37,459 nt of DNA from a virus: the IMG/VR virus record IMGVR_UViG_3300017783_002442, positions 1-37,459 of that record; one strand, written 5' to 3'. Both the position numbers and the translations under genes were made by a program. Below, one piece after another: positions 1-37,459 of the stretch. Under the pieces are notes generated by a model. That model did not search any database, was not told where the DNA came from, and saw only the letters and a program-made list of their open reading frames with translations. Positions within the stretch are counted from its first letter, which is position 1, and every line of letters begins with the position of its first letter.

Positions 1-864
1 AAAGAATTTCACAAAGCAAAAACTATTAATCCTATAACAGGATTTAAAAGACCAACAGTGGTAAGTGCAAGTTGGGGATATAAATCATACTTCTCAAGCA
101 TGACAGATATACAATTTAGAGGATCAAGTGTTGGTTCTGTTAAAAGTTCATCATATGGAATGATTGGAGATAGTTCAAATAGATTCAATGCACAGATTTA
201 TAACTTGATGGCAGAAGTAGAAGAAATGCAAGACGAGGGTGTACACTATCATAAGAGTGCAGGTAACCAAGGACAAAAACTTTGTTTCGAGGGTGACGTA
301 GACTACAACAATTATATTACAAGAAGTGTTTCTTCAGGTGGTATATCTGCTGGTAACCCGATATACTATAATAGAGGTGCAGGTAATATTGGTCCTCATA
401 CTATTGTTTGTGGTAACTTAGATAGTGCATTATATTCAAACACAGAAGCTTGCCAATCAGGTAGTGATAAAGGACCAAGGGTTGATGTTTATTCAGCAGG
501 AACGAATATCGTTAGTGCATATAATACAAGCTCAACAGCAATATCTAATTTAACAGGAACATCAATGAGTACTCCTAATACAGCAGGAATGAGCTGTTTG
601 GTACTACAACTTAATCCAGGATACACTCCTGCACAATTACGTCAGTGGTGGCATACTAACAGTCTTAAAGGACAACTGTATCAAGGTTCAACAGATGAGA
701 GTACTCCAGCTACGTTCTTTAACAATAACAGAAACTTAATGAGTCCAGATGCAACTTCAAATAGAATTGCATACTTTGGAAACTTAAACAAAAGCACAAC
801 CTTTAGTAAGAAAAAAGGTTTAGACACAACAGGTCCATCAGGATTTAAAGCGAGTGGTAACTAA
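1..864 (+). CDS. Subtilisin-like S8 peptidase, C-terminal part (5' truncated by window)
   Basis: The reading frame is open from base 1, so this is the C-terminal 287 residues of a longer protein. It carries the S8 serine signature GTSMSTP, with the nucleophile Ser at bases 562-564, and an oxyanion-type KSAGN segment near base 265. The Asp and His of the triad would lie upstream of the window. It is paralogous to the next gene: both share a PxTGFxRPT segment followed by a SWGY motif. The neighbours are late structural genes, so a virion-associated peptidase is likely. The substrate cannot be told. The stop overlaps the next ATG by one base. Confidence 0.85.
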   Translation, partial: KEFHKAKTINPITGFKRPTVVSASWGYKSYFSSMTDIQFRGSSVGSVKSSSYGMIGDSSNRFNAQIYNLMAEVEEMQDEGVHYHKSAGNQGQKLCFEGDVDYNNYITRSVSSGGISAGNPIYYNRGAGNIGPHTIVCGNLDSALYSNTEACQSGSDKGPRVDVYSAGTNIVSAYNTSSTAISNLTGTSMSTPNTAGMSCLVLQLNPGYTPAQLRQWWHTNSLKGQLYQGSTDESTPATFFNNNRNLMSPDATSNRIAYFGNLNKSTTFSKKKGLDTTGPSGFKASGN

Positions 865-2498
865 TGGCACAAGAAGAATTTAGAGTTATAACAAACAAGG
901 GAACTGATGTAGCTGAAATAGATCAGTTATTACAAAAAGACACGGCAGGTGATTCTAGTGTTGATTCTAATATCATTCCTGATAGAACCTGTGATGTTTC
1001 ACACGCAAAAGCAACCAACAATAGAATTACTTGTTATATGCTTGAACCAGAAGAAGCAGTTAAACTTAAAAACGATCCTAGAATTAAAGATGTAGAACCT
1101 TCTAGCACAGATCAAGCAAGAGAATTGTTTGCAGTACAAAATGATCAATTCCAAAGAACAACTACAAATAATCAAGATGATAAGAACTGGGGATTGTATA
1201 GACACTTGTTTAAGGATTGGCAGGCCAATCAAGCGGCAAGTAGCACGTTCTCAGGAGATTATAACTACACACTAGATGGAACAGGTGTAGACATTGTTAT
1301 ACAAGATGACGGTGTTGATCCTACAGGACATCCTGAATGGGACGATTACAATGGTGTTACTAGATTCCAACAGATAGATTGGTATGCAGAATCAGGTGTA
1401 ACTGGTACAATGCCTGCAAACCATTACACAAACGGTTATTCAGATACAAACAGAGCAGGTGCTCACGGAAGTCATTGCTGTGGTATTGCCGCAGGTAAGA
1501 CATACGGTTGGGCCAAGAATGCACGACTATATTCAGTAAGACTATTTGGTGGCACAGCGGCTATGAATGGTAACGATATCTATGATGTTATCAGAGAATG
1601 GCATCTAAGAAAACCAATTGATCCTAACACAGGATTTAGACGTCCTACTATTGTTAATCAAAGTTGGGGATACAGTTGGTATTACAGCAACAATGCTGGT
1701 GCACAATTACAATCAATTTATTTCAAAGGTGTAGATCAGAACATTACACCAGCAACTTTTTCAAGTGCGTTTGTAAACTATGGAATGGTTAATTCAAAAC
1801 ATCCTACACAAAATAGTTTTGCAGACACAGAACAAGAACTGTTAACTGATGCAGGTATTATCTGTATCAAGGCGGCTGGTAACTCATATCACCCTTTTGC
1901 GTCCGGAGTAGCAGGAACAGGTGAGTACGGCAGTGACATTTATAACAGTTATTACACAATAAATCAATACCACAACGGACAAGGTGTTGCCGCAGGATCA
2001 CCGGTGTATTATAACAGACCAAGTTCACCACATAGTACAGATACTTTATTTGTTGCAAACATGGATACTGCACAATACGGTGGACTAGAAAAAGTTAGAG
2101 TTGATAGTGAACGTGGACCAAGGATAGATGTTATTGCCGCAGGTGATGATATTTCAAGTGCAACTAGCCAAGTAAGTGCATACCCCAATAAACAACTGTA
2201 TCCAGGAAGTAGCACACACTACATGGCTAAGATTGGTGGAACTAGCATGGCGGCTCCACAGATATGTGGAATGGGTGCTTTGTGGTTACAAACAAATCCA
2301 GGTGGCACAGCGGCACAATTTAAAAACTTTTTAAAACAAAATAGTACAGCAACAGCATATGACAGTGGTACAGCAGAAAGCTTCAGTTACGGTAACAGTT
2401 ACCCACGTTTATATGGTGCTCCTAATAGGGTAGCACATTGGCCTTACAGCAGTCCAAATCCTATTAGATTTAGAGGTACCTCAGGTAACGATCAATAG
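864..2498 (+). CDS. Subtilisin-like S8 serine peptidase with I9-like propeptide
   Basis: This is a complete 544-residue S8 family peptidase. The Asp motif IQDDGVD has its likely catalytic Asp at residue 148, HGSHCCGIAAG supplies His201, KAAGN the oxyanion Asn and GTSMAAP Ser461, so the triad is intact. Residues about 45-80 resemble an inhibitor I9 propeptide, ending in a DPRIKDVEP-type motif. No signal peptide is seen, which fits assembly into a particle rather than secretion. It begins inside the stop of the upstream paralogue (TAATG). Its own stop lies against a late promoter for the next gene. The role is inferred as a tail- or capsid-associated protease for assembly or for host-surface digestion. 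Confidence 0.87.
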   Translation: MAQEEFRVITNKGTDVAEIDQLLQKDTAGDSSVDSNIIPDRTCDVSHAKATNNRITCYMLEPEEAVKLKNDPRIKDVEPSSTDQARELFAVQNDQFQRTTTNNQDDKNWGLYRHLFKDWQANQAASSTFSGDYNYTLDGTGVDIVIQDDGVDPTGHPEWDDYNGVTRFQQIDWYAESGVTGTMPANHYTNGYSDTNRAGAHGSHCCGIAAGKTYGWAKNARLYSVRLFGGTAAMNGNDIYDVIREWHLRKPIDPNTGFRRPTIVNQSWGYSWYYSNNAGAQLQSIYFKGVDQNITPATFSSAFVNYGMVNSKHPTQNSFADTEQELLTDAGIICIKAAGNSYHPFASGVAGTGEYGSDIYNSYYTINQYHNGQGVAAGSPVYYNRPSSPHSTDTLFVANMDTAQYGGLEKVRVDSERGPRIDVIAAGDDISSATSQVSAYPNKQLYPGSSTHYMAKIGGTSMAAPQICGMGALWLQTNPGGTAAQFKNFLKQNSTATAYDSGTAESFSYGNSYPRLYGAPNRVAHWPYSSPNPIRFRGTSGNDQ

Positions 2499-2505
2499 AT
2501 AAATA
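2498..2505 (+). promoter_or_regulatory. T4-type late promoter
   Basis: The octamer GATAAATA (T4 consensus TATAAATA), followed by C, overlaps the last base of the upstream TAG. Expected initiation is near 2511. This gives a 13-base leader with a GGAAGAG Shine-Dalgarno before the ATG at 2524. Confidence 0.75.
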
Positions 2506-2523
2506 CAGTATAGGAAGAGAAAC

Positions 2524-3228
2524 ATGGCTTTACAAACAATAAACATAGGAACACTAGCAAACGACGGAACAGGTGATGATCTGCGTGAAGCGTTTATTAA
2601 GGTTAATCAAAACTTTGATGACCTAGATTTACGTTCTCCAGAAAGCACAACTGTTACTAATTTGGGTAATACTGGTGAAGGTGTTTTTGCACAAAAAGTT
2701 GGTTCTCAACTACAGATGAAGAAACTAGTACAGGGTTCAAACGTAACACTAACTAGTTCTACTACAGGAATTACAATTAATGCTACTGGTGGTTTACAAC
2801 AATTAAACGTTGTTTCAGACAGTGGTAGTATGCAACTAGCAGACGGTAACACACTTAATATATTTGGTGGAGCCGGTGCTAATACAAGTGTAAGCGGAAA
2901 CGTTTTAACGATTGCTTCACAGGCTGAAGTCAAGTCAGATACTACACCAGAACTAGGCGGAAGTCTAAATGCTAGTGGAAATGACATTTCTAACGTAAAT
3001 ACACTTACAGCAAGTAACTTCAGCGGTGCACTAACTGGTAACGTACAAGGGTTAGTATACGGCGTTGATATTAGAAACATTGAACCTAACACAGCAGGGT
3101 TTGACTTTGGCAGTTTAAGTAATGATGTTAGAGGTTTATCAGATTGGTTAATATACGAAACTGACATAGACTTCGGACAAGTACTAACCCCAGATGTTAG
3201 AAACTTTGATGCGGGGATATTAAGTTAA
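2524..3228 (+). CDS. Putative tail fibre or baseplate structural protein
   Basis: This 234-residue protein has no domain I can name securely. Its N-terminus has an INIGTxANDGTGDDLR pattern followed by a FxKVxxNF heptad. The pattern recurs in altered form in the gene at 7675 and suggests a shared particle-attachment module. The middle is a Gly/Ser/Thr/Asn-rich, beta-repeat-like region with NASGNDISNVNTL and GALTGNVQG segments typical of phage fibre or appendage proteins. It has its own late promoter and Shine-Dalgarno, and the YHYH gene follows nine bases later. A virion structural role is inferred from composition and context only. Confidence 0.65.
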   Translation: MALQTINIGTLANDGTGDDLREAFIKVNQNFDDLDLRSPESTTVTNLGNTGEGVFAQKVGSQLQMKKLVQGSNVTLTSSTTGITINATGGLQQLNVVSDSGSMQLADGNTLNIFGGAGANTSVSGNVLTIASQAEVKSDTTPELGGSLNASGNDISNVNTLTASNFSGALTGNVQGLVYGVDIRNIEPNTAGFDFGSLSNDVRGLSDWLIYETDIDFGQVLTPDVRNFDAGILS

Positions 3229-3237
3229 GGATAAATT

Positions 3238-4113
3238 ATGGCAACACTAACGATTACATCAAATGGTTTACCTAATCCAGCACAGTTTGGAAAGCCTTTT
3301 GGACAGAATGCTTTTTCACCAAGTGCTAACGTTGTAGGTTCACAATCATACAACTACTCATTTACCTACAGAGGTGGTGAGAATACAAGTAATCCACAGT
3401 TAGTTACTTCACTTACTCCAATAGGAATTATGAATAACGGTGTTGTATTTTTTAGTCCAAGTGCAGGAGTAGGACAAGTTCCTCCAGGATTAGATCCTAC
3501 AGCAGATGCACCAGGTACAAATTTTGAATATAATGCTGTTCAGTTTAGAACAAACTACGGCGGAGACGATGCAGGTGGGTGGCCAGAAACTACAGGACAA
3601 TATCATTATATGTCAGGACAGTTTTTAAACTTACCAACAGGATCATCAGAAGCTAACCCAGGTTGGCAGGCAAGTACTGTAACAGGTGCAAGTCCGGCCG
3701 CGGCATATTATACTGCCTCTGACTTTAGTGGAGACTATTTTAGACACGCAGATGGACACAGTAAAATATTAGGATATTGTTTTGATGGCTATCCTATTTA
3801 CGGACCTTATGGCTATTCAGACTACAATGACCCAGCGTCAGCAGTAGTTAGAATGACAAGCTCATATCAATACTACTCAACAGAACCAACAGGTAGAGGA
3901 TACTTGTATGGTGCCAAAACAGCAGGAACATTTATTAACGATCACGAGTATCAAATAGGTACAGGGTTATTAGATGAATTCAATGGTAGGTTTGAAAAAA
4001 CTCCTGAATATGTTAACGGTACATACTGCTATCACGTAACTGTAGACTCTAGTTTACAGCCCGTATATCCATACATTGTAGGTCCTAGCACTAAACAACA
4101 AAGAGCATATTAA
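3238..4113 (+). CDS. YHYH domain-containing protein
   Basis: This 291-residue protein has the hallmarks of the YHYH family. They are a GQYHYMSG segment near the middle, then HSKILGYCFDGYPIYGPYGY, and a YCYHVT segment close to the C-terminus. YHYH proteins occur in marine bacteria and phages, and their biochemical role is not established. The start is set by AAGG just upstream of the ATG. The flanking genes are a fibre-like protein and a giant esterase, so it may be part of the same appendage or may modify a surface polymer. That role is speculative. Confidence 0.75.
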   Translation: MATLTITSNGLPNPAQFGKPFGQNAFSPSANVVGSQSYNYSFTYRGGENTSNPQLVTSLTPIGIMNNGVVFFSPSAGVGQVPPGLDPTADAPGTNFEYNAVQFRTNYGGDDAGGWPETTGQYHYMSGQFLNLPTGSSEANPGWQASTVTGASPAAAYYTASDFSGDYFRHADGHSKILGYCFDGYPIYGPYGYSDYNDPASAVVRMTSSYQYYSTEPTGRGYLYGAKTAGTFINDHEYQIGTGLLDEFNGRFEKTPEYVNGTYCYHVTVDSSLQPVYPYIVGPSTKQQRAY

Positions 4114-4127
4114 TAGCCATCGATTCC

Positions 4128-4135
4128 GATAAATA
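4128..4135 (+). promoter_or_regulatory. T4-type late promoter
   Basis: GATAAATA followed by CTGTA lies between the YHYH gene and the esterase gene. Initiation near 4141 would leave a 17-base leader containing AAGGA before the ATG at 4158. Confidence 0.75.
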
Positions 4136-4157
4136 CTGTAAAGTTTAAGGATTTGAT

Positions 4158-7100
4158 ATGGCAGTACCACAGTGGACACAAAACTCAGGATATAAGTTAG
4201 GAACTCTACCCGAAAGAGTTACTACTTCTATCACACTACCTATTGCTCCAGGTTCAGCTAGTGGGTCAGGGTTTGACCCTGGTACTACAGAAATCAGCTT
4301 TCCTGCACAATCAAGAATATCAAACACAACTGTAATCAACATAGAGAAGACTTGGACACAGGGTGGTAATTCTGTTACTTACACTTATCCAATAGCAATT
4401 AGAATTCCAACTATTACTGCACTTAACGATAAACGTATTCCTGTTGCAATACTATTGCACGGATCTGGTGGTAATGGTATTAACGAGATAGGTAGTTGGC
4501 AAAACTACTTAGGTGATCATATTCTTGTTGCACCAACTGGTTACAACAACGAATGGAACGTTGCACACGAAAACACAAAAGCACCAGACATAGAATTTTT
4601 ACAGGATTTAATTACACAACTTAAATTGTTTAGTAACGTAGATAATACTAAAATTAGAATGGTAGGTTTTAGTAACGGTGCGGCATTGGCAAACAGAGCA
4701 TACGTGCAAATAGACGATACAGCATTAGATGTTATTTGTACAATAGGCACACAGTTCTTTGATCCAATGTTAAGAAACAGCACATTTTATATTCCATCAG
4801 ATCAAACAGGTATTACAACAGCAGAATACAATACTGCAAAGACTCCGTACCAACCAAGAAAGTTTTTAAACATACATGGTACAGCAGATGCAACTATTCC
4901 TTACACAGGTGGTTCACATAGCTTCGGTTATAGTTTCTTAGACGCTCAACAAAGTGTTTTTGAAATAGCAAAGTCACAAGGTTATACAGGCGGTGTTATT
5001 CCTGACGTAGGAGGAATATACTATGGTATAACAGGTGTATACTATTACTCATACCTCGCAGGACAAGTTACACACTACAAGACACCAGCAGGACATGGTG
5101 TAGAAGATTATATGAAACAGATAATTGGTCTGTTCTTAGGTTACACACAGGAGTCGGCACCTAACATATTCTTAGAGCAAGGTTCTGTAACAGATATTAA
5201 TTTAAACACAGACGTGATTACACTTATTAGTGGAGAACTTCCACCAGGTATGCGTTTGGTAGATAACAAGGTTGTAGGTACTCCATTTGAAGTAGCTAGA
5301 GATACAGTATTTGAATTTGTCCTAAGGGCACAAAACAGTGATGGTGTTAGAGATAGAACACTTAAGATAGAAGTACAAGGACCTGATGTTCCTATTTGGA
5401 CAACAGCCGCAGGTAAGTTACCATTAGGACCTAATAACAGTTTTTATATATTAGATAGTAGTGTAGTAGACTTTCAGCTTTCAGCCATAGACGCAGACTT
5501 ACCAACAGGGCAAAGTTTAGAATATTATATTGCTGACGGAGACGGAACACTACCTCCAGGAATACAATTAACCACAGATGGTAAGTTGGTTGGTATTGTT
5601 GATCCTATATTAGCACTTGACGAAAGAAGTGGTAATGGATTTTACGACATGGCACAGTTTGATTCATATGCGTTTGACTTTGGTATGAGAAGTGCAAACG
5701 GTTTTGAAAGTTATTACTACGATACGCAAGGATACGATTATGCTATTAAGACACAGAGTCCTAGAAAACTAAACAGAACATACGAATTTACTGTTAGTGT
5801 TAGTGATGGCGATACTATAACAGAAAGAAAGTTTCAAATATTCTTAGTAGGTGATGATTTCCTACGTGCTGATAATACTATCATGCAAATAGGTACAGGA
5901 ATATTTACTGCGGATAATACTTACATAAGAGTACCTATGTGGTTAACTCCTGCGGACTTAGGTTTCAAAAGAGCAAACAACTACGTAACTATTTTCTTAG
6001 ATGTGTTTGATCCTAACGCACTTGTAGGAGAATTAAGATACGTATTAAGAGCAAATAACCCAGATGGTACAACAAGCACAATACCACCAGGCATGGCACT
6101 AGATGTTACAACAGGTGAGATAGCTGGTCGTGTACCTTATATGCCTGCGGTTACTAAAGAATACAAATTTACAATTTCAGCTCAAAGATTTATAGATCAA
6201 AGTTTATATGCTGAAAAAGAAAAAACATTTACAGTAAAAGTATTAGGTGAAGTTGAAAGTACAATTACTTGGAATACTGCGGAGGCACTTGGTAGCATCA
6301 ATGCAAACTTTATTAGTACGTTTGCCGTTAGTGCCACAACAACTGTAACTGACACAGCATTACTATATGATGTAACAGCAGGAAGTTTACCACCAGGATT
6401 GATACTTAACCATAATGGTGAAATTGTTGGTAAGGTAAGACAGTTTGCATCAGGAACCGATTTAGGACTAACAACTATTGATAACAATAATTTTAGTATG
6501 GACGGCGGTACAACTACTACTGATAGAAAATTTAGTTTCACAGTAAGAGCTAGAGATAGATTTGGATTTAGTGCAACTACTAGACAATTCAATATCGTTG
6601 TTAGTGATCCAGACAACATTACATACAGTAACCTCTACGTAAAACCCCTTCTTAAAAGCACACAGAGGTCTGCATACAGCAACTTCATTGGTGACCCTAA
6701 CGTGTTTACACCCGGATCAATTTATAGACCAAACGATGCAGAATTTGGGTTACAAAAAGAAGTTAAGATGCTTGTATATTCTGGATTGGAAACAAAAGAG
6801 ATTAGAAACTATATCGCGGCAACTAGATTAAACCATAAACGAAAAAGATTTAAAATGGGTACAATTAAAACTGCCACTGCTAAAAAGACAGGAACCAATA
6901 CGTCTGTATACGAAGTAGTGTATGTTGAAGTAATAGATCCAAGTGATATAAACAGTGGTACATTAAAAGTAAGAGCAAAGGATACTATTAGAAGTGATAA
7001 GAAGATTACTGTTGATAGTGTTGAATATGAAACAAGTGATGATGCATCTAAGGAAGGTGCAGGATTGGCTGTCTTTACTATTGTTAACTCCATTGGTAGA

Positions 7101-7640
7101 AATGTAATTGTTAGGGCGTTCGGAAACGATCTATCTATTCTAGCAAGAAACGGTGGTAGCATAGTTATTGATGCTAACGGTATTATCCAAGTAACTACTA
7201 GGACTGGTGTTTCGTTAACTGCTGGACAGATTGCAACTACTTCAAGTGATCCATTTAGATTTAGACCAGACGGTACACCGATCAAGGTATCAAGTACTGC
7301 CGTTAACATTAGTGATCCAAATGATCAAAGCAGATACATTAGTAACATCACTAACATGAGAGATAATCTAAGCAAGGTGGGTACTACAGAGCAGAACTTC
7401 TTACCATTATGGATGTCAACTGCACAGACCAATTCAGTAGAAGAATTAGGCTACGTAACTGCTATTCCACTATGCTATTGTAAGCCTGGAACAAGTGCCC
7501 AAATACTGCTTAATATACAGAATAATGGGTTTGATTTCCGTCAATTAGACTTTGAAATTGACAGATATATCATAGATAATACTACAGGAAACAGCAACGA
7601 GCAGTATATTCCTTTCGGGAATTATAGCTTTAATGTTTAA
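4158..7640 (+). CDS. Large tail-associated esterase with Ig-like (He_PIG) repeats
   Basis: This is a 1160-residue multidomain protein. Residues about 80-330 form an alpha/beta-hydrolase of the polyhydroxybutyrate-depolymerase/feruloyl-esterase (LpqC) type. They show an HGSGGNG oxyanion loop, nucleophile GFSNGA (Ser172), HGTADATIPY (Asp244) and AGHGV (His313). Four putative Ig motifs of the form (L/I)PPGxxL...G(x)(I/V)(V/A)G follow, at residues about 361, 465, 642 and 744. The last 300 residues are unassigned and end in a compact beta-rich segment. It is transcribed from its own late promoter. It is probably an adhesin or depolymerase arm that hydrolyses an ester in host polysaccharide, lipid or polyester. 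The substrate is unknown. Confidence 0.78.
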   Translation: MAVPQWTQNSGYKLGTLPERVTTSITLPIAPGSASGSGFDPGTTEISFPAQSRISNTTVINIEKTWTQGGNSVTYTYPIAIRIPTITALNDKRIPVAILLHGSGGNGINEIGSWQNYLGDHILVAPTGYNNEWNVAHENTKAPDIEFLQDLITQLKLFSNVDNTKIRMVGFSNGAALANRAYVQIDDTALDVICTIGTQFFDPMLRNSTFYIPSDQTGITTAEYNTAKTPYQPRKFLNIHGTADATIPYTGGSHSFGYSFLDAQQSVFEIAKSQGYTGGVIPDVGGIYYGITGVYYYSYLAGQVTHYKTPAGHGVEDYMKQIIGLFLGYTQESAPNIFLEQGSVTDINLNTDVITLISGELPPGMRLVDNKVVGTPFEVARDTVFEFVLRAQNSDGVRDRTLKIEVQGPDVPIWTTAAGKLPLGPNNSFYILDSSVVDFQLSAIDADLPTGQSLEYYIADGDGTLPPGIQLTTDGKLVGIVDPILALDERSGNGFYDMAQFDSYAFDFGMRSANGFESYYYDTQGYDYAIKTQSPRKLNRTYEFTVSVSDGDTITERKFQIFLVGDDFLRADNTIMQIGTGIFTADNTYIRVPMWLTPADLGFKRANNYVTIFLDVFDPNALVGELRYVLRANNPDGTTSTIPPGMALDVTTGEIAGRVPYMPAVTKEYKFTISAQRFIDQSLYAEKEKTFTVKVLGEVESTITWNTAEALGSINANFISTFAVSATTTVTDTALLYDVTAGSLPPGLILNHNGEIVGKVRQFASGTDLGLTTIDNNNFSMDGGTTTTDRKFSFTVRARDRFGFSATTRQFNIVVSDPDNITYSNLYVKPLLKSTQRSAYSNFIGDPNVFTPGSIYRPNDAEFGLQKEVKMLVYSGLETKEIRNYIAATRLNHKRKRFKMGTIKTATAKKTGTNTSVYEVVYVEVIDPSDINSGTLKVRAKDTIRSDKKITVDSVEYETSDDASKEGAGLAVFTIVNSIGRNVIVRAFGNDLSILARNGGSIVIDANGIIQVTTRTGVSLTAGQIATTSSDPFRFRPDGTPIKVSSTAVNISDPNDQSRYISNITNMRDNLSKVGTTEQNFLPLWMSTAQTNSVEELGYVTAIPLCYCKPGTSAQILLNIQNNGFDFRQLDFEIDRYIIDNTTGNSNEQYIPFGNYSFNV

Positions 7641-7644
7641 CGTG

Positions 7645-7652
7645 GATAAATA
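7645..7652 (+). promoter_or_regulatory. T4-type late promoter
   Basis: GATAAATA begins four bases after the esterase stop. Initiation near 7658 leaves a 17-base leader with AGAGAGGA before the ATG at 7675. Confidence 0.75.
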
Positions 7653-7674
7653 TATACACTAGAGAGGAACAAAA

Positions 7675-8241
7675 ATGGCAAGTAATATTAGTACTACAGG
7701 AGTTGATGCAACATTTCCGATAGCAGGTCAGGATAATGACTCGCAAGGATTCAGAAATAACTTCAATACTGTTAAAAATAACTTTACAGCGGCTAAGAGT
7801 GAAATCGAAGCACTACAAACTGATACTGCAAAGTTAAATGCCGCAAACAACTTTCTAGGAAATGACGTTAGCGGAGCAAACTTAATAGCTAACACAGAAA
7901 AAGTATATCCAGGTGGAACACTAACAGGTCCACAAAACATATCATTTACAAATGGTAACTATCAAACGTTTACTATTGGTAATAGCATTACACTTACATT
8001 TGCGGACTGGCCAGCATCAGGCAAAGTAGGTAAGATTAGATTAGTGTTACTAGACACACTTGGCGACAGTACAACTAGAGTGGTAACTTGGGCAACATCA
8101 GGTGGCGGTGCAATTAAGTACGGTCCAGGATTTCCAAGCCCATTTAACGTTGCTTCAAATGTAAACCCAGTTGTGGTTGACTTTTGGACTGACGATGGTG
8201 GAACTACTGTGTATGCTGAGTACGTTGGCGTCTTTAGTTAA
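7675..8241 (+). CDS. Putative virion structural protein (fibre/appendage)
   Basis: This 188-residue protein has an N-terminal GFRNNFNTVKNNF stretch resembling the RExFxKVxxNF motif of the gene at 2524. A short predicted coiled coil (residues about 25-60) follows, then a beta-rich domain from residue 85 with alternating hydrophobic and Gly-rich strands. The arrangement resembles small fibre-end or appendage proteins of T4-like marine phages, where an N-terminal anchor carries a beta-sandwich tip. It has its own late promoter, so it is expressed late and probably in quantity. The exact particle position is not known. Confidence 0.62.
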   Translation: MASNISTTGVDATFPIAGQDNDSQGFRNNFNTVKNNFTAAKSEIEALQTDTAKLNAANNFLGNDVSGANLIANTEKVYPGGTLTGPQNISFTNGNYQTFTIGNSITLTFADWPASGKVGKIRLVLLDTLGDSTTRVVTWATSGGGAIKYGPGFPSPFNVASNVNPVVVDFWTDDGGTTVYAEYVGVFS

Positions 8242-8260
8242 TAACACTTAGGATTAAATT

Positions 8261-8485
8261 ATGGATCATCCATTAGGCGAAGACGTATCACTTCTTTCCG
8301 ATGAACAAATAGACGAAAAGATTGTTTTACTTACAAAGAAGTTTTTCCAAACACGCAACCCACAAGCAAAAAGCCAAATTAACTTATTACTTGACACATA
8401 TAAATTAGAACGTCATACCCGTGCAGAGAAAAAACGGTTAAATGGATCCAATTCAGATCTTGACAAATTAATTAATATCGAGTAA
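8261..8485 (+). CDS. Small hypothetical protein
   Basis: This 74-residue, charged and mainly helical protein has no Cys and no membrane segment. The start is supported by TTAGGA eight bases upstream. Its last codons contain a sigma70-like promoter that seems to serve the next gene. I recognise no family. It probably co-transcribes with the structural gene upstream. Confidence 0.6.
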   Translation: MDHPLGEDVSLLSDEQIDEKIVLLTKKFFQTRNPQAKSQINLLLDTYKLERHTRAEKKRLNGSNSDLDKLINIE

Positions 8486-8488
8486 AAT
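8460..8488 (+). promoter_or_regulatory. Sigma70-type promoter (TTGACA-N17-TAAAAT)
   Basis: A consensus -35 at 8460-8465 and a five-of-six -10 at 8483-8488, with the optimal 17-base spacer, lie at the 3' end of the preceding small gene. Initiation is expected around 8494-8496, at or next to the ATG at 8495. No Shine-Dalgarno is seen there. Confidence 0.6.
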
Positions 8489-8494
8489 ATATAT

Positions 8495-9016
8495 ATGCTG
8501 ATGAAAACTGACGAACTAGGTATACCACGATTCTCTAACAAGGACTTACTTGATATGATCTATACAGGACATATTGATAAGTGCCATGTGGTATTGTGTG
8601 ATCCAAATGATGACATAGAAAAGTTTAATGTACACGCAGAAGAAAATGGTTTAGACACACTAAAGAAATACGTTCCATTAGATGTTGATAAAAACACTTT
8701 TGATGGAGTATGTCAAGGTGAATGGTTTATGCCAGATGAATTTAAACAAATGGACGTTGCAAACTACGTAATTGGTAAATGCAAAACTCCAGAAGAAATC
8801 CAAAGAGTAGAAGAAGAATTTAGAGCATTTGAAAAAAGAGATATGCTCAATTTATTACGTTATATGGTATATTTGGTAGATCATATGCGTAAGAACAATA
8901 TTGTATGGGGAGTAGGACGTGGTAGTAGTACGGCTAGTTATGTTTTATTCTTAATTGGAATACATAAGATCAACTCAATCCAGTTTGGACTAGACTGGCG
9001 TGAGTTCCTTAGATAA
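8495..9016 (+). CDS. DNA polymerase III alpha (DnaE)-like fragment protein
   Basis: This is a 173-residue protein. Its C-terminal third reproduces the bacterial replicase (DnaE/PolC, family C) segment just before the active site. The GVGRGSSTASYVLFLIGI motif matches GRGSGAGSLVAYxLxIT, and the DWREFLR ending matches the FExFL that precedes the PDxDxD catalytic motif. The protein stops there, so the catalytic aspartates are absent and polymerase activity is not expected. It may bind DNA or nucleotide, or modulate host DnaE. An ATG at 8501 is an alternative start. A sigma70-type promoter precedes it. Its TAA stop is embedded in the late promoter of the next gene. Confidence 0.7.
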   Translation: MLMKTDELGIPRFSNKDLLDMIYTGHIDKCHVVLCDPNDDIEKFNVHAEENGLDTLKKYVPLDVDKNTFDGVCQGEWFMPDEFKQMDVANYVIGKCKTPEEIQRVEEEFRAFEKRDMLNLLRYMVYLVDHMRKNNIVWGVGRGSSTASYVLFLIGIHKINSIQFGLDWREFLR

Positions 9017-9019
9017 ATA
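9012..9019 (+). promoter_or_regulatory. T4-type late promoter
   Basis: GATAAATA, followed by C, contains the TAA stop (9014-9016) of the upstream gene. Initiation near 9025 gives a 17-base leader with AGGAGA before the ATG at 9042. Confidence 0.75.
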
Positions 9020-9041
9020 CGTACATAATAGGAGAAACGTT

Positions 9042-9473
9042 ATGGCAGTAAAACAAAGCGGTCGAAAGCAATATAAAACCATGCAGGGAAAAGCTGTAGA
9101 TATGGATTTGCTTAGACAAAGAAACGAACTTACTCCGGCTGTAGGAAATGCCCGTGTAAATGCACGTGGTGATGAATTAGGCCCAGGTGGTAAAATCATT
9201 AAGAAACGCGAAGATGTTTTAGCAGAATACTATAGAGATCATCCTCAAGCAGTTCCGGACGAAGTTCCAGGACAAGGCGTTGCACAAACTGACGAAGAAA
9301 CTCAAGTTGCACAAACTAAAGTTGCTGAAGAAAAGATTGCACCGGCTAAAAAGGCTTCACCAAAGAAGTCAGCAGTAGAAGATGAGATGGCAGAAATTGA
9401 CCAAGAAGCAAAAGAGACAGGTGCTGAATGGGTTGAAGATGCCGATGGTAATTTTGTAAAAAAAGGTGAATAG
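9042..9473 (+). CDS. Late hypothetical protein with charged Ala/Glu/Lys-rich tail
   Basis: This 143-residue protein is placed at the ATG at 9042 because AGGAGA sits just upstream. An in-frame start at 9000 would lie inside the preceding gene and before the promoter. The N-terminal 60 residues look folded (MQGKAVDMDLLRQRNEL, then NARGDELGPGGKI). Residues 75-125 are a low-complexity Ala/Lys/Glu/Gln linker, and the end is acidic. It is driven by a late promoter. Composition fits a minor head, core or scaffold-type protein, but no family is recognised. Confidence 0.65.
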   Translation: MAVKQSGRKQYKTMQGKAVDMDLLRQRNELTPAVGNARVNARGDELGPGGKIIKKREDVLAEYYRDHPQAVPDEVPGQGVAQTDEETQVAQTKVAEEKIAPAKKASPKKSAVEDEMAEIDQEAKETGAEWVEDADGNFVKKGE

Positions 9474-9476
9474 ATT

Positions 9477-9908
9477 ATGATGGATACTTCAGCACTAGGT
9501 TCTGGGCCAAAGCTCAAGCCTACTATGAAGGGCACGTTACGTCCTATCAAAGATCGTGTACTAGCTTATGACATGAACTTTGGTGAAAGAACTACTAAAG
9601 GCGGAATCATTATTACATCTGATGATGGACAAGAACGAGGCATTCGCTCACGTTGGTGTAGAGTATATGCTAAAGGTCCTGACAACAAAGATGAATATGA
9701 AGTAGGTGATTGGATCTACGTAGATCATGGTCGTTGGAGCAGAGGTGTAATGCTTGATGAGCCTGAGTTAGGCAAAATTGAGGTTAGACTTGTTGATACT
9801 AAGGATGTTCTTTTAATGAGCAAAGAACAACCAGACGATGACGGAATAGGACATTCCACAGACTTATCACAACCAACAATAGACCCACAAAGTTTTATCA
9901 CAGAATAG
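9477..9908 (+). CDS. GroES/gp31-like co-chaperonin
   Basis: This 143-residue protein has the Cpn10 layout. It starts with LRPIKDRVLAYDMNFGERT, followed by a mobile-loop-like TKGGIIITSDD. A GDWIYVDHGRWSRG segment then corresponds to the GDxVxFxxGxG strand of GroES, and VDTKDVLLMSKE matches the family C-terminus. It would cap host GroEL and assist capsid protein folding, as T4 gp31 does. It is longer than GroES (about 97 residues), with N- and C-terminal extensions typical of phage versions. It follows the preceding gene by three bases, and tandem ATGs occur at 9477 and 9480. Confidence 0.8.
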   Translation: MMDTSALGSGPKLKPTMKGTLRPIKDRVLAYDMNFGERTTKGGIIITSDDGQERGIRSRWCRVYAKGPDNKDEYEVGDWIYVDHGRWSRGVMLDEPELGKIEVRLVDTKDVLLMSKEQPDDDGIGHSTDLSQPTIDPQSFITE

Positions 9909-9921
9909 AAAGGACATTACC

Positions 9922-10335
9922 TTGTCTAAAGTAGATCTTAATAAGTACAAAGAATTTGTACAAGAAGTTACCAGTAAAGAAAGTAATCAGTTATCAGAGA
10001 TGTTTTACGCAGTAAAGGATCTTGAAACTAAAAATCCTAAAATTAATATGTCCTTATTGCTTACTGGTGGCATAGGACTATCATCAGAAACAGGAGAGTT
10101 TAATGAGATTGTTAAAAAATGCATCTTCCAAGGCAAACCACTTAATGATGAAACTGTATTTCATGCTAAACGAGAGCTTGGTGACATTATGTGGTATTGG
10201 ATTAGTTCTTGCCGTGCTTTGGGTCTTGACCCTAACGAAGTAATAGAAGAAAACGTTAATAAGCTAAAAGCAAGATATCCAGGTGGTGAATTTGATGTCC
10301 ATTATAGTGAGAACCGCCAAGAAGGTGACTTATAA
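9922..10335 (+). CDS. MazG-like nucleotide pyrophosphohydrolase
   Basis: This 137-residue all-alpha NTP pyrophosphatase has the metal-binding SSETGEFNEIVKK (ExxE) helix and the downstream KRELGDIMWYW (ExxD) helix. Together they define the MazG/dUTPase-like fold. The start is TTG at 9922, supported by AAAGGA ending seven bases upstream. Marine T4-like phages commonly carry MazG, which is thought to hydrolyse aberrant or alarmone nucleotides. The ExxE/ExxD pair is complete, so an active enzyme is expected. It is the last gene before a late promoter with a dyad. Confidence 0.85.
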   Translation: MSKVDLNKYKEFVQEVTSKESNQLSEMFYAVKDLETKNPKINMSLLLTGGIGLSSETGEFNEIVKKCIFQGKPLNDETVFHAKRELGDIMWYWISSCRALGLDPNEVIEENVNKLKARYPGGEFDVHYSENRQEGDL

Positions 10336-10340
10336 TACAT

Positions 10341-10360
10341 TGACAGATTAAATACTGTCA
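10341..10360 (+). promoter_or_regulatory. Late promoter octamer inside a perfect dyad
   Basis: ATTAAATA (10347-10354) is flanked by the perfect 6-base inverted repeat TGACAG/CTGTCA, which ends at the A of the next ATG. Initiation is predicted at 10360, the start codon itself. There is no Shine-Dalgarno upstream. Confidence 0.6.
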
Positions 10361-10962
10361 TGCAGTTCGACCAAGAAAAAATTAAATATTTCGATGATGT
10401 AGTACCGTCCTGGTTACATCAACAAGCACAAGACACAGTTCCATACCTTCCACTTAAATGGGGACACAGAGGATTAGGTCCTTATCAAGGACATCAGTTC
10501 TTTAGTGATGTATGGAAACATGAAGAAATAGAAAATGCACCTTGGGTGCTACGTGCTATTTGGTCATCGTTTGAACAACACAAACACCAGATCGATCCCG
10601 ACGTTGGTGACATACAGCTTAACCAGATCCAAGTTAACTTGACAACTAAGGACCATATAGGTGGTCTTCATGTTGACACACAAGGCGACACTCCAGCATA
10701 TACTATGGTTTATTCAGTTATAGGCGATAGTGGTATGGACTTTTATAATAGCGACAGTGAACTAAAACATACAGTTGACTATGGTGATGCTAGATGCATA
10801 GTATTCCCTAGTGCAATGATACATCAAGGACAACCGCCTAAGGAAACAAGTCCAAGAGTAACAGTAGGATTTATCTTTAGTGGAGTGGCATCTAAATTTG
10901 CTAGAGACAGAGGAGTTATTATGCCTATATTTAAAAAGGAGCAAGAGAAAATTGTCCAGTAA
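10360..10962 (+). CDS. 2OG-Fe(II) oxygenase (prolyl-4-hydroxylase-like)
   Basis: This 200-residue protein has a double-stranded beta-helix with the iron triad LHVD (His104, Asp106) and MIHQG (His155). The 2-oxoglutarate-binding Arg lies in SPRVTVGF about 13 residues later. It opens with a KYFDDVVPSWL segment shared with its downstream neighbour. Such enzymes hydroxylate proteins, nucleic acids or small molecules using oxygen and 2-oxoglutarate, and several copies are usual in marine T4-like phages. The substrate is unknown. The ATG lies five bases after a late octamer, so the mRNA may be leaderless. Confidence 0.8.
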   Translation: MQFDQEKIKYFDDVVPSWLHQQAQDTVPYLPLKWGHRGLGPYQGHQFFSDVWKHEEIENAPWVLRAIWSSFEQHKHQIDPDVGDIQLNQIQVNLTTKDHIGGLHVDTQGDTPAYTMVYSVIGDSGMDFYNSDSELKHTVDYGDARCIVFPSAMIHQGQPPKETSPRVTVGFIFSGVASKFARDRGVIMPIFKKEQEKIVQ

Positions 10963-11506
10963 TAATATAATAGTGTTTGATGACATAGTTCCTGATTGGC
11001 TACGTGAACAAAGCGAAGCAGTACTTCCGCACCAACCGATAACGTTCGGACAAAAAGGCTTTATGTCTACTTGGCCTAATCTAAATGATTTACCTTGGGA
11101 ATTAAAAGCTATATGGTGTGCATTCAATTACAGGCGTGATGACGTAAAATCAAAGATTCCATTGTTTGGAAAAGCAGGTAACTTAAACTTGTTAAATGTA
11201 CAAACCAATATGTCCACTCAAGAACATCACCCTGATATAGTAGCAATGGACGAACCATATGATGTTGACGGAACAGGTAAGATGGTTTATTCACAAAAAT
11301 CGAATTGGGTATTTTATTATATGATACAAGGCGATAGTGGAATGGAATTTTATCACAGAGATGGTAAAACTATTTTTGAAACTGTTGAATTTAAACCGGG
11401 TAGAGTAGTAACCTTTCCTGCTAGGACACTACACAAAGAATTGGAACCAAAAGAGCTATCACCAAGATTCTCCGTTTCATATCTTTTTTCCGGATTATAT
11501 GCTTGA
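10952..11506 (+). CDS. 2OG-Fe(II) oxygenase, second paralogue
   Basis: This 184-residue homologue of the preceding gene shares a VFDDIVPDWL opening, GDSGMEFYHRDG, ARTLHKELEP and SPRFSVSYLFSG. The iron ligands are probably the His and Asp of EHHPD and the His of TLHKE, with the 2-oxoglutarate Arg in SPRF. I choose TTG at 10952 because it aligns the N-terminus with the paralogue and has AAGGAG ten bases upstream. It overlaps the previous gene by 11 bases. A sigma70 -35 element begins inside its last codons. Tandem duplication with divergence of the substrate pocket is inferred. Confidence 0.75.
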   Translation: MSSNNIIVFDDIVPDWLREQSEAVLPHQPITFGQKGFMSTWPNLNDLPWELKAIWCAFNYRRDDVKSKIPLFGKAGNLNLLNVQTNMSTQEHHPDIVAMDEPYDVDGTGKMVYSQKSNWVFYYMIQGDSGMEFYHRDGKTIFETVEFKPGRVVTFPARTLHKELEPKELSPRFSVSYLFSGLYA

Positions 11507-11531
11507 CATTTTTTAATTTTGTGTGTATAAT
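11503..11531 (+). promoter_or_regulatory. Perfect sigma70 promoter (TTGACA-N17-TATAAT)
   Basis: The -35 at 11503-11508 and -10 at 11526-11531 match consensus at all twelve bases with a 17-base spacer. Initiation near 11538 gives a short leader with AGGAGA before the ATG at 11553. It heads a run of overlapping early-type genes through gp44 and ThyX. Confidence 0.85.
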
Positions 11532-11552
11532 AGTACACAACTAGGAGAATAT

Positions 11553-11723
11553 ATGAAACTTCCAACAACGGAATTACAAGGTATTGGAACAACTGGAGCA
11601 ACTGGTATTGTGTTAATGACTTTGCACATACTAGGACATCTATCAGGATGGGCTTGGCCAATCTTATACGTTGTATTGATATTGATGGGTATTGGACAAG
11701 AACGTGGCGCTACAAAAAAGTGA
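11553..11723 (+). CDS. Small membrane protein
   Basis: This is a 56-residue protein starting at the ATG set by AGGAGA (11543-11548). Residues about 12-30 and 32-50 are hydrophobic, separated by a GHLSGWAWP turn, so a two-helix hairpin in the inner membrane is likely. The C-terminus is short and basic (ERGATKK). It is first in the operon behind the strong sigma70 promoter, so it is probably made at once on infection. The function is unknown. Its stop overlaps the GTG start of the cupin gene. Confidence 0.7.
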   Translation: MKLPTTELQGIGTTGATGIVLMTLHILGHLSGWAWPILYVVLILMGIGQERGATKK

Positions 11724-12046
11724 AATTTAAGATTCAGAATGTAGGTGGCAAGGTTGCCAAAAAAGATGAAAGATATGTTGTAAAGGATAATACAACATTA
11801 AAAAATCTAGTCCTAAGTAGCACGGATTTACAACCATATAAATCTACTAGTGGACATAAGCACGAAGGACAAGAAGAAGTATATTACTTCGTATCAGGCA
11901 GTGGTAAAATGGAATTAGACGATAAAACATTAAGCGTCAAAGAAAATGATGTGGTACTAATCGAAGATGGAGTATTCCATCGTGTACACGCAGGACCATT
12001 AGGTTGTTATTTTGTTTGCGTTTTTGATGGTAGGAGAAAACATTGA
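11720..12046 (+). CDS. Cupin-fold protein
   Basis: This 108-residue single-domain cupin has motif 1 as GHKHEGQEEVYYFVSGSG, giving two His and a Glu as metal ligands, and motif 2 ends in VFHRVHAG, giving the fourth His. The set is therefore intact. The start is GTG at 11720, overlapping the upstream TGA as GTGA. It resembles the cupins found beside sugar-nucleotide genes (isomerase- or epimerase-like), and the next gene is a cytidylyltransferase. A role in cell-surface or nucleotide-sugar chemistry is inferred. The substrate is not known. Confidence 0.78.
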   Translation: MKFKIQNVGGKVAKKDERYVVKDNTTLKNLVLSSTDLQPYKSTSGHKHEGQEEVYYFVSGSGKMELDDKTLSVKENDVVLIEDGVFHRVHAGPLGCYFVCVFDGRRKH

Positions 12047-12459
12047 CAGTAGGCATTACATTTAGCACATTTGATCTGTTTCATACAGGACACGTTGCTA
12101 TGCTTAAAGAAGCAAGTAATAACTGTGATCACATGATTGTAGGACTACAATCGGATCCATCAGTTGATAGAGCTGAAAAAAACAAACCAATACAAAGTGT
12201 ATTTGAACGTTATGTACAATTGGCTGGTTGTAAGTATATTAATGAAATTATTCCTTACGAAACTGAAAAGGATTTAGAAGACATTCTTTTAACATATAAA
12301 ATTGATAAAAGATTTATTGGTGAAGAATATAAGACAAAAGACTTCACTGGAAAGCAGATTTGTGTTGACAAAGGCATAGAAATATACTATAATAAAAGAC
12401 AACACTCATTTAGCACAACTAATTTGAGACAAAGGATATTAGATGAATCCAAAAGATGA
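12043..12459 (+). CDS. TagD-like glycerol-3-phosphate/nucleotide cytidylyltransferase
   Basis: This 138-residue protein has the nucleotidyltransferase signatures FDLFHTGHVAML (HxGH), the central ERYVQLAGC helix and the C-terminal HSFSTTNLRQRI, equivalent to the TagD/GCT RTxGISTT motif. It would transfer CMP to a phosphorylated polyol or sugar. The start is TTG at 12043, supported by AGGAGA five bases upstream, and it overlaps the cupin stop by four bases. With the cupin and the epimerase fragment at the window end, it points to phage-directed surface glycan or nucleotide-sugar synthesis. The exact substrate cannot be told. Confidence 0.82.
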   Translation: MTVGITFSTFDLFHTGHVAMLKEASNNCDHMIVGLQSDPSVDRAEKNKPIQSVFERYVQLAGCKYINEIIPYETEKDLEDILLTYKIDKRFIGEEYKTKDFTGKQICVDKGIEIYYNKRQHSFSTTNLRQRILDESKR

Positions 12460-12625
12460 AGCATTGAAAAAAGACATAGAACTTTTGAACGTAAAGGTTG
12501 ATAAACTTCAGTTGACAATAGACAACTTAGATGCAAAACTAACTAAACATATAGGCTTTATTGATGCTACGTATGAAGGTCTACGTAATCCAATAGATGC
12601 CGCAAAGAGGTTTTTACGTAAATGA
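12443..12625 (+). CDS. Small coiled-coil protein
   Basis: This 60-residue protein is predicted almost entirely helical. Residues about 8-40 have heptad-spaced Leu/Ile/Val (LLNVKVDKLQLTIDNLDAKL) suggesting a coiled coil. It overlaps the cytidylyltransferase by 17 bases and the clamp loader by 4 bases, so it is translationally coupled to both. It could be a small partner of the replication complex, but nothing but position supports that. Confidence 0.6.
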   Translation: MNPKDEALKKDIELLNVKVDKLQLTIDNLDAKLTKHIGFIDATYEGLRNPIDAAKRFLRK

Positions 12626-13536
12626 AAGAATTGTGGGTAGAAAAGTATCGTCCTAAAACAGTAGATGGTTACGTTTTTAGAGATGAACATCAAAAGGCAC
12701 AGGTTAAACAATGGATCAAGGAACAAACGATTCCACACTTATTGTTTAGTGGTAACGCAGGTATTGGTAAGACAACACTTGCTAAATTATTGTTTAATGA
12801 ATTAGATCTTAATGATTTAGACATACTTGAGATTAACGCAAGTCGTACAAATAGTGTAGATGATGTTAGAGATAAGATCGTTAACTTTGTACAGATGATA
12901 CCATTTGGAGCATTTAAAGTTGTACTACTTGATGAAGCTGATTACCTTTCCCCGAATGCTCAGGCGGCGTTACGTGGAGTTATGGAAGAATATCACACCA
13001 CTTCAAGGTTTATTCTTACTTGTAATTACCCCAACCGTATTATTCCTGCTTTGCACAGTCGTTGTCAAGGTTTTCATATTGCTAAAGTAGACATGAATGA
13101 GTTTACTGCAAGGGTGGCAGAGATTTGTATTTCAGAAGGTGTTACTCCAGACTTGGATACACTAGACACTTATGTAAAAGCAAGTTATCCTGATTTACGT
13201 AAATGTATTAATACAGTACAAATGAATTCGCAAGATGGTAAACTACTTGCACCCAATGAAAGCGATAAGAATGAAGCTGATTGGAAACTTGAAATGGTCG
13301 AACTGTTTAAGGCAGGCAAGATCAGTGAAGCTCGTAAACTTGTTTGTGCAAGTGCTAGAGCAGAAGAGATGGAAGAAGTTTACAGATGGCTGTATGACAA
13401 CATTGAATTGTTCGGTGATGAAGAAAAGCAGGACAAGGCAGTTATTATAATTAAACAAGGACTAGTAGATCATACACTAGTCGTAGATCCAGAGATCAAT
13501 TTAGCGGCAACATTAATTAAACTAGCAAGGCTATAA
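12622..13536 (+). CDS. 44: Sliding clamp loader large subunit (gp44, RFC-like)
   Basis: This 304-residue AAA+ ATPase opens with WVEKYRPKTVDGYVF, the standard RFC/gp44 box. Walker A is GNAGIGKT (residues 44-51), Walker B VVLLDEAD, sensor 1 LTCNYPNRI, and the arginine-finger motif SRCQGF. T4 gp44 is about 319 residues, so the length is normal. With gp62 it loads the gp45 clamp for gp43 polymerase. No gp62 is visible next to it, unlike in T4. It is part of the operon from the sigma70 promoter at 11503, overlapping the genes on both sides. Confidence 0.92.
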   Translation: MKELWVEKYRPKTVDGYVFRDEHQKAQVKQWIKEQTIPHLLFSGNAGIGKTTLAKLLFNELDLNDLDILEINASRTNSVDDVRDKIVNFVQMIPFGAFKVVLLDEADYLSPNAQAALRGVMEEYHTTSRFILTCNYPNRIIPALHSRCQGFHIAKVDMNEFTARVAEICISEGVTPDLDTLDTYVKASYPDLRKCINTVQMNSQDGKLLAPNESDKNEADWKLEMVELFKAGKISEARKLVCASARAEEMEEVYRWLYDNIELFGDEEKQDKAVIIIKQGLVDHTLVVDPEINLAATLIKLARL

Positions 13537-13781
13537 TGAAGATCCGATACTATCACAAGATTGATGGTTGGAGATGGTTAGGCTTTGTACTAGCAATGGT
13601 CGGCGCCTTTATATTAAGCGGCGGAGATCCTAGTGTACAATGGGTAGGTTGGTTAATTGCCTGTTTCAGTTGTGCAATTTGGATATATATGGGTATAAAA
13701 GATAGAGACGTACCTCGTGCTTTAATGGAGTTGTTTTATCTGTTACTTGCAATCAGGGGTATATATAACTGGATAGTATAA
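13536..13781 (+). CDS. Small three-helix membrane protein
   Basis: This 81-residue protein has three hydrophobic segments at about 11-30, 37-55 and 62-80, rich in Trp and Gly, with a short MGIKDRDVPRA loop. Layout and size resemble two other small membrane proteins in this window (32930 and 33470) and recall half of a PnuC/semiSWEET-type unit, but similarity is weak. It overlaps gp44 by one base, and the ferredoxin ATG follows its stop directly. A transport or membrane-anchoring role is possible but unproven. Confidence 0.65.
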   Translation: MKIRYYHKIDGWRWLGFVLAMVGAFILSGGDPSVQWVGWLIACFSCAIWIYMGIKDRDVPRALMELFYLLLAIRGIYNWIV

Positions 13782-14105
13782 ATGACGTACCTAGTAAATA
13801 AAGATTGTGTAAACTGTAAGCACATGGATTGCGTAGAAGTTTGTCCGGTGGATTGTTTTTACGAAGGCGAAAATATGCTTGTAATTAATCCAGATGAATG
13901 TATTGACTGCGGAGTATGTGTTCCAGAATGTCCAGTAGATGCTATTATAGAAGAGTCTCAGGACGATGGTACTTGGTTTAACTGGAATAGTAAATATAGT
14001 GTAGAATGGCCACAAATAACACAGAAGCGAGATGAAGATGTGTTGGCTGATAGGATTCCGGCTGTTAATATTGAGATGTCGGATAAACCAGGTAAAGGAG
14101 ATTAA
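13782..14105 (+). CDS. fdxA: FdxA-type 7Fe/8Fe ferredoxin (auxiliary metabolic gene)
   Basis: This 107-residue ferredoxin has cluster motifs [21 protein letters not shown] and [16 protein letters not shown], plus the C-terminal extension of about 45 residues that marks alphaproteobacterial FdxA proteins. The first site (CxxCxxxxCxxxCP) and second site (CxxCxxCxxxCP) together fit one 3Fe-4S or 4Fe-4S and one 4Fe-4S centre. It is a soluble electron carrier. It may feed host redox enzymes, possibly nucleotide reduction or ThyX-linked metabolism nearby. The strong FdxA character suggests acquisition from an alphaproteobacterial host. Confidence 0.88.
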
Positions 14106-14108
14106 ACT

Positions 14109-14432
14109 ATGAAAATGAGAGCTTCACATATACTTTTTTCTTATGCCGGTGCAACGAATAGTACGCATAGCAGAGGTATTGCGTTTGCTATGAATGAAGC
14201 GAACCGTGTACAGAAAGAAATTCAAGATGGCAAGTATTCTTTTGAAATTGGTGCAAAAGAAAATAGTGCTTGTCCAAGTGGTAAAAGATCAGGTGGAGAT
14301 CTAGGTTGGTTCGAACCAGAAGAAATGGTTGTAGAATTTTCAACTGCTTGTCAAAGTATTCCCAAAGGCGAGATGGGACCACACCCTATAGTAACACCGT
14401 TCGGTGTACACATTATATACAGAACAGGATAA
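14109..14432 (+). CDS. Parvulin-type peptidyl-prolyl isomerase
   Basis: This 107-residue single-domain rotamase has ASHILFSY at the N-terminus, SGKRSGGDLGWF in the middle and TPFGVHIIYRTG at the end. These are the three conserved parvulin motifs, including both active-site His. There is no signal peptide, so it acts in the cytoplasm. Start ATG is preceded by AAAGGAG. It would speed proline isomerisation during folding of phage proteins, and fits with the co-chaperonin, DnaJ and ClpA in this genome. An internal repeat is absent and length is typical. Confidence 0.88.
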   Translation: MKMRASHILFSYAGATNSTHSRGIAFAMNEANRVQKEIQDGKYSFEIGAKENSACPSGKRSGGDLGWFEPEEMVVEFSTACQSIPKGEMGPHPIVTPFGVHIIYRTG

Positions 14433-14436
14433 AAAA

Positions 14437-15096
14437 ATGCAAGTAAAATTAATCTCTTATAGCAAGGCGCCTGACAATACTGATCTAAGCGACTTGCAAG
14501 AACTAATTGCCTATTGTGCCAGGGTAAGTAATCCTAGCAATCAAATGAATATGGAAACTAGTGAAAAGCTAATCAAGTATCTAGTAAAACATAAGCATTG
14601 GTCACCATTAGAAATGGTTAGTGCTTGTTTAGAAATTGAAACAACAAGAGATATTGCACATCAAATAGTGCGTCATAGAAGTTTTAGCTTTCAAGAATTT
14701 AGTCAACGTTATGCAAATCCACAAGACATGGAAGAAGCATTTACATATAGAGAACCAAGACTACAGGATACAAAGAATAGACAAAACTCAATTGAAGTAC
14801 ATGATCAACAATTAGAAATGAATTGGGGTCATATGCAAAAAGAAGTAATCAAAATGTCCAAAGAAGCATATGATTGGGCAATAGCAAATGGTATTGCTAA
14901 AGAACAAGCCAGAGTCGTACTACCAGAAGGCTTGACTAAGACTAAATTATATATGAATGGTACTTTAAGAAGTTGGGTACACTACATTGAGCTACGTGGT
15001 GCCAATGGTACACAAAAAGAACACATGGAAATCGCTCATGCCTGTGCCAAAGTTATTGCAGAAATATTTCCATTAATGAATAATATAGATGTTTAG
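14437..15096 (+). CDS. thyX: Flavin-dependent thymidylate synthase ThyX
   Basis: This 219-residue enzyme has the ThyX signature RHRSFSFQEFSQRY at residues 79-92, and the C-terminal LRSWVHYIELR helix with Arg and other residues contacting dUMP and FAD. It converts dUMP to dTMP with methylene-tetrahydrofolate and NADPH, supplying thymidylate for an AT-rich phage genome. I start it at ATG 14437 rather than an in-frame codon inside the parvulin gene. It overlaps the next gene by eight bases. Length is normal for the family. Confidence 0.93.
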   Translation: MQVKLISYSKAPDNTDLSDLQELIAYCARVSNPSNQMNMETSEKLIKYLVKHKHWSPLEMVSACLEIETTRDIAHQIVRHRSFSFQEFSQRYANPQDMEEAFTYREPRLQDTKNRQNSIEVHDQQLEMNWGHMQKEVIKMSKEAYDWAIANGIAKEQARVVLPEGLTKTKLYMNGTLRSWVHYIELRGANGTQKEHMEIAHACAKVIAEIFPLMNNIDV

Positions 15097-15853
15097 TAAA
15101 AAAGAAAAAGCAGTAGTAAATTTTGAAACAGAGAATTGGGCTGTACGCAAGTATGCACCCATTAAACCTGCTTCTGAATTTATGCCAGGCCCTTGGAAAC
15201 AAATGCCTACTTTTACTGACAAGCAAAAACACAAAATAGACAGCGATCAAACTATAAAGGCTTGTCCGGGTATAGGCGACTATATGAAAACAGGCTTTAT
15301 CATTCCTGCTTGGTGTGATATGGAAATTATTCCAAGCCAAGATGGACAGATGGTTGAAACTAGATATTCAGACCCTGAATACAATAGTGCATTTCATCCA
15401 GCAGATCAAGTACACAATGAAGTAAGTTCTGTTATGCAAAAGTTTGGTGTTAAGTCAGCAGTAAAACTAGACTGTCCTTGGAAGATATGGCAACCTAAGG
15501 ATTGGAGTTTAATGTACCTTCCTATGTTTTTCTTTGAAGGTCGAAACTACGAAGCTATTCCAGGTGTAATTGATCATGACTTAGGTGCTTTGATAAGTCC
15601 TATTAATATCATGTTACTTGAAAAGAAGATTACAAAAATTAAACTAGGTGAACCACTGGTACAAGTGGTACCTATTAAACGTGAAAAAGTAACTGCACGT
15701 ACAAGTGCATTAAGCAAGACTGCCGTTGACAGGCATAATGCTATAATTCAAACAAATAAGATTACATTCAACGGTTGGTCTAAGTGGCAACACGCCAAGA
15801 AAACCTATGTTGTGGATTCACACGACACAGACCTTCCTGGCGATGAGTCCTAG
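15089..15853 (+). CDS. Conserved hypothetical protein
   Basis: This 254-residue soluble protein is of a family I cannot name. It is rich in Trp and Pro, with PASEFMPGPWKQMP near residue 27, CPGIGDYMKTGFIIPAW near residue 63 and an IDHDLGALISPINIML segment around residue 165. The pattern suggests a beta-sandwich fold of the kind seen in phage proteins that bind small ligands. It overlaps ThyX and converges with phoH (four bases shared at the stops), so no terminator separates them. Confidence 0.6.
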   Translation: MFSKKEKAVVNFETENWAVRKYAPIKPASEFMPGPWKQMPTFTDKQKHKIDSDQTIKACPGIGDYMKTGFIIPAWCDMEIIPSQDGQMVETRYSDPEYNSAFHPADQVHNEVSSVMQKFGVKSAVKLDCPWKIWQPKDWSLMYLPMFFFEGRNYEAIPGVIDHDLGALISPINIMLLEKKITKIKLGEPLVQVVPIKREKVTARTSALSKTAVDRHNAIIQTNKITFNGWSKWQHAKKTYVVDSHDTDLPGDES

Positions 15854-16563
15854 TCCCCGTAAATATCTAAAACTTCACTAACCGCTTTGTGTCTTTCAAT
15901 ATCACTGTGTTGAAATCTTACAATATCGATACATGAAGTCGCCCTATGTCCTTCCAGTTTTTTAACAAATTCTAAAAGACCGTTGTCAGACGCTCTATCT
16001 GCCTGCATCAAATCTCCTGTAACTACCATATATGATTTCTCACCTATTCTAGTTAACAGCATCTTCATTTGACTTGGAGTCGCATTTTGCATTTCATCTG
16101 CTACGATAAATGCTTTCTTAAATGTTCTTCCTCGCATATATGACAATGGAGCAATCTCAACTATACCGTCTTGAATCATTCCTTCTACTTCTTTTGTAGA
16201 GTAGTATTCTTTGAATACATCAAAGATAGGTCTTGTCCAAGGAGCCATTTTGTCTTCCATGGTTCCTGGTAAAAACCCAAGGTCTTCATCAACTGATACA
16301 GCTGGTCTAGTAATGATTATTTTATCAACCAACCCGTCTTTAAAATTCTTAATAGCCACCTGGACCGCAAGTAGGGTCTTACCGGTTCCCGCAGGACCAA
16401 TCCCGAAGACTATGTCTTTCTTGGGGTCCAACAGTTTTAGCATATATGTTTCTTGATTTCTATTTCTGGGTAGTATGTTTACTTGTTTTGATTGATGTGT
16501 ATTGAAGTTAATAACATTCGAACGTTGCTGTTCGTAACGCCGTTTGGCACGTTTTGCACCCAT
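15850..16563 (-). CDS. phoH: PhoH-like P-loop ATPase
   Basis: This 237-residue protein is the only - strand gene. Walker A is GIGPAGTGKT, followed by the PhoH-specific RPAVSVDEDLGFLPGTMEDKM, then FIVADEMQNATPSQMKMLLTR (Walker B) and VVTGDLMQAD. It binds and hydrolyses ATP, and its function in phages is unsettled, though it is widespread in marine phages. AAAGGAG precedes the ATG. A weak minus-strand promoter (TTTACA-N15-TATAGT) can be drawn in the upstream gap. It converges on the preceding gene with a 4-base overlap. Confidence 0.92.
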   Translation of the reverse strand: MGAKRAKRRYEQQRSNVINFNTHQSKQVNILPRNRNQETYMLKLLDPKKDIVFGIGPAGTGKTLLAVQVAIKNFKDGLVDKIIITRPAVSVDEDLGFLPGTMEDKMAPWTRPIFDVFKEYYSTKEVEGMIQDGIVEIAPLSYMRGRTFKKAFIVADEMQNATPSQMKMLLTRIGEKSYMVVTGDLMQADRASDNGLLEFVKKLEGHRATSCIDIVRFQHSDIERHKAVSEVLDIYGD

Positions 16564-16731
16564 TAAGTATCTCCTTTATGAGTTAATCTACTATAAAGGC
16601 ACCTTAAAGTTGTAAACACACAACTCTTTAGTGCATCTATAATAATACTTATCAGGTTGCGGAGCAGACATAACTGCTCACTTATAAATGTAAACCGGAT
16701 AAATAAGTGTATAAGGTATAGGTGAAAACAG
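16564..16731. promoter_or_regulatory. Divergent intergenic region with two dyads
   Basis: This is the only divergent gap. It contains two perfect 6-base inverted repeats with 6-base loops, AGTTGT/ACAACT at 16608-16625 and GAGCAG/CTGCTC at 16662-16679. Two late-type octamers for the rightward gene follow. No run of T follows either dyad on the transcribed side, so operators are more likely than terminators. Confidence 0.5.
16683..16705 (+). promoter_or_regulatory. Tandem T4-type late promoter octamers
   Basis: TATAAATG (16683-16690) and GATAAATA (16698-16705) lie in tandem, 15 bases apart. The second would initiate near 16711, giving a 21-base leader before the ATG at 16732. The Shine-Dalgarno there is weak. 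Confidence 0.65.
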
Positions 16732-17250
16732 ATGCATGATGTAATGGACATAGTTAAAAACGTAGAAGGTATATATGAAAGCGATACCGCTTTTAGTATA
16801 TTAAAAGACTTCGAACGTGTTTTAGATGAATTAGATCTATATGTGTACGAGAACTGGGAAGATGGTGAATTAGTATCAGGCCCTAATATAGAGCGTCATT
16901 GGGTATCATGTGAATTTATGTGGCCTATGGATAAAATGCCAGACCCAATGGGTGGCAAAAGATTGTTAGATTACGACTGTAAAGTATCATATAAAAAGAC
17001 TTCAGTAATTAAACCACGCAAAATACGTAAACCAGACGATATACGTGCAGGTACTAAAAAAGGTAAGCTAGACAGACATCCTTGTTGGGTAGTAGAAATT
17101 ACAATGCCTAAGGATTTGATACTTAATATATACAGTGGTTACAAAGAACAAACAGATTTCGTAAGTGAACCAGCAACAGGAACAACACAACCAGCAGTAG
17201 ATGATGTGCCACAAGATGCAGAAGTTAGTGCAGAAGGTGGAGCAGTATAA
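16732..17250 (+). CDS. Late conserved hypothetical protein
   Basis: This 172-residue protein is of unknown function. Residues 30-125 look like a compact alpha/beta domain (ENWEDGELVSGP, then FMWPMDKMPDPMGGKRLL). The last 30 residues are Thr/Pro/Ala/Glu-rich and probably disordered. It is driven by tandem late octamers and its stop overlaps the ATG of the next gene (TAATG), so the two are coupled. A virion or assembly role is inferred from late expression. No enzyme motif is visible. Confidence 0.62.
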   Translation: MHDVMDIVKNVEGIYESDTAFSILKDFERVLDELDLYVYENWEDGELVSGPNIERHWVSCEFMWPMDKMPDPMGGKRLLDYDCKVSYKKTSVIKPRKIRKPDDIRAGTKKGKLDRHPCWVVEITMPKDLILNIYSGYKEQTDFVSEPATGTTQPAVDDVPQDAEVSAEGGAV

Positions 17251-17963
17251 TGGGACTACAAACAGGTGATCTTAAAGAACTAGTTTACGATGTATTTGAA
17301 GTTGACTCATTTAAATCAAAAATGGGTGACGATAAGAACATAGTTGTAATGAGTTTTTCAACTAGAACAAAAGAGTCAGGCAGTGACTTGATGAACTTCA
17401 TAGAAAAAGGTTATCCTTTCGTATTAGATGCTGACGTAACATCAGGTGAACAACCAGATGGTACATATAAAGTATTTGTTGAAATGGAAAGATGTGCTGA
17501 ATGTCCAGAGCAAGTTGTAGAAATTATAGACGGTGTTCAAAAACTAGCCGAGCTAGACAAGATGCGTTTTAGATATTACAAAAGTTTCAAAAGCAATGAT
17601 GTAAGTGTTGAATCGGTTTCAAATACAGTACCGCTAGACAATGATGCATATGATATCAAGGTCAACGAAAACAACATGGAAAACTACAAGAACTTTTTTA
17701 ACAAAAGCTATATGGATAGTATTGAAATGTTGCAGGACAGCATTACGTTCAAAAGAAAATATAGTGGTGACTTGAAGTTAGATGTTGTTGATTTTGGTAA
17801 AACAGATGAAATTAACAAGTCTGTAACAGAGTCCTACAATGCCAATTCCTGGGCGGAGACAATTTACCTTACTAAATACTTAGGCGACTACGATATTGAA
17901 AAGTATGGAGATAAGATACTTATTTCCAATGAAGGCTATACAGTCGTAACTAAAAGGAATTAA
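17250..17963 (+). CDS. Late conserved hypothetical protein
   Basis: This 237-residue protein of mixed alpha/beta character has no membrane segment. A CAECPEQ pair of Cys occurs near residue 82 but the rest of a zinc site is missing. It is translationally coupled to the preceding gene and sits directly before the endolysin. A particle-associated or assembly role is inferred. I do not recognise the family. Confidence 0.6.
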   Translation: MGLQTGDLKELVYDVFEVDSFKSKMGDDKNIVVMSFSTRTKESGSDLMNFIEKGYPFVLDADVTSGEQPDGTYKVFVEMERCAECPEQVVEIIDGVQKLAELDKMRFRYYKSFKSNDVSVESVSNTVPLDNDAYDIKVNENNMENYKNFFNKSYMDSIEMLQDSITFKRKYSGDLKLDVVDFGKTDEINKSVTESYNANSWAETIYLTKYLGDYDIEKYGDKILISNEGYTVVTKRN

Positions 17964-17965
17964 AA

Positions 17966-18475
17966 ATGCAATCAAATTACGATAAGTGCTTAGAAACTAT
18001 TCTGCACCACGAAGGTGGCTACGTGAATCACCCTAAAGATCCAGGTGGAGAAACTAATCTAGGCGTTACAAAAAGAGTTTACGATGAATGGGGCGGAACA
18101 AAAGACATGAAAGACTTGTTAGTCGAAGATGTTGCTCCTATTTACAAAAAGAATTATTGGGACAAAATGAAGGGCGATGACCTACCAGGTGGATTAGACT
18201 TATGTGTATTCGACTTTGGTGTTAACGCAGGTCCAGGACGTTCAGCAAAATACCTACAAACTATGATTGGTACAGTAGCTGACGGTGGAATTGGTCCTAA
18301 TACATTAAAGAAAGTTGCTGAGTATGTTGATGCACACGGCATTGAGTCAACTATCGAAAATTTCCAACAAGCTAGACAAAGTTACTACGAAAGTTTAAGT
18401 ACCTTTGAAACATTTGGCAGAGGTTGGACAAGACGTGTTGACGAAACAACAGATTTAGCAAAAACAATGGTATGA
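17966..18475 (+). CDS. GH108-type N-acetylmuramidase endolysin
   Basis: This 169-residue protein has the GH108 lysozyme motif HHEGGYVNHPKDPGGETNLG at residues 14-34 with catalytic Glu16. A C-terminal peptidoglycan-binding (PG_binding_3-like) region follows, containing FDFGVNAGPGRSAKYLQ and GGIGPNTLKK. It would cleave the glycan strand of the cell wall. There is no signal peptide or N-terminal anchor, so it needs a holin to reach the wall. It opens the lysis cassette. Its TGA overlaps the ATG of the small Zn-ribbon gene. Confidence 0.9.
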   Translation: MQSNYDKCLETILHHEGGYVNHPKDPGGETNLGVTKRVYDEWGGTKDMKDLLVEDVAPIYKKNYWDKMKGDDLPGGLDLCVFDFGVNAGPGRSAKYLQTMIGTVADGGIGPNTLKKVAEYVDAHGIESTIENFQQARQSYYESLSTFETFGRGWTRRVDETTDLAKTMV

Positions 18476-18612
18476 TTAAATACTGTCAAAATTGTGGTAG
18501 AGCACACGAAGGCAGATTAATCGAAGAGTTTAAAGATGGGGATAACAAACCAATAGAAATAGTGGTTTGTGATTCTCCGAGATACGAGGAAGAAGATGGA
18601 AAAAGTAGTTAA
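18472..18612 (+). CDS. Small Zn-ribbon-like peptide
   Basis: This is a 46-residue open frame. It starts in the endolysin stop (ATGA overlap) and opens with YCQNCGRAHEG, a CxxC plus His, with a further Cys at residue 33. That is three Cys and one His, enough for a partial zinc knuckle. The overlap arrangement at both ends (17 bases into the next gene) matches true genes here. Its first codons coincide with a late promoter-like ATTAAATA, so the sequence constraint may be dual. Function unknown. Confidence 0.5.
   Translation: MIKYCQNCGRAHEGRLIEEFKDGDNKPIEIVVCDSPRYEEEDGKSS
18475..18482 (+). promoter_or_regulatory. Candidate late promoter
   Basis: ATTAAATA lies inside the first codons of the small Zn-ribbon gene. 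It is embedded in a 15-base match (GATTAAATACTGTCA) to the promoter at 10346-10360. It could drive the acyl-carrier-like and spanin genes from about 18488. Confidence 0.4.
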
Positions 18613-18820
18613 AGCAATAGCAGAACATTTAGACATTGATGTATCCAAGGTTGTACCTGAAGCATCATTAATAGATGACCTAGGTGCTGACGATTTTGAT
18701 ATTGTTGAAATGACCATTGCTATACAAAATGCAACAGGTGGAACAATTACATCAGAACAAGAAGCCAACGTTAAAACTGTTGGTGATTTTATTAAACTAG
18801 TGGAGAACAAGAATGTTTAG
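18596..18820 (+). CDS. Acyl carrier protein-like, without the phosphopantetheine serine
   Basis: This 74-residue protein follows bacterial AcpP along its whole length: a first helix, then PEASLIDDLGAD, then helices II and III. The invariant GADSLD of AcpP is replaced by GADDFD, so the Ser that carries 4'-phosphopantetheine is Asp33. It therefore cannot be activated as an acyl carrier. A mimic that sequesters AcpP partners, such as fatty-acid or lipid enzymes, is one possibility. A structural adaptor is another. ATG at 18596 is supported by GAGGAAG upstream. It lies in the lysis cassette. Confidence 0.8.
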   Translation: MEKVVKAIAEHLDIDVSKVVPEASLIDDLGADDFDIVEMTIAIQNATGGTITSEQEANVKTVGDFIKLVENKNV

Positions 18821-19298
18821 TTCTTTAAAAATTGGATTATTAATAGTAGTGTTAGCAGGTGCTGGTGGTGGCTTTATGTATGTAAAGAATCTAAAAGCAG
18901 ACTTGGCTACATCAGAAGCAAATAATCTTAAATTAGAACAAAGTGTTGAAAGTCAAAAAGCTGTTATCACACAGATGAAAGCAGACTTTGAAATGCAAAA
19001 CATAATCAAAGCAAATCTAGAAAAACAAAATGATGAATTAAAGAAAGAGTTTGCGGCACTAGATAAAAAGTTTAACAAGATAAACGGAAAAGGCGAAGTA
19101 CGTGATATTGGTGATCTCGGAATTAAGAGACCAGAGTCAGTAGAACGTATAATTAATAAAGGAAGTGCCAATGCAATGAGATGTAGTGAAATTGCAATGG
19201 GAAGTCCATTAACGGAGAAAGAGAAGAATGCAACTAAGAAATCTGAAATCAATTCTGAGTGTCCTAGTATTGCTAACCCTAACTACGTTCCTTACTAG
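18813..19298 (+). CDS. i-spanin (Rz-like)
   Basis: This 161-residue protein has an N-terminal inner-membrane anchor (residues about 6-25, IGLLIVVLAGAGGGFMYV). A long periplasmic coiled coil (about 28-95, Lys/Glu/Leu/Asn heptads) follows, then a C-terminal region with two Cys. This is the standard i-spanin layout. It is preceded by GGAG and overlaps the acyl-carrier-like gene by eight bases. The o-spanin begins inside its 3' end in another frame. It would pair with the lipoprotein to fuse inner and outer membranes at the end of lysis, which implies a Gram-negative host. Confidence 0.83.
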   Translation: MFSSLKIGLLIVVLAGAGGGFMYVKNLKADLATSEANNLKLEQSVESQKAVITQMKADFEMQNIIKANLEKQNDELKKEFAALDKKFNKINGKGEVRDIGDLGIKRPESVERIINKGSANAMRCSEIAMGSPLTEKEKNATKKSEINSECPSIANPNYVPY

Positions 19299-19620
19299 TT
19301 GCGGTACAGCAGTAAAACAGTTAGAGATCTTTAGTAAAGAAGTTGAAAGAGAACCTCTAAACCTTCCTGCTCCACTTACACCTAAACTAGAAGAAATTAA
19401 GTGGACTATTATTACGTCTGAAAATGCTGAAGAAGTGTTTGAAAAACTTAAAGCAGGTGGCGTAGATCCTGTATTGTTTGGCCTAACTGACGACGGTTAT
19501 GAAGCACTAGCTAAAAACTTTGCACAAATACGTGCTTATATGCTACAACAAGACGAAATAATCAAGTCTTACAAAGAGTACTACGAAGGTACTAAGAATA
19601 AACCCTCCAAGAACAAGTAA
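19228..19620 (+). CDS. o-spanin lipoprotein (Rz1-like)
   Basis: This 130-residue protein has a signal peptide of about 24 residues and the lipobox LTSC, with Cys25 as lipidation site. The mature part starts with a Pro-rich segment (EPLNLPAPLTP), then a predicted small alpha/beta domain. The start overlaps the i-spanin by 71 bases in a different frame, the classical overlapping spanin pair. It would sit in the inner leaflet of the outer membrane. Mature length is longer than lambda Rz1. Confidence 0.8.
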   Translation: MQLRNLKSILSVLVLLTLTTFLTSCGTAVKQLEIFSKEVEREPLNLPAPLTPKLEEIKWTIITSENAEEVFEKLKAGGVDPVLFGLTDDGYEALAKNFAQIRAYMLQQDEIIKSYKEYYEGTKNKPSKNK

Positions 19621-19625
19621 TTTCG

Positions 19626-19633
19626 AATAAATA
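19626..19633 (+). promoter_or_regulatory. T4-type late promoter
   Basis: AATAAATA, followed by C, lies between the spanin pair and the membrane-protein run. Initiation near 19639 leaves an 18-base leader with GAGGAG before the ATG at 19657. Confidence 0.65.
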
Positions 19634-19656
19634 CACATATAATACGAGGAGTATAT

Positions 19657-19938
19657 ATGTGGGAAATAATCGAAAGAATGGCTTCAGATAGACTGTGGAT
19701 CTACACAGCTCTAGTAGGGTCTTTGTTTGGTCTTGCTTTTTCAACCTATTTTAAATCAACAAGACTTGGACTTTGGATGTATGGCCACTTTGACCGCATA
19801 GCAGATTACCTTGTAGAACGTTGGGGGTGGACTTGGCTACAGCAACCAGATGATGCTTGGAGAAAGAAATATCCATACGTAACTAAAAAGATTGACGAGC
19901 TAGAAGCACGTTTAAAGAAGATAGAAAAGAAGAAGTAA
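19657..19938 (+). CDS. Small membrane protein with amphipathic tail
   Basis: This 93-residue protein has one hydrophobic segment (residues about 14-32). A Trp-rich middle (ERWGWTWLQQP) and a highly charged C-terminal helix (KKIDELEARLKKIEKKK) likely form a coiled coil. A strong GAGGAG and a late promoter precede it. Its position between the spanins and the MscS-like and holin-candidate genes suggests a lysis or membrane-protein role. The family is not recognised. Confidence 0.65.
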   Translation: MWEIIERMASDRLWIYTALVGSLFGLAFSTYFKSTRLGLWMYGHFDRIADYLVERWGWTWLQQPDDAWRKKYPYVTKKIDELEARLKKIEKKK

Positions 19939-19939
19939 A

Positions 19940-20377
19940 ATGTTTGATCAATTAGGAATGGAACTTACAGATATTTTAGCACCTTGGATTGCTATACTAA
20001 TATCTATATCGGCGGCTTTCTGGTTTAAGGACTTTGCAGTTAACTTAATGAGTGGACTGAAGTTAAAATTTAATCCTGCTTTTAACGAAGGCGATCATAT
20101 CATATTAGATGATGACGATGCTATTATTGTTAAGATAGGATTACGTGAAAGTGTATTTGGTGTATACAGAGACAAAGGATATGTTTGGAGATTTATACCC
20201 AACGATAGATTAAAGTTTCATAAAATTGAAAAAATTATAAACAAAAATTTACATTTAGATAGTGAAGCAGAAAAGGGACGTAGAATACAGGCAATGATAG
20301 ATAAGGGACAATCAGACGCAATAGCAAAAAATACAAACGCGATAAAAGATATAAAAAATGGAAAAAGAAAAACTTAA
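19940..20377 (+). CDS. MscS-like single-helix membrane protein
   Basis: This 145-residue protein has an N-terminal transmembrane helix (about 13-35), followed by a beta domain with the mechanosensitive-channel MscS pattern. FNPAFNEGDHIIL corresponds to FRAGxYVDL, and VWRFIPNDRLKFHKIEKI to the VxVPNxxI strand. Residues 100-145 are charged and probably disordered. It lacks the pore helix and cytoplasmic cage of MscS (286 residues in E. coli), so a normal channel is doubtful. It may dominantly join or block a host channel, or act in lysis. Confidence 0.6.
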   Translation: MFDQLGMELTDILAPWIAILISISAAFWFKDFAVNLMSGLKLKFNPAFNEGDHIILDDDDAIIVKIGLRESVFGVYRDKGYVWRFIPNDRLKFHKIEKIINKNLHLDSEAEKGRRIQAMIDKGQSDAIAKNTNAIKDIKNGKRKT

Positions 20378-20696
20378 TAACAAACCTATAAAGTCAGAGG
20401 GGGCGAAGCCAGTGGCGGAGACTAAAAAAGTTAATATAGAGTTAGAGGTTGATACTAATGTTGTTGACAGTTCAAAGAACAAATATCAATCACTTATTGA
20501 CCTTGCAAGAGCAGTAGACAGTTGGAGAATATTTCCACGTATTTTTATTACAACTTACATATTTTTATTATACAAAGTTGTAATTTGGTACATGGCATTA
20601 CCGAATCCTACTATGGAACAATCAGGATTGGTTAGTATCGTAGTTGGTGCTGGTGCGGCCTGGTTTGGACTTTATACCGGAACTAGCAAAAAATAG
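20358..20696 (+). CDS. Candidate holin (two-helix membrane protein)
   Basis: This 112-residue protein has a charged N-terminal 50 residues (Lys/Glu/Asp-rich). Two transmembrane helices follow at about 58-75 and 88-105 (WRIFPRIFITTYIF and SIVVGAGAAWFGLYTG), with a short tail of Thr, Gly and Lys. Two helices and a cytoplasmic charged segment fit a class II holin. It lies after the endolysin and spanin genes and overlaps the preceding frame by 20 bases. Its N-terminal charged part is longer than in lambda-type holins. The assignment is by topology and position. Confidence 0.55.
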   Translation: MEKEKLNNKPIKSEGAKPVAETKKVNIELEVDTNVVDSSKNKYQSLIDLARAVDSWRIFPRIFITTYIFLLYKVVIWYMALPNPTMEQSGLVSIVVGAGAAWFGLYTGTSKK

Positions 20697-20719
20697 CATA
20701 CTAGCCGATAAGTAATAGT

Positions 20720-21577
20720 ATGGACTATTACAATGTGTTAGGTGTTGACAAATCAGCTTCAGAATCTGAATTAAAATCGGCATACAAAAAAGCAAGTATG
20801 AAACATCACCCTGACCGTACGGGTGGAGATGATTCACAATTCAAAAAAATAAACGAAGCCTACTCAGCCCTTAAAGATCCACAAAAAAGACAGATGTATG
20901 ATCAGTTTGGAACTACTGATCCACAACAGCAAGGATTCAATCCTGGCGGTGGTACTTCATTCCACTTTAATGGTGGAGATATGAATGAAGTGTTTAGTAG
21001 ATTCTTTGGTGAAGGGTTTGCACAACCACAAAGAAGACCACAGAACCAAAGTATTACAATTGGTGCTGACATAAACATTGAAGATATAGTAAAAGGTAAA
21101 GAGCTTATAGCAACATATAGGCTACCTACTGGTAGAGAAGAAACAGTAACAATCAAAATACCCAAAGGTGTACGCCCAGGTGATACAATGAAGTATCCTG
21201 GTATGGGAGGAGATCATGTTCCCAATATGCCTAGAGGTGATCTGTTTGTAAAAGTGCGAGTCAGAAGACACCCCGACTACCAAGTAGATGGCATAAATTT
21301 ATATATAGAGAGAAACGTGAGTGTATTCGATCTACTATTAGGCACAAACATTAGAGTTGATACTTTACATGGTAGAAAGTTAAGTGTTAGTGTTCCTCCA
21401 GGCTCCAATTCAGGTACAACGTTTAGTATTAGTGGACAAGGCTTACCAGATCAAAGAAGTGGTCAAACAGGTAACTTGTATGTTAAAGTAACAGGCATAA
21501 CGCCAAACATAACGAACGAAGAAATTAGAGAAAGATTAGCGAAGATAAAAGATGAAATTGATATATCACCCAAATAG
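20720..21577 (+). CDS. dnaJ: DnaJ-family co-chaperone (type B, CbpA-like)
   Basis: This 285-residue protein has a J domain at residues 1-62 with HPD at 30-32. A Gly/Phe-rich linker (FNPGGGTSFHFNGG) and two C-terminal substrate-binding beta domains follow (IPKGVRPGDTMKYPGMGGD and VPPGSNSGTTFSISGQG). The zinc-finger domain of DnaJ is absent, as in CbpA/DjlA-type proteins. It would drive host DnaK ATP hydrolysis. It overlaps the deformylase by 26 bases. Chaperone use in virion assembly or ClpA substrate delivery is inferred. Confidence 0.9.
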   Translation: MDYYNVLGVDKSASESELKSAYKKASMKHHPDRTGGDDSQFKKINEAYSALKDPQKRQMYDQFGTTDPQQQGFNPGGGTSFHFNGGDMNEVFSRFFGEGFAQPQRRPQNQSITIGADINIEDIVKGKELIATYRLPTGREETVTIKIPKGVRPGDTMKYPGMGGDHVPNMPRGDLFVKVRVRRHPDYQVDGINLYIERNVSVFDLLLGTNIRVDTLHGRKLSVSVPPGSNSGTTFSISGQGLPDQRSGQTGNLYVKVTGITPNITNEEIRERLAKIKDEIDISPK

Positions 21578-22091
21578 TTGGTTAGAACGTAAAGTAGATC
21601 CATTTGATTTTAACAAGCTCAATGCAAAAGAGATTGAGGAACAAATGATTGAGATTATGGACAAGAACCAAGGTGTAGGACTTGCGGCTAACCAAGTCGA
21701 GCTCAATGCACAAATTTTTATTATGAAGCCAAAAGGCCTAGAAGGTTACGAAGATGATAAACCTTTTGCAATCATCAATCCTAAAATTACACAGGTAGCA
21801 CAAGAGATGATTGAAGGCGAAGAAGGCTGTTTAAGTTTTCCATTACTATACGTTAAGGTTAAAAGACCAGTAGGATTGGTAACAGAGTGTCTTGACTCTA
21901 GCGGAAAAGAGTGTACAATAGAGTTAACAGGTTGGAATGCGAGAATCTTTGGTCATGAGTATGATCATCTATATGGAATCAACTACATTGATAGAGTAAG
22001 TAGATTGAGATTAGACATGGCAAAGAAGAAGCAGAACAAATTAATGAAACGAATATCAAGACAAGTTAAGGATACTAAATTATATGGTTGA
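21552..22091 (+). CDS. def: Peptide deformylase
   Basis: This 179-residue metalloenzyme has motif 1 GVGLAANQV (41-49), motif 2 EGCLSF (91-96, metal-ligand Cys) and motif 3 HEYDHL (135-140, catalytic Glu and two His ligands). All catalytic residues are present. It removes the formyl group from nascent N-terminal Met. It is long for a phage form and keeps the C-terminal basic helix (KKKQNKLMKRI). It overlaps dnaJ by 26 bases and clpA by 8 bases, so the three are co-translated. Confidence 0.93.
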   Translation: MKLIYHPNSWLERKVDPFDFNKLNAKEIEEQMIEIMDKNQGVGLAANQVELNAQIFIMKPKGLEGYEDDKPFAIINPKITQVAQEMIEGEEGCLSFPLLYVKVKRPVGLVTECLDSSGKECTIELTGWNARIFGHEYDHLYGINYIDRVSRLRLDMAKKKQNKLMKRISRQVKDTKLYG

Positions 22092-24342
22092 ACCGAGCGA
22101 ACAGTTACAGTTAGTTTTTGATAAAGCAGTAGACGTCTCTAAGAAGTTGCATCATGAGTATGTAACCATTGAGCATTTGCTCTTTGCGATGTTATGCGAG
22201 GATAGTTTTGCTAAGATTATAGAAGGCTATGGTGCGGATCCAGAGTTCCTTAAAAAGAATGTAGAGAATTATTTAAAAACGCAAACAGAAACTATTCAAC
22301 TAGACAAAGCACAGGCTAAAAAGTACAAGCCTAAGAAGACTCATGCAGTTGAAAGAGTATTAAACAGAGCATTTACGCAAGTATTGTTTAGTGGACGTAA
22401 CCATATTGATTGTTCAGATGTATTTTTAAGCATCATGAATGAAAAGAAAAGTTGGTCATACTATCATATTGCAAAATGTAACATTGATAAAGATAAGTTT
22501 GCAGACTATCTAAGTAACGAAGTAGTTGATAGCTACGAAGATGAAGAAATGCAAGGTATGGCTACTAGAGCTTTACGTTCATTTACAACTAATCTTAACT
22601 TAGAAGTAGACAAAGGTAAAATTGATCCTGTTATAGGACGTATAGACGAATTAGATTCTATTGCACTTGCTTTAGGTAGACGTGCAAAGAATAACGTATT
22701 GCTAGTGGGTGATCCAGGCGTAGGTAAAACAGCTATTGCTGAAGGCCTTGCCTGGAACATCGTCAACAACACAGTTCCAGAGTTCCTAAAAGAATATAGT
22801 GTTTACAACTTAGACATAGGAAGTATGTTAGCAGGTTCTAAATACAGAGGAGACTTTGAAGAACGTTTTAAACTTGTTATGTCAGCACTAAAGAAACGTG
22901 GTAAAACTATTGTATTCATAGATGAAGCACATATGATGAATGGTGCAGGTGCAGGTGGCGGACAAAGTTCCAATGATTTAGCTAATATGTTGAAGCCCGT
23001 ACTGACAAAGGGTAATATCAAAGTAGTAGCAAGTACAACATGGGAAGAATATCGTAAGTACTTTGAGAAGGACCGTGCATTAATGCGTAGGTTTGCTAGA
23101 GTAACTGTTGATGAGCCCAGTAAAGAAATGACAAAAGATATATTACAAGGCATTAAAAAGTATTATGAGGAGTTTCATAAGACAACTATTACAGATGAAG
23201 CTATTGAAAGTGCAATTAAGTTAAGTGTCAAGTACCAATCAGATAAAAAACTTCCTGATAAAGCAATTGATTTGATTGATTGTGCTTGTAGTAGGTTTAA
23301 TCTAAAAGATCCAAAAGCTGAAAAGACTATTGGTGAAGATGAAATACAGTTTGAACTTGCTAAAGCAACTAACTTACCTGAAGAAACAGTAAAAGAAAAA
23401 GAAACAAGCAACCTTGCTAACTTAGATAAGAATCTAAAAGGCGAGATATACGGTCAAGATTTAGCAAGAGATCAAATAGTTGATAAGATACTTGTTGCAC
23501 AGGCAGGACTTAAAGCAGAAAACAAACCAATTGGTTCTTTTGTGTTCATGGGTCCAACTGGTGTAGGTAAAACTGAAACTGCTAGACAGCTATCTAAACA
23601 ACTTGGCGTAAAACTTGTAAGGTTTGATATGTCAGAGTATCAAGAGAAACATAGTGTTGCCAAGTTAATAGGTTCACCTCCAGGTTATGTTGGTTTTGAA
23701 GAAAACGCAGGACTATTGATTACTAAACTACAAGAACATCCTAACTGTGTATTACTGTTAGATGAAATTGAGAAATCACACCCTGACGTAAGTTCTTTAT
23801 TATTACAAATCATGGACAATGGATTTGTTACAGGTTCAAATGGTAAGACTGCTGACTGTAGAAACATTGTATTGATCCTAACTACCAACTTAGGTTCACA
23901 AGAAGCTGAACAAAATGCTATTGGGTTTGGTGATGTTAACAAAGACTACGAAGATACAGAGTTGAAAAAGTTCTTTGCACCAGAGTTTAGAAATAGACTT
24001 GACGGAACAATGACATTTAATAAACTTGAAAAGAATACAATGATTAAAATTGTTGGTAAGTTCCTAGTAGAACTAAAAAATATGCTAACTGAAAAAGGTG
24101 TTACGACAACAGTAAGCGATGACGCTATTGACTTGTTAGTTGACAAAGGATTTGATGCTAAGATGGGTGCAAGACCTTTACAACGTGTAATTGACAAGGA
24201 CATTAAGACTCCTTTATCCAAGAAACTCTTGTTTGGTGACTTAAAAGATGGTGGTACATTAAATATCGATATTAAAGACGATAACTTTGTATTAAATATC
24301 GATAAAGTCAAGGAGCAAGAAGTCGTTGATCAAAAGAACTAG
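22084..24342 (+). CDS. clpA: ClpA-type AAA+ unfoldase
   Basis: This 752-residue protein has a ClpN double helical repeat (residues about 1-145). D1 has Walker A GDPGVGKT (from 209) and Walker B VFIDEAH, and D2 has GPTGVGKTE (from 490) and LLLDEIEK. Between them there is no long ClpB-type middle domain, which fits ClpA (758 residues) rather than ClpB. An IGF loop at residues 613-615 sits where ClpA and ClpX have the (I/L)GF/L loop that docks onto ClpP. No phage clpP is in the window, so it probably feeds the host peptidase. Confidence 0.9.
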   Translation: MVEPSEQLQLVFDKAVDVSKKLHHEYVTIEHLLFAMLCEDSFAKIIEGYGADPEFLKKNVENYLKTQTETIQLDKAQAKKYKPKKTHAVERVLNRAFTQVLFSGRNHIDCSDVFLSIMNEKKSWSYYHIAKCNIDKDKFADYLSNEVVDSYEDEEMQGMATRALRSFTTNLNLEVDKGKIDPVIGRIDELDSIALALGRRAKNNVLLVGDPGVGKTAIAEGLAWNIVNNTVPEFLKEYSVYNLDIGSMLAGSKYRGDFEERFKLVMSALKKRGKTIVFIDEAHMMNGAGAGGGQSSNDLANMLKPVLTKGNIKVVASTTWEEYRKYFEKDRALMRRFARVTVDEPSKEMTKDILQGIKKYYEEFHKTTITDEAIESAIKLSVKYQSDKKLPDKAIDLIDCACSRFNLKDPKAEKTIGEDEIQFELAKATNLPEETVKEKETSNLANLDKNLKGEIYGQDLARDQIVDKILVAQAGLKAENKPIGSFVFMGPTGVGKTETARQLSKQLGVKLVRFDMSEYQEKHSVAKLIGSPPGYVGFEENAGLLITKLQEHPNCVLLLDEIEKSHPDVSSLLLQIMDNGFVTGSNGKTADCRNIVLILTTNLGSQEAEQNAIGFGDVNKDYEDTELKKFFAPEFRNRLDGTMTFNKLEKNTMIKIVGKFLVELKNMLTEKGVTTTVSDDAIDLLVDKGFDAKMGARPLQRVIDKDIKTPLSKKLLFGDLKDGGTLNIDIKDDNFVLNIDKVKEQEVVDQKN

Positions 24343-24991
24343 TAACAAACTGTTTTGGGACAAGTACGCCTACAAGCTAGGAGTATATAATTCCGCTACA
24401 CAAATCTTTAGAAACAAACGTCTAGAGAATGCTAGAGATATCATTGACGGACTAGAACTTAAAAGCGGTCAAGGACAACCATTAAGATTAAAGTTTCATA
24501 GATTCTCGCAAAGAGAAACTGATGTTACTGAAAATGATTTCTTTGATCTAAAAGTATTAATAAGTCATTTCCAAGACAAAGAAGATTTTATGCTGAGATG
24601 TGAAGGATCACGTCTTGGTATATATTCTAACAACGTAACTTGGTTAAAAGTAATAGCTAAAAAACTTAAAGATGTTCCTTGGCTATGGGAACCAAGCATA
24701 CCTAACTTACAAAAGAATACTATTGCTGTAGACAAAGACATTGGCTTTGAATTTAAAGCATATCTAAATGGTACTGCTGATCCTAACTTCGCAGACTACT
24801 GTTTAAAGAACAAAGACAAGATTAAAGCTGGAGATAGATTGATACGTGACCTACAACAGGGACGTAATCTAAAGGGCAAGTACATATATGTAAAGAATGA
24901 CAGTATTTTAACCATAGTAAGACTGTTCTTACATAACAACATTATGAGGATCGATAAGCTAATCTATCAACCAAATACTGATAAGTACTAG
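24326..24991 (+). CDS. Conserved hypothetical protein
   Basis: This 221-residue soluble, mixed alpha/beta protein is of unknown family. Residues about 10-75 contain many Arg/Lys and an RLKFHRFSQRE segment, and the C-terminus ends MRIDKLIYQPNT. It starts at TTG 24326, inside the last codons of clpA, with AAGGAG eleven bases upstream. The coupling to clpA suggests an adaptor or related function, but nothing in the sequence proves it. Confidence 0.6.
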   Translation: MIKRTSNKLFWDKYAYKLGVYNSATQIFRNKRLENARDIIDGLELKSGQGQPLRLKFHRFSQRETDVTENDFFDLKVLISHFQDKEDFMLRCEGSRLGIYSNNVTWLKVIAKKLKDVPWLWEPSIPNLQKNTIAVDKDIGFEFKAYLNGTADPNFADYCLKNKDKIKAGDRLIRDLQQGRNLKGKYIYVKNDSILTIVRLFLHNNIMRIDKLIYQPNTDKY

Positions 24992-24992
24992 T

Positions 24993-25154
24993 ATGAAAAA
25001 GAAAACTAAAATAGTTGCTGAGAAGAAAAAGAAAGACATACCTTTTGAACCAAAGCCTTACTATTACACCCAGAGAGACTGGGACAGAGCAGTAGGATAC
25101 GGAAAAGTGCCAAAAGAGTACCAATACCCAGGCCTGGACTATTCGGATAAATAA
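24993..25154 (+). CDS. Small basic protein
   Basis: This 53-residue protein has a Lys-rich N-terminus (KKKTKIVAEKKKKD) followed by a Tyr/Trp-rich segment (KPYYYTQRDWDRAVGYG). It starts one base after the preceding stop. Its TAA is embedded in the late promoter GATAAATA. The amino-acid composition is ordered and protein-like, and the codon use is like the neighbours. There is no clear Shine-Dalgarno, so it may depend on translational coupling. Function unknown. Confidence 0.5.
   Translation: MKKKTKIVAEKKKKDIPFEPKPYYYTQRDWDRAVGYGKVPKEYQYPGLDYSDK
25146..25153 (+). promoter_or_regulatory. T4-type late promoter (leaderless type)
   Basis: GATAAATA forms the last codons of the upstream small gene. 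It ends five bases before the ATG at 25159, with no Shine-Dalgarno. Initiation is expected at the A of the ATG. Confidence 0.65.
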
Positions 25155-25158
25155 TATT

Positions 25159-25497
25159 ATGTCCAGTTCAGAAACAATAATGTCAAATAAAGTACACGCA
25201 GGAGACTCTACTTCAGCTATCATTAAGGGTGAAAACTTTAAAGGTGATGGTTACTATGGTAGAGCAGATGGCTTTCATACAGTACAATACAACGTATCAG
25301 GTTTTAACGGTAGTATAAAGATGCAAGGAACACTTGCAACTAATCCAACTGATGCTGACTTTTTTGACATACCAGATACTGAGACAACCGGCACAGAGGG
25401 TTCATATTTTTACAACTTTACAGGTAACTTTGTATGGGTGAGAGCATACGTTACACATACATCTGGTACTGTACAGAGTATTTTATTAAACCACTAG
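25159..25497 (+). CDS. Putative virion structural protein
   Basis: This 112-residue beta-rich protein is Gly/Ser/Thr/Asn-rich with no Cys. Alternating hydrophobic strands in the second half (SYFYNFTGNFVWVRAYVT) fit a small jelly-roll or fibre-type domain. It has its own late octamer but no ribosome-binding site, so translation may start at the mRNA 5' end. A second Met at residue 8 (25180) is an alternative start. A structural role is inferred from late expression and composition. Confidence 0.6.
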   Translation: MSSSETIMSNKVHAGDSTSAIIKGENFKGDGYYGRADGFHTVQYNVSGFNGSIKMQGTLATNPTDADFFDIPDTETTGTEGSYFYNFTGNFVWVRAYVTHTSGTVQSILLNH

Positions 25498-25506
25498 GAA
25501 CATATC

Positions 25507-25779
25507 ATGAAGAACTTTATTAATATTGTATGGGATAACAAGGCGTTAAGCGAAGTAGATGAGTATTTGGTAGATACTGTACTAGAATGTGCTGATGAAG
25601 GCTTGTTAGAAGACGAAACTAACTACGAAACATACGATACTGCTGAAGGTGGAACTGTATTAGCTGTAGAGCTACATAAACAGCTAAATGACGACGAATC
25701 CACTGTTATAGCAGAGCGATTAGCTAATAAATTGTTCGATCTAGGCCACAATAACTTCGATATCGAAATTTCCGTCTAG
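25507..25779 (+). CDS. Small acidic hypothetical protein
   Basis: This 90-residue, strongly acidic protein (Asp/Glu-rich, with LEDETNYETYDTAEGG) is predicted alpha/beta. No motif is recognised. It starts nine bases after the preceding gene and shares that late transcript. An acidic, soluble late product could be a decoration or DNA-mimic protein, but this is a guess. Confidence 0.58.
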   Translation: MKNFINIVWDNKALSEVDEYLVDTVLECADEGLLEDETNYETYDTAEGGTVLAVELHKQLNDDESTVIAERLANKLFDLGHNNFDIEISV

Positions 25780-25790
25780 CTTTAAACTAT

Positions 25791-25798
25791 GATAAATA
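25791..25798 (+). promoter_or_regulatory. T4-type late promoter
   Basis: GATAAATA, followed by C, initiates near 25804. The 16-base leader contains AGGAG before the ATG at 25820. Confidence 0.75.
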
Positions 25799-25819
25799 CT
25801 CTTAGTACAGGAGTTATCT

Positions 25820-26194
25820 ATGTCTAAAACATTTACAGATTATTTAAAAGAAGCTGAAGAGCAGAACCGTTGGGTTGAGGAAACTTATGAAGGTGATGAC
25901 TTCTATATCGCATACGGTGATATGTGGTTCAACGAAGACGAGCTTGTAGACGAAGCAGAATATCAAGGACGCAAAGTAAAACTTGGCAAGCCTATGCAAG
26001 GCGATGTTAAGAAGTTTAAAGTATACGTCAAGGATCCAAAGACTAAAAACGTTAAAAAAGTAAACTTTGGTGATCCTAATATGAGAATTAAAAAATCAAA
26101 CCCTGGAAGACGCAAGAGCTTTAGAGCAAGACACAACTGCGATAATCCAGGACCAAGAACAAAAGCAAGATATTGGAGTTGCCGCAAATGGTAA
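25820..26194 (+). CDS. Late protein with capsid-targeting-like N-terminus
   Basis: This 124-residue protein starts MSKTFTDYLKEAEE. That closely resembles the T4 internal-protein capsid-targeting sequence MKTYQEFIAEA, with LKE|A as a prohead-protease (L/I)xE cleavage site. The middle is acidic, and the last 40 residues are a basic tag (RRKSFRARHNCDNPG, then KARYWSCRKW) with two Cys and two Trp. Packaging into the head as an internal protein is inferred. Late promoter and Shine-Dalgarno are good. Confidence 0.7.
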   Translation: MSKTFTDYLKEAEEQNRWVEETYEGDDFYIAYGDMWFNEDELVDEAEYQGRKVKLGKPMQGDVKKFKVYVKDPKTKNVKKVNFGDPNMRIKKSNPGRRKSFRARHNCDNPGPRTKARYWSCRKW

Positions 26195-26526
26195 AACTTG
26201 TTGAATTCACAGACGATCAAAACGAAACAGACTTAGGGTTTAGTGTTGTTGAAGACTTATGTCAACACATGAAAAACGATCCTATGTTTTATCGCAAACA
26301 ATATTATCCAATGATGGCATACATACAGGATAAGTTGAAGAAGGGCGAAGTTGTTGATCAAAGAGAAACCTTAGCACCAATGATAGAAAAGGGCTGTAAG
26401 CATTACTGCTCTAAATACGATATTCCTAAAAGTCCAGAAGAACTCTTAACTAAAGAAGACTATACTGCAATAGTTGAAAAGTTATATGGAGAAGAAATGG
26501 AGTTGATTAGAGATGGAGAGTACTAA
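26188..26526 (+). CDS. Late conserved hypothetical protein
   Basis: This 112-residue, largely helical protein is placed at ATG 26188 because GGAG lies nine bases upstream and it gives a four-to-eight-base overlap like its neighbours. It contains NDPMFYRKQYYPMM and EKGCKHYCSKYDIP segments with two Cys, no membrane helix and no catalytic motif. Its stop overlaps the next ATG by one base. A head-assembly or packaging role is inferred only from context. Confidence 0.6.
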   Translation: MVKLVEFTDDQNETDLGFSVVEDLCQHMKNDPMFYRKQYYPMMAYIQDKLKKGEVVDQRETLAPMIEKGCKHYCSKYDIPKSPEELLTKEDYTAIVEKLYGEEMELIRDGEY

Positions 26527-27566
26527 TGTTTCTAAGGGAACTATTCGAGGCTCCTAAAACTGCCGTATTTGCCTTTGGGCGAATGAATCCTCCTACAATA
26601 GGACACGCAAAGTTAGTTGATGTTATTAAGCAACAGGAAGGTAAACCTTTTCTTTTCTTAACACATACACAAAAGCCTAAGACAGATCCTTTATCATTTG
26701 CAGAGAAAGTTTTCTTTGCACAAAAAAGTTTTCAAGGCGTTACAATAGGTGACGGTGCAGTAAAAACAATTATCCAAGCTATGCAAAAACTTGAGAAGGA
26801 CGGTTATACAGATATCGTTTATGTAGCAGGATCAGATAGAGTTGCATCATTTGAAAAACTATTAAATGACTACAACGGAAAAGATTATAATTTTAATTCA
26901 ATCAATATAGTAAGTGCAGGCGAACGTGATCCAGATGCCGAAGGTGCAGAAGGTATGAGTGCAAGTAAAATGAAAGCCGCGGCCGCTGACAACGACTTTG
27001 AAACTTTCAAACAAGGTGTTGCTGGAGATGAGAAACTAGCACAGATGATGTTTACTAAAGTTAAGGCTGGTATGGGTGTACAAGAAACCCTAGATGAGCT
27101 AGTAGTAAAACAACAAAAGCCTAAACTAGATGTAATTAATAATATTGCATCACGTTCAGACACCAAACCTTTTCCATTAAGTTGGAATGCAAATGACAAT
27201 GAAATAACAGTAGGTGGCAAACTTTATATTACACCTAAAGAAGCAGATAGATTTATGCGTTTTTATGACGAAAGAGCTAAAGACGAACAAGAGCTTATGC
27301 AAAAGGCTTTAAGAAGTGCAAAGACAACAGTAACATTATTTAAAAACTTAGGCTTTAAGGGTAACTTTGTTGCTGATAGAAAAACAAATGAAAACTTTGC
27401 AGACGGTAAAAAAAAAGGTAAATCCAGACCAGGACGAGTAAAGAAGTCAGGTGCAAGTTGTAATGGTTCGGTAACAGATTTAAGGGCGAAAGCCAAAAAA
27501 GCATCAGGTGAAAAAGCAAAGATGTATCACTGGTGTGCTAACATGAAGTCAGGGAGAAAGAAGTGA
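26526..27566 (+). CDS. Nucleotidyltransferase-fold protein, possibly capsid-targeted
   Basis: This 346-residue protein has an N-terminal MFLRELFE|APK, a possible capsid-targeting peptide with an LFE cleavage motif. A cytidylyltransferase/NMN-adenylyltransferase domain (residues about 12-165) follows, with GRMNPPTIGH (T/HxGH, His27), YVAGSDR and a C-terminal EGMSASKMKAAA (ISSSxxR-like). Residues 170-300 are unassigned. The end is a Lys-rich tag with KKGKSRPGRVKKSGASC and MYHWCANMKSG. It may make or break a nucleotide or NAD product inside or beside the capsid. Residues are suited to catalysis but the substrate is unknown. Confidence 0.75.
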   Translation: MFLRELFEAPKTAVFAFGRMNPPTIGHAKLVDVIKQQEGKPFLFLTHTQKPKTDPLSFAEKVFFAQKSFQGVTIGDGAVKTIIQAMQKLEKDGYTDIVYVAGSDRVASFEKLLNDYNGKDYNFNSINIVSAGERDPDAEGAEGMSASKMKAAAADNDFETFKQGVAGDEKLAQMMFTKVKAGMGVQETLDELVVKQQKPKLDVINNIASRSDTKPFPLSWNANDNEITVGGKLYITPKEADRFMRFYDERAKDEQELMQKALRSAKTTVTLFKNLGFKGNFVADRKTNENFADGKKKGKSRPGRVKKSGASCNGSVTDLRAKAKKASGEKAKMYHWCANMKSGRKK

Positions 27567-27736
27567 CGTTTAAGGATATGTCTTTAGATGAAAAGATTGA
27601 CAACTTAAAAATGCGTATAACAGGTTTTAAAAACAAACACAAAGAAACACTTTATAAAGATGATGGACGATATAAAAACACTACAGAGACTAGCAGGGAT
27701 AGGGCAGTTCGAAGGCTACACGGAATACAAGGTTGA
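27563..27736 (+). CDS. Possible small protein overlapping the next gene
   Basis: This 57-residue frame starts at GTG 27563, overlapping the previous TGA as GTGA. GGAG lies six bases upstream, the same arrangement as the cupin gene. Residues 6-35 are charged and helical (MSLDEKIDNLKMRITGFKN), and the end is Arg-rich. It overlaps the following frame by 77 bases, so one of the two starts may be wrong. I cannot decide this by sequence alone. Confidence 0.4.
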   Translation: MTFKDMSLDEKIDNLKMRITGFKNKHKETLYKDDGRYKNTTETSRDRAVRRLHGIQG

Positions 27737-27884
27737 CGAGAACCCTAGCATAACTGCTACCGCTATACGTAAAAAAGAAAAGAAGATGGGTGTAAAGCCT
27801 GGTGACAAAGATTGGTTTAAACTTTGGTTCAGTAAGCCTTACATGACAGGTACTCCTGCTTTTAGAGGTAGAAAGAAGAAGTAA
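27660..27884 (+). CDS. Small late protein with MDDIKTLQRLAG-type N-terminus
   Basis: This 74-residue protein begins with tandem Met then DDIKTLQRLAGI. That N-terminal pattern also occurs in small proteins of other marine T4-like phages as I recall. The C-terminal half is basic and Trp/Phe-rich (KDWFKLWFSKPYMTG, ending RGRKKK). It overlaps the previous frame strongly and its stop overlaps the next ATG by one base. It joins the group of short, tagged proteins here that may be head-associated. Confidence 0.6.
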   Translation: MMDDIKTLQRLAGIGQFEGYTEYKVDENPSITATAIRKKEKKMGVKPGDKDWFKLWFSKPYMTGTPAFRGRKKK

Positions 27885-29455
27885 TGAAGCTACGTCAACT
27901 ATATGAAAATGGTGGATTAATTGTACCAGGTGTTAATACTACAGCAGACGTAGGTCCCGACGAAATCAAAAAACAAGCGGCCAAACTAGGATTAAAGGTT
28001 GACAAAAAAGGAATTCCAGCTTATAATATGCACAAGAAGGCTCATAAAAATAGTGATCCAAATACATTATTCAATTTAGGATTAGCTGAGTCAAAGGAAG
28101 AGATATGGAACGAATGGAAAATTATGCCACAAACTATTAAGCCAATGGGTTTAGTACACAAGGCAGGAAAAGGACCTAACAATAGGTTTGGTTATAAGAA
28201 CAAAGGCAATAACAAAGCCAACGAAGCTAGTGAACAAGAGATATCAAGTGCTAGTGAAATATACGTTGACATGGACGGTGTCCTTGTAGACTTCTTTGAT
28301 GCCTGGACAAAACTATTAGGTGTAAACGATTGGAAAGAAATAAAAGATGTTCCAGCCGCATTACAAAAGATTAGAGATACAAAAGACTTTTGGATAGATT
28401 TAAAACCTACTTCAAACTCACAAAACTTATTAAACATCATTAAAGATCTAAAAGGAGAGTACACAATATTAAGTGCTCCTATGTCTGATGATGAAAGAGT
28501 AGAACCTAGTAAACGTGAATGGGTAAAGAAACATTTAACACAGTTTCCTCCCAAAGAAGTTATTATTAGTGCAAACAAAAGTCAATACGCAACACAATCA
28601 GACGGAACTCCTAACATACTAATTGACGACTTTGGTCAAAACGTTAGTAAGTGGGAAGCTTCAGGTGGTGTAGGATTTAAACACAAAGATCATAAGTTCG
28701 AAAGAACTGCAAATAATTTAAAACAGTATTTTGAAAAACCTGTTGAGGAAAGAGAATTGAGTAAGGGCGAAGAAAAAGATAAAGAACGTTTCGTAAAAGG
28801 CATGAAGAAGAATTCAAAGGACTTTAAGAAACGTTATGGTAAAGATGCTGATGCGGTTATGTATGCAACAGCAACAAAGATGGCTAAAGAAGGCGATCTT
28901 ATTCCTTTACCAAAGAACAGCTTTTCAATAGATTCAGATGCTACAGATTACGACTTTATGAAACTAGGACGTAACATGGCCAACATAGCAACAACAAATA
29001 AAGATGATGCTAACATGGGTGATCAAGATATTATGTTAAACTTCTTTGGTGGAGATGTAGAAGCTAAACACATGATCAAGAACCTAAAACGTTTAGGTTA
29101 CAAAGTTGGTGATGTAGCTGGCTATCAAGATCATAACTTTGATCCTGAGCCTACAGATGGAGAAGCACCACCACAGGTTAAAAGCAAAGATGTACCACAG
29201 TTTATATCACACAAGGGCAAGGTGCCATTAGACAAGCTAAAGCCCGTACAACGTGACCGTAGCTGGGCTAAACTAGGTAAAGCATTACAACGTACAGGCG
29301 ATAGGAAATACTCTCCTATACTAGTTGATAGAGATGGTTATATTGTAAATGGACATCATAGATACGATTCACTACGTTTACGTGGGCAAAAAGAAGCTAG
29401 AATACACATGATCAATGGAAGTTTAAAAGAGATCATGCAACTAATGAAAAGATAA
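27884..29455 (+). CDS. HAD phosphatase/ParB-like fusion, possibly capsid-targeted
   Basis: This is a 523-residue multidomain protein. It starts MKLRQLYE|NGG, similar to a capsid-targeting peptide with LYE cleavage motif. A HAD domain of 5'-deoxyribonucleotidase type follows (YVDMDGVLVDFFDAW with Asp129 and Asp131; later ILIDDFGQNVSKW). Next comes a repeated-type tag (FVKGMKKNSKDFKKRYG, then VMYATATKMAKE). The C-terminus is ParB/sulfiredoxin-like, with YSPILVDRDGYIVNGHHRYD (GHHR at 490-493). The HAD residues are intact, so nucleotide or phosphate-ester hydrolysis is likely. A perfect sigma70-like promoter lies inside, near codon 40. Confidence 0.75.
   Translation: MKLRQLYENGGLIVPGVNTTADVGPDEIKKQAAKLGLKVDKKGIPAYNMHKKAHKNSDPNTLFNLGLAESKEEIWNEWKIMPQTIKPMGLVHKAGKGPNNRFGYKNKGNNKANEASEQEISSASEIYVDMDGVLVDFFDAWTKLLGVNDWKEIKDVPAALQKIRDTKDFWIDLKPTSNSQNLLNIIKDLKGEYTILSAPMSDDERVEPSKREWVKKHLTQFPPKEVIISANKSQYATQSDGTPNILIDDFGQNVSKWEASGGVGFKHKDHKFERTANNLKQYFEKPVEERELSKGEEKDKERFVKGMKKNSKDFKKRYGKDADAVMYATATKMAKEGDLIPLPKNSFSIDSDATDYDFMKLGRNMANIATTNKDDANMGDQDIMLNFFGGDVEAKHMIKNLKRLGYKVGDVAGYQDHNFDPEPTDGEAPPQVKSKDVPQFISHKGKVPLDKLKPVQRDRSWAKLGKALQRTGDRKYSPILVDRDGYIVNGHHRYDSLRLRGQKEARIHMINGSLKEIMQLMKR
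27999..28027 (+). promoter_or_regulatory. Intragenic perfect sigma70 motif (TTGACA-N17-TATAAT)
   Basis: Both hexamers match consensus at all twelve positions, with a 17-base spacer. The motif lies inside the HAD/ParB gene, on the same strand. It could drive an mRNA from about 28034, with no obvious start near it, or be a chance result of coding. Confidence 0.35.
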
Positions 29456-29458
29456 ATA
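29451..29458 (+). promoter_or_regulatory. T4-type late promoter (leaderless type)
   Basis: GATAAATA contains the upstream TAA stop (29453-29455). It ends five bases before ATG 29464, with no Shine-Dalgarno. Initiation is expected at the start codon. Confidence 0.65.
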
Positions 29459-29463
29459 TTACT

Positions 29464-30702
29464 ATGCGTTTAAGAGAAGTTAAAAAACCTAAAGCTAACA
29501 AGCCAAGAGATCCTAATGCAAAGGCTATGCAAGACCTACGTAAAAGTGGGGCCGCAGGAAGCCATGGTGACAAAACTAAAGATATTCCACGCAACGATAA
29601 GCACAAAGGAAAAGCATACGATGTAAACGAGGCTCCTGGAACACCTCCTGCTCAAGGACAACAACCAGCACAACCGGATCCAAAAGCACAACAAAAAGTT
29701 GCACAAAGAGCCACAGCACTAAAAGGTGTTGCTGGTGGAAATGCAAGTGGTTCAATGGTAGCTAAAGGATTAGATAAAGTAGCACAGGGCGGTACATTAC
29801 CACCTAACATAGTTAAAGCTATTGCTCCTTACGCCACAGCTATACAGAACATGATGCAAGACCCACAGTTGTTTGGTAAGTTTAAATTGCTTATGAAACA
29901 AGCACAACCGGCTCCAGCAGAAGCAATGGAAACTGCTACAGCAGGTTCAACTAGTGCCGGTAACATAGCAACAGTGGCTAATCCACACATAGCAAACAGT
30001 AAGAAGAAGCCTAAGACACAGAAACCAGGAGATAACGCACTAGATAACAAGAGTCACGGATTATTTGGTCAACCCTTAAAAAGGCTAAATAATAGTAAGG
30101 AACTTAACATGAACAGTAAAGACTTAATTAAAGAAAATTTAGCCGACGAGGCTTCTAAAGTAGAGCAAGATCATGAAGTACAAATGGCGAGAGCACAACT
30201 GTACAAGATTGCAAAGTACTCTATTAAGTTACATGAAATGCTTAAGAACGTTTCAGAACAAGAAGGCTTAGAAGGTTGGGTACAATCTAAGATTACTAAA
30301 GCATCAGACTACATTGGTGCAGTATATCATAACATGGATTACGAACAAAAGTTCGAAGAAGTTAGTGAAAGCCTTACAGAAAAAGAAGGTTATTGTTCAG
30401 ATAAATGCTGTGGTGCAGATGTAAAAGAAGCAGACTGTACGTGCAAGGCAAGTTGTAGTCATTGTGATTGCAACGAAAGTGTAAAAGAAACAGTAACAAA
30501 AGAAGTAAGTTACAAAGAGTCTTTAGCAGGTAAATTAGCAGAAGCTATTTCAAAATGTCCAGATTGCGGCAACCCAAGTTACACAACACTTGATGAAGAA
30601 AAACAAAAAGGTGTTGATGGCAAGGTATGCTGGAAGGGTTACAAACGTATGGGCACAAAGAAAAAGGGCGGTAAGACTGTTGATAACTGCGTAAAGATGT
30701 AA
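29464..30702 (+). CDS. Modular late protein with Cys-rich segment and C-terminal tag
   Basis: This 412-residue protein is built of modules. Residues 1-60 are Lys/Arg/Gly-rich, and 60-215 are Gln/Ala/Pro-rich with a KFKLLMKQAQP helix. At residue 216 a new Met begins NSKDLIKENLADEASK, then DHEVQMARAQLYKIA, a helical module. A Cys cluster follows (YCSDKCCGADVKEADCTC, then CSHCDC), and CPDCGNPSYTTL. The end is WKGYKRMGTKKKGG, then VDNCVKM. No enzyme motif is seen. A head-internal or head-associated role is inferred from its neighbours and its tags. An internal start at 30109 may give a second product. Confidence 0.65.
   Translation: MRLREVKKPKANKPRDPNAKAMQDLRKSGAAGSHGDKTKDIPRNDKHKGKAYDVNEAPGTPPAQGQQPAQPDPKAQQKVAQRATALKGVAGGNASGSMVAKGLDKVAQGGTLPPNIVKAIAPYATAIQNMMQDPQLFGKFKLLMKQAQPAPAEAMETATAGSTSAGNIATVANPHIANSKKKPKTQKPGDNALDNKSHGLFGQPLKRLNNSKELNMNSKDLIKENLADEASKVEQDHEVQMARAQLYKIAKYSIKLHEMLKNVSEQEGLEGWVQSKITKASDYIGAVYHNMDYEQKFEEVSESLTEKEGYCSDKCCGADVKEADCTCKASCSHCDCNESVKETVTKEVSYKESLAGKLAEAISKCPDCGNPSYTTLDEEKQKGVDGKVCWKGYKRMGTKKKGGKTVDNCVKM
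30084..30091 (+). promoter_or_regulatory. Weak internal late octamer
   Basis: GCTAAATA differs from GATAAATA by one base. TAAGGA (30096-30101) and in-frame ATG 30109 follow, within the modular gene. A nested start for residues 216-412 is possible. Confidence 0.4.
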
Positions 30703-31202
30703 TGAAAATAAAACACCTCACAAACGAAACATTCAAATTCAACGAAAATCCATTAGGAACTGCCTTTAAAAAAGCTAAGGCAGGTGCAGAATACTTTACT
30801 GGTGACGATGGTGCAATATCTAACTTTGCCAAGAAGGCAAGTAAAAAGTATGGTGGTGCTCATGGTAACAAAGAGCCTATCAAACCAGGCTTTGGATCAG
30901 CATTACGTAAAGGACTAGGACTTGGACCAGACGACGGCAAGGGTAGTAAAACTGCAAAAGCACCTAAAACAAATACAAAAGCATCGGCTCCAAGTGTAGA
31001 GCCTAAGGTTGTTGCAAAAGGAGATCCTGTCAGAGACGTAGGTGATCTTCCAAGCGGTAGTGCATACCAAGATGGAAAGTCTACTTGGACATATACAGGT
31101 ACTGAGTGGACAGATGGAAAGAACAAGCTAGACGCAAATACTGGCTGGAGAAAATTCCAAAAGGCCATTCAAAAAGGCCAGGCTTTCGTAGCTAAAAAAT
31201 AA
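30702..31202 (+). CDS. Late basic hypothetical protein
   Basis: This 166-residue, Lys/Gly/Ala-rich protein (KASKKYGGAHGNKEPIKPG) has a low-complexity Thr/Ala/Lys middle and a C-terminal WTYTGTEWTDGKNK segment with Trp repeats. There are no Cys and no membrane segment. It follows the modular gene with a one-base stop/start overlap and shares the late transcript. High basicity may indicate DNA contact in the head. The family is unknown. Confidence 0.6.
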   Translation: MKIKHLTNETFKFNENPLGTAFKKAKAGAEYFTGDDGAISNFAKKASKKYGGAHGNKEPIKPGFGSALRKGLGLGPDDGKGSKTAKAPKTNTKASAPSVEPKVVAKGDPVRDVGDLPSGSAYQDGKSTWTYTGTEWTDGKNKLDANTGWRKFQKAIQKGQAFVAKK

Positions 31203-31208
31203 ACTTCC

Positions 31209-31216
31209 GATAAATA
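31209..31216 (+). promoter_or_regulatory. T4-type late promoter
   Basis: GATAAATA followed by C lies just after the basic gene. It initiates near 31222, with a 22-base leader carrying GAGGAG before ATG 31244. Confidence 0.75.
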
Positions 31217-31243
31217 CTTTAAATTAACACAACGAGGAGTTCT

Positions 31244-31906
31244 ATGGCTTTCTTGGTCCATAACATACCACCCGTCGAAGTATTCGTTAAAAAGGAATAC
31301 TTATATGATCTGCAAAAGGGTCACGGAGAGTTTACTCCTGGTATATGGATTTCAATCAGAAGTATAATGGGCAAGGCGTTGTATGTGGAAACACTACTAA
31401 CAGAGTATGGTGCTTTATATGATAAACTTCCTTTATCAGCATTTGTCTGGAAAACAGACATTAATCCAGAAGACCAATTACCACTAGATACATTACAGAT
31501 ATGGGATTGCTTTGATTATGATATTACAGTAATCAAAAAACCTATGTTAGCAGATTGTGAGTTCTTTGGTAAGGATAAGAATATGCACAAGGGCGAATAT
31601 ATGTTTACACTTGATACGTGTCATTCACAACATTCAACTCTTAATGTTAATTTTTCAGAACACGATCCAGAACACAAATCATTTAATTTTATTAAAATGA
31701 ACAATGGTCAGTTTGCCGCACAACCAAACAATAGAACAATATTCACAGACCAAAGTCTTGTTGTTGGCGATCGTAAAATACCAGACTTCAAAGTATGTAC
31801 ACAAAATTACACAGTAGAAAATAATCCAAAGTGGTCCGTCGGACATACTGACGAGTGGCAATATAAATCAAAGGACGAGGAAGAGATTGGATCCAGTAAC
31901 ACGTAA
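31244..31906 (+). CDS. Late conserved hypothetical protein
   Basis: This 220-residue protein has several conserved aromatic and charged segments (NIPPVEVFVKKEYLYDL, DLQKGHGEFTPGIW) and no transmembrane helix. Mid-region CHSQHSTLNVNF has His/Cys but no known fold. It is late-promoter driven with a good Shine-Dalgarno. A structural or assembly role is inferred. I do not recognise the family. Confidence 0.58.
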   Translation: MAFLVHNIPPVEVFVKKEYLYDLQKGHGEFTPGIWISIRSIMGKALYVETLLTEYGALYDKLPLSAFVWKTDINPEDQLPLDTLQIWDCFDYDITVIKKPMLADCEFFGKDKNMHKGEYMFTLDTCHSQHSTLNVNFSEHDPEHKSFNFIKMNNGQFAAQPNNRTIFTDQSLVVGDRKIPDFKVCTQNYTVENNPKWSVGHTDEWQYKSKDEEEIGSSNT

Positions 31907-32084
31907 AGATGCTTACCGAGTTTTTTGGATAGTAAAAGGTCATTTTAATACAACGGAAGAATGTATCTTAAGTTGTTACGATAGTTATTTCAAACGAGTT
32001 TGGTATAACGAAGAATCATATATATACTTAGAAGGTTTTGAAGAGGCATACAAAGCCACCTTAAATACTACCAAAATAAAATAA
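31887..32084 (+). CDS. Small hypothetical protein
   Basis: This 65-residue protein starts at TTG 31887, with GAGGAAGAG upstream and a 20-base overlap with the preceding gene. It is Tyr/Phe-rich, predicted alpha/beta, and contains two Cys (ECILSCYDSYF). No domain is recognised. Its end is followed by the ATTAAATA octamer of the next gene. Confidence 0.5.
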   Translation: MDPVTRKDAYRVFWIVKGHFNTTEECILSCYDSYFKRVWYNEESYIYLEGFEEAYKATLNTTKIK

Positions 32085-32085
32085 G

Positions 32086-32093
32086 ATTAAATA
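32086..32093 (+). promoter_or_regulatory. T4-type late promoter (leaderless type)
   Basis: ATTAAATA ends five bases before ATG 32099, with no Shine-Dalgarno. The geometry equals the sites at 10347, 25146 and 29451. Confidence 0.6.
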
Positions 32094-32098
32094 GATGT

Positions 32099-32644
32099 AT
32101 GTTGACACCCAACGTACAGAATTTACAATTTAATGAACCGGCAGATGTTTTCACAATGATTTATTCAGAGGCTGAAAGCATCAAACCAATTCTTACGGAA
32201 AAGATCAAAGCACAAGGAGATCAGCAATATAGAAAAACTAATGTCCAGGCAGACATGACTAAATGGACAATGTTTCAAGATGCTGATTTTAAAAAAATTA
32301 TTGACTTTGCTATTGATGTTATCAAGGGTGGATTAGTAAGTATTCCTAATGGAGAGTTCTATGCAACTGACTGTTGGGGTGCTTGTTATAAGAAAGGTGA
32401 TAGCTGTCGACCACACGCACATCACCCGGCCATTTGGAGTTTCGTTTACTACGTAGACGCTGAACCAGATGATTCACCACTAGTGTTTCCAACTAGTCAG
32501 AATGCAATATATCCAAATTCAGGATTAATGATTGTATTTCCAGGTTGGGTAACGCATAGTGTTCCGCCACAAGAAAAAGATAAAGAAAGAATTGTCATTG
32601 CCGGCAATATTTCAGTTGACAGACCACAGGCAATTAGTGTATAA
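32099..32644 (+). CDS. 2OG-Fe(II) oxygenase (Oxy_5-like)
   Basis: This 181-residue protein resembles the 2OG-FeII_Oxy_5 family common in marine T4-like phages. It has RPHAHHPAIWSFVYYVD (first His pair), a central FPTSQNAIYPNSG, then VFPGWVTHSVPPQEKDKERI with the distal His and the 2-oxoglutarate-binding Arg. It is not closely related to the pair at 10360. It has a late octamer and probably a leaderless mRNA. Substrate unknown. Confidence 0.75.
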   Translation: MLTPNVQNLQFNEPADVFTMIYSEAESIKPILTEKIKAQGDQQYRKTNVQADMTKWTMFQDADFKKIIDFAIDVIKGGLVSIPNGEFYATDCWGACYKKGDSCRPHAHHPAIWSFVYYVDAEPDDSPLVFPTSQNAIYPNSGLMIVFPGWVTHSVPPQEKDKERIVIAGNISVDRPQAISV

Positions 32645-32645
32645 T
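32616..32645 (+). promoter_or_regulatory. Sigma70 promoter (TTGACA-N18-TATAAT)
   Basis: Both hexamers are perfect (32616-32621 and 32640-32645), inside the 3' end of the oxygenase gene. Initiation near 32652 leaves a leader with AGGAG before ATG 32670. Confidence 0.8.
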
Positions 32646-32669
32646 ATACAATTAAATTAGGAGAATATA

Positions 32670-32930
32670 ATGAGTGATAGAGTATATGGACAGGACGAAA
32701 AGCAAAAGCTAGAACGTCTTGTAAATGAAGGTGCTCAAGTAATGCAAGAAGTTGAAGATCTTAATGCAGGACTTAAAGATACTGTAAAAGCAGTAGCAGA
32801 AGAACTTGACATCAAGCCTTCATTAATTAACAAAGCAATCAAAGTAGCACACAAAGGTGATTGGTCACAAGTTGCAGATGCATTTGACGATCTAGAAACT
32901 TTGGTAGTTACAGTAGGCAAAGACAAGTAG
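32670..32930 (+). CDS. DsbA-like small DNA-binding protein
   Basis: This 86-residue, helical, charged protein resembles T4 DsbA (double-stranded DNA binding, about 89 residues) in size and in the pattern AEELDIKPSLINKAIKV...GDWSQ. DsbA is reported to affect late transcription. Here a strong sigma70 promoter and AGGAG make it an early gene. The assignment rests on length and pattern, not on a clear motif, and an unrelated small helical protein is possible. Confidence 0.5.
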   Translation: MSDRVYGQDEKQKLERLVNEGAQVMQEVEDLNAGLKDTVKAVAEELDIKPSLINKAIKVAHKGDWSQVADAFDDLETLVVTVGKDK

Positions 32931-33202
32931 TGGGTATTAGGGGCTTTTTTAAACAGAGTTACGATACTCACCCAACAGCATTTTATCTAGAAATGGTAAG
33001 TGCTATTACAGTTATTATAGGTAGCGGTATTCTTACCTATACGGTTCTTGCACCAAGACCAGATATATTCATTCCATTTTATTGGATAGGAAGTATAGCA
33101 GGATTCTTTGGAGCATACTATAGAAGTTCAGCATGGGTTATGATCTTAACCGCATGGTTTACTACTATGAATACCATAGCACTTTGGAGAATGTTTATAT
33201 GA
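32930..33202 (+). CDS. Small three-helix membrane protein
   Basis: This 90-residue protein starts at GTG 32930, sharing a base with the previous TAG. Three hydrophobic segments lie at about 19-40, 48-65 and 68-88 (VSAITVIIGSGILTYTV, FYWIGSIAGFFGAYY, WVMILTAWFTTMNTIALW). It is similar in layout to those at 13536 and 33470. Function unknown. Its stop overlaps the next ATG (ATGA). Confidence 0.6.
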   Translation: MGIRGFFKQSYDTHPTAFYLEMVSAITVIIGSGILTYTVLAPRPDIFIPFYWIGSIAGFFGAYYRSSAWVMILTAWFTTMNTIALWRMFI

Positions 33203-33510
33203 TCTTTATGGTTGACATCGACGGAACTTTATGTTATACTGAAGGTAGTAATTATGAGGAAAGTCGACCAATTCAAGAACGTATTGATCACTTTAATAAA
33301 TTGTATGACGAAGGTAACGAGATACATTATTGGACAGCCAGAGGTGCTAGATCAGGCAAAGATTGGACAGACTTTACAAAACAACAATTATTCAGTTGGG
33401 GTGTTAAAGCTACCAGCATTAAAACAGGCAAACCACATTACGATAAATGGATAGACGACAAGGCAATAAATGACAAAGAATACTTTAGAAACAAAAGATA
33501 TACAGGCTAA
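33199..33510 (+). CDS. HAD-family phosphatase (minimal)
   Basis: This is a 103-residue HAD domain. Motif I is FMVDIDGTLCYT (Asp nucleophile and Asp+2), motif II YWTARG, motif III GKPHYDKWIDDKA with Lys and Asp. It is the minimal single-domain phosphatase type seen in polysaccharide and nucleotide-sugar pathways (such as KDO-8-P or capsule phosphatases). ATG 33199 is chosen for its ATGA overlap. Its 5' region contains a sigma70-like TTGACA-N17-TATACT (33212-33240), likely coding chance. Confidence 0.78.
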   Translation: MIFMVDIDGTLCYTEGSNYEESRPIQERIDHFNKLYDEGNEIHYWTARGARSGKDWTDFTKQQLFSWGVKATSIKTGKPHYDKWIDDKAINDKEYFRNKRYTG

Positions 33511-33730
33511 ACCATATCAGCCGTTGGCATGGTTTTTTACTGCAACCTTAATAGGGGCCGCAACATTGGCCGCGTTTAATATGTACCCTTGGTATAGTTA
33601 TGCGTTTACATTTTCAAATTTAGGTTGGGTAGCAATAGGCATACTATGGAAAGAAAAGTCCTTGATTGTTTTAAATGCAGGACTTACAATAATATATATA
33701 ATCGGTCTAATCAGTGATTGGATCAACTAG
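33470..33730 (+). CDS. Small three-helix membrane protein
   Basis: This 86-residue protein has a short polar N-terminus. Hydrophobic segments follow at about 20-38, 42-60 and 64-82 (LAWFFTATLIGAATLAAF, FSNLGWVAIGILW, SLIVLNAGLTIIYIIGLI). It overlaps the HAD gene by 41 bases in another frame. Layout resembles those at 13536 and 32930. A transport or anchoring role is speculative. The 68 bases after it hold the gp43 leader. Confidence 0.6.
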   Translation: MTKNTLETKDIQAKPYQPLAWFFTATLIGAATLAAFNMYPWYSYAFTFSNLGWVAIGILWKEKSLIVLNAGLTIIYIIGLISDWIN

Positions 33731-33765
33731 AAGGTATAGTCGGCCACAAGCGACAGTTTGGTATT

Positions 33766-33793
33766 TGTCAGCCTTAAATGACATACAAAGGAG
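33766..33793 (+). promoter_or_regulatory. Candidate gp43 translational operator hairpin and Shine-Dalgarno
   Basis: TGTCA (33766-33770) and TGACA (33779-33783) form a perfect 5-bp stem around the 8-base loop GCCTTAAA. AAGGAG (33788-33793) follows at once, and the gp43 ATG is at 33799. T4 gp43 represses its own translation through a hairpin of exactly 5-bp stem and 8-base loop beside its Shine-Dalgarno. Confidence 0.55.
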
Positions 33794-33798
33794 AATAA

Positions 33799-36480
33799 AT
33801 GAGCTACGTAGATGCACAATTCGATCGTGACCAAGACGTTATAAGAGTAGTAGAACGTAAAGAAGGTAAACGACATTTCACAGAATATCCTGTAAAGTAC
33901 ACTTTCTATTATAAAGATCAAAGAGGAAAGTATAAAAGTATTTACGGTGATCCCCTAAATAGAATAGTAGCTAGAAATACAAAGCAGTTTAGAAAAGAAC
34001 TTGCTATAAATCAAAACAAAGAATTATTTGAGAGTGATGTCAATCCAATATTCCAATGCTTGAGTGAGCAATACTTAAATGTAGATGCTCCTAAACTAAA
34101 CGTTTGCTTTTTTGATATTGAGACTGACTTTGATCCAGAAAGAGGATTTGCTGATCCAAGCGATCCGTTTATGCCAATAACTGCAATCACAGTACACTTA
34201 CAATGGCTAGATAGTCTTGTAACATTTGCACTTCCTCCTAAGACACTTACAATGGAAGAAGCAAAAGAACAATGCAAAGAATTCCCTAATACATACTTGT
34301 ATGAAAAAGAAGGTGATATGCTTGAAGCATTTCTTGATATCATACAAGACGCAGACATACTAACTGGTTGGAACAGTGAAGGTTATGATATTCCTTATAC
34401 TGTAAACAGAGTGAAACGTGTATTGAGCAAAGATGACACAAGACGTTTTTGTTTATGGAAACAACTTCCTAAGAAACGTGAGTATGAGAAGTATGGTAAG
34501 AAGGCTGAAACCTATGACCTAATAGGTAGAGTGCATTTAGATAGTTTAGAATTATATCGTAAATACACATATGAAGAACGACACACATATAGACTTGACG
34601 CTATTGGCGAACTTGAGATCGGTGAAAACAAAACTGTTTACGAAGGTACACTCGATCAACTTTATAACAATGACTTCAAGACATTCATTGAGTACAACAG
34701 ACAAGACGTTGCACTACTGGACAAGCTGGACAAAAAACTAAGGTTTATTGATCTTAGTAATGAACTAGCTCATGCAAATACTGTTTTGCTACAGACCACA
34801 ATGGGTGCAGTAGCAGTTACAGAACAAGCAATTATTAATGAAGCACATCACAGAGGACTACAGGTTCCTAACAGGCCTAAACGTGACGAAGAAAATACTG
34901 CGGCGGCAGGTGCCTATGTTGCATTTCCTAAAAAAGGTTTACACAAATGGATAGGTTCAATGGACTTGAACAGTCTATATCCTAGTGTTATTCGTGCATT
35001 GAATATGGATCCTGCAACTATTGTAGGACAACTACGTCCTGAACATACAGAAGCATTCGTGCAAGATCAAATGACATTACAGAAGAAGTCGTTTGCAGGT
35101 GCATGGGAAGGTAAGTTCGGTACACTAGAGTATGAAGCAGTTATGGAGAAAAGAAAAGACTTCAACATAACAGTAGACTTTGAGAACGGCGATAGCGAGA
35201 TGTTAAGTGCCGCGGAAGTTAACAAACTAATATTTGACAGCAACCAACCATGGATGCTAACTGCTAACGGTACTATACTAACTAACGAACACGATGGTGT
35301 TATTCCAGGCTTGTTAAAACGTTGGTATAGCGAACGTAAAGAGCTTCAAGCTATGAAAGGAAAAGCCATTGACGCAGGTAATAAAACAGAGATTGCGTTT
35401 TGGGATAAACGTCAGCTTGTTAAAAAAATTAATCTTAACAGTTTATACGGTGCTATTCTTAACCCTGGTTGCAGGTTTTTTGATAAACGCATTGGCCAAA
35501 GTACTACACTTACTGGTCGTGCTATCGCAAAACACATGAGTGCAGAAGTTAATAAAGTTATTACAGGCACATATGATCACGTAGGAGATAGTATTATATA
35601 TGGTGATACTGACTCTGTGTACTTTAGTGCATTTCCAATACTAAAGAAAGAGATTGAAGCAGGACAGATTCCTTGGACAAAAGATAGTGTTATTAAACTT
35701 TATGATCAAGTATGTGAAGAAGCAAACAAAACATTTCCTAAATTTATGATGGATGCTTTTCATTGTCCTAAGAGCAGATCAGATGTTATTGCGGCAGGTA
35801 GAGAGATTGTTGCAGAAAGCGGATTGTATATTACAAAGAAACGTTATGCGGCTTTGATATATGACAACGAAGGACAACGTATGGACGTGGAAGGTAAAGA
35901 TGGTAAGGTTAAAGCTATGGGCTTAGATCTTAAACGTTCTGATACTCCTGTGTTTATGCAAGACTTTCTAAGTGAACTACTAATGATGGTGTTACAAGAA
36001 ACTCCTGAAAAAGAGATACTAGATCGTATTAGTGAATTTAGAACAGAATTTAAACTACGTCCTGGTTATGAAAAAGGTTCACCTAAACGTGCAAACAGGA
36101 TTGGTGATTATCAACGTAAGGAACAACGTGAAGGTAAAGCAAATATGCCTGGACACGTAAGAGCAAGTATCAATTGGAATACACTTAAACGTATGAACAA
36201 CGACAAGTATTCGCAAGAGATTGTAGATGGAATGAAAGTTATTGTATGTAAACTAAAACAAAATCCACTAGGCTATACAAGTGTTGCTTATCCTACAGAT
36301 GAACTACGTATTCCTGAATGGTTCAAAGAACTTCCATTTGATGGAGATGCTATGGAGTCAACTATTATTGACAACAAGCTAGATAATTTAATTGGTGTGC
36401 TTAATTATGATGTTGCAAGTACACTACAAAAAAATACATTTAATAACCTATTTGACTTTGGAGGTGCAGATGAAAGCTAA
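33799..36480 (+). CDS. 43: Family B DNA polymerase (gp43)
   Basis: This 893-residue replicative polymerase has Exo I FFDIETD (Asp106, Glu108), Exo II LTGWNSEGYDIPY and Exo III YNRQDVALLD. Pol motif A is SMDLNSLYPS (Asp389), motif B KKINLNSLYGA and motif C YGDTDSVY (Asp603, Asp605). The C-terminal TFNNLFDF matches the clamp-binding end of T4/RB69 gp43 (FDMFDF-type), but is followed here by GGADES. Length is normal (RB69 is 903). Together with gp44 and DexA-type exonuclease it forms the phage replication set. Its SD and hairpin suggest autoregulation. Confidence 0.97.
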   Translation: MSYVDAQFDRDQDVIRVVERKEGKRHFTEYPVKYTFYYKDQRGKYKSIYGDPLNRIVARNTKQFRKELAINQNKELFESDVNPIFQCLSEQYLNVDAPKLNVCFFDIETDFDPERGFADPSDPFMPITAITVHLQWLDSLVTFALPPKTLTMEEAKEQCKEFPNTYLYEKEGDMLEAFLDIIQDADILTGWNSEGYDIPYTVNRVKRVLSKDDTRRFCLWKQLPKKREYEKYGKKAETYDLIGRVHLDSLELYRKYTYEERHTYRLDAIGELEIGENKTVYEGTLDQLYNNDFKTFIEYNRQDVALLDKLDKKLRFIDLSNELAHANTVLLQTTMGAVAVTEQAIINEAHHRGLQVPNRPKRDEENTAAAGAYVAFPKKGLHKWIGSMDLNSLYPSVIRALNMDPATIVGQLRPEHTEAFVQDQMTLQKKSFAGAWEGKFGTLEYEAVMEKRKDFNITVDFENGDSEMLSAAEVNKLIFDSNQPWMLTANGTILTNEHDGVIPGLLKRWYSERKELQAMKGKAIDAGNKTEIAFWDKRQLVKKINLNSLYGAILNPGCRFFDKRIGQSTTLTGRAIAKHMSAEVNKVITGTYDHVGDSIIYGDTDSVYFSAFPILKKEIEAGQIPWTKDSVIKLYDQVCEEANKTFPKFMMDAFHCPKSRSDVIAAGREIVAESGLYITKKRYAALIYDNEGQRMDVEGKDGKVKAMGLDLKRSDTPVFMQDFLSELLMMVLQETPEKEILDRISEFRTEFKLRPGYEKGSPKRANRIGDYQRKEQREGKANMPGHVRASINWNTLKRMNNDKYSQEIVDGMKVIVCKLKQNPLGYTSVAYPTDELRIPEWFKELPFDGDAMESTIIDNKLDNLIGVLNYDVASTLQKNTFNNLFDFGGADES

Positions 36481-36598
36481 AAGAAATAGACTTGAAAGAA
36501 AGCTGGACGAGTACAATCATATAATGGAACTAGTAAGAACCATTGTGCCGATTGCAGTTTTAGTAATACAAGTAATCATCTTAATGAAGTTGGTATAA
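36470..36598 (+). CDS. Very small membrane protein
   Basis: This 42-residue protein starts at ATG 36470, with GGAGG six bases upstream, overlapping the end of gp43. The N-terminus is basic (KAKRNRLERKLDE), and residues about 20-40 are a single hydrophobic helix (IVPIAVLVIQVIILMKL). It may sit in the inner membrane with its charged part in the cytoplasm. Function unknown. Confidence 0.6.
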   Translation: MKAKRNRLERKLDEYNHIMELVRTIVPIAVLVIQVIILMKLV

Positions 36599-36599
36599 T

Positions 36600-37142
36600 A
36601 TGGCTGTACATGGAATGATAGACTTAGAGACACTAGGCGTTGAGCCAGATAGTGTTATCATCACCGTAGGTGCTATTAAGTTTGACCCATACACCAACGT
36701 TGAGCCTCATAGTGGTTTATATTTACGTTGTGACATTGAAGAACAGTCTGAAGAACTAGGTAGAACAATAGACGATAACACAATGGAATGGTGGACTAAA
36801 CAACCACAAAACATTCAGGACGAAGCATTTGGAGAACATAAAGACAGAGTTGATATGGATCAACTTACAAAAGCTCTAAATAAGTTCTGTGTAGGTGTTG
36901 ATCAATTATGGTGCCAAGGACCATTGTTTGATTATGCTATACTACAAAACTTGTATAAGAATGTTGGCAAACCTTGTCCGTGGAACTTCTGGCAGATTAG
37001 AGACAGTAGAACTGTGTTTAGTATGATGCCAAGTGATCCACGTAAAGCAATACAAGAAGAAATGCACAATGCACTTGCTGACTGTTACTACCAAGCAAAA
37101 TGTATTCAATCAACCTTCAAACACTTTGGAGTTAAAAAATGA
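36600..37142 (+). CDS. dexA: DexA-like 3'-5' exonuclease (DEDDh)
   Basis: This 180-residue exonuclease has Exo I MIDLETLG (Asp8, Glu10), LWCQGPLFDYAIL (third acidic residue) and HNALADCYYQAK (His and final Asp), that is DEDDh. The second domain region has WWTKQPQN, typical of the DexA/Rv2179c-like group. T4 DexA is 227 residues, so this is compact. It would degrade single-stranded host DNA ends or trim intermediates. It lies one base after the small membrane gene and overlaps the next gene by four bases. Confidence 0.85.
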   Translation: MAVHGMIDLETLGVEPDSVIITVGAIKFDPYTNVEPHSGLYLRCDIEEQSEELGRTIDDNTMEWWTKQPQNIQDEAFGEHKDRVDMDQLTKALNKFCVGVDQLWCQGPLFDYAILQNLYKNVGKPCPWNFWQIRDSRTVFSMMPSDPRKAIQEEMHNALADCYYQAKCIQSTFKHFGVKK

Positions 37143-37339
37143 AGTACAAAGCAAAGAGTAACATACTAAAGAAAGGTGGCGATAGTATTTCCTTTAGTGT
37201 AAACAGACGTAAGAAAGTTGCACACATAGGTTATTATTATGAATACGATAAACACAAAGAAGATGTCATTTGTAGTCTACCGGACGCAGATGATAGATAT
37301 GAAAGTGCCATCAAGGCAGGATATAAGGTAGCATTTTGA
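37139..37339 (+). CDS. Small basic hypothetical protein
   Basis: This 66-residue protein starts in the stop of dexA (ATGA overlap). It is Lys/Tyr/Arg-rich (NRRKKVAHIGYYYEYDK), beta-predicted, without Cys apart from one at residue 46. Function unknown. It is coupled to the epimerase gene that follows (TTGA overlap). Confidence 0.6.
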   Translation: MKYKAKSNILKKGGDSISFSVNRRKKVAHIGYYYEYDKHKEDVICSLPDADDRYESAIKAGYKVAF

Positions 37340-37459
37340 AAATATTATTAACAGGAAGTAAGGGGTTTTTAGGTAGCCACCTTGTCAAAAAATTGACGGC
37401 TCATCAGGTACATTGTATCGATAGAGCTGATGGCAAAGACTTACTTACCTGTGATTTAA
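37336..37459 (+). CDS. NAD-dependent epimerase/dehydratase, N-terminal part (3' truncated by window)
   Basis: The frame opens at TTG 37336, overlapping the previous TGA, and runs to the window edge (41 residues). It begins KILLTGSKGFLGSHLVKKL, the SDR extended-family TGxxGFxGxxL Rossmann dinucleotide motif. CIDRAD follows at the end of strand 2, where NAD-ribose binding acidic residues lie. This is the N-terminus of a nucleotide-sugar epimerase or dehydratase. With the cupin, cytidylyltransferase and HAD phosphatase it suggests surface-sugar synthesis. Confidence 0.8.
   Translation, partial: MKILLTGSKGFLGSHLVKKLTAHQVHCIDRADGKDLLTCDL

Follow-up and report, generated by a model that had tools for sequence, protein, structure and literature searches.

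We asked how a hydrolase and a chain of Ig-like repeats come to share one large gene in a virus, and what their product could do. The gene lies in a virus record of 37,459 bases, the whole of which is called the window here. On the plus strand an uninterrupted reading frame starts with ATG and encodes 1160 amino acids (P0001, Table 1); one minus frame translated across the same stretch is stop-rich, and the minus-strand ORFs within it do not exceed 166 aa. The first-pass annotation had placed a catalytic triad at Ser172, Asp244 and His313, and S, D and H are indeed found at those positions in the one ORF, so that a predicted Ser-Asp-His triad with a GxSxG elbow is present in the window domain. 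The three residues are invariant in a comparison of nine sequences; in a 60-row alignment, where one row repeats the window protein, S-D-H is seen in 54 rows, five lack the Ser and one ends before the His. Four (L/I)PPG...GxIVG repeats had also been claimed, and these were borne out: [LI]PPG units occur at aa 361, 465, 642 and 744, each with a G/N-x-[IVL]-[VA]-G turn after it, and the repeat pattern, with four occurrences in P0001, was absent from every one of 5000 shuffles. Moreover, the Ig-like repeat family He_PIG of Pfam (PF05345) was matched at 45.3 bits, above its cut-off of 24.

Table 1. Positions of P0001, its parts and its neighbours in the window (aa, amino acids)
Feature	Position	Strand	Basis
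Second S8 subtilase, truncated at the left contig end	1..864	+	PF00082, E 1e-12
S8 subtilase, 544 aa	864..2498	+	PF00082, E 4.5e-22
gp9/gp10-N-terminus-like protein, 234 aa	2524..3228	+	PF07880, 24.3 vs 25 bits, just under cut-off; phrog_677, E 3e-9, aa 1-34
YHYH-domain protein, 291 aa, putative partner enzyme or binder	3238..4113	+	PF14240, E 1e-35; first half of phrog_2576, E 4e-83
Esterase/Ig-scaffold protein (P0001), 1160 aa	4158..7640	+	ORF list and translation
Ig-like domain 1, first strands ahead of the insertion, aa 1-31	4158..4250	+	Alignment to esterase-less N-termini
Inserted alpha/beta-hydrolase, acetyl xylan/feruloyl esterase-like, aa 50-333	4305..5156	+	phrog_2576 match, AlphaFold, structural comparison
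Ser172 codon, predicted nucleophile, GFSNG	4671..4673	+	Motif and conservation
Asp244 codon, predicted triad acid, HGTADA	4887..4889	+	Motif and conservation
His313 codon, predicted triad base, AGHG	5094..5096	+	Motif and conservation
Rest of Ig-like domain 1, aa ~340-412	5175..5393	+	Alignment and AlphaFold; approximate boundaries
Ig/cadherin-like domains 2-4, aa ~413-818	5394..6611	+	He_PIG, Foldseek; approximate boundaries
Conserved C-terminal module (LPLWM ... DRY), proposed virion anchor, aa ~819-1160	6612..7637	+	Common to S8-headed Atu_ph07/Phosso proteins
188-aa protein, N-terminus like that of the gene after the S8-Ig gene of Atu_ph07	7675..8241	+	48% over 54 aa

What kind of hydrolase is it? 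AlphaFold modelled this part of P0001 with confidence (pLDDT mostly about 87-95), Ig-like domain 1 at about 75-80 and the C-terminal third poorly, with a mean of 65.8 for the whole protein. When aa 49-329 of the model were compared with solved structures by VIA-align, the nearest fold was acetyl xylan esterase B of Aspergillus oryzae (9j07; Z 25.6, rmsd 2.9, 249 aa aligned), followed by a feruloyl esterase (Z 22.3) and the PHB depolymerase 8daj (Z 21.9). The same 9j07 was the sole PDB sequence match of the whole protein at E up to 1 (E 1e-8), in an alignment that pairs the Ser and Asp motifs and leaves the His outside. Thus the predicted structure agrees with the alpha/beta-hydrolase that had been claimed, and in the model the domain clearly has the fold of an acetyl xylan/feruloyl esterase-type enzyme, which it shares with 9j07 and feruloyl esterases; 9j07 is cellular, and the phage domain is 25% identical to it. 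Of the original LpqC/depolymerase-type label the hydrolase part stood; acetyl xylan and feruloyl esterases rank above PHB depolymerases. A polyester (PHB-like) or lipid depolymerase in place of a glycan esterase would suit both the likeness to 8daj and the best NCBIfam match, short-chain PHA depolymerase type 1 (NF050058, E 6e-9), but that match scored 35.8 bits where the cut-off is 150, and the solved structure of acetyl xylan esterase B is closer in sequence as well as in fold; we consider this reading quite unlikely. Abhydrolase_2 (PF02230, 14.7 vs 23 bits) and Cutinase (PF01083, 13.7 vs 25.9 bits) also stayed under the Pfam gathering cut-off, and with scores of this kind neither PHA depolymerase nor the Pfam hydrolase families were retained as labels. 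No beta-helix of the tailspike depolymerase type was noticed among the matches listed in two structural searches (50 each), the C-terminal part being poorly modelled. The tailspike deacetylases of Vi phages and c341 have folds other than that of the window hydrolase.

The hydrolase had been described as fused to the repeats, and here the comparison with relatives gave a different arrangement. In an alignment of 17 sequences, six with the hydrolase and 11 without, both flanks match over a clean gap of ~300 aa. In addition, the N-terminus of the window protein (WTQNSGYKLGTLPERVTTSITLPI) resembles that of bare scaffold proteins: its local scores against six homologues all exceeded the best of 2000 shuffles, five of them at 82/42, 91/42, 68/41, 70/34 and 66/43 (score/best shuffle) and the weakest narrowly, at 47 vs 46. 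Because both flanks align across the gap and the N-terminus matches the bare forms, the esterase is, as judged from sequence, nested in Ig-like domain 1 rather than joined end to end; the flank alignment and the N-terminal shuffle test rule out a simple end-to-end fusion. For the remainder of the protein, a Foldseek search with the whole model matched cadherin repeats at E 4e-17, although no TM-score exceeded 0.24, the chain being flexible, and the C-terminal module modelled alone gave a mean pLDDT of 56 and no confident fold.

What else does this scaffold carry? Counts here are of distinct proteins, identical or contained copies having been removed, and many loci share a contig. The esterase was nested in Ig-like domain 1 in 31 proteins and one truncated one. 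The scaffold was bare, i.e. had no hydrolase, in 25 proteins of 783-1085 aa (26 after further searches); these came from a search with an alignment query in which the best 80 of 183 candidates were kept, and bare forms are therefore under-sampled. An esterase-YHYH pair stood ahead of an intact Ig-like domain 1 in six viral IMG/VR contigs (one cut at its end) and in L181, and an S8 head was found in two proteins, those of Atu_ph07 and Phosso. The five profile models behind the counts had 7, 4, 4, 4 and 3 seed sequences, window proteins included; the window protein stands twice in the C-terminal set, and the Atu_ph07 and Phosso proteins are also among the seeds. A match to a seed therefore proves nothing independently, and the boundaries drawn are approximate. 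The L181 protein (1802 aa) consists of esterase, YHYH, intact Ig-like domain 1, the remaining scaffold and the C-terminal module; its 335-kb contig is catalogued with a Neomarinimicrobiota MAG. Of the 102 window ORFs of at least 60 aa, however, 46 (antisense overlaps account for four of them) have a match within 60 kb of this contig, mostly in the same order, with the DNA polymerase at 80% and the clamp loader at 87%, so the contig is a phage relative. The recurrence of the esterase-YHYH-Ig order in six IMG/VR contigs means that it is no assembly accident.

A YHYH ORF was present in the flank of all 30 distinct nested-type proteins with more than 1.5 kb of upstream sequence versus none of the 23 bare ones with as much, where present means anywhere in the flank taken; in the neighbourhood listing it adjoins the gene or has an SbmA ORF in between. 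An S8 ORF occurred in the flank of 17 of the 26 bare proteins. The usual order, nested and bare alike, is an S8 gene, a ~234-aa gp9/10-N protein, the scaffold gene and a ~187-aa protein, and an ORF of 185-192 aa lies 3' of the listed nested and bare scaffold genes where the sequence reaches (it is cut in L157 and L015). We considered that YHYH and esterase might have arrived as one cassette; as YHYH precedes the esterase in the window type and follows it in L181 and in L292-L297, one acquisition and two are indistinguishable. When 53 scaffold cores were placed in a tree, one branch (80/99; 83% of 200 bootstraps) set the 26 esterase-bearing rows apart from the rest, which is consistent with a single gain of the esterase by the scaffold; the tree is unrooted, contains near-copies and has uncertain long branches.

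The first-pass annotation had treated a hydrolase arm as uncommon. Across phages, however, the same enzymes were found in several arrangements, and the arm is no isolated oddity. Apart from the scaffold, there were 14 distinct complete YHYH-esterase proteins and seven S8-esterase proteins, and 15 longer proteins (1020-1151 aa) terminate in the esterase; L062, the only one of the 15 to be scanned, has a baseplate-wedge-like N-terminus (phrog_17744, E 3e-87) with the esterase behind it. The S8-esterase protein of S-MbCM7 has a gp9-connector-like C-terminus (phrog_677, E 2e-11), and in three cyanophages the YHYH-esterase gene precedes genes annotated as gp9/connector and wedge. Proteins of phrog_2576 from Synechococcus myoviruses (e.g. 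S-ShM2, S-SSM4, ACG-2014d) share esterase and YHYH with the window and lie near gp9/gp8-type genes, but each is one gene of 571-590 aa and has no Ig scaffold, whereas in the window YHYH is a separate gene and the esterase sits in an Ig protein. The window accordingly holds no full-length counterpart of phrog_2576: the second half matches aa 49-323 of P0001 (E 3e-65), and the two halves are split over 3238-4113 and 4158-7640. In a scan of genome contigs we found 79 esterase loci (from the best 80 of 88), and the scaffold was missing from the esterase ORF in all but L181; the titles of these records name Bacteroidota, Phycisphaerales, Verrucomicrobia and others, and many of the cellular relatives seem, from a reading by eye, to carry a signal peptide as well as a tail of secretion or dockerin-like type.

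Is catalysis required of the nested esterase? The Ser is missing in seven of the 32 distinct nested-type proteins (Gly in L114, L118, L288 and L174; Asp in L122, L124 and L125), in at least two separate places of the tree, and catalysis is therefore not required in every member. The hydrolase fold could thus be mainly a binding head, adhesin- or lectin-like, in which catalysis is dispensable and disappearing. In line with this, four pairs of Ser-less proteins have a dN/dS of 0.31-0.41 in the esterase versus 0.14-0.28 in their own scaffold, although two Ser-bearing pairs likewise have a fast esterase part (L010-L013, 0.28 vs 0.13-0.15; L119-L115, 0.30 vs 0.21 and 0.32). As these pairs are not far below the Ser-less ones, relaxed selection in Ser-less esterases is no more than suggested, and weakly. 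Furthermore, the Ser is kept in each of the 36 rows of the 60-row alignment that have another architecture, and the window protein itself is of the intact-triad kind: the dN/dS of its esterase part, 0.07-0.23 over seven window-to-relative pairs, indicates that this part is maintained by purifying selection. We therefore regard a mere binding head as unlikely for P0001. Loss of the Ser was also compared with the presence of an SbmA/BacA gene in the cassette. It was seen in four of five SbmA-bearing proteins versus three of the 27 other nested-type proteins, two of those having no upstream sequence; a tight link, initially found in 4/4 distinct proteins, was weakened by L279, in which SbmA is present and the Ser kept, the independent events being few.

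Next, we asked whether P0001 could be part of the virion. Judged by its tail-gene neighbourhood it is probably the product of a tail structural gene, as had been claimed. In the 544-aa S8 subtilase upstream, the Ser motif was located by script and the Asp (146 on) and His (201 on) motifs were picked by eye. In a relative whose contig has 199,810 bases, the genes upstream of the scaffold encode, in this order, a tail-fibre-like protein of 2709 aa, a gp9/10-N protein, a gp9-connector-like protein of 802 aa (phrog_677, E 4e-34) and two S8 proteins. L180 has 21 ORFs of at least 120 aa, and the four that were scanned comprise a ligase, one without assignment and two with structural or tail-like matches. 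A match to a tail sheath was found in none of seven related contigs, so the tail type is implied only by the connector-like genes. The clamp loader is nearest to those of jumbo phages (PA5oct group, Atu_ph07, Phosso, XacN1).

The S8 peptidase-Ig proteins of Atu_ph07 (CDS 329, which we take to be GenBank gp329, and which matches phrog_3677) and Phosso share with the window the Ig and C-terminal scaffold, at about 25% identity, and a related next gene, but their head is an N-terminal S8 protease in place of the esterase. When a database was searched the match was modest, with E 3e-2 and 2e-3 for the best pieces; a small pairwise set gave three colinear pieces, the best at 7e-12. A structural search of viral models returned a YHYH cyanophage protein, an S8 protein of ACG-2014h and the Atu_ph07 protease at ranks 3 to 5, and the last, at rank 5, supports this modest scaffold link. 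If P0001 were instead a non-virion late protein, freed at lysis to degrade extracellular matrix or release progeny, this would be in keeping with the apparent secretion of the cellular relatives; the scaffold, however, is common to a gene at the edge of the MS-supported virion cluster of Atu_ph07, the neighbours are tail-fibre- or connector-like, and the esterase is fused elsewhere to baseplate-wedge-like and gp9-like parts, which makes release at lysis very improbable. In published work YHYH is predicted to be a tail-associated metal-dependent hydrolase (PMC7824862), YHYH domains are placed among the structural proteins of pelagimyophages and cyanomyophages (PMC7029224), and virion-associated esterases or lipases of other phages are already described or predicted (PMC5380687). 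The last of these covers the Vi-phage and c341 tailspike deacetylases and predicted virion lipases of Cellulophaga phages, with which the window protein would have ester hydrolysis of surface polymers in common.

Taken with the intact triad, we think it rather probable that P0001 is a virion-associated tail-fibre or baseplate esterase, nested in Ig-like domain 1, that de-esterifies a host surface glycan beside its YHYH and S8 partners. The C-terminal module would anchor the chain to the particle and the Ig domains would project it outward; on contact with the host the nested esterase could then cleave acyl esters, most likely O-acetyl or other acyl groups, on the surface glycan, while the YHYH and S8 partners may attack the same coat, so that the receptor would be cleared or exposed. 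A wider reading, which we put forward tentatively, is that jumbo-related phages keep a "tool slot": an Ig scaffold in the tail-fibre/baseplate cluster that may carry a protease, an esterase nested in Ig-like domain 1, a fused esterase-YHYH or nothing, while esterase, YHYH and S8 fuse variously and some esterases have turned into non-catalytic binders. As the three are fused in several arrangements, they are predicted to act jointly, at the baseplate, on a single substrate layer.

In the literature searched we found no description of a nested esterase or of head exchange on this scaffold, and none of a joint role for S8, YHYH and esterase; searches on phage baseplate feruloyl esterase, cyanophage feruloyl esterase and phage-encoded SbmA/BacA transporter gave no match. 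One scaffold that sits between matching neighbours with four different loads is a natural experiment in phage re-arming. Its variant heads suggest interchangeable tools for passing the surface coat of the host; the fusions connect S8, YHYH and esterase, and the YHYH domain thereby gains an esterase partner. Finally, the insertion point represents one natural way of mounting an enzyme on an Ig chain.

The genome collection assigns contig PBPT01000016.1 (C57 of genome G008; 335,231 bases), a phage relative that carries locus L181, to a Neomarinimicrobiota MAG. Matches to 46 of 102 window ORFs of at least 60 aa fall in a 60-kb stretch of this contig, and it is a jumbo-phage-like contig despite its MAG assignment. 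The 173-aa window protein that matches part of DNA polymerase III alpha (PF07733) is 67% identical to its counterpart there; a separate DNA polymerase is also present in the window, as are two overlapping ORFs in different frames that each match endonuclease V (phrog_274).

One 188-aa ORF of the 335-kb relative is represented in the window by two neighbouring ORFs, each matching one of its ends, and they may reflect either a split gene or a break in the sequence. Elsewhere in the window, segments stand in a shuffled order compared with two C57 ORFs, which suggests recombination in a cytidylyltransferase/NT5C-like region.

At the left end of the window, two S8 subtilases lie side by side (31% identity over 299 aa), and such a pair was found again upstream of many nested-type genes, in which the esterase lies inside Ig-like domain 1. 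In the nested-type relatives L122, L124, L125, L174 and L279 and their copies, an SbmA/BacA-family gene sits between the YHYH partner gene and the esterase gene, and the catalytic Ser is absent from four of the five distinct esterase proteins that adjoin it. L122, L124 and L125 have Asp in place of the nucleophile Ser (GFDTG) with the triad Asp and His retained, an arrangement resembling that of Asp-nucleophile alpha/beta-hydrolases; decay is the simpler reading.

Coordinates of the features discussed
Feature	Sequence	Position
S8 subtilase pair	window	1-2498
PF07733 match	window	8495-9016
Endonuclease V matches	window	10360-10962; 10880-11506
Ends of 188-aa ORF	window	25507-25779; 25820-26194
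Cytidylyltransferase/NT5C-like region	window	26526-27566; 27884-29455
Shuffled counterparts	C57	120431-121741; 122382-124667
DNA polymerase, 893 aa	window	33799-36480
SbmA/BacA-family transporter gene (PF05992, E 1e-115)	L124	3945-4970
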